Origin: Rugamonas violacea
Lineage (GTDB): Bacteria; Pseudomonadota; Gammaproteobacteria; Burkholderiales; Burkholderiaceae_D
Assembly (NCBI RefSeq): GCF_016461825.1
Contig: NZ_JAEMNU010000031.1
Span: 164,958-228,957, forward strand
Reading direction: 5' to 3'
Length of the DNA stretch: 64,000 nt
The notes beneath the pieces were generated by a model. It saw only the letters and a list, made by a program, of their open reading frames with translations. It was not told the origin of the DNA and did not search any database. Numbering within the stretch: position 1 is the first letter of the stretch; every line of letters starts with the position of its first letter. The translations under genes and the position numbers were made by a program. Positions 1-64,000 of this stretch are shown piece by piece.

Positions 1-2027
1 TCCAGCGGATCGACCTCCAGCGACCATTTGACCCGGCTCTTCATCGCCCGCAAGGTCTCCGTCCACACCTTCAGGAAGGCCTGCAAGGCCGGCCGCGAGG
101 GCGACTCCACCAACAACTGGGCGCGGTCCACATTGTGCACCCGCGTCATGCTCATCGGAATCGGATCGTTGATCGTGATGCCGGGATGTTCCACGCAATC
201 GCGCGCCAGACTCAAGAATTCGATGGCCGTGGCCAGCTCGGCCGCCTCGGCGCGCAACAGCGCCTGGAACAGATAGGGCGGCAGGTCGGCCTGCTCGCGC
301 TCCTCCAGCAAGGCCGTGGCGAAATGGTCGTAGTCGTGGTTGACCACCGCGCCGTACAGCGGATGCTGGGTGTAGCGGGTCTGGATCAACACCTCGCTGG
401 CGCTGCCGCCCTCGGTCTGGGCGGCGCGGCCGGCGCGGCCGGCCACCTGCATCAGCTGGGCGAACAGGCGCTCGCTGGCGCGGTAATCCTGCGAGAACAG
501 CGCGGTGTCCGGATTCATGATGCCGACCAGGGTCAGCTTCTTGAAATCGTGCCCCTTGGCGACCATCTGCGTGCCGATCAAAATGTCCACCTCGCCACGG
601 TGGACGCTGTCGAAGGCCTCCTGCGCGCTGCCCTTCTTGCGCGTCGAGTCGGCGTCGATGCGCAAGATGCGCGCCTCGGGGAACAGCGCCTGCAGACCCT
701 CCTCGACGCGCTGGGTGCCGCGTCCCAGCGGTTGCAGGTCGACGTTGCCGCAGGTCGGGCAGTGGCGCGGGATGCGCATCTCCAGGCTGCAATGGTGGCA
801 GCGCAGCCGGTGTTCCGGCTTGTGCAGCACCATGAACGAGGTGCAACGGGTGCATTCGCTGATCCAGCCGCAGGATTCGCAGCAGATCACCGGCGAATAG
901 CCGCGCCGGTTGAGGAACAGCAGCGACTGCTCGCCGCGCTCGAGGCGCTGGCGCAGGGCCGCCACCAGCTGCGCCGTCAGGCCGTCCTTGGGCTTGTCGC
1001 GCTCCATGTCGAGCAGCCTGACCTGCGGCAGCACGGCGTTCTTGACGGCGCGTTCGCGCAGCTCCAGGCGGCGGTAGCGCCCGGTCCGGGCGTGGTGCCA
1101 GCTCTCCAGCGAGGGCGTGGCCGAGCCCAGCACGATGGGGATGCCGAGCTGCCAGGCGCGCCACACGGCCAAGTCGCGCGCCGAGTAGCGCAGCCCCTCC
1201 TGCTGTTTGTACGAGGGGTCGTGCTCCTCGTCGATGACGATCATCTTCAAGTGCGGCAACGACGCCAGGATGGCCAGCCGGGTGCCCAGCACGATGCGCG
1301 CCTGGCCCTGGTGGGCGGCCAGCCAGTGCAGCATGCGCTCGCCCTCGGACAGGCTGCTGTGCAGGGTGGCCAGCATGACGCCGGGGAAGCGGGCGCGGAT
1401 GTTGCCCTCCAGCTGGGGCGTCAGGTTGATCTCCGGCACCAGAATCAGGATCTGGCCCTGCGGCTCGCGCGCCAGCACCTGGGCGCAGGCCTGCAGGTAG
1501 ACCTCGGTCTTGCCGCTGCCGGTGACGCCGTACAGCAGGGTCGGCTTGAAGCCCCGGGCGGCGCCGATGGCGTCGGCCGCCTCCTGCTGCGCCGGATTGA
1601 GCCGCGGCATGTCGAGCGGCGTGCCGTCGTGCACGGCGTCGTGCTTGGCCAGCTTCTTCAGCGCGCGGTCGAGCGCCACGGTGGTCAGCACGCGCAGGTT
1701 CTTCGGCAGACCGGGCAGGGCCACCTCGCCCAGCGGCCGCTGGTAGTAGTCGGCGGCGAAGCCGGCCAGCGCCAGCCATTGCGGCGACAGCGGCGACAGC
1801 TGGGAGCGCACCGCCAGGGCGTCCTTGAGCTTGGCCTCGGGCACGTCCGTGTGGTGGGCGATGCCGACGATCAGGCCGATCACCTCGCGCCGGCCGAAGG
1901 GCAGCAGGGCCAGCTGGCCGATTTGCGGTTCGTTTGCGGCATCGCAAACCCAGCGGTAGTCGAATACGGCGTTGAGTGGCGTATCGAGCACGATTTGAAG
2001 AATGCAATGATGGGGAATGCCGTGCAT
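1..2027 (-). CDS. priA: Primosomal protein N' (PriA helicase), 3' end just outside window
   Basis: Superfamily 2 helicase that restarts stalled replication forks by reloading the replisome. Reading leftward from ATG at 2027 the frame stays open to the window edge (675 codons). The last residues visible, KWSLEVDPL, match the family C-terminus, so only a few codons are missing. The Walker A Lys (GSGKT) is residue 173 and a DEEH box follows. Zinc-binding pairs CESC, CTRC, CHHC and CPTC are present. The N-terminal DNA-binding domain starts around LDTPLNAVFDYRW (residue 14 on). Only about 64 residues separate the end of that domain (PKNLRV, about 109) from the Walker Lys, roughly 58 fewer than in E. 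coli PriA as I recall it, so most of the winged-helix domain seems absent. CAGGA six bases upstream supports the start. Confidence 0.95.
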   Translation of the reverse strand, partial: MHGIPHHCILQIVLDTPLNAVFDYRWVCDAANEPQIGQLALLPFGRREVIGLIVGIAHHTDVPEAKLKDALAVRSQLSPLSPQWLALAGFAADYYQRPLGEVALPGLPKNLRVLTTVALDRALKKLAKHDAVHDGTPLDMPRLNPAQQEAADAIGAARGFKPTLLYGVTGSGKTEVYLQACAQVLAREPQGQILILVPEINLTPQLEGNIRARFPGVMLATLHSSLSEGERMLHWLAAHQGQARIVLGTRLAILASLPHLKMIVIDEEHDPSYKQQEGLRYSARDLAVWRAWQLGIPIVLGSATPSLESWHHARTGRYRRLELRERAVKNAVLPQVRLLDMERDKPKDGLTAQLVAALRQRLERGEQSLLFLNRRGYSPVICCESCGWISECTRCTSFMVLHKPEHRLRCHHCSLEMRIPRHCPTCGNVDLQPLGRGTQRVEEGLQALFPEARILRIDADSTRKKGSAQEAFDSVHRGEVDILIGTQMVAKGHDFKKLTLVGIMNPDTALFSQDYRASERLFAQLMQVAGRAGRAAQTEGGSASEVLIQTRYTQHPLYGAVVNHDYDHFATALLEEREQADLPPYLFQALLRAEAAELATAIEFLSLARDCVEHPGITINDPIPMSMTRVHNVDRAQLLVESPSRPALQAFLKVWTETLRAMKSRVKWSLEVDPL

Positions 2028-2111
2028 CAGTCCTGCCGATCTACAAAAGTCACGCTGGGAATCATGGGAAATCGCTGCAAAAACCGCGCCCGCCGGGGCG
2101 CCGGATGGTAG

Positions 2112-2142
2112 CCACAGTTTGTGTGGATAACTTTGTGGACAA
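2112..2142 (+). repeat. 31-bp direct repeat, copy 1
   Basis: Identical over 31 bases to 2558-2588, 446 bases away in the same orientation. It begins CCACAGTTTGTG and ends TTTGTGGACAA, and contains one perfect DnaA box (2122-2130). Confidence 0.9.
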
Positions 2143-2557
2143 AGGAAAATTAATACGGAGAAACGGCACCCGATGTACTCGCCCGTATCGTAAACCGGGC
2201 AAAAAACACAAAATATTTACCTTTATAATCAAGCACTTGGAAAATGCCTCCTAGGGGACGGCAAATTCGCGTTTTTTCCCCGCCGCTGTGCATAAGTGAA
2301 GTATTTAGACCGCAATTTTGCGTGAAATCAAGTACTTTTTGCGGCCCGGCGAAAAAGTTATCCACTGATGCGGCGCGGCATGGACGGCGCCGGGCGATCC
2401 GCATTCTACACATGCCTTGGCAACAAGGTTTGTTTAAGGTCAAGCGAGTTATCCCGCCAAAAATCGTGCCCGCCGATAGTGCAGCGCAGCATGAAGCTCA
2501 GTCAAAACCTCGACATGATGGCTAAGTAGCGGTTTACTAAGTACTTTTCATTTTTAT

Positions 2558-2588
2558 CCACAGTTTGTGTGGATAACTTTGTGGACAA
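2558..2588 (+). repeat. 31-bp direct repeat, copy 2
   Basis: Second identical copy of the 31-base element at 2112-2142. Here the left edge overlaps an additional inward-facing DnaA box (2554-2562), so this copy holds a box pair. Confidence 0.9.
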
Positions 2589-2782
2589 TGAGTAAATAGC
2601 CCCCCGCCACCCTTGGGATAAGGTTTACAAACTACCAAAACTTGGTCGAAAGACCAAAAATTAAACTGTTTAAAATCAATTACTTGCGGGATTATCAAGG
2701 GCGGAGGAAATTGTGCTGCCTGTTATTTCCGCAGTAAAAAAAATTGTGCATAAGTCGCTCTGCGGGACTGGACAAGGGGATG

Positions 2783-2816
2783 AAAAAAGGGCACGTTTCA
2801 GGCGAAACGTGCCCTT
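2783..2816 (-). terminator. Rho-independent terminator after hemE
   Basis: Perfect 13-bp stem AAGGGCACGTTTC / GAAACGTGCCCTT (2787-2799 and 2804-2816) with a 4-base loop. Read on the minus strand it is followed by six T (2783-2788, partly within the stem). It lies 16 bases past the hemE stop codon. Confidence 0.9.
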
Positions 2817-2831
2817 GGTGCAGGTACCAGC

Positions 2832-3914
2832 TCAGGCGCCGCGCTGGGCCCGGCTCTGTGTGTGCACCGCTTCGACCATCGCCGCCACCGCCTCGGGTTG
2901 GGTGAACTGCGAGATGCCATGGCCCAGGTTGAAGACGTGGCCGCCGCCGTCGGCCGGCTTGCCGAAGGCGGCCAGCACCTTGGCCACCTCGGCGCCGATC
3001 TGTGCCGGGTTGGCGAACAGGATGGCCGGGTCCAGATTGCCCTGCAGGCCGACCTTGTGGCCGACCAGCGCGCGCGCCTTGGCCAGGTCGACGGTCCAGT
3101 CCAGGCCGACCGCGTCGGCGCCGATGTCGGCGATCTGCTCGATCCACTGGCCGCCGCCCTTGGTGAAGACGATGGCCGGGATCTTGACGCCGTCCTTGTC
3201 GCGCTTCAGTTGGGCCACCACCTGCCGCATGTAGCGCAGCGAAAACTCCTGGTAGGCGCCGTCGGCCAGCGCGCCGCCCCAGGAGTCGAAGATCATCACG
3301 GCCTGGGCGCCGGCGTCGATCTGGGCGTTCAGGTAGTCGGCCACCGAGCGGGCGTTGATGGCCAGGATGTGGTGCATCAGCTCGGGGCGGTTGTACAGCA
3401 TCTTTTTAATCGTGTGGAACTCGCGCGAGCCCTGCCCCTCGACCATGTAGCAGGCCAGCGTCCACGGGCTGCCGGAGAAACCGATCAGCGGCACCCGGCC
3501 GTTCAACTCGGTGCGGATCTGCGTCACCGCCTTGAACACGTAGTCCAGCGCGTCCGGCTCCGGCGCGCGCAGCGCCATGACCTCCTGCTCGGTGCGCAGC
3601 GGACGCTCGAACTTCGGTCCCTCGCCGTCGACGAAGTACAGGCCCAGGCCCATCGCGTCCGGCACCGTCAGGATGTCGGAGAACAGGATCGCCGCGTCCA
3701 GCGGGAAGCGGTCGATCGGCTGCAAGGTCACCTCGGTGGCGTAGTCGGGGTTCTTCGCCAGGCCGAGGAAGGAGCCGGCCCGCTCGCGGGTGGCGCGGTA
3801 TTCCGGCAGGTAGCGCCCGGCCTGACGCATCAGCCAGACAGGCGTGTATTCGGTGGGCTGGCGCAGCAGCGCGCGCAAGAAGGTGTCGTTCTGGAGCGGG
3901 GCGAATTGTGGCAT
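2832..3914 (-). CDS. hemE: Uroporphyrinogen decarboxylase
   Basis: Cytoplasmic enzyme of haem biosynthesis that decarboxylates the four acetate side chains of uroporphyrinogen III to give coproporphyrinogen III. The 360-residue product has the usual family length. It carries the N-terminal signature [15 protein letters not shown] (about residues 25-39), the catalytic-Asp region [13 protein letters not shown], and the [14 protein letters not shown] and FDSWGG motifs. I chose ATG 3914 ([17 protein letters not shown]), where family similarity begins. The frame stays open further upstream but that part reads as noise. No strong ribosome-binding site is visible. It is transcribed alone and ends at a strong terminator, and is divergent from the S9 peptidase gene. 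Confidence 0.96.
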
Positions 3915-4085
3915 GAAGGGCAGTCGGAGCTGGAGGAAAGACGCTATTATCGCACCCCCCGGCCGATTTTTACGCATACCCGACTGCCCCGCCGGGCCAA
4001 GTTTCGCTGGAAGATTGTCCTTGCTTTCACTATGATGCCTAGCAGCCCGCGCCGCGACCCGGCCATCCCACCTTCTGGAGCGACC

Positions 4086-6122
4086 ATGACCATCGATACC
4101 GCCACCGACCACGCCACCTCCCCCCACGCCAGCGCGCCCTTCGGCACTTGGCCGTCGAGCATCGGCGCGGCGCGCGTGGCGGCCGGCGCCACGCCGCTGA
4201 GCCAACTGGCGCTGGGCGGCGCCGACGGCGGCGACATCTTCTGGCTGGCCGGCCGCGCCGCCGAGGCGGGCCGCAACACCCTGCTGCGCCACCACGGCGC
4301 GCGGGCCGACGAGCTGACCCCGGCGCCCTTCAATGTGCGCAGCCGGGTACACGAATACGGCGGCGGCGCCTACGCGGTCGACGGCGATACCCTCTATTTC
4401 TCGCATTTCGCCGACAACCTGCTGTACCGCTGCGAGATTGGCGGCAACGGCGACGCCGCCGCCGCGCCGCGGGCGTTGACCCGGCCGGGCCGCCAGCGCC
4501 ACGCCGACTTCGTCGTCGACCGCCGCCGCCAACGCTTGATCAGCGTGCGCGAGCTGCACGGCGATGGCGCGGCGCCGCCCGACAACTGCCTGTGCGCCAT
4601 CGGCGCCGACGGCGTGGAAACCATCCTGGTGCAAGGCAGCGACTTCTACGCCGCGCCGCGCCTGTCGCCGGACGGCCGCGCGCTGGCCTGGCTGAGCTGG
4701 GACCATCCGCGCATGCCGTGGCAGGGCACCGAGCTGTGGCTGGCCGCCGTCAACGACGACGGCAGCCTGGCCACGCCCACGCTAATCGCCGGCGGCGCCG
4801 AGGAGGCCATCTGCCAGCCGGAATGGGCGCCCGACAACCGCCTGTACTTCGTCTCCGACCGCAGCGGCTGGTGGAACCTGTACCGCCTGGACGAACAGGA
4901 CGAACAGGACGAGCAGGACGAACCGGACGGCCGGCGCCGCGTCGAAGCGCTGTGCCCGATGCAGGCCGAATTCGCCACGCCGCACTGGACTTTCGGCGGC
5001 TCGATGTACGGCTTCCGCTCGGCCCGGGAGATCGTCTGCACCTACATCGAGCAGGGCGTCAGCAAGCTGGCCCGCCTGCCTCTGGGCGGCGGCAGGCTGG
5101 AGGCCATCGCCAATCCCTACCAGGAGATCCGCGAGCTGCGCGTCGGCGCCGGCTGCGTCGTCCTGCTGGGCGGCGGCCCGAGCATCGCGCTGGAACTGGC
5201 GCGCATCGAGCTCACCGGCGAAGAGGTCGAGGTGCTGGCGCAGTCGAGCGCCGAGCTGCCGGCCAGCGCCGACCTGTCGCTGCCGGCCAGCCTGCGCTAC
5301 CCCAGCGCCAACGGCCGCGAGTCGCACGCCTTCTTCTACCCGCCCTGCAACAGCAAGATCAACGGCCCGGCCGGCGCACTGCCGCCGGTGATCGTCATCA
5401 GCCACGGCGGGCCGACCGGCATGACCACCAACACCTTGAAGCTGGCCACCCAGTTCTGGACCAGCCGCGGCTTCGGCGTGCTCGACGTGAACTACGGCGG
5501 CAGCAGCGGCTTCGGCCGCGCCTACCGCGACGCCCTCAAGGGCCAGTGGGGCATCGTCGACGTCGAGGACTGCATCGCCGGCGCGCAGGCGCTGGTGGCG
5601 CGCGGCCTGGCCGACCCCGAGCGGCTGATCATCCGTGGCGGCAGCGCCGGCGGCCTGACCACCTTGTGCGCACTGACCTTCCACGACGTCTTCAAGCTCG
5701 GCGCCAGCTACTACGGCGTGTCCGACCTGAAGGGCCTGGACCTGGACTCGCACAAGTTCGAATCGCACTACAACGCCTACCTGATCGCGCCGCAGCCGGC
5801 CGCCGAGGCGCTGTACCGGGAGCGCTCGCCGATCAACCACACCGACCGCCTGGCGCGGCCGATGATCTTCTTCCAGGGCCTGGACGACAAGGTGGTGCCG
5901 CCGCAGCAGTCCGAGACCATGGTGGCGGCGCTGAAGGCGCGCGGCGTGCCGGTCGCCTACCTGCCGCTGGAAGGCGAGGGCCACGGCTTCCGCAAGGCCG
6001 AAAACATCATCCGCACACTGGAGGCCGAGCTGTACTTCTACCAGCGCATGTTCGGCCTGCACACGCCGGGCGCCGCCGCCCCGGTGGAGATTTACAACCT
6101 GCCGGACGCCCCGGCCGCATGA
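4086..6122 (+). CDS. S9 family peptidase (prolyl oligopeptidase / acylaminoacyl-peptidase type)
   Basis: Serine peptidase of clan SC, likely cleaving short peptides from the N-terminus. The 678-residue protein has an N-terminal beta-propeller region (about 1-400, with TolB/PD40-like stretches such as [17 protein letters not shown]) and a C-terminal alpha/beta hydrolase domain. The catalytic triad is visible: Ser520 in RGGSAGG, Asp601 in GLDDKVVP and His633 in EGHGF. No signal peptide is seen, so it is probably cytoplasmic. GGAG six to nine bases before ATG 4086 supports the start. A 9-base unit repeated four times (4890-4925) encodes [12 protein letters not shown] in a propeller loop. The SNF2 gene starts 13 bases downstream, suggesting co-transcription. 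The exact substrate is unknown. Confidence 0.88.
4890..4925 (+). repeat. 9-bp tandem repeat inside the S9 peptidase gene
   Basis: Four consecutive copies of GACGAACAG (third and fourth with one or two changes) code for the acidic run [12 protein letters not shown]. The unit is a multiple of three, so copy-number change would only lengthen or shorten a surface loop. Confidence 0.85.
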
Positions 6123-6135
6123 CCCTGGAACCCGC

Positions 6136-9100
6136 ATGACCGACCCGCAACTGCTCGCCGAATTCGACACCCTCGCGTTCAATGAAAAAATGATCCTGGC
6201 CCTGCTCGCCCTGCTCGGCGAGCCGACCGGCCGCACCAGCATCCTCGATCACATGCGCGCGGCCGGCTTCAAGGACCCGCAGGAACGCACCTACAGCGCC
6301 ACCACGCTCGACGAGCCGATCCACCACCTGGAACGGCTGGCCTTCATCAGCGTCATCACCGGGCGCGGCTACGTCTGCAACCCCAAGCTGCGCTGGCCGG
6401 CGCTGCGCGCCGCCATCGGCGCCCACACGCTGGACCAGCTGTGCCAGGCGCACGACGTGGTGGTGCCATTGCGGCAGAGCTGGAGCACCTTGGAGCCGCG
6501 CAGCTACCGCGCCGGCGTGGCGCGCCTGCGCATGGCGCTGCTGCGCGGCCAGGCGCCGCAGCAGGTGGTGCCGCTGCTGAGCTTTTGCATGGCCAGCTAC
6601 GAGGCGGCCCAGCTGCACCCGATCATCGAGATCCTCGGCCGGCCGTTCGAGGCCGGCATGCTGGCGCGGGTCCACCCGCTGATGCAGGACGACGTGCTGA
6701 CGCTCCTGTTGAACAACGCCCAGCGCGAACCGGCCGGCGCGGCCCAGTTGCGCGCCCACGCCGAGCAGCACGTGCAGCTGCGCCAAACCGCCGGCGACGA
6801 GGTAGCGCCGGCGCTGCGCCTCGGCCTGGCCGAAGACGCCATCCTGTGCGGCCGGCTGGACGAGGCGGCGCGCTACCTGGCGCGCTGCGACGGCGCGCAG
6901 GCGCAATTCTTCGCCAGCGTGGTGCACCTGCTGCGCGGCGAGCACGCCACCGCGCTGAACGGCTTCGAGGCGGCGCTGAAGGCGCTGCGGCGCGAGTCGG
7001 GCAAGCGCAAGCAGCTGTTCCACGGCATCGGCGGACACCTGTACGCGCTGGCCCTGATGCGCAGCGGCGACGCCAAGCTGGCCAAGGCCGCCGAGGCCTA
7101 TCTGGACGCCGCCGTGCGCGCCACGCAAAACCACGACAGCGCCGTCTACCAGCAGCTCGACCTGCTGCGCCAGGTGCGCGCCGGCACGCTGCAGCCGGAG
7201 GCCATCCCGACCCGCGCCTGGGAGACCACGCTGCAGGCGCAGATGTTCCAAAGCCTGCTGTACTACTGGCTGTCGCTGCCGCAGCTGGCGCAGCGCCGCC
7301 TCGAACTCGAAGAGCTGGCGCAACAGGCCGAGGCGGCCGGCTACCTGCTGCTGGCCGGCCAGGCCCTGGCCCTGCTCGGCCACTTGGGCGAGCCGGCGCA
7401 GGCCAAGCGCGCCGCCGCGCTGCGCGAGCGGCTCGGCTTCGCCGACCTGACGCAGTGGTTCGAGCGGCAGGAGTCCTGGCAGCGCCAGCTGACCGCGCTG
7501 ATCAATCTGCACCAGCCGGCCGCGCCGGAACAAACCGGCGCCGCGCGGCTGGCCTGGATGCTGGTCTACGACGCCCGCCACGGCCTGACCGAGGTCGAGC
7601 CGCGCGAGCAGAAGCGCGACGCGCGCGGCGCCTGGAGCAAGGGCCGCGCGGTCGGCCTCAAGCGGCTGCGCTTCGAGTCCGAGCAGATCGACTACCTGAC
7701 GCCGCAGGACTTGCGCGCCGCCGAAGCAATCAGCGTGGCGCACCGCAATTACCACTCCTCCGGCCTGGCCTACGAGGTCGACCCGCAGCGCGCCGCCGTC
7801 GCGCTGATCGGCCACCCGCTGGTGTTCTGGCAGGAGACGCCGGAAACCCGCGTCGAACTGCTGGCCGGCGCACCGGAGCTGCTGATCCGCAAGCGCGGCG
7901 GCAATCTGCATCTGAGCCTGCAACCGGCCATCCCCGACAACAACTCGACCGTCGTCATCAGCCGCGAGACGCCGACCCGGCTGCGCGTGATCGCCATCGC
8001 CGACGAGCACCGCCGCATCGCCGCCATCGTCGGCGACGGCCTGATCGTGCCCGAACACGCCGAGCAGCAGGTGCTGCAGGCGATCGGGGCTATCTCCTCG
8101 CTGGTGACGGTGCAATCCGACATCGGCGGCGCCCACAGCGACGTGCAGCAGGTCGACGCCGACGCCCGCCTGCACGTCCATCTGCTGCCCTACCAGCACG
8201 GCCTGAAGATGCAGTTGCTGGTGCGCCCGCTCGACGGCGGCGCCTACTACGCGCCGGGCGACGGCGCCGAGACCCTGATCGCCGACGCCGGCGGCAAGCC
8301 GGCGCAGACCCGGCGCGACCTGAACGCCGAGCGCGACGCCGAGCGCCAGTTGGTCGGCAAGTGCCCGATCCTGGAAGAGGCCGAGCAGGACCACGGCGAG
8401 TGGCTGCTGGGTCAACCGGCGCTGTGCCTGCAACTGCTGGCCGAGCTGCAGGCGCTGAACCCGGACAGCATCGTGCTGGCCTGGCCCGAGGGCGAGAGCT
8501 TCCGCATCACCAAGAAGGTCGACAGCAAGCAGCTGCGCCTGACCATCAAGAGCCACAAGGACTGGTTCGCCGCCAGCGGCGAGCTGCAGGTCGACGAGGA
8601 GCAGGTGATGGACCTGCGCACCCTGCTCGAACTGGTCCGCAGCGGCAAGGGCCGCTTCATCGAACTGGGCGAGAACCGCTTCCTGGCGCTGGCCGAGGAG
8701 CTGCACCGCCGTTTGTCCGAGGTCTCGGCCTACGGCGAGTTGAGCGCCGACGGCGTGCGCCTGCACCCGCTGGCCGCCTTCGCGCTGGAGGAGCTGGCCG
8801 ACGAGGCCGGCGGCCTGAAAGCCGACCAGGCCTGGCGCGAGCATCTGGCGCGCATGCAGGCGCAGACCGAGTTCGTGCCGCAGCTGCCCAGCACCTTGCA
8901 GGCCGAGCTGCGCGACTACCAGCACGAGGGCTACGACTGGCTGGCCCGCCTGGCCCACTGGGGCGTCGGCGCCTGCTTGGCCGACGACATGGGCCTGGGC
9001 AAAACCTTGCAGGCGCTGGCGCTGATTTTGTCGCGCGCGCCGCAGGGGCCGACCCTGGTGGTGGCGCCGACCTCGGTGTGCATGAACTGGATCAGCGAGG

Positions 9101-10299
9101 CGGCCCGCTTCGCGCCGACCTTGAACGTCAAGCTGTTCGGCGCCGGCGACCGCGCCGACACGCTGGCCACCTTGCAGCCCTTCGACCTGGTGGTGGCCAG
9201 CTACGGCCTGCTGCAACTGGAGTCGGCGCTGTTCGCCGGCGTGCAGTGGCACACCATCGTGCTCGACGAGGCGCAGGCGATCAAGAACAGCACCACCAAG
9301 CGCTCGCAGGCCGTCATGGCGCTGCAGGGCGGCTTCAAGATGGTGGCCACCGGCACGCCGCTGGAAAACCACCTGGGCGAGCTGTGGAACCTGTTCCGCT
9401 TCATCAATCCCGGCCTGCTCGGCACCCTGGACCAGTTCAACCTGCGCTTCGCCGGGCCGATCGAGAAGGCGCAGGACCACCGCGCCGAGGTCGGCGCCCG
9501 GCTGCGGCTGCGCCGCTTGATCCAGCCCTTCATCCTGCGCCGCACCAAGTCGCAGGTGCTGGCCGAACTGCCGCCGCGCACCGAGATCACGCTGGAGGTC
9601 GACCTGTCGGCGCCGGAGATGGCGCTGTACGAATCGCTGCGCCGCAGCGCGCTGGAGAAGCTGGCGGCGGTCGAGGGGCCGGCCGAGAAAAAGTCGATAC
9701 AGATCCTCGCCGAGATCATGAAGCTGCGCCGCGCCTGCTGCAACCCGGCGCTGGTGGCGCCCGAACTGGGCCTGGCCAGCAGCAAGCTGGCGGCCTTCGC
9801 CCACCTGCTCACCGGCCTGCTGGAGAACGGCCACAAGGTGCTGGTGTTCAGCCAGTTCGTCGACCACCTGAAGCTGATCCGCCACCATCTGGAGGAGCAG
9901 GACGTGTCCTACCAATACCTCGACGGCAGCACCAGCATGGTCGAGCGCAAGAACCGCGTCGACGCCTTCCAGGGCGGCAGCGGCGACGTCTTCCTGATCA
10001 GCCTGAAAGCGGGCGGCGTCGGCATCAACCTGACGGCGGCCGACTACGTGATCCACATGGACCCGTGGTGGAACCCGGCCGTCGAGGACCAGGCCTCGGA
10101 CCGCGCCCACCGCATGGGCCAGCTGCGCCCGGTGACCATCTACCGCCTGGTGGCGCGCCACACCATCGAGGAGGGCATCGTCGAGCTGCACCAGCACAAG
10201 CGCGACCTGGCCGACAGCCTGCTCGAGGGCAGCGACACGGCGGCCCGCCTGTCGGCCCGCGACATGCTCGACATGCTGGCGCAGGGCATGCAGCGCTAG
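6136..10299 (+). CDS. SNF2-family DEAD/DEAH-box ATPase with very long N-terminal region
   Basis: Swi2/Snf2-type double-stranded DNA translocase of 1387 residues. The C-terminal third is a complete SNF2 motor: Walker A DDMGLGKT (GLGKT at 953-957), DEAQ box (1044-1047), GTPLENHLGELWNLFRFI, and the helicase C lobe with FSQFVDHLK, SLKAGGVGINLTAAD and DPWWNPAVEDQASDRAHRMGQ. Residues 1 to about 880 have no family I can name. A stretch near 270-440 is Ala/Leu/Glu-rich and resembles helical (TPR-like) repeats. The start is ATG 6136, 13 bases after the peptidase stop, with only a weak ribosome-binding site. A chromatin-remodelling, transcription-recycling (RapA-like) or defence role is possible; the sequence does not decide. 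A second such ATPase lies at 43170-46310. Confidence 0.9.
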   Translation: MTDPQLLAEFDTLAFNEKMILALLALLGEPTGRTSILDHMRAAGFKDPQERTYSATTLDEPIHHLERLAFISVITGRGYVCNPKLRWPALRAAIGAHTLDQLCQAHDVVVPLRQSWSTLEPRSYRAGVARLRMALLRGQAPQQVVPLLSFCMASYEAAQLHPIIEILGRPFEAGMLARVHPLMQDDVLTLLLNNAQREPAGAAQLRAHAEQHVQLRQTAGDEVAPALRLGLAEDAILCGRLDEAARYLARCDGAQAQFFASVVHLLRGEHATALNGFEAALKALRRESGKRKQLFHGIGGHLYALALMRSGDAKLAKAAEAYLDAAVRATQNHDSAVYQQLDLLRQVRAGTLQPEAIPTRAWETTLQAQMFQSLLYYWLSLPQLAQRRLELEELAQQAEAAGYLLLAGQALALLGHLGEPAQAKRAAALRERLGFADLTQWFERQESWQRQLTALINLHQPAAPEQTGAARLAWMLVYDARHGLTEVEPREQKRDARGAWSKGRAVGLKRLRFESEQIDYLTPQDLRAAEAISVAHRNYHSSGLAYEVDPQRAAVALIGHPLVFWQETPETRVELLAGAPELLIRKRGGNLHLSLQPAIPDNNSTVVISRETPTRLRVIAIADEHRRIAAIVGDGLIVPEHAEQQVLQAIGAISSLVTVQSDIGGAHSDVQQVDADARLHVHLLPYQHGLKMQLLVRPLDGGAYYAPGDGAETLIADAGGKPAQTRRDLNAERDAERQLVGKCPILEEAEQDHGEWLLGQPALCLQLLAELQALNPDSIVLAWPEGESFRITKKVDSKQLRLTIKSHKDWFAASGELQVDEEQVMDLRTLLELVRSGKGRFIELGENRFLALAEELHRRLSEVSAYGELSADGVRLHPLAAFALEELADEAGGLKADQAWREHLARMQAQTEFVPQLPSTLQAELRDYQHEGYDWLARLAHWGVGACLADDMGLGKTLQALALILSRAPQGPTLVVAPTSVCMNWISEAARFAPTLNVKLFGAGDRADTLATLQPFDLVVASYGLLQLESALFAGVQWHTIVLDEAQAIKNSTTKRSQAVMALQGGFKMVATGTPLENHLGELWNLFRFINPGLLGTLDQFNLRFAGPIEKAQDHRAEVGARLRLRRLIQPFILRRTKSQVLAELPPRTEITLEVDLSAPEMALYESLRRSALEKLAAVEGPAEKKSIQILAEIMKLRRACCNPALVAPELGLASSKLAAFAHLLTGLLENGHKVLVFSQFVDHLKLIRHHLEEQDVSYQYLDGSTSMVERKNRVDAFQGGSGDVFLISLKAGGVGINLTAADYVIHMDPWWNPAVEDQASDRAHRMGQLRPVTIYRLVARHTIEEGIVELHQHKRDLADSLLEGSDTAARLSARDMLDMLAQGMQR

Positions 10300-10494
10300 C
10301 GTCCCGCGTCGCCGGCCCGGCCCGCGATCGCGGCCGCGCCGGCCGGCCCGGTCCGCGCCCGTGGTCCGCCGCGCCGGCGGCGGGGCGGCGGAACCATGCG
10401 GCGCCGAACGACCCGGACGGGGGACGCAAATTCGTCGCGGCGGCGGCGCAAATCATGTACTCTTCCGTTTTCAGCCCGCCATCCCGGAATTCAT
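10300..10494. other. GC-rich intergenic stretch with a 12-bp palindrome
   Basis: No gene is supported. The segment is extremely GC-rich and includes the perfect palindrome CCGCGATCGCGG (10322-10333). No T-rich terminator is seen. Confidence 0.5.
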
Positions 10495-10980
10495 ATGGAA
10501 GAAGACAACGCCACCCACATCGCCAGCCACGGCACGCCGCTGTGCGGCAAGGCCTGGACCGCCTATGTCGGCACCGTGCTGCTGGCGCTGATCCTGTTCG
10601 GCGCCCTGCTGCCGCTGGCCTTCAAATGGACCGAGCTGGCCGCCGCCGGCGTGCTGCTGGTCTCGGCGCTGCTGGTCGGCTACCGCGTGCTGCTCATCCG
10701 CAGCTACCAGTTGTACTACGACGACGTCGGCGTCTGGCTCTACCACGGCATCCTGCCCTGGGCCAAGGGCGTGGCCGGCGTCAAATGGCGCGACATGGAC
10801 GAGGCCACCTTCGTGCCCTCGTTCTGGAGCTGGCTGTCGCGCTCCTACACGATCCGCATCGGCCACCGCTTCACCAAGGACAGCGAGATCCTGCTCAGTC
10901 AGATGGCCAAGGGCAAGGACGCCGTCGGCGTCCTCAACGCCCGCCACCAGGAACTGATCCGCACCAACGCGCTGCTCTGA
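10495..10980 (+). CDS. Small two-helix membrane protein, PH-like domain suspected
   Basis: Product of 161 residues that I do not recognise by name. After a short polar N-terminus come two hydrophobic segments (about residues 22-43 and 46-68), then a soluble C-terminal part. The pattern YQLYYDDVGVWLYHGILPWAKG resembles bacterial PH (bPH2-like) membrane proteins; this is inference from pattern only. ATG 10495 is preceded by GGAA. An earlier in-frame ATG (10396) lies in GC-rich sequence and would add 33 implausible Arg-rich residues, so I rejected it. It follows the SNF2 gene by 195 bases and may have its own promoter. Confidence 0.7.
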   Translation: MEEDNATHIASHGTPLCGKAWTAYVGTVLLALILFGALLPLAFKWTELAAAGVLLVSALLVGYRVLLIRSYQLYYDDVGVWLYHGILPWAKGVAGVKWRDMDEATFVPSFWSWLSRSYTIRIGHRFTKDSEILLSQMAKGKDAVGVLNARHQELIRTNALL

Positions 10981-11098
10981 GCCGGCTGGCGCGCTCAAGC
11001 GCAGCAATTAGTGCTACTCTCCCACGCTTGGCCTTGGCGCGCCCGCCCGAATCTGCGAATATGCGCGTCTTGCCCCAACCATCAAGAGGCTGTTTACG

Positions 11099-13093
11099 AT
11101 GATCAAGACCAAATTCGCGCTGGCCGTGTTGCTGACGAGCCTGACGCTCGCGCCGGCCGGCGCCACCACCCACCACGGCCACGACAAGGCCGCCAACAGC
11201 AAGAACAAGAGCGGCAACAAGGCTGGCGCCAAGAGCGCCGTGAAAGCCGGCGCAAAAGGCCATGGCGCCAAGCCGGCGCACGCCGGCAAGGGCAGCAAGG
11301 GCGGCAAGGGCGGCAAGCAGGACAAACACGGCAAGGGCAGCAAGGCCGCCGCCGCGGTGGCCGCGCCGCTCGCCGCCGTGGCCCGTCCGGCGGCGCCGTC
11401 CGAGCGGCGCCAGGACCGCAACCTCGACACGCTGAGCAACCAGTTCCTCGGCGCGCTGTGGCGCATCGACCCGGAATCGGCGATCGCGGTCGGCAAGTAC
11501 GACACCGCCGCCAACCTGACCATCCCCGACCAGGCCAGCCGCACCCGCCAGTTGGCCTTCACCGAAGACTGGCTGGCGCGCTTCGCCAAGATCGACGCGC
11601 GCCAACTGTCGGCCAAGCAGCGCACCGACCTGGCGCTGCTGACCAACAAACTCAATAGCGACCGCTTCTACCTGAACACGCTGCGCGAGTGGCAATGGAA
11701 TCCGGCCAGCTACAACGTCGCCGCGCCGATCGACGCCATCCTCAACACCGAATACGCCGCCAAGCCGCAGCGCCTGCGCACCCTGCTCAAGCGCATCGCC
11801 GGCGTGCCGGCCTACTACGAGGCGGCGCGCGCCAACATCGCCAAGCCGACCCGCGAGCACACCCAGCTGGCGATTGCGCAGGCGCCCGGCGTGCTGACCA
11901 TGCTCGCCGAGCTCGACAAGGCGGCCCAGGCCTCGATCCTGACCCCGGTCGAGAAACAGCTGTTCACCCAGCGCGTCAACGCCGCGCTGACCGCCGTCGA
12001 CGCCTACGTCGCCTGGTTGGGCGAGCTCGACAAGACCATGGCGCAGACCGGCGAAGCCCGTTCCTTCCGCCTCGGCAAGGAGCTGTACGAACAGAAATTC
12101 GCCTTCGACATCCAGGCCGGCGGCAGCGCCGAGCAGACCTACCAGAAGGCCCTGGCGGCGCGCGAGCAGCTGCTGGTCAACATGGACCGGCTGGCCGACG
12201 AGCTGTGGAACAAGACCATGGGCCTGTCCGCCAAGCCGCTCGACCGCACCCGCAAGATCGGCATGGTGATCGACAAGTTGTCCAGCCAGCACGTGGCGCG
12301 CGAGAACTTCTTCCCCGAAATCCGCCGCCAGATCCCGCTGTTGCAGGACTGGGTGGTCAGCCACGACCTGCTGACCATGGACCCGAAGAAGCCGCTGGAA
12401 GTGCGCGCCACGCCGGCCTACCAAAGCGGCGTGGCCGGCGCCAGCATCGAGGCGCCCGGCCCGTACCGGCCGCAGGACCGCACCTATTACAACGTCACGC
12501 CGCTCGACGGCGCCACGCCCGAGGCGGCCGAGAGCAGCCTGCGCGAATACAACCAGTGGATCCTGCAGATCCTCAACATCCACGAGGCCATCCCCGGCCA
12601 CTACACCCAGCTGGTGTACGCCAACAAGTCGCAGTCCATCGTCAAGTCGATCTTCGGCAACGGCGCCATGGTCGAGGGCTGGGCCGTCTACGGCGAGCGC
12701 ATGATGCTCGAATCGGGCTACGGCGACAACACGCCGGAGATGTGGTTGATGTATTCGAAGTGGAACCTGCGCAGCGTCACCAACACCATCCTCGACTACG
12801 GCGTGCACGTGCTCGACATGGGCGAGCAGGAGGCGATCGATTTGCTGTCGCGCCAGGCTTTCCAGACCGCCAGCGAGGCGAGGGAGAAATGGCGCCGCGT
12901 ACAGCTGACCTCGGTGCAACTGACCAGCTACTTCAGCGGCTACAGCGAAATCATGGAGTTGCGCGAACAGCGCAAGCAGGCGCTGGGCAACAAGTTCGTG
13001 CTGAAGGATTTCCACGAGCAATTCCTCAGCTACGGCAGCGCGCCGGTGCGGGTGATCCGCGACCTGATGCTGCAACAGCCGGCGCCGCAGTAG
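11099..13093 (+). CDS. DUF885 family secreted protein (putative metallo-hydrolase)
   Basis: A 664-residue exported protein. It has a Sec-type signal peptide (residues 1-23, cleavage near GAT-TH). A strongly basic, Gly/Ala/Lys-rich low-complexity linker (about 25-85) follows, then a helical DUF885 domain (about 105-655). The DUF885 hallmark HEAIPGH is present (His495, Glu496, His501), a variant zinc-binding motif that suggests peptidase-like activity; the substrate is unknown. Further conserved segments are the EGWAVYGERMM and YSGYSEIMELRE regions. The gene stands alone: a terminator follows 48 bases after the stop and the upstream gene ends 118 bases away. The Lys-rich linker is unusual for the family and may bind nucleic acid, polyanions or the cell wall. 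Confidence 0.88.
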   Translation: MIKTKFALAVLLTSLTLAPAGATTHHGHDKAANSKNKSGNKAGAKSAVKAGAKGHGAKPAHAGKGSKGGKGGKQDKHGKGSKAAAAVAAPLAAVARPAAPSERRQDRNLDTLSNQFLGALWRIDPESAIAVGKYDTAANLTIPDQASRTRQLAFTEDWLARFAKIDARQLSAKQRTDLALLTNKLNSDRFYLNTLREWQWNPASYNVAAPIDAILNTEYAAKPQRLRTLLKRIAGVPAYYEAARANIAKPTREHTQLAIAQAPGVLTMLAELDKAAQASILTPVEKQLFTQRVNAALTAVDAYVAWLGELDKTMAQTGEARSFRLGKELYEQKFAFDIQAGGSAEQTYQKALAAREQLLVNMDRLADELWNKTMGLSAKPLDRTRKIGMVIDKLSSQHVARENFFPEIRRQIPLLQDWVVSHDLLTMDPKKPLEVRATPAYQSGVAGASIEAPGPYRPQDRTYYNVTPLDGATPEAAESSLREYNQWILQILNIHEAIPGHYTQLVYANKSQSIVKSIFGNGAMVEGWAVYGERMMLESGYGDNTPEMWLMYSKWNLRSVTNTILDYGVHVLDMGEQEAIDLLSRQAFQTASEAREKWRRVQLTSVQLTSYFSGYSEIMELREQRKQALGNKFVLKDFHEQFLSYGSAPVRVIRDLMLQQPAPQ

Positions 13094-13140
13094 GCGCGGC
13101 GGGCATATGGCGGGCGCCGCGACGGCGCCCAGCAATCAAC

Positions 13141-13170
13141 AACGGGGCGCTCAGGCGCCCCGTTTTATTT
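13141..13170 (+). terminator. Rho-independent terminator after the DUF885 gene
   Basis: Perfect stem CGGGGCGC / GCGCCCCG (13143-13150 and 13155-13162) with a TCAG loop, followed by TTTTATTT. Confidence 0.9.
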
Positions 13171-13284
13171 GCACCGTTCGGATCGTTTGCTGTCGATTAA
13201 ACGGCCCGGTCCGGCGCGGGAATACGATGGGGGCACGTCTGGAGTTCGAGAAGTTTTCTGCTAAGATGAACCGTAGGAGCACAC

Positions 13285-13686
13285 ATGACCATGCCCATCC
13301 AATTCGATACACTCAAATACGCCAAACGGCTGACAGAGGCCGGCATTCCGCCCGACCATGCCGAGGCGCAGGCCCAAGCGCTCAGCGATGTGCTCGCCGA
13401 TACCATCGTCGTGCCTGGCGATCTCATATTGCTCAAGGTGGATGTGCTCGCCCGTATCGAGCTGCTCAGACAGGAACTGACCGCCAGTATCGAACTGCTC
13501 CGGCAGGAAACACTGGCGAAATTCGAACTGCTCCGGCAGGAAACACTGGCGAAATTCGAACTGGCCCGGCAGGAGCTCGATGCACTGGAGCAGCGCATCA
13601 ATGGCAAATTCAAAACGCTGCACTGGGTGCTGGGCGCCATGCTGGTCTTGCACATCGCCACGCTGGCGAAACTGTTTTCCATGTAG
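13285..13686 (+). CDS. DUF1640/CCDC90-like coiled-coil protein with C-terminal membrane anchor
   Basis: A 133-residue protein. Residues 1-45 form the conserved head (LKYAKRLTEAGIPPDHAEAQAQA) seen in DUF1640 proteins, distant relatives of the mitochondrial CCDC90/MCUR1 family. Residues 50-105 are a charged coiled coil, and 112-132 a hydrophobic C-terminal helix. The coiled coil contains an 11-residue unit repeated twice exactly at DNA level (33-bp repeats at 13491-13556) with degenerate copies either side. AGGAG seven bases before ATG 13285 fixes the start. Such genes are scattered in proteobacteria, often near mobile elements or Vsr/Fic-type genes. Function is unknown; it probably forms trimers or oligomers at the inner membrane. 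Confidence 0.8.
   Translation: MTMPIQFDTLKYAKRLTEAGIPPDHAEAQAQALSDVLADTIVVPGDLILLKVDVLARIELLRQELTASIELLRQETLAKFELLRQETLAKFELARQELDALEQRINGKFKTLHWVLGAMLVLHIATLAKLFSM
13491..13556 (+). repeat. Two perfect 33-bp tandem repeats in the coiled-coil gene
   Basis: The 33-base units 13491-13523 and 13524-13556 are identical, each giving 11 residues around LLRQETLAKFE. A degenerate third copy follows. Eleven-residue (hendecad) units keep coiled-coil register, so copy number could vary without breaking the protein. Confidence 0.9.
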
Positions 13687-13764
13687 CGCCGGCTCGCCTT
13701 CCGCGAGCGCATCGAGACCGCGCGGCAAGGCAGATCCTCGCGGCGGCCCCGGCGAAAATGCGTG

Positions 13765-14520
13765 TTACTCGACCTGCTCGGGCGCCTGGGTGGCTTTGAC
13801 GAAGACCGGCGCCACCAACAGGCCCAGCTCGAACAGGATCCACATCGGCAGCGCCAGCGAGAACTGGCTGACGATGTCGGGCGGCGTGACGATGGCCGCC
13901 ACCACGAAGGCGCCGACGATCACATACGGCCGCACTTCCTTGAGCTTCTCGACACTGACCAGGCCCATGCGCACCAGGATCACCACCACCACCGGCACCT
14001 CGAAGGTGGCGCCGAAGGCCAAGCACATCGACATGACGAAGTCGAGGTAGTTCTCGATGTCCGGCGTGACGGCGATCGAGGTCGGCGAGAACTCGCTGAT
14101 GAATTTGAACACCCGGCCGAACACGAAGAAGTAGCAGAACGCCACGCCGGCCATGAACAGCGCCGACGACGAGATCACCAAAGGCGCCACCAAGCGTTTC
14201 TCGTGGGTGTACAGGCCGGGCGCGACGAAGGCCCACAACTGGTACAACACCCACGGCAGGGCCAGGATGAAGGCGATCACCAGCGTCACCTTCATCGGCA
14301 CCAGGAAGGGCGAAATGACGCCGGTGGCGATCATCTTCGAGCCGACCGGCAAGGCGGCGATCATCGGCATGGCGATGATGTCGTAGATGCGCGATGGCCC
14401 CGGCCAGATCATCAGGCCGACGCACACCAGCACGATGCCGATCGAGGCCTTGACCAGGCGGTCGCGCAATTCGATCAGGTGAGAGATAAAGGTCTCTTCG
14501 CCTGCTGCAGGTGTAGTCAT
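13765..14520 (-). CDS. tatC: Sec-independent protein translocase TatC
   Basis: Polytopic inner-membrane receptor of the twin-arginine export system; it recognises the RR signal peptide and assembles with TatB. It has 251 residues with six predicted transmembrane helices, the N-terminal signature SHLIELRDRLVKA and the conserved region FVAPGLYTHEKR. Glu and Arg positions needed for signal binding (LIELRDR) are present. The start ATG 14520 lies directly against the tatB stop (14521-14523), so translation is probably coupled. Last gene of the leftward tat/his block. A Tat-type substrate (LD-carboxypeptidase, 62506-63588) is encoded in this window. Confidence 0.96.
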   Translation of the reverse strand: MTTPAAGEETFISHLIELRDRLVKASIGIVLVCVGLMIWPGPSRIYDIIAMPMIAALPVGSKMIATGVISPFLVPMKVTLVIAFILALPWVLYQLWAFVAPGLYTHEKRLVAPLVISSSALFMAGVAFCYFFVFGRVFKFISEFSPTSIAVTPDIENYLDFVMSMCLAFGATFEVPVVVVILVRMGLVSVEKLKEVRPYVIVGAFVVAAIVTPPDIVSQFSLALPMWILFELGLLVAPVFVKATQAPEQVE

Positions 14521-15009
14521 TTAATAGAACGAGGTAGGGGAGGAATTGCCGCGCGGACGGAAACGGGCGACCCGCGCCGCGCCGGAGATGACGTGCATCT
14601 TGCCGCCGTGGCGCTGCTTGTACCAGGCCGGAATGGCCGAGCTGCGCACCAGCTTTTTGCGGCGGAACTCGCGCGCCTTGCGCGCCAGGTCGTCGCTGCT
14701 GGCGGAACTCGGCGGCGCGGGGTGGCTGTCGTGCCAGGCGTTCTCCACCTCGGCCAGGTTCTCCGAGATCGAGTTCTCGACCCCTTGCTTGATCGACTGG
14801 GCGGCGTCCTGCACGTCCTTCTGCAGGTTTTTCAGCTCCTCCAGTTCGATCTCGCGCGAGACTTCGGATTTCACCTCGTTCAGATAGCGCTGCGCCCGGC
14901 CGTACAAGGAGCCGGCCATGCGCGCCACCTTGGGCAGCTTTTCCGGGCCGATGACGACCAGCGCCACCACGCCGATGATGGCAAGTTTGGAGAGACCGAG
15001 ATCGATCAT
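14521..15009 (-). CDS. tatB: Sec-independent protein translocase TatB
   Basis: Single-span partner of TatC. In the 162-residue protein the N-terminal helix MIDLGLSKLAIIGVVALVVIG is followed by the PEKLPKVAR hinge, then an amphipathic helix and a long charged tail. The tail ends in a basic segment, typical of beta-proteobacterial TatB. Start ATG 15009 matches the family N-terminus. It is 43 bases downstream of tatA and abuts tatC. Confidence 0.95.
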   Translation of the reverse strand: MIDLGLSKLAIIGVVALVVIGPEKLPKVARMAGSLYGRAQRYLNEVKSEVSREIELEELKNLQKDVQDAAQSIKQGVENSISENLAEVENAWHDSHPAPPSSASSDDLARKAREFRRKKLVRSSAIPAWYKQRHGGKMHVISGAARVARFRPRGNSSPTSFY

Positions 15010-15052
15010 AGGATGTCAGCAAAAGCCGGACGGGGCCGTGGCCCCGGCCTGC

Positions 15053-15283
15053 TTAGTGCTTGCTTTTCTCTTTGGCGTCGACGTCGATGGTGGTCTTGTC
15101 GGCCACTTGCGACGGCGCTGCGGGAGCGGCGGCGGCCTTGTCCTCGTCGCCCTTGACGCCATCCTTGAAGCCCTTGACGGCCTTGCCGATGTCGGAACCC
15201 ATATTGCCCAGCTTTTTGGTGCCGAACACCAACATCACCACCACCAGCACGATCAACCAGTGCCAAATACTCATTGAACCCAT
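15053..15283 (-). CDS. tatA: Sec-independent protein translocase TatA
   Basis: Pore-forming subunit of the twin-arginine translocase: one N-terminal membrane helix ([16 protein letters not shown]), the [20 protein letters not shown] hinge/amphipathic helix and a disordered acidic/basic tail, 76 residues. Two consecutive ATG codons occur. AGGGG lies four bases before the first (15286) and seven before the second (15283), so I prefer the second. The gap to hinT (15284-15449) holds no gene. Confidence 0.95.
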
Positions 15284-15449
15284 CATTTTCCCCTAGCAAG
15301 GCAGTAACGCCCAAAAAATTCGGTTGAACCCAACGCATACCGCAACGCACAGTATACGCCATGCACGCATGTCATGTGCCCGTCATATTGCCATAATGCA
15401 AAAGGACTAGACCATCCGACAAAAGGACTAGCTGCGCGGCGGCGCCGGC

Positions 15450-15821
15450 TCAGCGCATGCCGCGCCAAGGGCGCGGGCCACCCACCACGTGCAGGTGCAG
15501 ATGGTACACCTCCTGGCCGCCGTCCGGGCCACTGTTGATCAGCGTTTTGTAACCGCCGCCGGGGGCGCCGTCGGCGTCGTAGCTGACGGCGCAGCCGGCC
15601 TCCTCGGCCAGGCGGGGCGCCAGCGCCAGCATCTTGCCCAGCAGCGGGGCGTGGCTGGCGTTGCAGTCCGACAAGCTCGACAGGTGCTGCTTGGGAATCA
15701 CCAGCAGGTGCACCGGCGCGGCCGGGTTGATGTCCTTGAAGGCCAGCAGCTCCTCGTCCTCGTAGACGATGCTCGAGGGGATCTGTTTGGCGGCGATTTT
15801 ACAAAAAAGGCAGTTTTCCAC
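15450..15821 (-). CDS. hinT: HIT-family purine nucleoside phosphoramidase
   Basis: Small histidine-triad hydrolase acting on adenosine phosphoramidates and related AMP-linked compounds. The 123 residues begin ENCLFCKIAAKQIPS and end with the triad HLHLHVVGG. The start codon is GTG (15821), with GGAG seven bases upstream, because no suitable ATG exists. It sits ten bases after hisE. hinT commonly closes his operons in beta-proteobacteria. Confidence 0.93.
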   Translation of the reverse strand: MENCLFCKIAAKQIPSSIVYEDEELLAFKDINPAAPVHLLVIPKQHLSSLSDCNASHAPLLGKMLALAPRLAEEAGCAVSYDADGAPGGGYKTLINSGPDGGQEVYHLHLHVVGGPRPWRGMR

Positions 15822-15831
15822 AAAGGCTCCG

Positions 15832-16206
15832 CTAGTCGTGTTTTTGGGTTTCGGCGGCGTCGCGCAACTCGTCCTTGCGCGCCGCTTTCTCTTCGATGCC
15901 GGACAGGCCCTCGCGCCGCGCCAGCTCGTCGAGCACCTGCTGCGGACGCAGGTCGAACTGCGCCAGCATCACCAGCGAATGGAACCACAAGTCGGCGCAT
16001 TCGTACAACACCTTCGCGTTGTCGCCGTCGACGCGGGCGTCCTTGGCCGCCATCACCGTCTCGGTGGCCTCCTCGCCGATTTTTTTCAGGATCGCATCGT
16101 CGCCCTTGGCGAACAGGCGCGAGACGTAGGAGGTGGCCGGGTCGCCGCCGTTGGCCAGCTTGCGCGACTCGATGATCTCGGCCAGGCGGTCTAAAATTGT
16201 GCTCAT
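15832..16206 (-). CDS. hisE: Phosphoribosyl-ATP pyrophosphatase
   Basis: Second step of histidine biosynthesis, hydrolysing PR-ATP to PR-AMP. The 124-residue all-helical MazG-like enzyme has the metal-binding [12 protein letters not shown] region and [13 protein letters not shown]. Its ATG (16206) overlaps the hisI stop as ATGA, so the two reactions, fused in enterobacterial HisIE, are encoded here by separate, translationally coupled genes. Confidence 0.95.
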
Positions 16207-16655
16207 GTCGGTTTCGTCTTGTTCGGTTGGGTGGCGTCCGGGTACATCTCGGCCGGGTCCTTCAGCACGGGCTCGGCGACCAGCCAGTCGCCCTCGTCGG
16301 CGTCGCCCTCGAACTTCTGGAAGAAGCAGGAATGACGGCCCGTGTGGCAGGCGATGCCGCCGTGCTGCTCGATCTTCAGTAGCACCACGTCCTCGTCGCA
16401 ATCGAGGCGGATCTCCAGCACCTTCTGCGTGTGGCCGGACTCCTCGCCCTTGTGCCACAATTTCTTGCGCGAGCGGCTCCAGTACACCGCCTCGCCCAGT
16501 TCGACCGTCTTGGCCAGCGCGTCGCGGTTCATCCAGGCGAACATCAGCACGTCGTTGCTGCCGGCTTCCTGGGCGATCACCGGCACCAGGCCGTGCTCGT
16601 CCCACTTGATTTTTTTCAGCCATTTGGCCTTGGCGAGGCTAGTCGAATTCAACAT
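16203..16655 (-). CDS. hisI: Phosphoribosyl-AMP cyclohydrolase
   Basis: Third step of histidine biosynthesis, opening the adenine ring of PR-AMP. The 150 residues include the zinc/magnesium ligands [14 protein letters not shown] and [13 protein letters not shown] 16655 ([20 protein letters not shown]) is chosen; the frame stays open beyond it into hisF without similarity. It overlaps hisE by four bases. Confidence 0.95.
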
Positions 16656-16678
16656 CGTTATGTCCTGTGTGTCCTTGC

Positions 16679-17440
16679 TCAGTCCAGGCGCATCGGAATG
16701 CCCTGGGCCGCCATGAAGCGCTTGGCCTCCTGCACCGTGTGCTGGCCGTAGTGGAAGATGCTGGCGGCCAGCACCGCGTCGGCGCGGCCCAGCTTGATGC
16801 CGTCGGCCAGGTCCTGCAGGCCGCCCACGCCGCCCGAGGCGATCACCGGGATGCCGACCGCGTCGGAGACGCCGCGCGTCAGGCCCAGGTCGAAGCCGAT
16901 CTTGGTGCCGTCGCGGTCCATGCTGGTCAGCAGGATCTCGCCGGCGCCCAGCTGCTCCATCTTCTTCGCCCACTCGATGGCGTCGAGGCCGGTGGCCTTG
17001 CGGCCGCCGTGGGTGAACACCTCCCAGCGGCCCGGCGCGGTCTGCTTGGCGTCGATCGCCACCACGATGCATTGCGAGCCGTGCTTCTGCGAGGCGTCGA
17101 ACACCAGTTGCGGATTGCTCACTGCAGAGGAGTTCATGCTGACCTTGTCGGCGCCGGCGTTGAGCAGGCGGCGCACGTCCTCGACGGCGCGCACGCCGCC
17201 GCCCACCGTCAGCGGAATGAACACCTGCGAGGCGACCGCCTCGATGATGTGCAGGATCAGGTCGCGCTCGTCGCTGGTGGCGGTGATGTCGAGGAAGGTG
17301 ATCTCGTCGGCGCCCTGCTCGTCGTAGCGGCGGGCGATCTCGACCGGGTCGCCGGCGTCGCGCAGCTCGGTGAAGTTGACGCCTTTGACGACGCGGCCGT
17401 TGGTCACGTCGAGGCAGGGGATGATTCGTTTTGCAAGCAT
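16679..17440 (-). CDS. hisF: Imidazole glycerol phosphate synthase, cyclase subunit
   Basis: (Beta/alpha)8 barrel that uses ammonia from HisH to convert PRFAR to imidazole glycerol phosphate and AICAR. The 253 residues carry catalytic Asp11 ([12 protein letters not shown]), the second Asp in VVAIDAKQ, and phosphate-binding GGGVRAVED and ASGGVGG loops. ATG 17440 opens directly on the family N-terminus [12 protein letters not shown]. Confidence 0.97.
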
Positions 17441-17499
17441 GATGGTACCTGTCGGCCTGTGAAGCCTTGTGTTCGCCTTGATGGAGCGCGGCGGCGGCG

Positions 17500-17519
17500 G
17501 CGGATCGTCAGCGATCCGC
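17500..17519. repeat. Inverted repeat in the hisA-hisF gap
   Basis: GCGGATCG / CGATCCGC (8-bp stem, four-base loop) sits in the 124-base spacer between hisA and hisF, the longest spacer within the his block. No T tract follows, so it may be an mRNA-stability or processing hairpin rather than a terminator. Confidence 0.5.
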
Positions 17520-17564
17520 GCGCCGGCCCGCGCCTGGGTGCTGCGGTGGCCCTTGGGCCGCCGC

Positions 17565-18353
17565 TTACTCGGCGGCTTCCTCGTCGAGGTCGCCGCTGAG
17601 CTCGTCGGCGCGCAACTGGGCCGAGTTCAGGTCCAGCGTGCCCTCGTAGATCGAGCGGCCGCAGATGACGCCCTCGATGCCCTCGTCCTGCACCGCGCAC
17701 AGCGCTTCGACGTCGGCCAGGTTGTGCAGGCCGCCGGAGGCGATGACGGGGATCTTGACGGCCTGGGCCAGCTTGACGGTGGCTTCGATGTTGACGCCGC
17801 CCATCATGCCGTCGCGGCCGATGTCGGTGTAGATGATCGATTCGACGCCGTAGGCCTCGAACTTGCGCGCCAGGTCGATCACCTCGTGGCCGGACATCTT
17901 GCTCCAGCCGTCGGTGGCGACCTTGCCGTCCTTGGCGTCGAGGCCGACGATGATGTGGCCGGGGAAGGCGCCGCAGGCGTCGTGCAGGAAGCCCGGCTCC
18001 TTGACGGCGGCCGTGCCGATGATGATGTAGCTGATGCCGGCGTCCAGATAGCGCTCGATGGTGTCGAGGTCGCGGATGCCGCCACCGAGTTGCACCGGGA
18101 TCTCGTCGATGCCGTGCTCCTCGGCGAATTCGCGCACCACTTTCAGGATCGCCTTGACGGCGGCCTCGTTCTTCGGCTTGCCGGCGAAGGCGCCGTTCAA
18201 GTCGACCAGATGCAGGCGGCGGGCGCCCTGCTTGAGCCAGTGCAGGGCCATGTCGGCCGGGTTGTCGGAGAAAACGGTGGCGAGTTCCATATCGCCCTGT
18301 TTGAGGCGAACGCAGTGACCGTCTTTGAGGTCGATGGCAGGAATGAGCAGCAT
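17565..18353 (-). CDS. hisA: ProFAR isomerase
   Basis: Fourth histidine-pathway enzyme, an Amadori isomerase converting ProFAR to PRFAR. The 262-residue (beta/alpha)8 barrel is paralogous to HisF. It has catalytic Asp8 ([12 protein letters not shown]), the second Asp in [11 protein letters not shown], and phosphate loops GGGIRDLD and ASGGLHN. The C-terminus is extended by an acidic tail ([12 protein letters not shown]). Confidence 0.97.
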
Positions 18354-18427
18354 GGTCGGTGTAATGGGTTAAAAGTTCGGGTTGGCGTGGTGATGCGGTT
18401 TAACGATGCGGCGGCAACGACAAAAAA

Positions 18428-19066
18428 TCAAGGCTTCCAATGGACGAAATTCTTGTACAACTGCAAGCCGGCCTTGGCGCTTTTCTCCGGGTGGAACTGG
18501 GCGGCGAAAATATTGTCGCGCGCCACGGCGCTGCAAAACGGCGCGCCGTAGACAGTTTGGCCGACCACGTGGGCGGCCTGCTCCGGCTGCACGTAGAAGC
18601 TGTGCACGAAATAGAAATAGCTGTCGTCCGGGATATCCTGCCACATCGGATGAGACGCCGTTTGCTTGACTTGGTTCCAGCCCATCTGCGGCACCTTGAA
18701 GCGCGAGCCGTCGTCCTGCAGCTGGCCGGCGAGCTGGAAGCGCACCACCTTGCCCGGCAGCAGGCCCAGGCCGGCGGCGTCGCCCTCCTCGCTGACGTCG
18801 AACAACATCTGTTCGCCGATGCACACGCCCATCAGCGGCTTGCTGTCGGCCGCTTTGAGCAGGGCCTCCAGCACGCCGGATTCGCGCAGGCTGCGCATGC
18901 AGTCCGGCATGGCGCCCTGGCCGGGCAGCACGATGCGGTCGGCCGTCTCGATGTCGGCCACTTCTCCGGAAATGAGCACCTCGGCCTCCGGCGCGACGGC
19001 GCGCAGGGCTTGCGCCACCGAACGCAGATTGCCCATGCCATAGTCAACCACAACAATTTTATTCAT
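18428..19066 (-). CDS. hisH: Imidazole glycerol phosphate synthase, glutaminase subunit
   Basis: Class I glutamine amidotransferase that supplies ammonia to HisF. The 212 residues carry catalytic Cys82 (GVCIGEQ), the C-terminal His/Glu pair in QFHPEKS, and the oxyanion-strand region PGQGAMP. ATG 19066 ([16 protein letters not shown]) is chosen over an in-frame TTG 12 bases upstream because it matches the family start. Confidence 0.96.
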
Positions 19067-19120
19067 TTTGCCATTCAAGCGAAAAGGTCGGCACGGCGCC
19101 CGGGCGCCGCGCCGTGGAGA

Positions 19121-19711
19121 TCACAGACTGCCCTTGGTGGACGGGATGGTGCCGGCGGCGCGCTCGTCGCGCTCGCTGGCCATGCGCAGGGCGCGGCCGA
19201 AGGCCTTGAACACCGTCTCGCACTGGTGGTGGGCGTTGGTGCCGCGCAAATTGTCGATATGCAAGCTCACCAGGGCGTGGTTGACGAAACCACGGAAGAA
19301 TTCCAGCGTCAGGTCGACGTCGAAGCCGCCGATCATCGCCCGGGTGAAGGGGATGTGATATTCGATGCCGGGCCGGCCGGAGAAGTCGATCACCACGCGC
19401 GACAAGGCCTCGTCCAGCGGCACGTAGGCGTGGCCGTAGCGGCGGATGCCCTTCTTGTCGCCGATGGCCTGGGCCACCGCCATGCCCAGCGTGATGCCGA
19501 CGTCTTCCACCGTGTGGTGGTTGTCGATATGCGTGTCGCCGGTGGCTTCGATGTCGAGGTCGATCAGGCCGTGGCGGGCGATCTGGTCCAGCATGTGGTC
19601 GAGGAAGGGCACGCCGGTGTTCAGCTTTTGCTGGCCCGTGCCGTCGAGGTTGATCGCGACGCGGATTTGCGTCTCGTTGGTGTTGCGCGTGATTTCTGCG
19701 GTGCGGTTCAT
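19121..19711 (-). CDS. hisB: Imidazoleglycerol-phosphate dehydratase
   Basis: Manganese enzyme that dehydrates imidazole glycerol phosphate to imidazole acetol phosphate. The 196-residue monofunctional form lacks the histidinol-phosphatase domain of enterobacterial HisB. Metal-ligand motifs [20 protein letters not shown] and NAHHQCE are present. The ATG at 19711 overlaps the hisC stop (ATGA), so translation is coupled. Confidence 0.96.
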
Positions 19712-20826
19712 GAAAGGCTCTTGCGGTGGTCTTGGGCTGCCAGCGATGCCGTGATGGCAGCGAGGAATACGGAATTCTCTTCGGGGGTGCTGACCGTGAC
19801 GCGCAAACAATTGGCCAGCACACTGTGCATTTTACTCACATTTTTGATTAATACCTTGTCAGCGAGCAGTTTCACATAGGCATCATCGGCGTCGGGCACC
19901 CGAATCAAGAGAAAATTCGCCGCCGACGGAAACACCGTCACACCGGGCAGCGCGGCCAGTGCCTGCGCCAGTTCGCTGCGCGCGGCGCGCAAGGCGCTGG
20001 CCTGCTCGTTGAGCACATCGAGGTGGTCGAGGGCGAATTCGGCCGCCGCCTGGGTCAACACGTTGATGTTGTAAGGAGGCCGCACTTTGTCGAATTGCGC
20101 CAGCAATTCCGGCGCCGCCGACATGTAACCGAGGCGGATGCCGGCCAGGCCGAGCTTGGACACGGTGCGCATCACCACCAGGTTGGCGAACTCCGGCAGG
20201 CGGCCCATGAAGCTTTGCTGCGCGAACGGCTCGTAGGCCTCGTCGACGACGGCGATGCCGGAATCGCCCAGCGCCGCGATGATGGCGACGATGTCGGACT
20301 CGGCGAACAGGTTGCCGCTCGGGTTGTTCGGGTAGGACAGGTAGACCAGCGCCGGCTTGTGTTCGGCGATGGCGGCCAGCATGGCCGGCAGGTCGAGCGA
20401 CAGGTCGGCCTTCAAGGCGACGCCGACGTAGTCCATGCCGGCGAACTGCGCCGAGCGCTGGTACATGACGAAGGACGGCGTTGGCGCCAGCACCACGGCG
20501 CGGCGGTCCTGCTGGGCGCAGGCCATGTCGAGGATGGAGATCAGCTCGTCGGAGCCGTTGCCGAGGATGACATCGTAGCCGTCCGGCACACCCAGTTGCT
20601 CGCAAACGCGCCGCTTCAGCGTGGCGTAGGAGGCCACCGGGTAGCGGTTCAAGCTGACGGCGGCCAGGCGCTGGCCCAACTCCTGCAACAGATGCGCAGG
20701 CAGGTGGTAAGGGTTCTCCATCGCATCCAGTTTGACAAAGCCACTCGCGTCGGCCACGTGGTAGCCCTTGATGGCGCGCACGTCGGAACGAATGGTGTTG
20801 CTGATGAGGCTGTCGAGGGATGACAT
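19708..20826 (-). CDS. hisC: Histidinol-phosphate aminotransferase
   Basis: PLP-dependent class II aminotransferase that makes histidinol phosphate from imidazole acetol phosphate and glutamate. The 372 residues include LGNGSDELI (cofactor phosphate side), [17 protein letters not shown] and the PLP Lys region [14 protein letters not shown]. It starts 31 bases after the methyltransferase gene and overlaps hisB by four bases. Confidence 0.96.
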
Positions 20827-20857
20827 CTTACTTGTGCTCCTGGGTTGGGGGACTGCG

Positions 20858-22060
20858 CTACGCGATGGTTTCCGCCGTGGCCGTCTTGACGGCGCGCCGA
20901 CTTCGTTTGGCCGGCGTATCGGCCGGGGTCTTGATTGCTGCCTTGCTTGCTGCCTTGATTGCTGTCTTGCTTGCCGGCTTGCGCGCCGCTTTGTTTGCCG
21001 GCTTGCGCGCCGCTTTGTTTGCCGGCTTGGTGGCTGACTCGATTGCCACGGTTGGCGCGGCCTCGGCCACGAGCTTGGCTGCAGCCTTGGCGCGTGGCTT
21101 GGACGCCGCCTTGACGCTCTTCGCCGCGACCTTCGCGGCCGGCTTCGCGACGACCGTCTTCACGTCGACGTTCTTCGCGGCGACCTTTTTCACCGCGACC
21201 TTTTTCGTGGCGGGCTTCTTCGCGGCGGCCTTCTTCACGGCCGGCTTGGCGGCGCGCTTGACGGCGGCGCGCTGCTTGAGCGGCGCCGGCTCGGCCAGCG
21301 CCCCGGCGTCCGTCTCGGCCAGGCGGCTCTGGATGATCGCGCAGTATTCCGGGTTCAGTTCGAAGCCGACGAAGTTGCGGCCGCAGCGGCGCGCCGCGAT
21401 GGCGGTGGTGCCGCTGCCCATGAACAGGTCGAGCACCACGCCGTCCGGCGGGCACGAGGCCTTGAGCATGCGCTCGATGATCTCCAGCGGCTTCTGGGTC
21501 GGATGGTCGGCCCGCTCGGGATGCTCGCGGTGCAGTCGCGACACGCTCCACAAATCCTTCGGGTTGTAACCGACTTCGAGCCATTTGGCGCCGATGAAGA
21601 TCGAGCGCGAGCGGGCCTTCTTGGTCTCGGCGTCGTAGGCGATGCGCACGGCGTCGAGGTCGAAATAGTAGTCCTTGCGGCCGACGAAGAAGCCGATGGT
21701 GTCGTGCACCGACGAATAGCTGCGCACGCTGCCGCCCATCGACGGCACGCGGCGGTCCCAGATGATCTCGTTCATCATCGTCATGCGCTTTTTCAGCATG
21801 ACGAAGATCTCCGGCGAAAAGCGCCAGGTGAGGAAGATGTACAGGCTGCCGTTGGGTTTCAGCTTGGGCAGCGCGGCCTCAATCCACCGCTCGGTCCAGC
21901 GCAGGTAGTCCTCCACCGTCTGCTGGTCGGAGGCGTTGCCGTAGTCCTTGCCCAGGTTGTAGGGCGGATCGGTCAGGATCAGATCGACGGAACCGTCCGG
22001 GATGCGCGCCAGTCCGGTCAGCGCATCCTCGCAGAACACCTGGTTGAGCCAATCGCTCAT
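20858..22060 (-). CDS. DNA adenine methyltransferase (beta class) with histone-H1-like tail
   Basis: N6-adenine or N4-cytosine DNA methyltransferase of 400 residues. The catalytic domain (about 1-250) has DPPY at 31-34, placed before the SAM-binding motif DLFMGSGTT at 211-219, the beta-class order. HPTQKP (186-191) is the usual motif preceding it. From about residue 256 to the end is a low-complexity Lys/Ala/Pro tail ([18 protein letters not shown]-like repeats), resembling bacterial and eukaryotic histone H1 tails. Part of the tail is encoded by 24-bp tandem repeats. No restriction endonuclease is adjacent. It lies ten bases after hisD and 31 before hisC, inside the his operon, so it is probably co-transcribed with histidine genes. 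The tail presumably gives sequence-independent DNA binding. Confidence 0.9.
20973..21020. repeat. 24-bp tandem repeats encoding the methyltransferase tail
   Basis: Two identical 24-base units (20973-20996 and 20997-21020), plus a partial third, encode KPANKAAR on the minus strand. They mark recent repeat expansion in the basic tail and keep the reading frame. Confidence 0.85.
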
Positions 22061-22070
22061 GCGGCCGCGA

Positions 22071-23396
22071 TCATGGGTTCGAGGTCAAACGCAGCTCGGC
22101 GCTGCGGGCGTGCGCCTGCAAGCCTTCGCCGTAGGCCAGCTCGGCGGCGACCTTGCCCAGCGTTTGCGCGCCCGCTTCGCTGACGTGGATCACCGACGAG
22201 CGCTTCTGGAAATCGTACACGCCCAGCGGCGACGAGAAGCGCGCGGTGCGCGAGGTCGGCAGCACGTGGTTCGGGCCGCAGCAGTAGTCGCCCAGCGACT
22301 CCGACGAGAAGCGGCCGAGGAACATCGCGCCGGCGTGGCGGATCTGGTCGGCCCACTGCTGCGGGTTCTCGGCCGAGATTTCCAGGTGCTCGGCGGCGAT
22401 GCTGTTGGCGATGGCGCAGGCCTCGGCCATGTCGCGCACCTTGATCAGCGCGCCGCGATCGGTCAGGGAGGTGCGGATGGTGTCCTGCCGCGGCATGGTC
22501 GGCAGCAGCTTGTTGATGCTGGCCTCGACGCGGGCGATGTAGTCGGCGTCCGGACAGAGCAGGATGGCCTGCGCCAGCTCGTCGTGCTCGGCCTGCGAGA
22601 ACAAGTCCATCGCCACCCAGTCCGGATCGGTGGTGCCGTCGCAGATGATGAGGATCTCCGACGGGCCGGCGATCATGTCGATGCCGACGATGCCGAAGAC
22701 GCGGCGCTTGGCCGCCGCCACATAGGCGTTGCCGGGGCCGACGATCTTGTCGACCGGGGCGATGCTGGCCGTGCCGTGGGCCAGCGCGCCGACCGCCTGG
22801 GCGCCGCCGATGGTGATCACCCGCGTCACGCCGGCGATGGCGGCGGCGGCCAGCACCATCTGGTTCTTCACGCCGTCCGGCGTCGGCACCACCATGATGA
22901 TCTCGGCCACGCCGGCCACCTTGGCCGGCACCGCGTTCATCAGCACCGACGAGGGATAGGCCGCCTTGCCGCCGGGGACGTAGATGCCGACCCGGTCGAG
23001 CGGGGTGATCTTCTGGCCCAGCACGGTGCCGTCGGCCTCGGTGTAGCTGAAGCCGGACAGCTCCTGCTTCTGCCGTTCGTGGAACAGGCGGATGCGCTCG
23101 GCCGCCGTTTGCAGCGCCAGGCGCTGCGCCTCGGGCAGGCCGGCCAACGCCGCCTCCAACTCGGCCTGGCCGATGTCGAAGGCGGCCATGCTGCTGGCGC
23201 CGCCGTTGGGGATGCGGTCGAAGCGGTTGGTGTACTCCAGCACGGCGGCGTCGCCGCGCGCCTTGACGTCGGCCAGGATGGCCGCCACAGACCGTTCGAT
23301 CGCCTCGTCGGTGCTCGCCTCGAACGCCAGCAGGGCGCTGAGGGCTGGTTGGAATCCGGCTTGGCTTGAATCGAGCTTGGTGATCTGAATCGGCAT
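22071..23396 (-). CDS. hisD: Histidinol dehydrogenase
   Basis: Zinc- and NAD-dependent enzyme catalysing the last two oxidations from histidinol to histidine. The 441 residues include [28 protein letters not shown], the AEHDELAQ zinc-ligand segment, AAEHLEI and the C-terminal catalytic region. ATG 23396 ([15 protein letters not shown]) gives normal family length. It is followed after ten bases by the methyltransferase gene rather than by hisC. Confidence 0.97.
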
Positions 23397-23441
23397 GATG
23401 GGTTCTTCTGGCTGGGACGGTGGGCGGTGTGGCTGGCGAAC

Positions 23442-24122
23442 TTATTTTTTCATCGCGGAGGCGCGTTCGAACGCCGCCAGGATCGGTTGCAGGCGCTCGC
23501 GTTTGAGCTTGAGCGCGGCCTGGTTGACGATCAGGCGCGAGGAGATCTGCATGATCTCCTCGACCTCGACCAGGTCGTTGGCGCGCAGCGTGTTGCCGGT
23601 GCTGACGACGTCGACGATGGCGTCGGACAGGCCGACCAGCGGCGCCAGCTCCATCGAGCCGTACAGCTTGATCAGGTCGACGTGCACGCCCTTGGCGGCG
23701 AAGTGCTCGCGCGCCGTCTGGACGAACTTGGTGGCGACGCGCAGGCGCGCGCCCTGGCGCACGGCGGTGGCGTAGTCGAAGCCGTTCTTCACCGCCACCG
23801 ACATGCGGCAGGCGGCGATGTTCAGGTCGATCGGCTGGTACAGGCCCTCGCCGCCGTGTTCGAGCAGCACGTCCTTGCCGGCCACGCCGAAGTCGGCGGC
23901 GCCGTGCTGGACATAGGTCGGCACGTCGGTGGCGCGGACGATGATGACGCGCACGTTGGGGTCGTTGGTGGCGAGGATCAGCTTGCGCGAGGTCTCCGGA
24001 TTCTCGGTCACGATGATGCCGGCCTCCTCCAGCAGGGGCAGGGTGTCCTCGAAGATGCGGCCTTTCGACAGCGCCAGGATCAGCTGCGACTGGTCGCGCG
24101 CCTGGCCATTAAATGCGGTCAT
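23442..24122 (-). CDS. hisG: ATP phosphoribosyltransferase, short form
   Basis: First, committed step of histidine biosynthesis: ATP + PRPP to PR-ATP. The 226 residues are the catalytic HisG(S) form without the C-terminal regulatory domain, so activity and feedback should require HisZ, which is not encoded in the window. Motifs are [26 protein letters not shown] and the PRPP loop [15 protein letters not shown]. First his gene of the block, 33 bases after murA. Confidence 0.96.
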
Positions 24123-24155
24123 GATGGGTTCCGATGTAGCGTTGTGGTGCCGCGC

Positions 24156-25406
<1,251 letters not shown>

Positions 25407-25413
25407 GCTGGGC

Positions 25414-25650
25414 TTATCCTTGGTATTCGTCTGGGGTCAGGGTTTTCATCGACAGCGCGTGGATTTCCTCGCGCATGCGGTCGCCCAGCGCGGCGTAGAC
25501 CAGCTGGTGGCGCTGGATCAGGCGCTTGCCGACGAAGGCCGGCGAGACGATGATGGCCTGGAAGTGCTGGCCGTCGCCCTCGACTTCGAGGTGGGTGCAT
25601 TCAAGGCCGGCGGTGAGGTAGCTATGGATCAGTTCTGGGGTGGTGGTCAC
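25414..25650 (-). CDS. ibaG: BolA-family protein, IbaG type
   Basis: Small (78 residues) BolA/IbaG protein, thought from the family to partner with monothiol glutaredoxins in iron-sulfur and iron handling. The KH-like fold signature [24 protein letters not shown] and the downstream [12 protein letters not shown] are visible. It precedes murA, the standard position in proteobacteria. A CGFS glutaredoxin (grxD) lies elsewhere in this window. Confidence 0.92.
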
Positions 25651-25746
25651 GATTATTCCTTGGGGCGTAATGAGCTCGGCGGCTCAGGTATCAACGATAT
25701 AGCGGTTTGGCGCGGCCGGCACGGCCGCGCGGAGAAATTTTTTCGC

Positions 25747-26510
25747 TCAATGGCGCAGGCGGTAGCCGCTCCTCAGCAGACGGATCGCCATCAGCGCCAA
25801 CACCACCAGGAAGCCGCCGACGATGGCCAGGCTGAGCCAGGGGTCGACGTCGGACTGGCCGAAGAAGCCGTGGCGGAAGCCGTCGATCATGTAGAAGAAG
25901 GGGTTCAGGTGCGACACCGTCAGCCAGAACGGCGGCAGCGAGTGGATCGAGTAGAACACGCCGGAGAGGAAGGTCAGCGGCATGATCAGGAAGTTCTGGA
26001 AGGCGGCCAGCTGGTCGAACTTCTCGGCCCAGATGCCGGCGATCAGGCCCATGGTGCCGAGGATGGCGGCGCCGAGCAGGGCGAAGACGGCGATCCACAG
26101 CGGCTCGGCGAAGCTCAAATGGGCGAACCAGGCGGTGACGACGAACACGCCGAGGCCGACCACCAGGCCGCGCACCATGGCGGCCAGCACGTAGGCGGAG
26201 AAGATCTCCCAGTGCGACAGCGGGGTCAGCAGCACGAACACCAGGTTGCCGGTGATCTTCGATTGGATCAGCGACGAGGAGGCGTTGGCGAAGGCGTTCT
26301 GCAGCACGCTCATCATCACCAGGCCGGGGATCAGGAAGGCGGTGTAGCTCACGTCGCGGTAGACCTGCACGCGGCCTTCGAGCACGTGGCCGAAGATCAG
26401 CAGGTAGAGCATGGCGGTGAGGATGGGCGCGGCGACGGTCTGGGTGGCGACCTTCCAGAAACGCAATGTTTCCTTGTAGACCAGCGTGCGGAATCCGGTG
26501 GAAATGAAGT

Positions 26511-26514
<4 letters not shown>
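25747..26514 (-). CDS. yadH: ABC-2 type transporter permease (YadH-like)
   Basis: Inner-membrane permease of 255 residues with about six transmembrane helices and the ABC-2 signature around FLIMPLTFLSGVFYSIHSLPP. Its ATG (26514) overlaps the stop of the upstream ATPase gene by four bases, so the two form one exporter. The substrate is unknown; YadGH-type exporters next to mla/murA genes suggest an envelope-related cargo. Confidence 0.9.
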
Positions 26515-27425
<911 letters not shown>

Positions 27426-27604
27426 GCTTGACTTATCGGTTGGTGCGGCGGGCTGGAAGCCGCCGCGAAACTGCTCAAAAGGCGGAAGATTGCTGGCGCC
27501 ACGGCACTGTTCGGCGGCGGCAACGTTCAATTATAGGGGAAATCTGCTGAGTCAGAGCCGGACGGGTCCGGCTCGCTGCTACGGCTGTAGCGGGGGAGAA
27601 ACGA

Positions 27605-28021
27605 TCAATGATGGTGGTGCAGATCGGCCGGCGCGTTGGCCAGGCCGAGTTTGGACGGCTCGGGCGCGCCGACCACGGGGGCGAACTCGGCGTGGGCCGG
27701 GTTCTCCGCCAGCGGGGCGCCCGGCTCGAGCTGTTCCGAGGTGGGGAACAGCAGCGAGCAGACGCCGTACAGCTTGGTCAGGCTTTGCAGCGCCGGCGGC
27801 AGGTGCTTGAGTTCGAGCTCGATGCCGGCGTCCTGCGCCGCCTTGCGCCAGGCCAACATCACCGACACCGCCACCGAGTCGACCGTCAGCACGTGGCGCA
27901 GGTCGAAGCTGGTCTGGCCGGCGCGGATGGCGGCCAGACCGCGCTCCAGCGCGGCGGTGGCGTTGGCCACGGTCAGCGAGGAGAGCGATTGCAGGGTGTC
28001 GTTGGCGGCGATGATGGACAT
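27605..28021 (-). CDS. mlaB: MlaB-like STAS-domain protein
   Basis: Small cytoplasmic STAS-domain regulator of the Mla ABC transporter. The 138 residues have a STAS core (about 10-95; FDLRHVLTVDSVAVSVMLAWRK). A Pro/Ala-rich extension ending in four consecutive His (ADLHHHH) follows, which is not usual for MlaB and could bind metal. Last gene of the mlaFEDACB set. Confidence 0.85.
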   Translation of the reverse strand: MSIIAANDTLQSLSSLTVANATAALERGLAAIRAGQTSFDLRHVLTVDSVAVSVMLAWRKAAQDAGIELELKHLPPALQSLTKLYGVCSLLFPTSEQLEPGAPLAENPAHAEFAPVVGAPEPSKLGLANAPADLHHHH

Positions 28022-28048
28022 GGGCGTGGCTGGTCTAGTGGGGATGGC

Positions 28049-28705
28049 TTACTTGGCGGCGGCTTTGAGCGGCTTGTTGGCCAGCTTCTTGTTCTTCTCC
28101 GACAGCGCCTTGATCAGGCCGTCGATGCCGCCCTTGCTGATTTCGGAGGCGAAGGTGCCCTTGTAGGTCTCGACCAGCCAGGCGCCGAGCACGTTGATGT
28201 CATAGATCTTCCAGCCGCTGGTCGGCGACTTGGCGACGCGGTAGTTCAACAGGATGGGCTCGCCACGGGCGACGTTGACCTGCGAGCGCACCTCGACTTC
28301 GGTGTCGGTCGGATCGGCGCGCAGCGGCTTGAACTCCACCGTTTCGTTCTTGATCTGCGACAGGGCGCCGGAGTAGGTGAAGATCAGCAGGGTGCGGAAC
28401 TCGGTCGACAGCTGTTTCTGCTGGTCCGGCGTGGCGTCGCGCCAGAAGCGGCCGGAGGCCAGCGCGGTCATGCGCTGGAAGTCGACGTAGGGCAGGATCT
28501 TGCTCTCGACCAGTTCCATCACGCGCTTCTGGTCGCCGGCCTGGATCGCCTTGTCGGCCTTGGCCGTCTCGATCACGTCCTGGCTGATGCGTTTGACCAG
28601 GGCGTCGGGCGCCTCGCCGGCCGGGGTCGGCGCGGCGCCGGCGTGGCCGGCGTTGAAGGCCAGGGCCACGGTTGCCAATGCGATAAGTTTTTTAATCAAA
28701 GTCAT
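28049..28705 (-). CDS. mlaC: Phospholipid-binding periplasmic protein MlaC
   Basis: Periplasmic shuttle carrying phospholipid between the MlaA complex in the outer membrane and MlaFEDB in the inner membrane. The 218 residues have a signal peptide (1-24, ending AGA), then the MlaC/Ttg2D fold (LPYVDFQRMTALASGRFWR, WKIYDINVLGAWLVETYK). The C-terminus is Lys-rich. Confidence 0.94.
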   Translation of the reverse strand: MTLIKKLIALATVALAFNAGHAGAAPTPAGEAPDALVKRISQDVIETAKADKAIQAGDQKRVMELVESKILPYVDFQRMTALASGRFWRDATPDQQKQLSTEFRTLLIFTYSGALSQIKNETVEFKPLRADPTDTEVEVRSQVNVARGEPILLNYRVAKSPTSGWKIYDINVLGAWLVETYKGTFASEISKGGIDGLIKALSEKNKKLANKPLKAAAK

Positions 28706-28736
28706 ATTGTCTCTACCTATAATGGTTCACTACGGA

Positions 28737-29573
28737 TCACAGGCTGGCGTTGCTCGCAGCCGGGGCTTGCGAGTTTAACTCTTTTGCTGCCTTCGCGGAT
28801 GACACGGGGGCCGAAGTTTCTCCACTTTCATTCGCGCCATCGAGCTCGGCCTGCTTGGGCTGACGCTTGCGCGGGTTGCTTTCGCCGTCGAAAATCTTGC
28901 TTTCGCGGCGCTGCAGGAAGCCGTCGCGGATGAATTCGTAGCGGTCCAGCGCGGCGTCTTCCAGCAGGGTGGAGGCGTCGAGCAGGTTGGCGCGCTGGTC
29001 GACCACGCGGGTGACGGTGCCGATGTTGCGGATGTAGATGGGTTCCTTGTAGCGCCAGATGTCGCCGCTGATGTCGAGCGGCAGGGCGGCGGTGTCGCGC
29101 ACCGTCGACGGCCCCAGCAGCGGCAGCATCAGGTAGGGGCCGGACGGCACGCCCCAGCGGCCCAGGGTCTGGCCGAAGTCCTCGTTATGCTTCTGCAGAC
29201 CGGCCTCGGAGGCGATGTCGAGCAGGCCGAGCAGGCCGAAGGTCGAATTCAGCGTGACGCGGGTGACGTCGGACATGCCGGCCTCGCCCTTGCCCTGCAG
29301 CAGGTTGTTGGCGGCGCTCCAGACATCCGACAGGTTGCCGAAGAAGTTGTTGATGCCGGTCTGCACGAAGGTCGGCAACACCGCCTTGTAGGCGGTGGCG
29401 GCCGGCTTGAGCGCGACCTGGTCGACCGTGTCGTTGAACTGGAACATGGCGCGGTTGAAGCCCTCGTAGGGGTCGCGCGGGTTGGGGCCGGCGCAGGCGC
29501 TCAGCAGGACGGCGACGCCGGCGGCCATGGCGGCGCGGCGCAGGAAGGGGAGGTACACGGAGTAATTGCTCAT
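28737..29573 (-). CDS. mlaA: Outer-membrane lipoprotein MlaA (VacJ)
   Basis: Outer-membrane lipoprotein that extracts mislocalised phospholipids from the outer leaflet. The 278 residues start with a lipoprotein signal whose lipobox is LLSACAG. The conserved DPYEGFNRAMFQFND and SGPYLMLPLLGPSTVRD motifs follow. The C-terminal ~50 residues are a disordered Ala/Ser/Glu extension. Its ATG overlaps the mlaD stop by four bases. In E. coli mlaA is unlinked; here it lies inside the transporter operon. Confidence 0.94.
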   Translation of the reverse strand: MSNYSVYLPFLRRAAMAAGVAVLLSACAGPNPRDPYEGFNRAMFQFNDTVDQVALKPAATAYKAVLPTFVQTGINNFFGNLSDVWSAANNLLQGKGEAGMSDVTRVTLNSTFGLLGLLDIASEAGLQKHNEDFGQTLGRWGVPSGPYLMLPLLGPSTVRDTAALPLDISGDIWRYKEPIYIRNIGTVTRVVDQRANLLDASTLLEDAALDRYEFIRDGFLQRRESKIFDGESNPRKRQPKQAELDGANESGETSAPVSSAKAAKELNSQAPAASNASL

Positions 29574-30040
29574 TTGCTATCCTTACCTTCAGCAGCCTTG
29601 CTGTAGATGAACTGGTTGATCAAGTCTTCCAGCACGGTGGCCGACTGGGTGCGGGCGATCTTGTCGCCCTCAGCCAGGTTGGCGGTGTCGCCGCCGGCCT
29701 CGAGGCCGACGTATTGCTCGCCGAGCAGGCCGGCGGTGAGGATCTTGGCGGAGGTGTCTTTAGGGAAATTGTACCCTTCTTGCAGGTTCAGCGTGACCAG
29801 GGCCTGGTAATGCTTGTCGTCGAACTCGATCTTGCCGACCCGGCCCACCACCACGCCCGAGCCCTTGACCGGGGCGCGCGGACGCAGGCCGCCGATATTG
29901 TCGAACTTGGCGGTGACGCTGTAGGTCTTGGCGAAGGACATCGAGCTCATGTTGCCCGCCTTCAAGGCCAGGAACATCAGCGCGGCCACACCCAGGACCA
30001 CGAACAAACCGACCCAGACATCCAATGATTTACGTTGCAT
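29570..30040 (-). CDS. mlaD: MCE-domain protein MlaD
   Basis: Inner-membrane-anchored MCE protein forming the hexameric lipid channel on top of MlaE. The 156 residues have an N-terminal membrane helix (about 7-26) and the MCE domain (NIGGLRPRAPVKGSGVVVGRV, GLLGEQYVGLEAGG). It overlaps mlaA by four bases. Confidence 0.95.
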   Translation of the reverse strand: MQRKSLDVWVGLFVVLGVAALMFLALKAGNMSSMSFAKTYSVTAKFDNIGGLRPRAPVKGSGVVVGRVGKIEFDDKHYQALVTLNLQEGYNFPKDTSAKILTAGLLGEQYVGLEAGGDTANLAEGDKIARTQSATVLEDLINQFIYSKAAEGKDSK

Positions 30041-30120
30041 AGTACATATCCTAGTTTATTTTTCTTGCCGCGGCACGTTCCGCGCCGTGCGGTGTGGAGC
30101 AAAATAGATTCTTTGCAGAT

Positions 30121-30903
30121 TTATTTACCAAACATCAGGGCGGTCAACATAAAGTCCAGCCACCAGATCATCAGCGAAGAGATCACCACCGTGCGGGTGG
30201 TGGCGCGGGCCACGTCTTCCGGCGTCGGCTGCGACTCATACCCCTGGTAGAGGGCGATGAAGGTGATGGCGACGCCGAACACCACGCTCTTGATGAAACC
30301 GTTGAAGATGTCGTCCCACAGGTCGACGCCGGCCTGCATCTGCGACCAGAAGGTGCCGTCGTCGACGCCGATCAGTTGCACGCCGACCAGGTAGCCGCCG
30401 AACACGCCGACCGCGCTGAACACCGAGGCCAGCACCGGCACGGCGATCACGCCGGCCCAGAAACGCGGCGCCAGCACGCGCTGGATGGGATTGACGGCCA
30501 TCATTTCCATCGCCGACAGTTGCTCGCCCGACTTCATCAGGCCGATTTCGGCGGTCAGCGAGGTGCCGGCGCGGCCGGCGAACAGCAGGGCGGTGATGAC
30601 CGGCCCCAGTTCGCGCGTCAGGCCGAGGGCGACCAGCTGGCCGAGCGCCTGCTCGGAGCCGTATTTGGCCAGCGTGTAATAGCCCTGCAGGCCGAGCACC
30701 ATGCCGACGAACAGGCCGGACAGGCCGATGATCAACAAGGAATAGTTGCCGATGAAGTGGAGCTGTTCGATCACCAGGCGCGGCCGCCTGAGCAAGCCGG
30801 GCGAGACGCCGAGCAGGGTGAAAAAGGCGCGGCTGCCGTAGCCGATGCTCTCGACGTAGTCGCGCACGGTGGCGCCCAGGCGGGCCAGGAAGGACTCGAT
30901 CAT
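30121..30903 (-). CDS. mlaE: ABC transporter permease MlaE
   Basis: Membrane permease of the phospholipid transporter. The 260 residues have the conserved GLALTRELGPVI-type segment (seen as LGLTRELGPVITALLFAGR) and about five transmembrane helices. ATG 30903 (MIESFLARLG) overlaps the mlaF stop as ATGA, which fixes the start despite an open frame further upstream. Confidence 0.95.
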   Translation of the reverse strand: MIESFLARLGATVRDYVESIGYGSRAFFTLLGVSPGLLRRPRLVIEQLHFIGNYSLLIIGLSGLFVGMVLGLQGYYTLAKYGSEQALGQLVALGLTRELGPVITALLFAGRAGTSLTAEIGLMKSGEQLSAMEMMAVNPIQRVLAPRFWAGVIAVPVLASVFSAVGVFGGYLVGVQLIGVDDGTFWSQMQAGVDLWDDIFNGFIKSVVFGVAITFIALYQGYESQPTPEDVARATTRTVVISSLMIWWLDFMLTALMFGK

Positions 30904-31715
30904 GCGTGCGCCTCCAGGCCCAGGTCGTCGGCCAGCGACTTGCCGGGATAGTGGAAGGGCACCGGACCGTCCGCCTCGGCGTGGACGAACTGTTTGACGT
31001 AGGGATCGGTCGAAACCCACATCTCGTCCGGCGTGCCGTGCGCGACGATCTTGCCCTGCGACAGGAAATACACGTGGTCGGCGATGGCGAAGCACTCCTT
31101 GACGTCGTGCGAGACCAGGATGGTGGTCGAGCCGAGCGCGGTGTTGAGGTTGCGGATCAGGTTGGCGGTGACGCCCATCGAGATCGGGTCGAGGCCGGCG
31201 AAGGGCTCGTCGTACATGATCAGCTCGGGGTCCAGCGCGATCGAACGGGCCAGCGCGACGCGGCGCGCCATGCCGCCGGAGATCTCGGCCGGCTTCAGCT
31301 TGGCGGCGTTGCGCAGGCCGACGGCGTGCAATTTCATCAACACCAGGTTGCGGATCAGCTCTTCCGGCAGGTCGGTGTGCTCGCGCAGCGGGAAGGCGAC
31401 GTTCTCGAACACGCTGAGGTCGGTGAACAGGGCGCCATGCTGGAACAACATGCCCATTTTGCGGCGCAACAGATACAAGGCGTCGGTGCCGAGCTGGTGG
31501 ACCACCTGGCCGTTCACCTTGACCTGGCCTTTTTTCGGCCGCAGCTGGCCGCCGATCAGGCGCAGCACCGTGGTCTTGCCGCTGCCGGAACCGCCCATGA
31601 CGGCGATGACCTTGCCGCGCGGGAAATCCATCTGGAGGCCCGTCAGGATGGGGCGCTTGCCATAGGAGAAGTGCAAATCACGGATTTCGACAAGATTGGG
31701 CACGAACGAACTCAT
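30900..31715 (-). CDS. mlaF: ABC transporter ATP-binding protein MlaF
   Basis: ATPase driving the Mla transporter. In 271 residues: Walker A MGGSGSGKTTV, signature EISGGMARRVALAR, Walker B ELIMYDEPFAGLDP, and switch His in LVSHDV. The C-terminal extension (VKQFVHAEADGPVPFHYPG) is characteristic of MlaF. First gene of the mla operon, 282 bases after gltD. Confidence 0.95.
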   Translation of the reverse strand: MSSFVPNLVEIRDLHFSYGKRPILTGLQMDFPRGKVIAVMGGSGSGKTTVLRLIGGQLRPKKGQVKVNGQVVHQLGTDALYLLRRKMGMLFQHGALFTDLSVFENVAFPLREHTDLPEELIRNLVLMKLHAVGLRNAAKLKPAEISGGMARRVALARSIALDPELIMYDEPFAGLDPISMGVTANLIRNLNTALGSTTILVSHDVKECFAIADHVYFLSQGKIVAHGTPDEMWVSTDPYVKQFVHAEADGPVPFHYPGKSLADDLGLEAHA

Positions 31716-31997
31716 TTTTTTGAATGCCGTATTGTAGTGCAGAAAAGCAAACCTCTGCAGGCGCCCCCGCTTTCGGGGGAGGGAAGTGAAGGATTTTACA
31801 ACACTAATGAACCCAAAGTCAGCAATTTACACCTGATAAAGAATGTAATTTGTTGCGTTGCAGCATACCACGGCCGCCGGCGAAAAAAAACCGGCAGCCG
31901 ACGGGCGCTAGGCCCATGGGCTCCCGGTTGGGAAAATCTGCCGCCGGCGCGGCCGGCTTGGCGAGGCGATTCGATTCGGGCAAGGCGCCCGGCCGGA
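31716..31997. other. gltD-mlaF intergenic region
   Basis: No gene seen. It carries a short perfect hairpin CCCCCG-CTTT-CGGGGG (31764-31779) near the mlaF start. Nearer gltD, on the minus strand, a CCGGTT segment ends in eight T (about 31887-31896), a possible gltD terminator with an imperfect, long-looped stem. The mlaF promoter presumably lies here. Confidence 0.4.
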
Positions 31998-33461
<1,464 letters not shown>

Positions 33462-33518
33462 GATAAATCCTCTGTAGATGTTCTGCGGGGACGGGCCGCC
33501 GGCCCGTCCGCTGTCTGG

Positions 33519-38243
<4,725 letters not shown>

Positions 38244-38369
38244 GGGCATTCTCCACTGCATTTTTGAATATCGAAAAACTAGAGTAGTGCAATGCAGCAG
38301 AAACTTCAACAATAACAATTAGGGTCGGAGTCGAATTAATTTCTCACGAGTCTGAGAAAAAATTTAATA

Positions 38370-38379
38370 GGGACAGAGT
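38370..38379 (+). repeat. Left flanking copy of the transposase-associated repeat
   Basis: GGGACAGAGT, the inverted counterpart of the two copies right of the RAYT gene (39233-39244 and 39274-39285). It lies 95 bases beyond the transposase stop. Confidence 0.7.
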
Positions 38380-38390
38380 GATTGCAAGCT

Positions 38391-38430
38391 AAAAAAAACC
38401 GTGGCGCTTTGTGGCTGGCCACGGTTTTTA
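38391..38430. terminator. Bidirectional terminator downstream of the RAYT gene
   Basis: Perfect 12-bp stem AAAAACCGTGGC / GCCACGGTTTTT (38394-38405 and 38418-38429), 12-base loop. Runs of A on the left and T on the right let it work on either strand; on the minus strand it ends the transposase transcript. Confidence 0.85.
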
Positions 38431-38474
38431 GCGGATTGTTGAGTCGATAGCCGAGTTGTCCGGCAGGCGGGCGC

Positions 38475-39185
38475 CTATTCCAACGGCACCAGCGGCAGCG
38501 GCCGCTTGAACGGCCGGCCCCGCTTGGCCGGCAGCACCTGGCGTTTGACGCGCAGTTGCAGCTCGGTCTTGAACTTCTCCGAGCCCAGCGGCCAGCCCTT
38601 CAGCACGGCCTTGCCGATCTCCTCCACCTCGGCCGCCGTCAGCGGATACTCGGTCAGGGCCAGATAGGCCGCCTCGCGCTGGAACGGCGTGTTGCCCAAG
38701 GCCCAGTAGTTGGCGTGGTCGGTGATCAGGCCGTCGACGCGGATGCCGGCGTGGTGCGGGTAGCTGGACCAGGGATAATCGGCCGCGCTGGCCACCAGAC
38801 CGGTGCGCACGGGGTTGAACTCGATGAAGCGGGCACAGGGCATGAAGTATTGCTCGGCGTCGATCAGCGAGGTTTTGTAGCGTCCATGCCACAGCGTGCC
38901 GCTGCGGCCGTATTTCTGGTTGAAGTAGGGCACGTAGTAGCGGCCTATCCACTGCATCATCTGGCCCAGGCCGTCCTCGTCGGTCGGCGTGACCAGCAGA
39001 TGCAGGTGGTCCGGCATCAGCACATAGGCGTGCAACGCCACCTTGTAGGTCTTGGCGGCGCTGCGCAACCAGCCGAGGAAGGCTTGATAATCCTCGGCAT
39101 CGTGGAAAATCACCTGGTCGTTGTTGCCACGCTGGATGACGTGGTGCGGCTGGGACGGAATAATCAGACGGGGAAGACGGGCCAT
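38475..39185 (-). CDS. REP-associated tyrosine transposase (RAYT, IS200-like Y1)
   Basis: Single-domain HUH transposase of 236 residues, of the kind domesticated to act on short palindromic repeats. The N-terminus MARLPRLIIPSQPHHVIQRG, the HUH metal motif HLHLL (in MPDHLHLLVTPT), and the helix with the nucleophilic Tyr (EQYFMPCARFIEFNP) are all present, so the enzyme looks intact. It is flanked by short repeats reading GACTCTGTCCC: one inverted copy on the left, two direct copies on the right. It inserted between gltB and the chemoreceptor gene, and there is no second transposase. Confidence 0.92.
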   Translation of the reverse strand: MARLPRLIIPSQPHHVIQRGNNDQVIFHDAEDYQAFLGWLRSAAKTYKVALHAYVLMPDHLHLLVTPTDEDGLGQMMQWIGRYYVPYFNQKYGRSGTLWHGRYKTSLIDAEQYFMPCARFIEFNPVRTGLVASAADYPWSSYPHHAGIRVDGLITDHANYWALGNTPFQREAAYLALTEYPLTAAEVEEIGKAVLKGWPLGSEKFKTELQLRVKRQVLPAKRGRPFKRPLPLVPLE

Positions 39186-39232
39186 GGGAACGCAAGGAGT
39201 GGAGTGAATGCCCGATTCTACCGCGCCGGCAC

Positions 39233-39285
39233 GACTCTGTCCCCGATTGATTCATCACGCCGCAAAAAACCGTCGACTCTGTCCC
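39233..39285 (+). repeat. Two right flanking copies of the transposase-associated repeat
   Basis: GACTCTGTCCC occurs at 39233-39243 and again, as CGACTCTGTCCC, at 39274-39285, both inverted relative to the left copy (38370-38379). Such repeats commonly border RAYT genes. Confidence 0.75.
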
Positions 39286-39312
39286 TTATTTCTTCCCGCC
39301 GACCTTCCGCAC

Positions 39313-41031
39313 TCAGAACTCTTCCCATTCCGGCGCCTTGGCGGCGGCGCTGCGGGCCGTTTGACTGAGCGCCAACGCCTTGCCCACAGGCTTGGTCGCC
39401 GGCTTGCGTGCCGGCGTCGGCTGCGGCCGGGGCATCGCCAGCCGCGCCGGCGCGGCGCCGGCCGGCGCGGTCGGCAGAGTCCGCTTGCCGCTGAGCTGGA
39501 ACACGCTGACCACCTCGGCCAGCTCCTGGCTCTGCTGCTGCAACTGGGCCGCCGCCGCCGCCGCTTCCTCGACCAGGGCGGCGTTCTGCTGGGTCACCTG
39601 GTCCATCTGGGCGATGGCGTGGTTGACCTGCTCGATGCCGACGGTCTGCTCGGTGCTGGCGGTGGTGATCTCGCCGATGATGTCGGTCACGTGGCGCACA
39701 TGGACCACGATCTCCTTCATCGTGCGGCCCGCCTGGTCGACCAGCCGGGCGCCCAGTTCGACCTTCTCGACCGAGTCGCTGATCAGGGTCTTGATCTCCT
39801 TGGCGGCGGCGGCGCTGCGCTGGGCCAGGTTGCGCACCTCGGTGGCGACCACGGCGAAGCCCCGGCCCTGCTCGCCGGCACGGGCCGCTTCCACCGCCGC
39901 GTTGAGCGCCAGGATGTTGGTCTGGAAGGCGATGCCGTCGATGACGGTGATGATGTCGACGATCTTGTGGGCCGACTCGTTGATCATGCCCATCGTGTCG
40001 ACCACTTGATTGACCACGTCGCCGCCCTTGAGCGCCACCTCGGAGGCGCTCAGCGCCAAGGTGTGGGCCTGGCGCGAGTTGTCGCCGTTCTGCTTGACGG
40101 TGGCGGTCAGCTGTTCCATCGACGAAGCGGTCTGTTGCAGCGAGCTGGCCTGCTGCTCGGTGCGCGAGGACAGGTCGAGGTTGCCGCTGGCGATCTGGCT
40201 CGACGCCGTGGCGATGGTGTCGGTGCCGCCGCGCACCTGGCCGACGATGCTGACCAGGCTGGCGTTCATTTCCTTCAGCGCCTGCAGCAGCATGCCGGCC
40301 TCGTCGCGGCTGCGCACGTCGATCTGGCTGCTGAGGTCGCCGGCGGCGACGGTCTGGGCGATCCTCACCGCCTTGTGCAGCGGCGCGGTGATCGAATGGG
40401 TGATGACGTAGGCGAACCAGGAGCCCAGCAGCAGGGCGCCGCCGGCCAGCGCCAGCAGGAAGCTCTGGCCTTGGTGATACTGTTCCTGCACCTGGGCGGC
40501 CAGGGCGCGGCCGACGCCGGCCTCGTACCGGCCGATCTTCTCGACGCTGTCCAGGTAGCCGGTGAACTGCGCCTCGAGCTTGTCGTCGACCAACTTGCGC
40601 GCGGCGTCGGCGTCGCCGCCCTTCTTCAGCTTGAACACCTGGTCGCGGGTGGCGGCGTACTGCTTGCGCTCGACGGCGACGGCGTCGAGCAGGGTCTTCT
40701 CCTGCGCGCTGACGAGTATCGGTTCGAGTTGCTTCTGGATCTCGTTGACGCGGGCGCGGGTGGCGGCCGCCTTGTCGTTCTCGGCCTTCGATTCGGCCTG
40801 CTCGGCGTTCTTGGCGTAGGCGATCACGCGCACCCCGCTGATGCTGATCAGGTTGTGCCATTCGGCGGTCAGGCGCTCCTTCAGCATGGCGCTGCCGACC
40901 ATCTCCTCGCTCAGCTGGCCCACCGCCTGCAGGCGCCAGATGCCGGCCGCCGCCATCGCCACCATCAACAGCATGACCAGGCCGAAACCACCGCCCAGCC
41001 GCATGCCGATCTTCAAATCCGCGAATTTCAT
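39313..41031 (-). CDS. Methyl-accepting chemotaxis protein with CheR-tether pentapeptide
   Basis: Transmembrane chemoreceptor of 572 residues: TM1 (about 10-30), a periplasmic four-helix bundle ligand domain (about 31-185), TM2 (about 186-208), HAMP, and a signalling domain with the tip motif [20 protein letters not shown]. The Gln/Glu-rich methylation helices are evident. A Pro/Ala-rich linker ends in EWEEF, matching the xWxxF tether that recruits CheR methyltransferase and CheB. No che genes are nearby, so it feeds a distant chemotaxis cluster. The ligand is unknown. Confidence 0.94.
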
Positions 41032-41217
41032 ACGAGCTCTCCCCAGAGACTGACGAGCGCCTTGATATCAAATTCAGACCGTTAATTGGCGCTTGGAAAG
41101 TTCATACTACGTCACGGATAGCAAGGGAAAACTCTCACATTCCCACCACCGGACAATTCAATGCGGCGGCGTCAAATGCAAGATTGGCGGAACGATCAAG
41201 CAAGCTTGTCGAAAGGT

Positions 41218-41898
41218 TTACGAGAGGTTGAAGCTGGCAGAGAGGGAATAGCCTTCGCCGTAGGCGCTGCGCAGCGGCAGGTCCTGGCCGAGGCCGGTGC
41301 GGGCTTTTTTGCGTAAACGATACACCAGCATGTCTACCCGGCGGCCGGCGTCCGGATCGTCGCCGCCGATGCCGGCCACGATCACCTGGCGCGGCACGGG
41401 CCGGGTGTTGATGGTCAGCAGGTGGAGGAAGTTGCATTCCTTCTCGGTCAGCGTGATCGCCATGCCCTGCAGCTCAAGCTGGCGGGCGCTGACCTTCAAG
41501 GTCCACTTGCTGGGCAGCGGCACCGGGTCCTGCGGGCCGACGCGGCGGTCGAGCGCCTCGATGTGGGCGGCCAGCTCGGGGAATTTGATCGGCTTGGTCA
41601 GGTAGTGGTCGGCGCCCAGGCGCAGGCCGAGGATGCGGTTGTCGAAGGCGACGCGGCCGGTCAGCACCAGCAGGCCGATTTGCGGATACAGCTGGCGCAT
41701 GCGGGGGATGACGTTGAAGCCGTCCTCGTCGGGCAAACCCAGGTCCAGCACCACCACGCCGACGTTACCCTGGCTCAACGCGGACCACATGTCGCTGGCG
41801 TTGTTGGTGATGTGCACTTCGTGTTCCAACTCAGTCAAGAACTCGGCCATTTCTTCGGCGTAGTCCAGATTGTCTTCCACGATGAGTATTTGCGTCAT
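41218..41898 (-). CDS. OmpR-type response regulator
   Basis: Two-component response regulator of 226 residues. The receiver domain (1-120) has the phospho-acceptor Asp52 (VVVLDLGLPDEDG) and Lys in LTKPI. A C-terminal winged-helix DNA-binding domain (about 130-222; LTEKECNFLHLL, RRVDMLVYRLRKK, RSAYGEGYSL) follows. ATG 41898 begins MTQILIVEDN, the usual receiver start. It is downstream of its probable partner kinase (41936-43129) on the same strand with 37 bases between. Confidence 0.92.
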   Translation of the reverse strand: MTQILIVEDNLDYAEEMAEFLTELEHEVHITNNASDMWSALSQGNVGVVVLDLGLPDEDGFNVIPRMRQLYPQIGLLVLTGRVAFDNRILGLRLGADHYLTKPIKFPELAAHIEALDRRVGPQDPVPLPSKWTLKVSARQLELQGMAITLTEKECNFLHLLTINTRPVPRQVIVAGIGGDDPDAGRRVDMLVYRLRKKARTGLGQDLPLRSAYGEGYSLSASFNLS

Positions 41899-41935
41899 TG
41901 ATGCGCCATTCGTTTTGAGTATTGAGCAAGCGTGC

Positions 41936-43129
41936 TCAGTTCCGCCCTCTGGCATTGTCAGTTTGCGTCAGGGAATTATCACTGCTGCAATCATCCGGCG
42001 CAAGGCTTTTCCCGGCAACGGACGCTATCGGCAGCCAAATCCGAAATTCTGTGCCGCTTTCAGAAACATTTCTTGCGCTGAGGCTACCGCCGTGGACGTC
42101 CACCACGGCCCGCGCTATATACAGGCCGAGGCCGGAGCCGGCGATGGCTGCCGCATTGCTGCCCCGGAAGGACTTGTCGAAGACGCGCGCCAGCTCGGCG
42201 GCGGGCAGGCCGGCGCCGTGGTCGCGGACCAGGAACTCGACGCCGCCCTCCGTTGCTTTTTTGCCTATGATTTCGATGACGCTGCCGTCCGGCGTGTACT
42301 TGATGGCGTTGTCGAGCAGGATGTCGAGGCACAGGCGCATGCCGTTCGGGTCGCAGCGCAGCCGCGCCGGCAGGTCGACGCTGCGCGCCGTCAGTTGCGG
42401 GCGGCGGCCGCGGCCGGCCGCCGCGACGGCCTCCAGCAGCTCGGCCGGGGCGATCTGGTCGGCCTGGCGCTGGCGGCCGATCTCGGTCATGCGCTCGGGC
42501 GACAGGTACTCGTCGAGCATGGCCAGCAGGCGGTCGACCGCCACGGCGATCTTGCGGTAGCGCTTGCGGCTGGCCTCGTCGTGGTGGGCGCCGGTCATCT
42601 CCAGGCGCTGGATGGCGCCGTCGATGGTGGCCAGCGGCGTGCGGAACTCGTGCGACAGCATCGAGGCGAATTTCTTTTGCTCGGCGGCCTGCTCGCGGCG
42701 CGGGCGGAGGTCGCGCAGCACGCCGAGCAGGGAGGCGGGCCGGCCGTCGGCGCCGTCGAGCACGCTCGACTCGATCTCGACCGGCAAGGCGACGCCGTCG
42801 ACGCGCGCCAGCTCGGCCTCGCGCAGCAGGCGGCGCCGGCTCGGGTCGCCTGCGGCCAGGCGCGCCAGGCGGGCCGGCAGCCCGGCCAGCAAGGTGGCGG
42901 CCAGCGCCTGCATATGCGGGTGCTCGTGTTCGCGGCCGGGCTCGGCGGCGAAGCCGAACAGGCGGCAGGCGGCGGGGCTGAGGTAGCTCAGGCGGCGGCC
43001 GGCCAGTTCGACCATCCAGCTGACCTCGCTGGTGTGCGCCAGCAGCAGACGCAGCCGCTCGGCCTCCTGGCGGGCCTGCTGCAGCTCGGCGCTGAGCTGG
43101 GGGACGGTGGGCGTTGTCGATTCGAACAT
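41936..43129 (-). CDS. PAS-domain sensor histidine kinase, probably cytoplasmic
   Basis: A 397-residue kinase. It has a short N-terminal coiled coil, a PAS-like domain (about 30-140), a HisKA dimerisation helix with phospho-accepting His160 (SMLSHEFRTPLA), and a HATPase domain (N box LDILLDNAIKYTPDG, G boxes VRDHGAGLP and GSGLGLYIAR). No transmembrane segment is seen, so it should sense an internal signal. It is paired with the response regulator immediately downstream. A disordered tail (last ~25 residues) follows the ATPase domain. Confidence 0.92.
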   Translation of the reverse strand: MFESTTPTVPQLSAELQQARQEAERLRLLLAHTSEVSWMVELAGRRLSYLSPAACRLFGFAAEPGREHEHPHMQALAATLLAGLPARLARLAAGDPSRRRLLREAELARVDGVALPVEIESSVLDGADGRPASLLGVLRDLRPRREQAAEQKKFASMLSHEFRTPLATIDGAIQRLEMTGAHHDEASRKRYRKIAVAVDRLLAMLDEYLSPERMTEIGRQRQADQIAPAELLEAVAAAGRGRRPQLTARSVDLPARLRCDPNGMRLCLDILLDNAIKYTPDGSVIEIIGKKATEGGVEFLVRDHGAGLPAAELARVFDKSFRGSNAAAIAGSGLGLYIARAVVDVHGGSLSARNVSESGTEFRIWLPIASVAGKSLAPDDCSSDNSLTQTDNARGRN

Positions 43130-43169
43130 TTTGAATATCGGAAACTATCCGGCCCCCAGTATAGACGGG

Positions 43170-46100
43170 CTATTCGGTCAGCGGGGCAAAGATCTGCTGC
43201 AGATCCTCTTGCGTCAGGGCCATCTTGTGCGATTCGCCCTCGGCCAGGATGGATTGCGCCAGGTCGGCCTTCTTCTGCTGCAGGATCTGGATCTTCTCCT
43301 CCAGCGTGCCCTTGGCGATCAGCTTGTAGACGAACACCGGCTTGTCCTGGCCGATGCGCCAGGCGCGGTCGGTGGCCTGGTTCTCCGCCGCCGGGTTCCA
43401 CCACGGGTCGTAGTGGATCACCGTGTCGGCCGCCGTCAGGTTCAGGCCGACGCCGCCGGCCTTCAAACTGATCAGGAAGATCGGCACGGCGCCCTGCTGG
43501 AAGGCGGCCACCTGGGCGCCGCGGTCCTTGGTGTCGCCGGTCAGCAAGGCGTAGGGGATGTCGCGCTCCTCGAGCTCCTGCTCGATCAGCGCGAGCATGC
43601 TGGTGAACTGCGAGAACACCAGGATCTTGCGGTTCTCGTCGAGCAGGTCCTCGACCATCTGCATCAGGTCGATCAGCTTGGCCGAGCCGGCCGTCTGCTT
43701 CTTGGCCGGCAGCGACTTGACCAGGCGCGGGTCGCAGCACACCTGGCGCAGCTTGAGCAGCGCCTCGAGGATGACGATCTGGCTGCGCGCCACGCCCTTG
43801 CGGTCGATCTCCTCGCGCACCTTCTGGTCCATCGCCAGGCGCACCGTCTCGTACAGGTCGCGCTGGGCGCCGGTCAGCTCGACCTTGCGCACCATTTCCG
43901 TCTTCGGCGGCAACTCCTTGGCGACGCTGTCCTTGGTGCGGCGCAGCAGGAAGGGCTTGATGCGGCGGTTCAGCAGGCTGCGCCGCAGCGGGTCGTCCTG
44001 CCGCTCGATCGGATGGCGGAACTGGCTGTTGAAGCCCTTCTCGTCGCCCAGCAGGCCGGGCAGCAGGAAGTGGAACTGCGACCACAGCTCGCCCAGGTGG
44101 TTCTCCAGCGGCGTGCCGGACAGGCACAGGCGGTGCCGCGCGCGCAGCAGGCCGGCGCTCTGCGCCGCCTTCGAGCGGGTGTTCTTGATGTAGTGCGACT
44201 CGTCGAGGATGACCAGGTGGAAGTCGTGCTCGCGCAGCTTCTCCTCGTCGCGCGGCAGCAGCGCGTAGGTGGTCAGCACCAGGTCGGCCCCGGCGATCTG
44301 GTCGAACTGGGCCATCCGGTCCTTGCCCTGCAGCAGCAGGACGCGCAGCTCGGGGGCGAAACGGGCCGCCTCGTCCTGCCAGTTGCCCATCAGGCTGGTC
44401 GGCGCGATGACCAGCGCCGGCGCGCTCAGCCGGCCGGCCTCTTTTTCCACCAGGATGTGGGCCAGGGTCTGCACCGTCTTGCCCAGGCCCATGTCGTCGG
44501 CCAGGATGCCGGCCAGATTGTATTCGCGCAGGAATTGCATCCAGGCCAGGCCGTCGGACTGGTAGTCGCGCAAGGTGGCGCGCAGGCCGGCCGGCGTGGC
44601 CACCTTCTTCACCGCGCCGAACTGGTTGAGCCGGCGGCCCATCTCCAGCAACTCTTCGCCGCCGCTCCAGCGCAGCTCGAGCTGGCGCGCCAGCTCGTCG
44701 AGGCGGGCGGCGTCCAGCGTGGCCATGCGCAGGGTCGGTTTGATCTTGTCGCTGAAATACAACTCGCCGAGCGTCGCCAGGATCGGCCGCACGCGCGCCC
44801 AGGGCAGGGCGACGCGGCTGCCGTCGGCCAGGGTGGCCAGCATCTGGTCCTCGTCGCCGTGCGCCGCCAGCACCTTCGGATTGAACTCGTTGGGGGCGTT
44901 GCGGATCATTTGCACCAGCACCGGCAGCAGCGCCACGCGCTCCTGGTTGACCACGATGCCCAGCGCCAGCTCGAACCAGGCGTTGCCGCCGTCGGCCTCG
45001 TCGGCCTCGATGTGGGCGTACCAGTCGTCGACCTGGCTGAGCTCGTAGCGGTACTTGGCCGCCTTCTCGACGCGCCAGCCGCGCGCCGCCAGGCTGGCGA
45101 TGCCGTCGGCGCCGAAGCGTATCCATTCGGCCTGGCTGGGCAGCAACTGGGCGCCCTTGACGCTGCTCAGCGGCAACTGCGCCGGCTTTTTGAAGCCCAG
45201 CGCCTGCAGGGTTTCCAGCGCCACCGCCTCGGCGGCGGCGTCGCGTTCGATGATCTCGGTGACCTCGCCGCGCTGGCGCACCACGCGCTGCGCCGGGTCG
45301 AAGGAGACGCGCTCGCCGTCGTAGTCGTAGGACAGCACGGCGTAGTCGTGCCAGCGCTGCACGTTGCCGTCGGCCAGCATGGCGGCGTCGAGCACCAGCA
45401 CCGGCTGCGGCGCGACGTCGCGGCGCACCCGCTGCGGCAGCGGCTGCGGCAGCGGCATCAGTTGTTGCAGGCCGTGCGCCAGCAGCAGTTGCGAAACGCG
45501 CACCTTGTCGTTGGCGGTCAGCAGCGGCGCCTGGGCCACCAGCGCCTGCAGCTCGGCCAGCGGGATGGCGGCGCCGCCCTGGTTGAGCTGCAACACGCCG
45601 CAGGACAGGTTGTCGATGTACCACGGCGGGTCGGTCGGCAGCATGTAGTCGATCTGGTCGGCGCCATGGTGGCGCGCGCCCTCGGCGGCGGCGACCTGCC
45701 AGCCCAAGCGCAGGCCCTTGCCCTCCTCGCGCCACACCAGGTTGGCTTGGCGCAACTGTCCGCCCTTCAGCGGATACACCAGGCCGTTGCCGACGTCGGC
45801 CCAGGAGTTGGCCCACAGCAGCTTGTCCTGTTCGGCCAGCATTTCCAACAGGGCCGCGCCGATCTTGCCGCGCGGCTCGGTGGCGCTGCCGGTCTGCGAG
45901 GCGGCGCCGCTGCGCATGGCGACGAAGAAGCGCACCAGGTCCTCGTCGCCCGGCAGCAGGAAGCTGGGCGGCGCCGACAGCAGCGAGAACACCTCGCTGA
46001 CCGGGCTGGCGGCGGCGACGTCGCCGTTGCCGCGCAGCCGCGCCTTGTACAGGCACAGGGCGACGTGGCGGCCGCCGCTGGTGGGCGCCATCACGTAGAT

Positions 46101-46310
46101 CAGGCGGTAAGTGGGCTGGCTCTGGCCGGCGGCCAGCTTGGCGTCGGCTTCGACGGCGGCGGGCAGCTTGGGCTTCGGATGGGCGGCCGCGTCCACCCGT
46201 TGCAACCAGGTGGCGACCGCATAGGACAACTGGGTCGCCGGCACGCTGGCAGGGACGGAAACGGCGGGGGCGGCACTGGCGTCGTCGCGGGTAAAATCCA
46301 TAGGGCGCAT
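43170..46310 (-). CDS. SNF2-family DEAD/DEAH-box ATPase
   Basis: Second Swi2/Snf2 translocase of the window, 1046 residues. The motor occupies the C-terminal half: DDMGLGKT (GLGKT at 608-612), DESH box (703-706), GTPLENHLGELWSQFHFL, FSQFTSMLALIE, SLKAGGVGLNLTAADT and DPWWNPAAENQATDRAWRIGQ. The N-terminal 550 residues contain a bacterial SNF2-associated (SNF2_assoc-like) region but no obvious SWIM zinc finger. Start at ATG 46310 or 12 bases inside; no clear ribosome-binding site. Divergent from tex. Such proteins resemble HepA/RapA relatives; the precise role is not visible in the sequence. Confidence 0.9.
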   Translation of the reverse strand: MRPMDFTRDDASAAPAVSVPASVPATQLSYAVATWLQRVDAAAHPKPKLPAAVEADAKLAAGQSQPTYRLIYVMAPTSGGRHVALCLYKARLRGNGDVAAASPVSEVFSLLSAPPSFLLPGDEDLVRFFVAMRSGAASQTGSATEPRGKIGAALLEMLAEQDKLLWANSWADVGNGLVYPLKGGQLRQANLVWREEGKGLRLGWQVAAAEGARHHGADQIDYMLPTDPPWYIDNLSCGVLQLNQGGAAIPLAELQALVAQAPLLTANDKVRVSQLLLAHGLQQLMPLPQPLPQRVRRDVAPQPVLVLDAAMLADGNVQRWHDYAVLSYDYDGERVSFDPAQRVVRQRGEVTEIIERDAAAEAVALETLQALGFKKPAQLPLSSVKGAQLLPSQAEWIRFGADGIASLAARGWRVEKAAKYRYELSQVDDWYAHIEADEADGGNAWFELALGIVVNQERVALLPVLVQMIRNAPNEFNPKVLAAHGDEDQMLATLADGSRVALPWARVRPILATLGELYFSDKIKPTLRMATLDAARLDELARQLELRWSGGEELLEMGRRLNQFGAVKKVATPAGLRATLRDYQSDGLAWMQFLREYNLAGILADDMGLGKTVQTLAHILVEKEAGRLSAPALVIAPTSLMGNWQDEAARFAPELRVLLLQGKDRMAQFDQIAGADLVLTTYALLPRDEEKLREHDFHLVILDESHYIKNTRSKAAQSAGLLRARHRLCLSGTPLENHLGELWSQFHFLLPGLLGDEKGFNSQFRHPIERQDDPLRRSLLNRRIKPFLLRRTKDSVAKELPPKTEMVRKVELTGAQRDLYETVRLAMDQKVREEIDRKGVARSQIVILEALLKLRQVCCDPRLVKSLPAKKQTAGSAKLIDLMQMVEDLLDENRKILVFSQFTSMLALIEQELEERDIPYALLTGDTKDRGAQVAAFQQGAVPIFLISLKAGGVGLNLTAADTVIHYDPWWNPAAENQATDRAWRIGQDKPVFVYKLIAKGTLEEKIQILQQKKADLAQSILAEGESHKMALTQEDLQQIFAPLTE

Positions 46311-46403
46311 TGTTGTTTAAATCTGCTTCAAAAACGGCAACAGGCAATATTATCCGCCATAGACGGCTGCTTGTTTGCGTAATATTCAAAGTCGGCCATG
46401 CGC

Positions 46404-46421
46404 ACAGTCCTTTTGGACTGT
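46404..46421. repeat. Hairpin between the divergent SNF2 and tex genes
   Basis: ACAGTCC-TTTT-GGACTGT, a 7-bp perfect stem with a four-T loop, in the shared 176-base upstream region. Possibly an operator or mRNA leader hairpin. Confidence 0.5.
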
Positions 46422-46486
46422 CAAGACTGGCACATTCGCGCCGATTGCGTATCATTCCGGGCTTGACCGCTTAGGATAACCACCCC

Positions 46487-48835
<2,349 letters not shown>

Positions 48836-48911
48836 TCCCCGGGGTGGCGCCCTCGCCCTCGCCCTCGCGCCGAGGGCCGGCGCCGCCCGCCTCCCCCCCA
48901 CGGCGGGAACT

Positions 48912-48939
48912 GGGGTCGGACCCCGAGGGGTCCGACCCC
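48912..48939. repeat. REP-like palindrome, copy 1
   Basis: GGGGTCGGACCCC / GGGGTCCGACCCC: perfect 13-bp arms separated by two bases. Each arm is itself nearly palindromic. Nearly identical to 57143-57169. It lies in the 265-base gap between tex and grxD, which otherwise holds no gene. Confidence 0.85.
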
Positions 48940-49100
48940 GGCTTGGCTGCGGGGTCTAACGGCCCGGTCCCCCGGCGCGCCGCAGCAATCCCAATTGGGC
49001 GGCAAGCGGCCCGCCGCGCCATCGGCCAAGCTGATTAGCCCCCTCGCCGGCATTTTTGTATAAAATGTCGGCATCTATCATTTTTTACCCTGAGGCAGCC

Positions 49101-49412
49101 ATGAGCGACGTACAAACCTGGATCAAAGAAACCGTGACGAGCACGCCTGTCGTGTTGTTCATGAAGGGCACCGCCCAGTTCCCGCAGTGCGGCTTTTCCG
49201 GTCGCGCCATCCAGATCCTGAAGTCCTGCGGCGTCGAGAACATCGCCACCGTCAACGTGCTGGACGACGCCGATGTGCGCCAGGGCATCAAGGAATACTC
49301 GAACTGGCCGACCATTCCCCAGCTCTACATCAAGGGTGAGTTCATCGGCGGTTCGGACATCATGAACGAAATGTTCGAGTCCGGCGAGCTGAAGGCCCTG
49401 CTGGATGCCTGA
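49101..49412 (+). CDS. grxD: Monothiol glutaredoxin, Grx4/GrxD type
   Basis: Iron-sulfur-cluster-carrying glutaredoxin of 103 residues. The CGFS active site starts at Cys30 ([11 protein letters not shown]). [17 protein letters not shown] provides the glutathione-binding loop. GAGG seven bases before ATG 49101 fixes the start. Family members pair with BolA proteins such as the IbaG encoded at 25414. It overlaps ubiX by eight bases. Confidence 0.96.
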
Positions 49413-50049
49413 TCGGCCCGGGCGTGGCGACGCCCGGCGGATCGTTATCGCCATCACCGGCGCCACAGGCGCGGTGTATGGCGTGCGTCTGCTGCAACAT
49501 CTGCAACACCATGCCGGCGTCGAAACGCATTTGATCGTGTCCGACGCCGCGCTCCTCACCTTGCACCAGGAAACCGGGCTGCAGCGGCGCGCTGTCGAAG
49601 CCCTGGCCCATGTGGTGCACAAACAGCGCGACGTCGGCGCGGCCATCGCCAGCGGCTCCTTCCAGTCGGACGGCATGATCGTCGCGCCCTGCTCGATGAA
49701 AACCCTGGCCTCGGTGGCCCACGGCCTGTCCGACAACCTGATCGCCCGCGCCGCCGACGTGGTGCTCAAGGAGCGCCGCCGGCTGGTGCTGATGGTGCGC
49801 GAAACGCCGTTCAATCTGGCGCACCTGCGCAATATGACGGCCGTCACCGAGATGGGCGGCATCATCTTCCCGCCGCTGCCTAGCTTCTATCACAATCCCA
49901 AGAGTATCGAAGAGATGGTCGACCACACCGTTGCCCGGGTGCTGGACCTGTTTGACGTGCAACATGCATTGGCGCCGCGCTGGGCCGGCATGAAGGAAGG
50001 CAGCGTCGCGCCCACGCTGAGCGACGACGGCGGCGACGCCGCGCCATAG
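49405..50049 (+). CDS. ubiX: Flavin prenyltransferase UbiX
   Basis: Makes prenylated FMN, the cofactor of the UbiD decarboxylase in ubiquinone synthesis. The 214 residues include the FMN-binding [14 protein letters not shown], the [15 protein letters not shown] signature, and the [20 protein letters not shown] loop. The ATG overlaps the end of grxD (8 bases). The C-terminal ~20 residues are a nonconserved acidic tail. No ubiD is in the window. Confidence 0.96.
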
Positions 50050-50139
50050 CGCGCCAAGGCGCCACGGACGGTCGCTCAGGCCGGCGGTACTGGCCCGCCG
50101 GCTGACACAGCAATCCAGGGCCGTTTCCGCGGCCTGGGG

Positions 50140-50349
50140 CTAGCGTTTCTCGAACTGGATTCCACTCGCCTGTTTCAAATCCCTGGCTTCCTCGACCATG
50201 CGGCGGTGCGCGATGCGCTTGCGCATCACTTCTGCGTGCTGGGCGGCGGTCATGGGTGGAACGGTCATCAAATCTTTTAGCTGCGCTACATTGCTGTAAT
50301 TACTTTTCATAAGACGGCTCAAATGTCGGCTCCGTAGTGAATGCTGCAC
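50140..50349 (-). CDS. Hypothetical small protein
   Basis: A 69-residue frame, or 56 residues from an internal ATG at 50310, near MKSNYSNVAQLKDLM. Charged and helical (MTAAQHAEVMRKRIAHRRMVEEARDLK) with no family I recognise. Composition is plausible for a real protein but no strong ribosome-binding site is seen. It is convergent with ubiX. Confidence 0.35.
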   Translation of the reverse strand: MQHSLRSRHLSRLMKSNYSNVAQLKDLMTVPPMTAAQHAEVMRKRIAHRRMVEEARDLKQASGIQFEKR

Positions 50350-50733
50350 TGTCGCTAAAACTCATGTGATTATGAGCCACTATTCGAATGCACGCTGCTT
50401 CAGCGCTTATTCTTGCCTAAAAGAATTACCATCCAGACTAAGCTTCTCTATTGTGCACTAGTTTCGTGTCGAAATCGTGACAATTCGCAAACGTGTCGGC
50501 CAGCACAAGGCCTCTGCGCCGGCTGGCAGGGCAAAGTGGTATGGTCGCCGGCGCGCCGTCAAAAAAGACAGTTTCTAGGTAGAAAGCCAGCAAACATCAG
50601 GGTGTGGGGCGGAATGGCCGACCCGATGGGGCCGAACAAAAACCGGTAGCGGTCTTATCCGGAAGGCGCTTCTGCGGCGCAGCCGAGCATTGGTAAAAAA
50701 GCAAATAAGATGCCGTGTGGCGACACAAAAAAG
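50350..50733. other. Intergenic region without a recognisable gene
   Basis: About 380 bases of lower GC than the surroundings. One 78-codon frame on the plus strand starts at a TTG and has no ribosome-binding site or familiar motif; I do not accept it. No repeat or terminator stands out. Confidence 0.5.
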
Positions 50734-51141
50734 CTACTTTTGGTAGTTTACGCGCACCAGCATGCGGATAAATTCGCGGGCGATTTGACGGTGGTGCTCA
50801 TCGAGGCGCTGCAAATCGGCGATCAGCTTGACGTCGGCCGACTCGAAACGCGCCAGCGCGGCGGAATTATCGCCGGCCGGCGCGGCCGCGTCCGGGCCGC
50901 CGAAGCGCAACCACTCGGCCGGCACGCCCAGCCATTGCGCGATCATGCGCAGCTTCTCCTGGGTCGGAATGGCCTCGCCAACCAGCCATTTGCGGGCCGC
51001 GTGCACGGTGATCGGGCGGCCGTCGAAGCGAATATTGAATTCGCGCGCCAGGCGGGTCGGGCTGTCGGGGGAGTAGTGAGCGTTCTTGAGCGCCTGCTGC
51101 AGGCGCTGGCTGAAGCTTTCGCGTTCATTAGAAGAATTCAT
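50734..51141 (-). CDS. Helix-turn-helix transcriptional regulator
   Basis: A 135-residue protein with an N-terminal XRE/Cro-like helix-turn-helix (about 10-75; SFSQRLQQALKNAHYSPDS, ITVHAARKWLVGEAIPTQEK, LRMIAQWLGVPAEWLRFG). A C-terminal helical region (RLDEHHRQIAREFIRMLV) probably mediates dimerisation. A perfect palindrome begins 11 bases upstream of its ATG (51152-51171), consistent with autoregulation. The layout resembles phage-type or housekeeping repressors in beta-proteobacteria; its targets are unknown. Confidence 0.85.
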   Translation of the reverse strand: MNSSNERESFSQRLQQALKNAHYSPDSPTRLAREFNIRFDGRPITVHAARKWLVGEAIPTQEKLRMIAQWLGVPAEWLRFGGPDAAAPAGDNSAALARFESADVKLIADLQRLDEHHRQIAREFIRMLVRVNYQK

Positions 51142-51151
51142 AGTTACACTA

Positions 51152-51171
51152 TTTCATGTTGCGACATGAAA
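51152..51171. promoter_or_regulatory. Palindromic operator upstream of the HTH regulator
   Basis: TTTCATGT-TGCG-ACATGAAA, a perfect 8-bp inverted repeat immediately upstream of the regulator's start codon; likely its own operator. Confidence 0.65.
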
Positions 51172-51213
51172 GTCAGTCTCTTGCCTGGCTGCTGGGAATG
51201 CAACAAAACCGGC

Positions 51214-51227
51214 TGTTAAATTTAACA
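51214..51227. promoter_or_regulatory. 14-bp perfect palindrome upstream of the HTH regulator
   Basis: TGTTAAATTTAACA, fully self-complementary, about 75 bases upstream of the regulator start in an otherwise gene-free 277-base spacer (51142-51418). Possibly a second regulator site. Confidence 0.45.
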
Positions 51228-51418
51228 AGTATCGCTCCCTGGCGGCAGGCGAGGCCATGATGGTTGCCGAATATTATTTCGCAAAATACGAAAAAACAGG
51301 GTGAATATCACGCTCCGCACTACCCGGGAGGCTTGTCGATACAATAACACCTTGCACGCTTCAGCGGGCCAGAATTTCAGCGGAATCCGGCCCTTTGTCC
51401 ACACTCGCTAGCGATTTG

Positions 51419-52163
51419 CTAGGCTTGGGCGCTCAGGCGGAAGCGTATGATGCCGTCCGGCCCCAATTCGCGGCGCACGATACCGTCGCGCCACAGCTTA
51501 TGCAGGTGGGCCAGCGCCTCGCCGAGGGCGAAACTGAGCTGGTGGGCGTCCAGCGCACGCTTGAACATCAAGGGCACGATGTCGGCCGCCGACTGCCATT
51601 GCCGGCAGGCCTGCATCACCTCGGCCAGCCGCTCGACGTGGTGCGCGCGCAACTGGGCGATGCGGGTGTGCAGGCCACGGAAGGGCCGGCCGTGCGAGGG
51701 CAGCACCAGCACGTCGTCCGGCAGCGCGGCGAACTTGCCCAGCGAGTCGAGGTACAGCGTCAACGGGTTGGCCTCCGGCTCGATGGCGAACACCGAGACG
51801 TTGGTGGAGATGCGCGGCAGCACCATGTCGCCCGAAATCAGCACGTTCAGCCCGGCGCAATACAAGGCGGCATGCTCGGGGGCATGGCCGAAGCCGGTGA
51901 TGACCCGCCATTCATGGTCACCAATGAGAACCGACTCTCCATCCTGGATGCGGGTGTAGGCGGCCGGCACGGCCGGCACCAGCGAGGCGTAGTGGTTTTT
52001 GCGGCTTTGCATTTTTTCCAGCATCTCCGGGTCGGCCAGGCCGTGGCGGCGGAAATGCGGCAGCGCCGCCGCGTTGTCGACCCCGGGCAGGGCCGCCGCC
52101 ATCATGCGGGCGAAGGCGTATTCGGCCGAAGGGGTAGGAGAGTTGGGCTTCGAGTGGATTCAT
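51419..52163 (-). pseudogene. MBL-fold hydrolase, broken by internal deletion and frameshift
   Basis: Family members of this kind are about 330-360 residues, starting MNPLE..YPF and carrying HxHxDH near residue 100. Here the normal start (ATG 52163, MNPLEAQLSYPFG) is intact. After 13 codons, at about 52124, it runs out of frame into the late part of the protein (EYAFARMMAAALPGVDNAAALPHF..). The downstream frame then continues perfectly to the stop at 51419: FGHAPEHAALY, LISGDMVLPRIST, LPSHGRPFRGLHTRI. The HxHxDH zinc motif and roughly 110 residues around it are missing. A 228-residue fragment could still be made from ATG 52105 but lacks the first metal site. An assembly error is an alternative. 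Confidence 0.7.
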
Positions 52164-52191
52164 TTTTTATCTTTCACGCGCTACAATGCGA

Positions 52192-52207
52192 TTGACGTTG
52201 ACGTAAA
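52192..52207. promoter_or_regulatory. Predicted LiuR operator upstream of liuR
   Basis: TTGACGTTGACGTAAA fits the inverted pattern TTNACGTNNACGTNAA, shared with the site before liuA. It lies about 75 bases before the regulator's start and just before the start of the divergent hydrolase remnant. Confidence 0.7.
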
Positions 52208-52281
52208 CGGAAGATCCCGGCCATGCTAGGCCGCTTGGCGCCGCCGCCTCCCCTCCTCACTTTATACCGCCAGCCCACACG

Positions 52282-52695
52282 ATGCCGACCTATACCATTA
52301 CCGAACTGTCCCGCGAATTCGATATCACGGCGCGCGCCATCCGCTTCTACGAGGACCAGGGCCTGCTCAGCCCCTCGCGCGAGGGCGCGGGCGGGCGCAA
52401 CCGCGTCTACACGCCGCGCGACCGCACCCGCCTCAAGCTGACCCTGCGCGGCAAGCGCCTCGGCCTGTCGCTGTCGGAAATCAAGAGCCTGGTCGACATG
52501 TACGAGTCGCCCAAGGACACCAGCGCGCAGATGAACCGCTTCCTCGGCGTGCTGGCGCAACACCGCGAGACGCTGGAGCAGCAGCGCGAGGACATCGAAA
52601 TGTCGCTCGGCGAGATCACCGCCCACGAGGACGAATGCCGCCGCCTGCTGGCCGCCATCGCCGACGGCAAGGGCGAGCCGGCCGCCGCCGGCTGA
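52282..52695 (+). CDS. liuR: MerR-family regulator, LiuR type
   Basis: A 137-residue MerR regulator. The winged-helix N-terminus is YTITELSREFDITARAIRFYEDQGLLSPSR, followed by the second wing RVYTPRDRTRLKLTLRGKRLG and a dimerisation coiled coil. It lacks the metal-binding cysteine pattern of metal sensors. LiuR represses branched-chain amino-acid and acyl-CoA catabolic genes in beta/gamma-proteobacteria. Its position directly before an isovaleryl-CoA dehydrogenase gene, with matching palindromes before both, supports that role here. Confidence 0.88.
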   Translation: MPTYTITELSREFDITARAIRFYEDQGLLSPSREGAGGRNRVYTPRDRTRLKLTLRGKRLGLSLSEIKSLVDMYESPKDTSAQMNRFLGVLAQHRETLEQQREDIEMSLGEITAHEDECRRLLAAIADGKGEPAAAG

Positions 52696-52737
52696 GCGGC
52701 CGGCCCGGCGTCAGCCATTCGCTTTGCCTTGGATCGC

Positions 52738-52758
52738 TTTACGTTTACGTTAACGTCA
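52738..52758. promoter_or_regulatory. Predicted double LiuR operator upstream of liuA
   Basis: TTTACGTTTACGTTAA (52738-52753) matches TTNACGTNNACGTNAA. A second half-overlapping copy continues as TTTACGTTAACGTCA (52744-52758). About 50-70 bases before the liuA start. Confidence 0.75.
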
Positions 52759-52807
52759 CACCGGCGTATGATAGCCGCATCAACCAAAACCACAACACGA
52801 GGATGAC

Positions 52808-53992
52808 ATGCTCCATCTCCCAGGCCTGACCTTTGACCACGGCGAAGACATCGCCGCCCTGCGTGAAGCGGTGCAACAGTTCGCCGCCGCCGAGATCGCC
52901 CCGCGCGCCGCCGAGATCGACCGCAGCGACCAGTTCCCCATGGACCTGTGGCGCAAGATGGGCGAGCTCGGCGTGCTCGGCGTCACCGTCGGCGAGGAGT
53001 ACGGCGGCGCCAACATGGGCTACCTGGCCCACATCGTGGCGATGGAGGAGATCTCGCGCGCCTCGGCCTCGGTCGGCCTGTCCTACGGCGCCCACTCGAA
53101 CCTGTGCGTCAACCAGATCAAGCGCAACGGCAACGAGGAGCAAAAACGCAAATACCTGCCGAAACTGATTTCCGGCGAACACATCGGCGCCCTCGCCATG
53201 TCCGAGCCGAACGCCGGCTCCGACGTGGTCAGCATGAAGCTGCGCGCCGACCTCAAGGGCGACCGCTGGATCCTCAACGGCACCAAGATGTGGATCACCA
53301 ACGGCCCCGACGCCGACGTGCTGGTGGTCTACGCCAAGAGCGACCTGGCGGCCGGCGCCAAGGGCATGACCGCCTTCCTGATCGAAAAGAGCTTCAAGGG
53401 CTTCTCGGTGGCGCAGAAGCTCGACAAGCTGGGCATGCGCGGCTCGCACACCGGCGAACTGGTGTTCGAGAACTGCGAAGTGCCGCTGGAAAACGTGCTG
53501 GGCGGCGAAGGCAAGGGCGTCAACGTGCTGATGTCCGGCCTCGACTTCGAGCGCACCGTGCTGTCCGGCGGCCCGCTGGGCATCATGCAGGCCTGCATGG
53601 ACGCGGTGGTGCCGTATATCCACGATCGCCAGCAATTCGGCCAGCCCATCGGCGAATTCCAGCTGATGCAGGGTAAGATTGCGGACATGTACTCGACCAT
53701 GATGGCGTGCAAGGCATATGTGTACGCCGTCGGTCAGGCCTGCGACCGGGCCAAAACCCCGGAAGCGGTCCGCCAGCTGCGCAAGGACGCGGCGGGAGCC
53801 ATTTTGTATAGCGCGGAAAAGGCGACCTGGATGGCCGGCGAGGCGATCCAGACGCTGGGCGGCAACGGCTACATCAACGAGTATCCGGTCGGCCGCCTGT
53901 GGCGCGACGCCAAGTTGTACGAAATCGGCGCCGGCACCAGCGAAATCCGCCGCATGCTGATCGGTCGCGAACTGTTCGCGGAAACCAAGTAG
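52808..53992 (+). CDS. liuA: Isovaleryl-CoA dehydrogenase
   Basis: FAD-dependent acyl-CoA dehydrogenase oxidising isovaleryl-CoA to 3-methylcrotonyl-CoA in leucine breakdown. The 394 residues include [35 protein letters not shown] and [19 protein letters not shown]. The active-site base is placed as in isovaleryl-CoA dehydrogenases, Glu248 in [14 protein letters not shown], rather than in the C-terminal YEGT of other family members (here YEIGAGTSE). That placement supports the substrate call. An acceptable ribosome-binding site (GAGGATGAC) precedes ATG 52808. Confidence 0.94.
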
Positions 53993-54003
53993 GCAGGGCG
54001 CGC

Positions 54004-54056
54004 GTGCATTAGCTGGACTGATATCGCCGGCGATTTTATTAGACCCGCTAATGCAC
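54004..54056. promoter_or_regulatory. Long inverted repeat between liuA and aceK
   Basis: Arms GTGCATTAGC (54004-54013) and GCTAATGCAC (54047-54056) are perfectly complementary across a 33-base loop that itself contains the palindrome ATCGCCGGCGAT (54022-54033). It fills the 92-base spacer. No T tract follows, so it may be an attenuator, processing site or regulator target rather than a simple terminator. Confidence 0.6.
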
Positions 54057-54084
54057 CCTAGCGCCCCCCTAGCGAGACGGACCC

Positions 54085-55906
54085 ATGACCCAAGCCGCTT
54101 TTCCCAAACTGCTGAGTTCCCAGATCGCCTTCGACATCGCCCGCACCATCCGCGACGGCTTCGACAAGCACTACCGCCTGTTCCGCGACACCAGCCGCCA
54201 GGCCAAGGCCCACTTCGAGCAGGGCGCCTGGGCCACCGCCCAGCAGGCCGCGCGCGAGCGCATCGGCTTCTACGACCAGCGCGTGCAGGAATGCGTGCAG
54301 ATGCTGGAGGACGAGTACGACCATTCCGAGCTGACCGACGAGGTGTGGCGCGAGCTCAAGCTGCACTTCATCGGCATGCTGTCCGACCACAAGCAGCCCG
54401 AGCTGGCCGAAACCTTCTTCAACTCGGTCTGTTGCAACATCCTGCACCGCACCTATTTCCACAACGACTTCATCTTCGTGCGCCCGGTGGTGTCGACCGA
54501 GTACATCGAAACCGAGGAACTGGCGCCGACCTACCGCGTCTACTACCCCGGCACCGACGGCCTGCGCTTCACGCTCAAGCGCATCATCACCAACTTCCAG
54601 CTCGACGCCGCCTTCGCCAACCTGGACCGCGACGTCGAGCAGGTCGAGGCGCGCCTGCGGCTTATCTTCGGCAGCAACAAGATCGAGCCGAACCACCAGA
54701 TCCAGGTGCTGTCGAGCCTGTTCTACCGCAACAAGGGCGCCTACATCGTCGGCAAGGGCATCAACGGCAACAAGGAATACCCCTTCGTCGTGCCGATCCT
54801 GCACAACCGCAACGGCGAGCTGATCCTCGACACCGTGCTGTTCGACCAGGAACAGATCACCGTGCTGTTCTCCTTCACCCGCGCCTACTTCCTGGTCGAC
54901 ATGGAGGTGCCGTCGGCCTATGTGCAGTTCCTGCGCAGCCTGCTGCCGCGCAAGCCGCGCAGCGAGATCTACACCATCCTCGGCCTGCAAAAGCAGGGCA
55001 AGACGCTGTTCTACCGCGACTACCTGCAACACCTCAAGCACTCGTCCGACCAGTTCGAGATCGCCCCCGGCATCCGCGGCCTGGTGATGCTGGTGTTCGC
55101 CCTGCCGTCCTTTCCCTACGTGTTCAAGGTCATCAAGGACTTCTTCCCGGCGCCCAAGGAAACCAGCCGCGCCCTGATCAAGGAAAAATACCTGCTGGTG
55201 AAGAACCACGACCGCGTCGGCCGCATGGCCGACACCCTGGAATACTCCAACGTGGCCTTCCCGCGGCAGCGCTTCACCGAGGACCTGATCGCCGAGCTCA
55301 AGCACTTCGCCCCCTCGCTGGTCGAGGAGGACCGCGAGCAGCTGATCATCAAGCACCTGTACATCGAGCGGCGCATGGTGCCGCTCAACATCTGGCTGTC
55401 CAACGCCGAGAAGGAAGGCAACGAGCTGCAGATCGAGCACGGCGTGCTGGAATACGGCAACGCCATCAAGGAGCTGGTGGCGGCCAACATCTTCCCCGGC
55501 GACATGTTGTACAAGAACTTCGGCGTGACCCGCCACCAGCGCGTGGTGTTCTACGATTACGACGAGATCGAATACATCACCGACTGCGTCTTCCGCAACA
55601 TCCCCGAGGCGCGCACCGACGAGGAGGAGATGTCGGCCGAGCCCTGGTATCCGATCGGCAAGCACGACGTCTTCCCCGAGCAGTTCGGCCGTTTCCTGCT
55701 GGGCAACGCCAAGATCCGCCGCTACTTCATGAAGCACCACGCCGACCTGCTGACCCAAGCCTGGTGGCAGGCGCGCAAGCAGCGCATCGCCGACGGCTTT
55801 GTCGAGGACGTCTTCCCGTATCCGCAGAACATCCGTTTCAGCAATCAACACCTGACCACACCCACGGCGACGGTGACGCCGCCACCCTTCATGGAGACTC
55901 TAGAAA

Positions 55907-55914
<8 letters not shown>
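54085..55914 (+). CDS. aceK: Isocitrate dehydrogenase kinase/phosphatase
   Basis: Bifunctional enzyme that phosphorylates and dephosphorylates isocitrate dehydrogenase, directing carbon to the glyoxylate bypass. The 609 residues match family length. A regulatory N-terminal domain (1-310) precedes a kinase-like C-terminal domain with the ATP-site segment [14 protein letters not shown] and acidic metal ligands in [17 protein letters not shown] 54085 is chosen. It overlaps the thiolase gene by eight bases. Its place in a leucine/fatty-acid catabolic operon fits acetyl-CoA growth control. Confidence 0.96.
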
Positions 55915-57103
<1,189 letters not shown>

Positions 57104-57142
57104 TCGCCCGCTGAGCTTCCCCCCACCCCAAGGCCGAAAGCC

Positions 57143-57169
57143 GGGGTCGGACCCGGCGGGTCCGACCCC
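57143..57169. repeat. REP-like palindrome, copy 2
   Basis: GGGGTCGGACCC / GGGTCCGACCCC, 12-bp perfect arms with a three-base loop. Nearly identical to 48912-48939, and both copies follow a run of C-rich sequence. Located between the thiolase and SDR genes. Confidence 0.85.
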
Positions 57170-57232
57170 AGGTTCCGCCCTTGGGTGTGGCCGGCCCGCA
57201 ACCCATCCCACATTCCACACTGAGGTGTCAGC

Positions 57233-57901
<669 letters not shown>

Positions 57902-57916
57902 CGCCGCGCCGCCGCA

Positions 57917-57944
57917 GCAACGCAACGCAACGCAACGCAACGCA
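57917..57944 (+). repeat. Pentanucleotide tandem repeat (GCAAC)n
   Basis: Between five and six copies of GCAAC in the 79-base spacer before the acyl-CoA dehydrogenase start. The unit length can change spacing but not coding frame, as it is non-coding. Confidence 0.85.
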
Positions 57945-57980
57945 GACCAACACAGAACAACGACAACAGACTGAGACCCC

Positions 57981-59108
57981 ATGATACTGAGCGACGAACA
58001 CAATATGATCCGCGAAGCCCTGCGCAGCTTCGCCCAGGAGCGCCTGGCGCCCAACGCGGCGCGCTGGGACAAGGAGCACTACTTCCCCAAACAGGAGTTG
58101 AAGGAACTGGCGGCGCTGGGCGCCTTCGGCGTGGCGGTGCCGGAGGCGCTGGGTGGCGCCGGCCTCGACTATGTCTCGCTGGCCCTGGTGCTGGAAGAGA
58201 TCGCCGCCGGCGACGGCGGCACCTCGACCATCATCTCGGTCAACAACTGCCCGGTCTGCAGCATCGCCATGATGTACGCCAACGACGCGCAGAAGGAACA
58301 ATGGCTGCGTCCGCTGGCGCAGGGCGACATGCTGGGCGCCTTCTGCCTGACCGAGCCGCACACCGGCAGCGACGCCTCGGCGCTGCACACCACCGCCGTG
58401 CGCGAGGGCGATGAATACGTGCTCAACGGCGTCAAGCAGTTCATCACCAGCGGCAAATACGCCGACGTCGCCATCGTCATGGCGGTGACCGACAAGGCGG
58501 CCGGCAAGAAGGGCATCAGCGCTTTCTGGGTGCCGACCTCGGCGCCCGGCTACATCGTCGCCGGGCTGGAACAGAAGATGGGCCAGCACTCGTCGGACAC
58601 GGCGCAAATCCTGTTCGAGAACTGCCGCATCCCGGCCGAGAATTTGATCGGCGAGGAAGGCCAGGGTTACAAGATCGCCCTGTCCGGCCTGGAGGGCGGC
58701 CGCATCGGCATCGCCTCGCAGGCGGTCGGCATGGCGCGCGCCGCGTATGAGGCGGCGCTGCACTACGCGCGCGAACGCGAGAGCTTCGGCAAGGCCATCT
58801 TCGAGCACCAGGCGGTGCAGTTCCGCCTGGCCGACATGGCGACGCAGATCGAAGCGGCGCGCCAGTTGATCCGCCACGCCGCCTCAATGAAGGACGCCGG
58901 CCTGCCCTGCCTGAAGGAGGCGGCGATGGCCAAGCTGTTCGCCTCGGAGATGGCCGAGCGGGTCTGCTCGGACGCGATCCAGGTACACGGCGGCTACGGC
59001 TACGTGTCCGACTTCCCGGTCGAGCGCATCTACCGCGACGTGCGCGTCTGCCAGATCTACGAGGGCACCAGCGACATCCAGAAGATCCTCATCGCCCGCG
59101 CTTTGTAA
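57981..59108 (+). CDS. Acyl-CoA dehydrogenase
   Basis: FAD-dependent dehydrogenase of 375 residues. FCLTEPHTGSDAS and NGVKQFITSGKYAD contact flavin and substrate; the catalytic base is Glu361 in IYEGTSDIQK, the position used by short- and branched-chain enzymes. The sequence FAQERLAPNAARWDKEHYFP at the N-terminus resembles isobutyryl/short-branched-chain acyl-CoA dehydrogenases of valine/isoleucine catabolism. Last recognisable gene of the liu-type operon. Confidence 0.92.
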   Translation: MILSDEHNMIREALRSFAQERLAPNAARWDKEHYFPKQELKELAALGAFGVAVPEALGGAGLDYVSLALVLEEIAAGDGGTSTIISVNNCPVCSIAMMYANDAQKEQWLRPLAQGDMLGAFCLTEPHTGSDASALHTTAVREGDEYVLNGVKQFITSGKYADVAIVMAVTDKAAGKKGISAFWVPTSAPGYIVAGLEQKMGQHSSDTAQILFENCRIPAENLIGEEGQGYKIALSGLEGGRIGIASQAVGMARAAYEAALHYARERESFGKAIFEHQAVQFRLADMATQIEAARQLIRHAASMKDAGLPCLKEAAMAKLFASEMAERVCSDAIQVHGGYGYVSDFPVERIYRDVRVCQIYEGTSDIQKILIARAL

Positions 59109-59238
59109 TCGACTGAACCGGTAGTGCGCATCGTGCCGTGCTCCGTGAAGGTGGGCGGCAGCGGCCGCGTGGATTTTACTTTGCCGAGGTGCTCGCAGTT
59201 TGCGACCACCTCGGCCCGGCCTCAAGAGCGGAAGCAGA

Positions 59239-59730
59239 TCAAGCGATCCGATTGACCGACAAATCCCAGCCACCCGCAGTGTTGCCGCCGGAGCCGCCGC
59301 TAATTTTTTGCTGCGTGTATTTCCATTTGATCTTCGAGTACTTCAACGCGACGTGCTCGCCAAGAATGTCGCCCTCGCTGACGCTCGGGAAAACGCCGCC
59401 AATCAACACGTTCTCCAACGCGATCTCGAAGTACTTGACCCGATCCCCCATTGCGTCGGCGCGCATGAATTCAATTGTCGCCGTTGGTATGGTCTTGCCC
59501 GACGAACAGGTCTGCAACAGTAATGGCGTGGATAGGTCGGCAAGCTTAGAAAGGACGATGTCACCATGGTCGCTTCGTTCGGCCGTATGTCCACCGCCAG
59601 TCGACGCCGTCGCCGACTTCGGTTGTGATAGCTCCCAGCGAACAGATTTGCATTCAATCCAATCTTTGTGACGCTCGTCGTTCGACTCGCCTCTGATGCC
59701 GTCGATGCGTAAATAGACGTCAATCGCCAT
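59239..59730 (-). CDS. hcp: Type VI secretion Hcp-family tube protein
   Basis: Hcp1-family protein of 163 residues that stacks as hexameric rings to build the T6SS inner tube and can carry effectors inside. The N-terminus MAIDVYLRIDGIRGES and the C-terminal KYSKIKWKYTQQK/GGWDLSVNRIA are hallmarks. No other T6SS structural gene (tssB, C, K, vgrG) is in the window, so it is an orphan Hcp. It is divergent from the lysozyme gene with a 230-base spacer. Its GC content looks lower than that of the neighbouring catabolic operon. Confidence 0.93.
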   Translation of the reverse strand: MAIDVYLRIDGIRGESNDERHKDWIECKSVRWELSQPKSATASTGGGHTAERSDHGDIVLSKLADLSTPLLLQTCSSGKTIPTATIEFMRADAMGDRVKYFEIALENVLIGGVFPSVSEGDILGEHVALKYSKIKWKYTQQKISGGSGGNTAGGWDLSVNRIA

Positions 59731-59960
59731 GGCTTTCTCCTGTTGGGTTCGCGGGCGGCGGCGCCGGACGCCACGCCATTATTCCGCCGTCGTTCCCCGT
59801 GCCCGTTGAGGCTGCTCAAAACCCGCCATGTCACATATGGCGTGACTCGTAGTTGCAGGCCGTTGCGCGATGTCAGAGAAAAAAGACAGGGTGGGCCTAG
59901 AGTGTGCTCAAGCTGACCCAACCGTGATCAGCGGGGCACCAAGCCACTGTGGAGAAAAAC

Positions 59961-60491
59961 ATGCCAGATGACGCCTTAACGGACACCAAGACCGACAAAT
60001 CCAAGCTGAAGATGAGCTCAGCCGCCAAGGCGCGCATGCGCCAGCATGAAGACCCCAAATACTACTATTACGATGACGGAGGCAAGCCTGGCCGGGGGAA
60101 TTGCACGTGGGGTATTGGTACACTCGCCCACAAAGGTCCTTGCACTGCCGACGAGCTCAAGACCAAGGTCGGGCCGGCCGAAGTCGAGGCGGCCTTTGCA
60201 TCCAGGATTACCCTCGCCGAGGGGATCGTCCGCCGCAACGTGAGCCACCAAGCACTCAACCAAGCACAATTCGACGCGTTGGTCAGCTTCGTCTACAACG
60301 CAGGAGGAAAGGGAGCTGAGAATGTCCTCTCGCTCGTTGACGATGGTGACTTCAAAGGTGCCGCGAGTGCGATTTCCCGCACAATCTACATGACCGTCAG
60401 AACAAAGAAAGGCTCGAAGAAGGTGATCGCGCACGGACTCGTGGGAAGACGTGCAGAGGAGAGCGCGCCATTTCGCCTGCCTTCAAAATAG
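59961..60491 (+). CDS. GH24-type lysozyme, probable T6SS antibacterial effector
   Basis: A 176-residue muramidase-like protein of the phage-lysozyme (GH24) fold. The catalytic Glu30 (RMRQHED), Asp38/39 (YYYYDDGG) and Thr49 (CTWGIGT) match the E-D-T spacing of T4 lysozyme. FDALVSFVYNAG is the conserved second motif. There is no signal peptide, so it needs an export device. Neighbouring hcp and a downstream periplasmic partner argue for T6SS delivery. GGAG six bases before ATG 59961 is preferred to a GTG 12 bases upstream. No holin or other phage genes are nearby. Confidence 0.88.
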   Translation: MPDDALTDTKTDKSKLKMSSAAKARMRQHEDPKYYYYDDGGKPGRGNCTWGIGTLAHKGPCTADELKTKVGPAEVEAAFASRITLAEGIVRRNVSHQALNQAQFDALVSFVYNAGGKGAENVLSLVDDGDFKGAASAISRTIYMTVRTKKGSKKVIAHGLVGRRAEESAPFRLPSK

Positions 60492-60539
60492 CCGATGTTC
60501 GCCTTGCGTCAAATCCAGCCACCAGTAAGGAGATTCCAC

Positions 60540-61040
60540 ATGAAGCTCGTTTGCCTGATCACGGGAACACGCCAAGCGGCCGCCCTGCTGGCCTTCGCAT
60601 CTTTCCTGCTCGCGCCAATTGTCACGAGCGCCGCCGACGCAGCGGCGACATCGCACGCGAAAGCAGGAATTTCGGCAAATACCACTGCGAATGCGGACAT
60701 CTACGGGAAATGGCGCCTAACTAAAGTGCTTGATTCCGCCGATATCGCGGCGATGTCGAACAGCCAAGCTCGGGCGATGATAGGCAAGACCGTCGTGATC
60801 GCCAAGGATCGATTCGTGATCGGTAGCAGGATATGCAAACGGCCCAGCTACGAGCGCAGCGTCGACGACCTGGCCAAGTCTTTCAGGGAAGAAGGTCATG
60901 TCAGCTCAGTGAACATGGGGCTGCCAGACCCGGTGACGTCCATTGACGCCCACTGCACCCAAATCTACCTCAAGGCCCCAGATCACATCGTTGTCCATTG
61001 GGACGGCTTCTACTTCGACGCGCTCCGGTCTGGACGCTGA
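60540..61040 (+). CDS. Periplasmic protein, probable immunity partner of the lysozyme
   Basis: A 166-residue protein of no family I can name. It has a Sec signal peptide (1-31, cleavage near TSA-AD). The mature domain begins around IYGKWRLTKVLDSADIAAM and contains paired Cys (SRICKRPSY and DAHCTQIYL), which may form a disulfide. AAGGAG seven bases before ATG 60540 is a strong ribosome-binding site. It follows the lysozyme gene by 48 bases on the same strand, ahead of a terminator. Periplasmic localisation and pairing with an unexported cell-wall hydrolase suggest an immunity protein; this is inference. Confidence 0.75.
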   Translation: MKLVCLITGTRQAAALLAFASFLLAPIVTSAADAAATSHAKAGISANTTANADIYGKWRLTKVLDSADIAAMSNSQARAMIGKTVVIAKDRFVIGSRICKRPSYERSVDDLAKSFREEGHVSSVNMGLPDPVTSIDAHCTQIYLKAPDHIVVHWDGFYFDALRSGR

Positions 61041-61084
61041 ATTTCGCCAGCCGTGTAGCTGCGTGAACTGGCTTCCCCCAAAAC

Positions 61085-61113
61085 AAAAAAGACAGGGCGC
61101 CCTGTCTTTTTTT
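61085..61113. terminator. Bidirectional terminator
   Basis: Perfect palindrome AAAAAAGACAGGGC / GCCCTGTCTTTTTT. It ends the lysozyme/immunity transcript and, on the other strand, the acid-shock-like gene. Confidence 0.9.
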
Positions 61114-61129
61114 GCGGCTAGAGACTAGC

Positions 61130-61513
61130 TTATTTTGCTGCTGCGGCTGGTGCGCCTGCTAGTGCTGCTGGCGCAGCCGGCGTTGCCGCGGTGGTCACCT
61201 TGGCAGCTTCCTTCGGTTCGGTCTTGGCCTTGGCCGCCTTGTGATGCGACTTCTTGACCTTGGCCACTTTCGCCTCAGGCTTGGCCGCTTCGCCGCCCGC
61301 TTTCACCTCGCCGGTGCTGGCCGCTTGCTTGGTCTCGGCCTTCACGACCGCCTTGGTTTCGCCCTTCACTGGGGCCTTGCTTTCCTTGGTCGCTGACTGG
61401 GCGGCGACCGGCGCGCTGCTGGCGGTGGCGGCGCTGGCGGCCGGCGCCGGTGCTTGTGCGAAAGCGGCGGTGGCGAACAGGGTGGCGATCAGGCTGGCGA
61501 TGATTTTGCTCAT
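61130..61513 (-). CDS. Secreted Ala/Lys-rich protein, acid-shock (Asr)-like, paralogue A
   Basis: A 127-residue protein: signal peptide MSKIIASLIATLFATAAFA, then a low-complexity Ala/Lys/Thr/Glu tail with KKSHHKAAKAK. Composition and layout resemble Asr acid-shock proteins, which are processed in the periplasm; the assignment is by resemblance, not strict homology. The adjacent gene 61616-61957 is a diverged tandem copy. Both have a similar leader with a CGGGA..TCCCG palindrome. It terminates at the bidirectional terminator. Confidence 0.7.
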   Translation of the reverse strand: MSKIIASLIATLFATAAFAQAPAPAASAATASSAPVAAQSATKESKAPVKGETKAVVKAETKQAASTGEVKAGGEAAKPEAKVAKVKKSHHKAAKAKTEPKEAAKVTTAATPAAPAALAGAPAAAAK

Positions 61514-61545
61514 GGTATAAATCCTTTAAATGGTTTTCGGTGTGC

Positions 61546-61560
61546 CGGGAACAATTCCCG
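61546..61560. promoter_or_regulatory. Leader palindrome of paralogue A
   Basis: CGGGAACAATTCCCG, 6-bp perfect arms, 33 bases upstream of the start codon. The equivalent element precedes paralogue B at nearly the same distance. Confidence 0.6.
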
Positions 61561-61615
61561 TTTTAGTTTTTTTTTACAGCGTCCGGCGTGTTCGTCGTGC
61601 GATTCGAGGTCCGGC

Positions 61616-61957
61616 TTATTTGATCACAGCTGCGGCTTTCGCAGGCTCCGTCGTCGCTACCTTGGCGGCTTCGGTATGCGGCTTGGTTTTGCCGTCGTCC
61701 TTGTGGTGTTCTTTGCTTTTCTCGGCCTTGACTTCGGTTTTGGCTTCGCCTTTGACTTCGGTTTTCGCTTCGGTTTTGGCGACGGCCTTGCTGTTTTTCA
61801 CGTCGGCCTTGACCTCGCCTTTGCTGTCCTTGGTTTCGGCTTTGACCGCGACGGGCGCGCTCTTGGCGGCGACGGTGGCGGTGCTGGCGGCAGGCGCTTG
61901 GGCGAATGCGGCGGTAGCGAACAGGGCGGCGATCAGGGAAGCGATGATTTTGTGCAT
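61616..61957 (-). CDS. Secreted Ala/Lys-rich protein, acid-shock (Asr)-like, paralogue B
   Basis: A 113-residue protein whose signal peptide (MHKIIASLIAALFATAAFA) differs from that of paralogue A by two residues. The mature part diverges into KTEVKGEAK-type charged repeats with SKEHHKDDGK. About 100 bases separate it from paralogue A, consistent with tandem duplication. Function unknown; perhaps periplasmic charge/pH protection. Confidence 0.7.
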   Translation of the reverse strand: MHKIIASLIAALFATAAFAQAPAASTATVAAKSAPVAVKAETKDSKGEVKADVKNSKAVAKTEAKTEVKGEAKTEVKAEKSKEHHKDDGKTKPHTEAAKVATTEPAKAAAVIK

Positions 61958-61986
61958 GATGTAATCCTTTTTCTGGTTGTCGGCGC

Positions 61987-62000
61987 CGGGACAATTCCCG
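61987..62000. promoter_or_regulatory. Leader palindrome of paralogue B
   Basis: CGGGACAATTCCCG, 30 bases upstream of the start codon; counterpart of 61546-61560 and thus retained since the duplication. Confidence 0.6.
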
Positions 62001-62505
62001 TATCACTGAGCAGAAAACGGCGGCCGCAACGATTGAGTTGACGGCTATTACATACGCTTACCGAGTCTTACATCCACTTACAACTGGACGGAGCGCCGAC
62101 AAAAGCGCGGACAAATGGAGGAATAGAAGAGGAAGGAAAAAGGGAGAAGGGAGAAAGGAGAAGGAAAACGCGGACGAAAAAAAAGCCCACTTTCGCGGGC
62201 TTTGTTCCAATGTATTACCAATAGTTTAATCGTGTGCCGGACGCCTGTGCTATCTGCAAAGTGCCTCCAGAGTCTCGGGCGCCCATGCTATCTGCGTGGT
62301 GCCCCCAACGTGTAAATCGACCATCGTATTCGGAATTACAAATCCAAGCTTTTGTCGCCATGCACAAACCAAACTTACACAACCCGGTTTGTGGCGCATG
62401 CCTTGGATAGTGGGACTGTCCGCATGCAAACCTCACCACTGAACGTAGTGTATCACAGATTTTTGTGCGACGCACAAATTATTTATATTATTTCCGTCGG
62501 CGCGG
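62001..62505. other. Gene-poor region with purine tract, terminator and imperfect direct repeat
   Basis: No accepted gene. Contains a purine-only stretch (about 62126-62166) and a minus-strand terminator (62177-62203). An imperfect ~28-base direct repeat (62241-62269 and 62279-62307; shared core TGCTATCTGC, period 38) also lies here. An 86-codon minus-strand frame (62215-62475) covers the repeat, but the period is not a multiple of three and it lacks motifs; I treat it as non-coding. Lower GC than average. Confidence 0.5.
62177..62203 (-). terminator. Rho-independent terminator, minus strand
   Basis: Stem AAAGCCC / GGGCTTT with an eight-base loop, followed on the minus strand by further T for a run of eight. 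Probably ends transcription coming from the LD-carboxypeptidase gene. Confidence 0.8.
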
Positions 62506-63588
62506 CTACAGCACCGCCGGCTCCAGCAGGGTCAAGGTCTGCTGCTCGGTGTCCAGGCGCGCCATCAGGCCGAGCGGCAGGGTGAACTGGTCGCGGATGT
62601 GGCCGAAGGAGTAGCCGGTGGCCGACGGCAGCTTGAGCGGCAGCAGGTGCTGGTCCAGCGTCTGCGCCAAGGTCAACGACACCTCGTCGGCGGGCGGCGC
62701 GCATTTTTCGAACACGCCCAGCATCATCGCCGCCGCGTGTTCGAAGCCCTCGCTCAGCTGCAGCTGGGTCATCATGCGGTCGATGCGATACGGCTCCTCG
62801 CCCACGTCCTCAAGAAACACGATGGCCTGGCGGAAATCGGCGGCGTAGGGCGTGCCGGCCAGCGCGCTGACCATGCTCAGGTTGCCGCCCATCAGGCGGC
62901 CGCTGGCCTGCCCGGCGCGCACGGTGCGCAGCGCGTATTGCGGCGCCTCGACGGCGCGGGCCAGGTTCTCCTGCGCCATCGGGATGGTGTAGTGGGCCTG
63001 CGGCGCCATCAGCAGGTTCTGCAGATGGTTGCGGGTGTAGTCGGAGAACGGCGTCGACAGCACCGGACCATGGAAGCTGACCAGGCCGGCGCTGCGCTGC
63101 AGCGCCAGGTGCAGCGCGGTGACATCGGAAAAACCCAGCAGGATCTTCGGATTGCCGCGGATCAGCTTGTAGTTCAGATGGGACAGCAGCGCGATGCAGC
63201 CGGAGCCGCCGCGTATCGCCCACACGGCCTTGACCTCGGGGTCGAGGAACATGGCGTGCAGGTCGGCGACGCGGTGTTCGATGCTGCCGCCGTAGTTGCC
63301 ATACACTTCGCCCAGATGCGCGCCCAGCTTGGCGCGCAGGCCCATCGCCTCCAGGTTGCGCACGGCCTGGTCGATGGCGGCCGGATTCGACGGTCCGGCC
63401 GGCGCGACGATGCCGACCACGTCGCCCGTCCGTAGCCTGGCCGGTTTGAGCAGGTGTTGTTTCATGGCTTTGCCTCCCCGGGCGGTGCGCGCGCCGGCCA
63501 GCGCCGTGGCCGGCTGGGCCGCCACCACGGCGGCGCCGGCCAGCAAGGCGCCGAAACGGCGCCGGTTCAGTGGTGCGGAATCGGACAT
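62506..63588 (-). CDS. ldcA: LD-carboxypeptidase (muramoyltetrapeptide carboxypeptidase), Tat-exported
   Basis: Serine peptidase family S66 enzyme cleaving the terminal D-Ala from tetrapeptides in murein recycling. The 360 residues include GIVAPAGPSNP, AIRGGSGCIALL, the nucleophile region LLGFSDVTALH and the C-terminal TGYSFGHIRDQ with the catalytic His. Unlike cytoplasmic E. coli LdcA it begins with a twin-arginine signal (NRRRFGALLAGAAVVAA, about 8-24), so it should be exported by Tat. AAGG precedes ATG 63588. Confidence 0.92.
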   Translation of the reverse strand: MSDSAPLNRRRFGALLAGAAVVAAQPATALAGARTARGGKAMKQHLLKPARLRTGDVVGIVAPAGPSNPAAIDQAVRNLEAMGLRAKLGAHLGEVYGNYGGSIEHRVADLHAMFLDPEVKAVWAIRGGSGCIALLSHLNYKLIRGNPKILLGFSDVTALHLALQRSAGLVSFHGPVLSTPFSDYTRNHLQNLLMAPQAHYTIPMAQENLARAVEAPQYALRTVRAGQASGRLMGGNLSMVSALAGTPYAADFRQAIVFLEDVGEEPYRIDRMMTQLQLSEGFEHAAAMMLGVFEKCAPPADEVSLTLAQTLDQHLLPLKLPSATGYSFGHIRDQFTLPLGLMARLDTEQQTLTLLEPAVL

Positions 63589-63644
63589 CGCCGCCTTTCT
63601 GTTGCCTCAACACGCCGTCAACCGGGCGTGGTCCTTGTTGATGG

Positions 63645-63672
63645 AAAAACGGCGCCGCAAGCGCGGCGCCGT
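63645..63672 (-). terminator. Rho-independent terminator after the TonB receptor gene
   Basis: Perfect 10-bp stem ACGGCGCCGC / GCGGCGCCGT (63649-63658 and 63663-63672), loop of four, then T (63645-63649) on the minus strand. Twelve bases beyond the receptor stop codon. Confidence 0.85.
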
Positions 63673-63683
63673 CCGGTTCCCGC

Positions 63684-64000
63684 TTAGAGGAACTTGTATT
63701 TGAACAGCAGCGTCAACTGGCGGCCGCGTGGATCGGCGACCCGTGGGTCCCAACCGGCGCCGACCACTTCGTCGACGTTGTGCGCGGTGAACGGCGGATC
63801 GGTGTTGAGCAGGTTCTTGATGCCGACGGTGACGGTGGCGTGCTTGATGCCGCCGTAGGTGGCCGAGACGTCATACGTGGTGTAGCTGCTGACGTCGGCC
63901 TTGAAGCCGGCCGGCGGCGAACCCTTGCCGCCGTTGGGCAACTGGTCCTTGTAGCCGCTGCTGTAGTTCTGCGTCAACAGGCCGCTCCAGTCGCCGCGCG
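63684..64000 (-). CDS. TonB-dependent receptor, C-terminal end only
   Basis: The last ~105 residues of an outer-membrane receptor; the gene enters from beyond the right edge. Beta-barrel strands with alternating aromatic residues (SSYTTYDVSATYGG), the family motif VGIKNLLNTDPPFT, the sequence DPRGRQLTLLFKYKF, and a near-terminal Phe are typical of TonB-dependent receptors with a PPFT-type end. The substrate cannot be told from this part. Confidence 0.85.
   Translation of the reverse strand, partial: RGDWSGLLTQNYSSGYKDQLPNGGKGSPPAGFKADVSSYTTYDVSATYGGIKHATVTVGIKNLLNTDPPFTAHNVDEVVGAGWDPRVADPRGRQLTLLFKYKFL

Follow-up and report, generated by a model that had tools for sequence, protein, structure and literature searches.

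A probable tandem pair of DARS-type elements between priA and hemE in Rugamonas violacea

Introduction

The spacer between priA and hemE in a 64-kb stretch of the Rugamonas violacea genome (64,000 nucleotides, here called the window) contains a dense cluster of DnaA boxes, and the question that it raises is whether this is a replication origin, a locus that titrates, inactivates, or reactivates DnaA, or a regulatory region of a neighboring gene. An earlier note on this DNA had left the choice between an origin and a titrating or reactivating locus. In the parts of two sources available to us, the cores of Escherichia coli DARS1 and DARS2 are described as three DnaA boxes with equal spacing and with box I opposite to boxes II and III; DARS2 is further described with the IHF consensus TAAnnnnTTGATW and with extra DnaA boxes and IHF sites (PMC8682772, PMC5742627). 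The accessible text of the latter source adds that Fis sites are needed for DARS2 activity, while DARS1 reportedly functions without factors of this kind, and that a minimal datA consists of DnaA boxes 2, 3, and 7 and one IHF site (PMC5742627).

Results

DnaA boxes in the priA-hemE spacer

Five exact TTATNCACA boxes lie in the spacer, at 2122(-), 2287(-), 2554(+), 2568(-), and 2745(-), and they are the only exact copies in the 64-kb window; over 100 dinucleotide shuffles the mean count was 0.29 and the maximum 2. The five exact boxes of the earlier note and its expectation of far less than one by chance are therefore borne out, but its count of one near match was too low: there are four one-mismatch boxes, TTGTCCACA at 2134(-) and 2580(-), TTATCCACT at 2358(+), and TTCTACACA at 2404(+). 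The repeated 31-mer described there is real and extends to a 34-bp direct repeat with one mismatch (33/34 identical; 2109-2142 and 2555-2588, 446 bp apart), and the inward-facing box pair is that at 2554(+)/2568(-), with 5 bp between. Its remaining descriptive points also stand: the flanking genes are hemE and priA, both above family cut-offs in family searches; the spacer has AT-rich segments and a GC content of 48%, versus 66% for the window; genes from 2.8 to 43 kb point mostly leftward (24 minus and 7 plus, by a simple gene caller); and dnaA, absent from the window, is on another contig, C169. A search of window positions 1-8000 against Rfam recovered no RNA element match up to an E value of 1.

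One module written twice

Read on the minus strand, the direction of priA and hemE, the spacer consists of one module written twice, with an outer TTATGCACA box, an IHF-type site, and then, 97 to 98 bp on, a three-box core arranged as III - 3 bp - II - 5 bp - I, in which box I is reversed. Scores below refer to R1, a sequence-only profile for which 35 modules were taken from the window and its relatives, with no E. coli sequence among them. The features are as follows.

2025-2027, minus strand: priA start codon
2028-2831, no strand: priA-hemE intergenic spacer, 804 bp, holding the whole element
2105-2297, minus strand: module B, nearest priA, same order as module A with box I degenerate; R1 match of 94.9 bits
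2108-2116, plus strand: module B core box I, GTAGCCACA, degenerate, two mismatches
2122-2130, minus strand: module B core box II, TTATCCACA
2134-2142, minus strand: module B core box III, TTGTCCACA
2227-2239, minus strand: module B IHF-type site, CAAGTGCTTGATT, starting 97 bp before the core
2287-2295, minus strand: module B outer DnaA box, TTATGCACA
2521-2755, minus strand: module A, complete with outer DnaA box, IHF-type site, and three-box core; R1 match of 117.7 bits
2554-2562, plus strand: module A core box I, TTATCCACA, reversed, head-to-head with box II
2568-2576, minus strand: module A core box II, TTATCCACA
2580-2588, minus strand: module A core box III, TTGTCCACA
2674-2686, minus strand: module A IHF-type site, CAAGTAATTGATT (YAAnnnnTTGATW), starting 98 bp before the core
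2745-2753, minus strand: module A outer DnaA box, TTATGCACA
2832-2834, minus strand: hemE stop codon

In the 64-kb window the core geometry was found at modules A and B only, and the two YAAnnnnTTGATW sites of the window are likewise those of the two modules. Both sites fit this relaxed consensus and miss the strict TAAnnnnTTGATW by its first base. The outer box has invariant TTAT and CACA across the 35 aligned modules. These 35 were chosen by hand, with a view to diversity, among 103 modules that a box pattern had caught, so R1 matches on them are not independent of the model; modules A (G000:C99:167478-167712) and B (G000:C99:167062-167254) are both among the training sequences.

Conservation across hemE-priA spacers

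A first comparison of 95 loci, in which 8 minus-oriented loci were skipped and 8 had no priA match, yielded 79 spacers; adding the window and 6 of the minus-oriented loci gave a set of 86. Conservation of the boxes in relatives, which the earlier note had named as a check, is evident here, with at least one exact box in all 86 spacers (one to eight each; four or more in 44 and only one in 10) and with spacings kept. The distance from outer box to core, which covers the pairs caught by the box pattern, is mostly 171 to 172 bp (A) and 158 to 161 bp (B) in Massilia, Duganella, Janthinobacterium, and allies, 171 to 173 bp in Undibacterium (a single module), 169 to 183 bp in Collimonas, Herbaspirillum, Noviherbaspirillum, and a Herminiimonas bin, and 176 to 188 bp in more distant genomes (again a single module).

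The III-3-II-5-I core, allowing up to three mismatches, is present in 72 of the 86 spacers, compared to none of 1,720 dinucleotide shuffles; 29 of these spacers have two cores and 43 have one, and all 101 cores are oriented towards priA. At this threshold the core is absent from the other 14 spacers, all of which are matched by R1, one (L032) weakly; four of them (L032, L034, L100, and L112) are R1 training modules. The relaxed IHF-type motif occurs in 72 of 86 spacers versus 64 of 1,720 base shuffles, and in none of 79 hemE coding stretches, a control that is soft because those stretches are GC-richer. The strict consensus occurs in 40 of 86 spacers versus 43 of 1,720 shuffles, and 36 of its 37 same-strand pairings with a core fall at 96 to 98 bp. 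A Fis-type site (GnnYAnnnnnTRnnC) within 60 bp after the core was found at 1 of the 101 cores, the same number as in shuffled sequence (1).

R1 matches 74 of 80 named loci. One of the six others (L085) is on a contig that stops just past hemE, and in the remaining five priA was not found beside hemE; one of these five (L113) is a short contig, and the other four (L108, L111, L114, and L115) are long loci with no R1 match. Weaker module matches also lie ahead of hemE, at 18 to 32 bits in Undibacterium (for instance L089:4579-4754, L090:4693-4870, and L100:4558-4733) and at 55.5 bits in an Oxalobacteraceae bin (L103:4679-4870). They end ∼110 to 270 bp before the hemE match, such that hemE is flanked on both sides.

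Distribution of the module

Within the window's order, which we regard as GTDB Burkholderiales (the classical beta-proteobacteria), the profile matches 392 of 399 genomes, including 343 of the 346 better ones, and in a phylum sample it matches 174 of 239; gene contexts were checked for part of these matches. Some members of the order score weakly, among them G056 (25.8 bits at best and 24.0 at its hemE-priA site).

Eight genomes of the genus, the R. violacea genome and seven complete ones, have three R1 sites each. S1 is hemE-priA, with site positions that agree with hemE. S2 consists of two modules ∼1.2 to 1.3 kb apart that flank a PAS-domain gene, near a chromate-transporter gene (G000:C22:6625-8193, L272, in R. 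violacea), with the same neighbors in the congeners read (G008, G020, G022, and G030). The gene between the modules has a PAS domain above the Pfam cut-off and a receiver domain below it. An assignment of one neighboring gene at this second locus as an HD-domain nucleotidase was dropped, as it matched no family in Pfam or NCBIfam. S3 takes the form, in R. violacea, of an array with xseA on one side and a gene of the exbD/tolR family on the other (G000:C97:58185-59802, L273), with six DARS-geometry cores at up to four mismatches together with IHF-type sites; in the seven congeners it was assigned by profile match and chromosome place rather than by genes.

The strict pattern CACA-N3-NTATCCACA-N5-TGTG gave 48 matches in 12 genomes, each of them at an R1 site or no more than 500 bp from one; its reversed form gave none. 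The eight genomes of the genus account for 39 of the matches, all at S1, S2, or S3 (S3 has four in R. violacea and between one and three in each of the seven congeners); 6 more are at S1 and S3 in G039, G273, and G256, and 3 are at R1 sites in G217.

Outside the family but within the order, 33 stretches with an R1 match were read. hemE and priA are present in 21 (18 sites, three of them read twice), xseA and an exbD-like gene in 6 (L242, L254, L261, L296, L298, and L300), and none of the tested marker genes in 6 (L229, L234, L237, L238, L259, and L260). Because the hemE-priA and xseA contexts recur outside the family, S1 and S3 appear to be old; among the loci read, S2 was confined to the window's family. 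R1 also scores in genomes of other classes, for instance at L281 (G648; 48 bits) and L282 (G591; 45.5 bits), in the phylum outside the class and with no tested marker gene near. Nine of the 14 stretches read outside the order (L281 to L294) lack every marker gene tested; of the other five, one is at bioD-uvrB, and a marker lies within ∼5 kb in the rest, uvrB in two and priA in two. G645, which belongs to the class but not to the order, has its match between bioD and uvrB.

Matches in E. coli

In 225 kb of E. coli sequence, the best R1 match (32.5 bits) falls between bioD and uvrB, which we take to be the DARS1 locus, and the next two (30.1 and 22.3 bits) fall on the mutH side. The region upstream of nrdA follows in fourth place (L279:44565-44722; 18.4 bits) and datA in fifth (16.6 bits); oriC is not among the R1 matches listed for this sequence. 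The core geometry, at up to five mismatches, occurs in the same 225 kb only at 813107 (bioD-uvrB) and at 2969135 (between rppH and mutH), and is absent at datA and oriC. A mutH primer was used for DARS2, and the nrdAB promoter contains DnaA boxes, according to the available text of one source (PMC8682772).

Position relative to the candidate origin

The R. violacea assembly has 173 contigs, and skew was read in two complete congeners, over 1.92 to 2.70 Mb of G008 (780 kb) and 0 to 0.62 Mb of G022 (620 kb). The raw cumulative minimum is at 2.4025 Mb in G008 (dnaA at 2.041 and the spacer at 2.246 Mb) and at 0.410 Mb in G022 (dnaA at 0.0004 and the spacer at 0.215 Mb), and thus lies ∼155 to 195 kb beyond the spacer and 360 to 410 kb from dnaA. 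Samples from the arms of G008 (10 stretches on each side) have negative raw skew in 9 of 10 on the left and positive in 8 of 10 on the right; five stretches of G027 were too few for placing a minimum. A classifier of codon position 3 gave minima at 2.400 Mb (G008) and 0.380 Mb (G022), with the spacer 67.9 and 78.3 log-odds units above the minimum in the two genomes, dnaA 115.7 and 121.3 units, and a locus near putA 9.6 and 10.9 units. This classifier learned from G008 before its use on G022 and separates single genes poorly (68% in cross-validation versus a base of 61%); as neighboring genes are, in addition, not independent, its unit differences serve as guides rather than probabilities. The GC-skew check proposed in the earlier note, as run on these stretches, therefore places the minimum away from the spacer, and the spacer was set aside as oriC because it is off both the raw and the codon-position-3 minima.

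The locus near putA is a conserved group of DnaA boxes comprising TTATCCACA(-), ATATCCACA, TTACGCACA or TTACTCACA, and TTATCCACA(+) over 159 bp, with AT-rich stretches. We found it in R. violacea (G000:C89:28044-32300, L215), G008 (2448.4-2451.3 kb, where putA was named by family), G022 (436-437 kb), G027 (4829.7-4830.3 kb), and G019 (3046.6-3047.2 kb), and in the last two it is duplicated, with two copies of the TTATCCACA pair 159 bp apart. In both G008 and G022 the skew minimum is no more than ∼60 kb away, which makes this locus a candidate for the true oriC, far from dnaA. Measured from this locus in four congeners, S1 lies at 6 to 7% of the arm, S3 at 44 to 56%, and S2 at 66 to 84%; the E. 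coli values are 20% for datA, 41% for DARS2, and 66% for DARS1. Around the skew minimum of G008, 15 of the genome's 36 TTATCCACA copies fall in ∼138 kb (G008:C1:2350602-2489054), several of them inside genes. The textbook origin place upstream of dnaA in R. violacea (G000:C169:19314) looks poor, because the 9 kb read around dnaA contain one exact DnaA box.

Discussion

Taken together, the arrangement of the boxes, the IHF-type site, and the way in which the profile picks out E. coli DARS1 and DARS2 favor the reactivating option of the earlier note over its origin option, and we consider the spacer to be probably a tandem pair of DARS-type, DnaA-reactivating elements. The sites, their spacing, their conservation, and their match to the E. 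coli DARS box geometry are present in the sequences themselves; by analogy with E. coli, DnaA and IHF would bind these sites, and head-to-head contact, ADP release, and an effect on initiation would follow. In such a mechanism ADP-DnaA would bind boxes I, II, and III, and the head-to-head pair on boxes I and II would bring two AAA+ domains together and loosen the ADP. IHF would bend the DNA ∼97 bp away and so may bring the outer TTATGCACA box to the core, and nucleotide-free DnaA could then leave, bind ATP, and initiate again at an oriC elsewhere. The R. violacea genome encodes Hda and IHF-alpha above cut-off and a Fis homolog that is 40% identical over residues 21 to 97.

Several points count against a DARS reading. 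E. coli DARS2 depends on Fis, but Fis-type sites just after the core are no more common than in shuffled sequence; the strict IHF consensus is missed by its first base, and box I of module B has two mismatches; and 14 of 86 spacers are without a core at three mismatches. Generic DnaA boxes in AT-rich surroundings also gain score under R1, as seen in the ranks of datA and of the region upstream of nrdA, the scores in other classes, and the weak scores within the order. At 6 to 7% of the arm from the candidate origin, the spacer is closer to the place of datA than to those of DARS2 or DARS1, and the four long loci without priA beside hemE have no match, as a priA-regulatory reading would also predict.

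The main alternative invokes the same proteins with the opposite sign, namely, a datA-like locus that binds DnaA with IHF and promotes ATP-DnaA hydrolysis or titration after initiation, thereby lowering initiation. The origin-proximal place, the many high-affinity boxes beside an IHF-type site, and the weak R1 match at E. coli datA would all fit such a role, but datA is without the III-3-II-5-I geometry and scores far below DARS1 and DARS2, and further copies of the core are found at mid-arm and on the terminus side. The boxes and IHF-type site of a minimal datA are present, in an arrangement closer to that of DARS. We regard a datA-like function as rather unlikely. Less likely again, if the boxes are to be explained by it in place of reactivation, is a DnaA-responsive regulatory region controlling transcription of priA, the replication restart helicase gene. 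Core B ends ∼80 bp before the start codon of priA, every core points towards priA, loci where priA was not found beside hemE lack the element, and in one genome outside the order a match lies ∼740 bp before the aligned priA start. The same module nevertheless occurs away from priA, beside xseA and beside a PAS-domain gene, and two full modules, spread over ∼650 bp and with the IHF spacing fixed, go beyond the requirements of a promoter; priA control is compatible with a DARS function, and the two could coexist.

Very improbable, in our estimate, is that the spacer is the chromosomal oriC, or an origin that is secondary or no longer in use. Some alpha-proteobacteria have hemE beside oriC, the spacer is AT-rich, dnaA has few boxes in its own upstream region, and the box density of the spacer is the highest in the 780 kb around the G008 origin, if narrowly (score of 15 versus 14). 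Against this stand the distances of the spacer from the raw and codon-corrected minima, the presence of several such loci per genome, and the lack of an R1 match at E. coli oriC; in G039, moreover, hemE-priA and its core are at 0.14 Mb, whereas the orientation of the rRNA operons suggests an origin at 1.68 to 2.25 Mb. In the part of G008 that was read, DnaA boxes are densest away from the skew minimum, a warning that origin finders based on box density may pick a DARS.

If the DARS reading of the spacer is correct, nearly every member of the window's order would have DNA-encoded recharging of DnaA, at hemE-priA and xseA. A broader proposal, which we put forward tentatively as the less likely outcome, is that beta-proteobacteria run the DnaA cycle with a multilocus DARS system built of one homologous module. 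In this genus it might comprise an origin-proximal tandem pair that roughly holds the position of E. coli datA, a mid-arm site (an array in R. violacea), and a terminus-side pair, with DnaA possibly reactivated stepwise as forks pass the three sites. Among titles and abstract openings, in a search whose coverage excluded most subscription papers, we found no account of a DnaA-box cluster at hemE-priA or xseA, and the DARS papers that one search brought up have E. coli as their subject, judged on the same basis. In the available portions of the sources consulted, DARS are described for E. coli and its gamma-proteobacterial relatives, with one mention of E. coli-proximal beta species (PMC8682772, PMC5742627, PMC4245941): one source describes the DARS2 core as conserved among gamma-proteobacteria related to E. 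coli (PMC4245941), and a later review places DARS in E. coli-proximal beta- or gamma-species (PMC5742627).

Comparison with known systems

The spacer shares DnaA boxes, AT-rich stretches, and, as far as the accessible sources describe it, an IHF site with E. coli oriC, which differs in having no R1 match and no such core; hemE-priA, for its part, is not at the skew minimum of the relatives. With datA it has in common DnaA boxes, an IHF-type site (one in datA), and a place near the origin, but datA lacks the III-3-II-5-I core and yields only weak, partial R1 matches. DARS2 has the same core geometry as both window modules (box I being degenerate in module B), and a near-consensus IHF sequence in it aligns at the corresponding place of R1; in the window the relaxed form of this IHF site lies 97 and 98 bp from the two cores. 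It differs in its genes, in its position at 41% of the arm from oriC versus 6 to 7% for hemE-priA, and in its essential Fis sites, none of which was seen after the window-type cores above the shuffled count. DARS1 differs in having a single core, other genes, and another chromosomal position, and no strict IHF consensus was found between bioD and uvrB, but its boxes have the same orientation and the same offsets of 14 and 12 bp as those of the window, which lie at 2554(+)/2568(-)/2580(-) in module A and at 3108(+)/3122(-)/3134(-) of L275 in DARS1.
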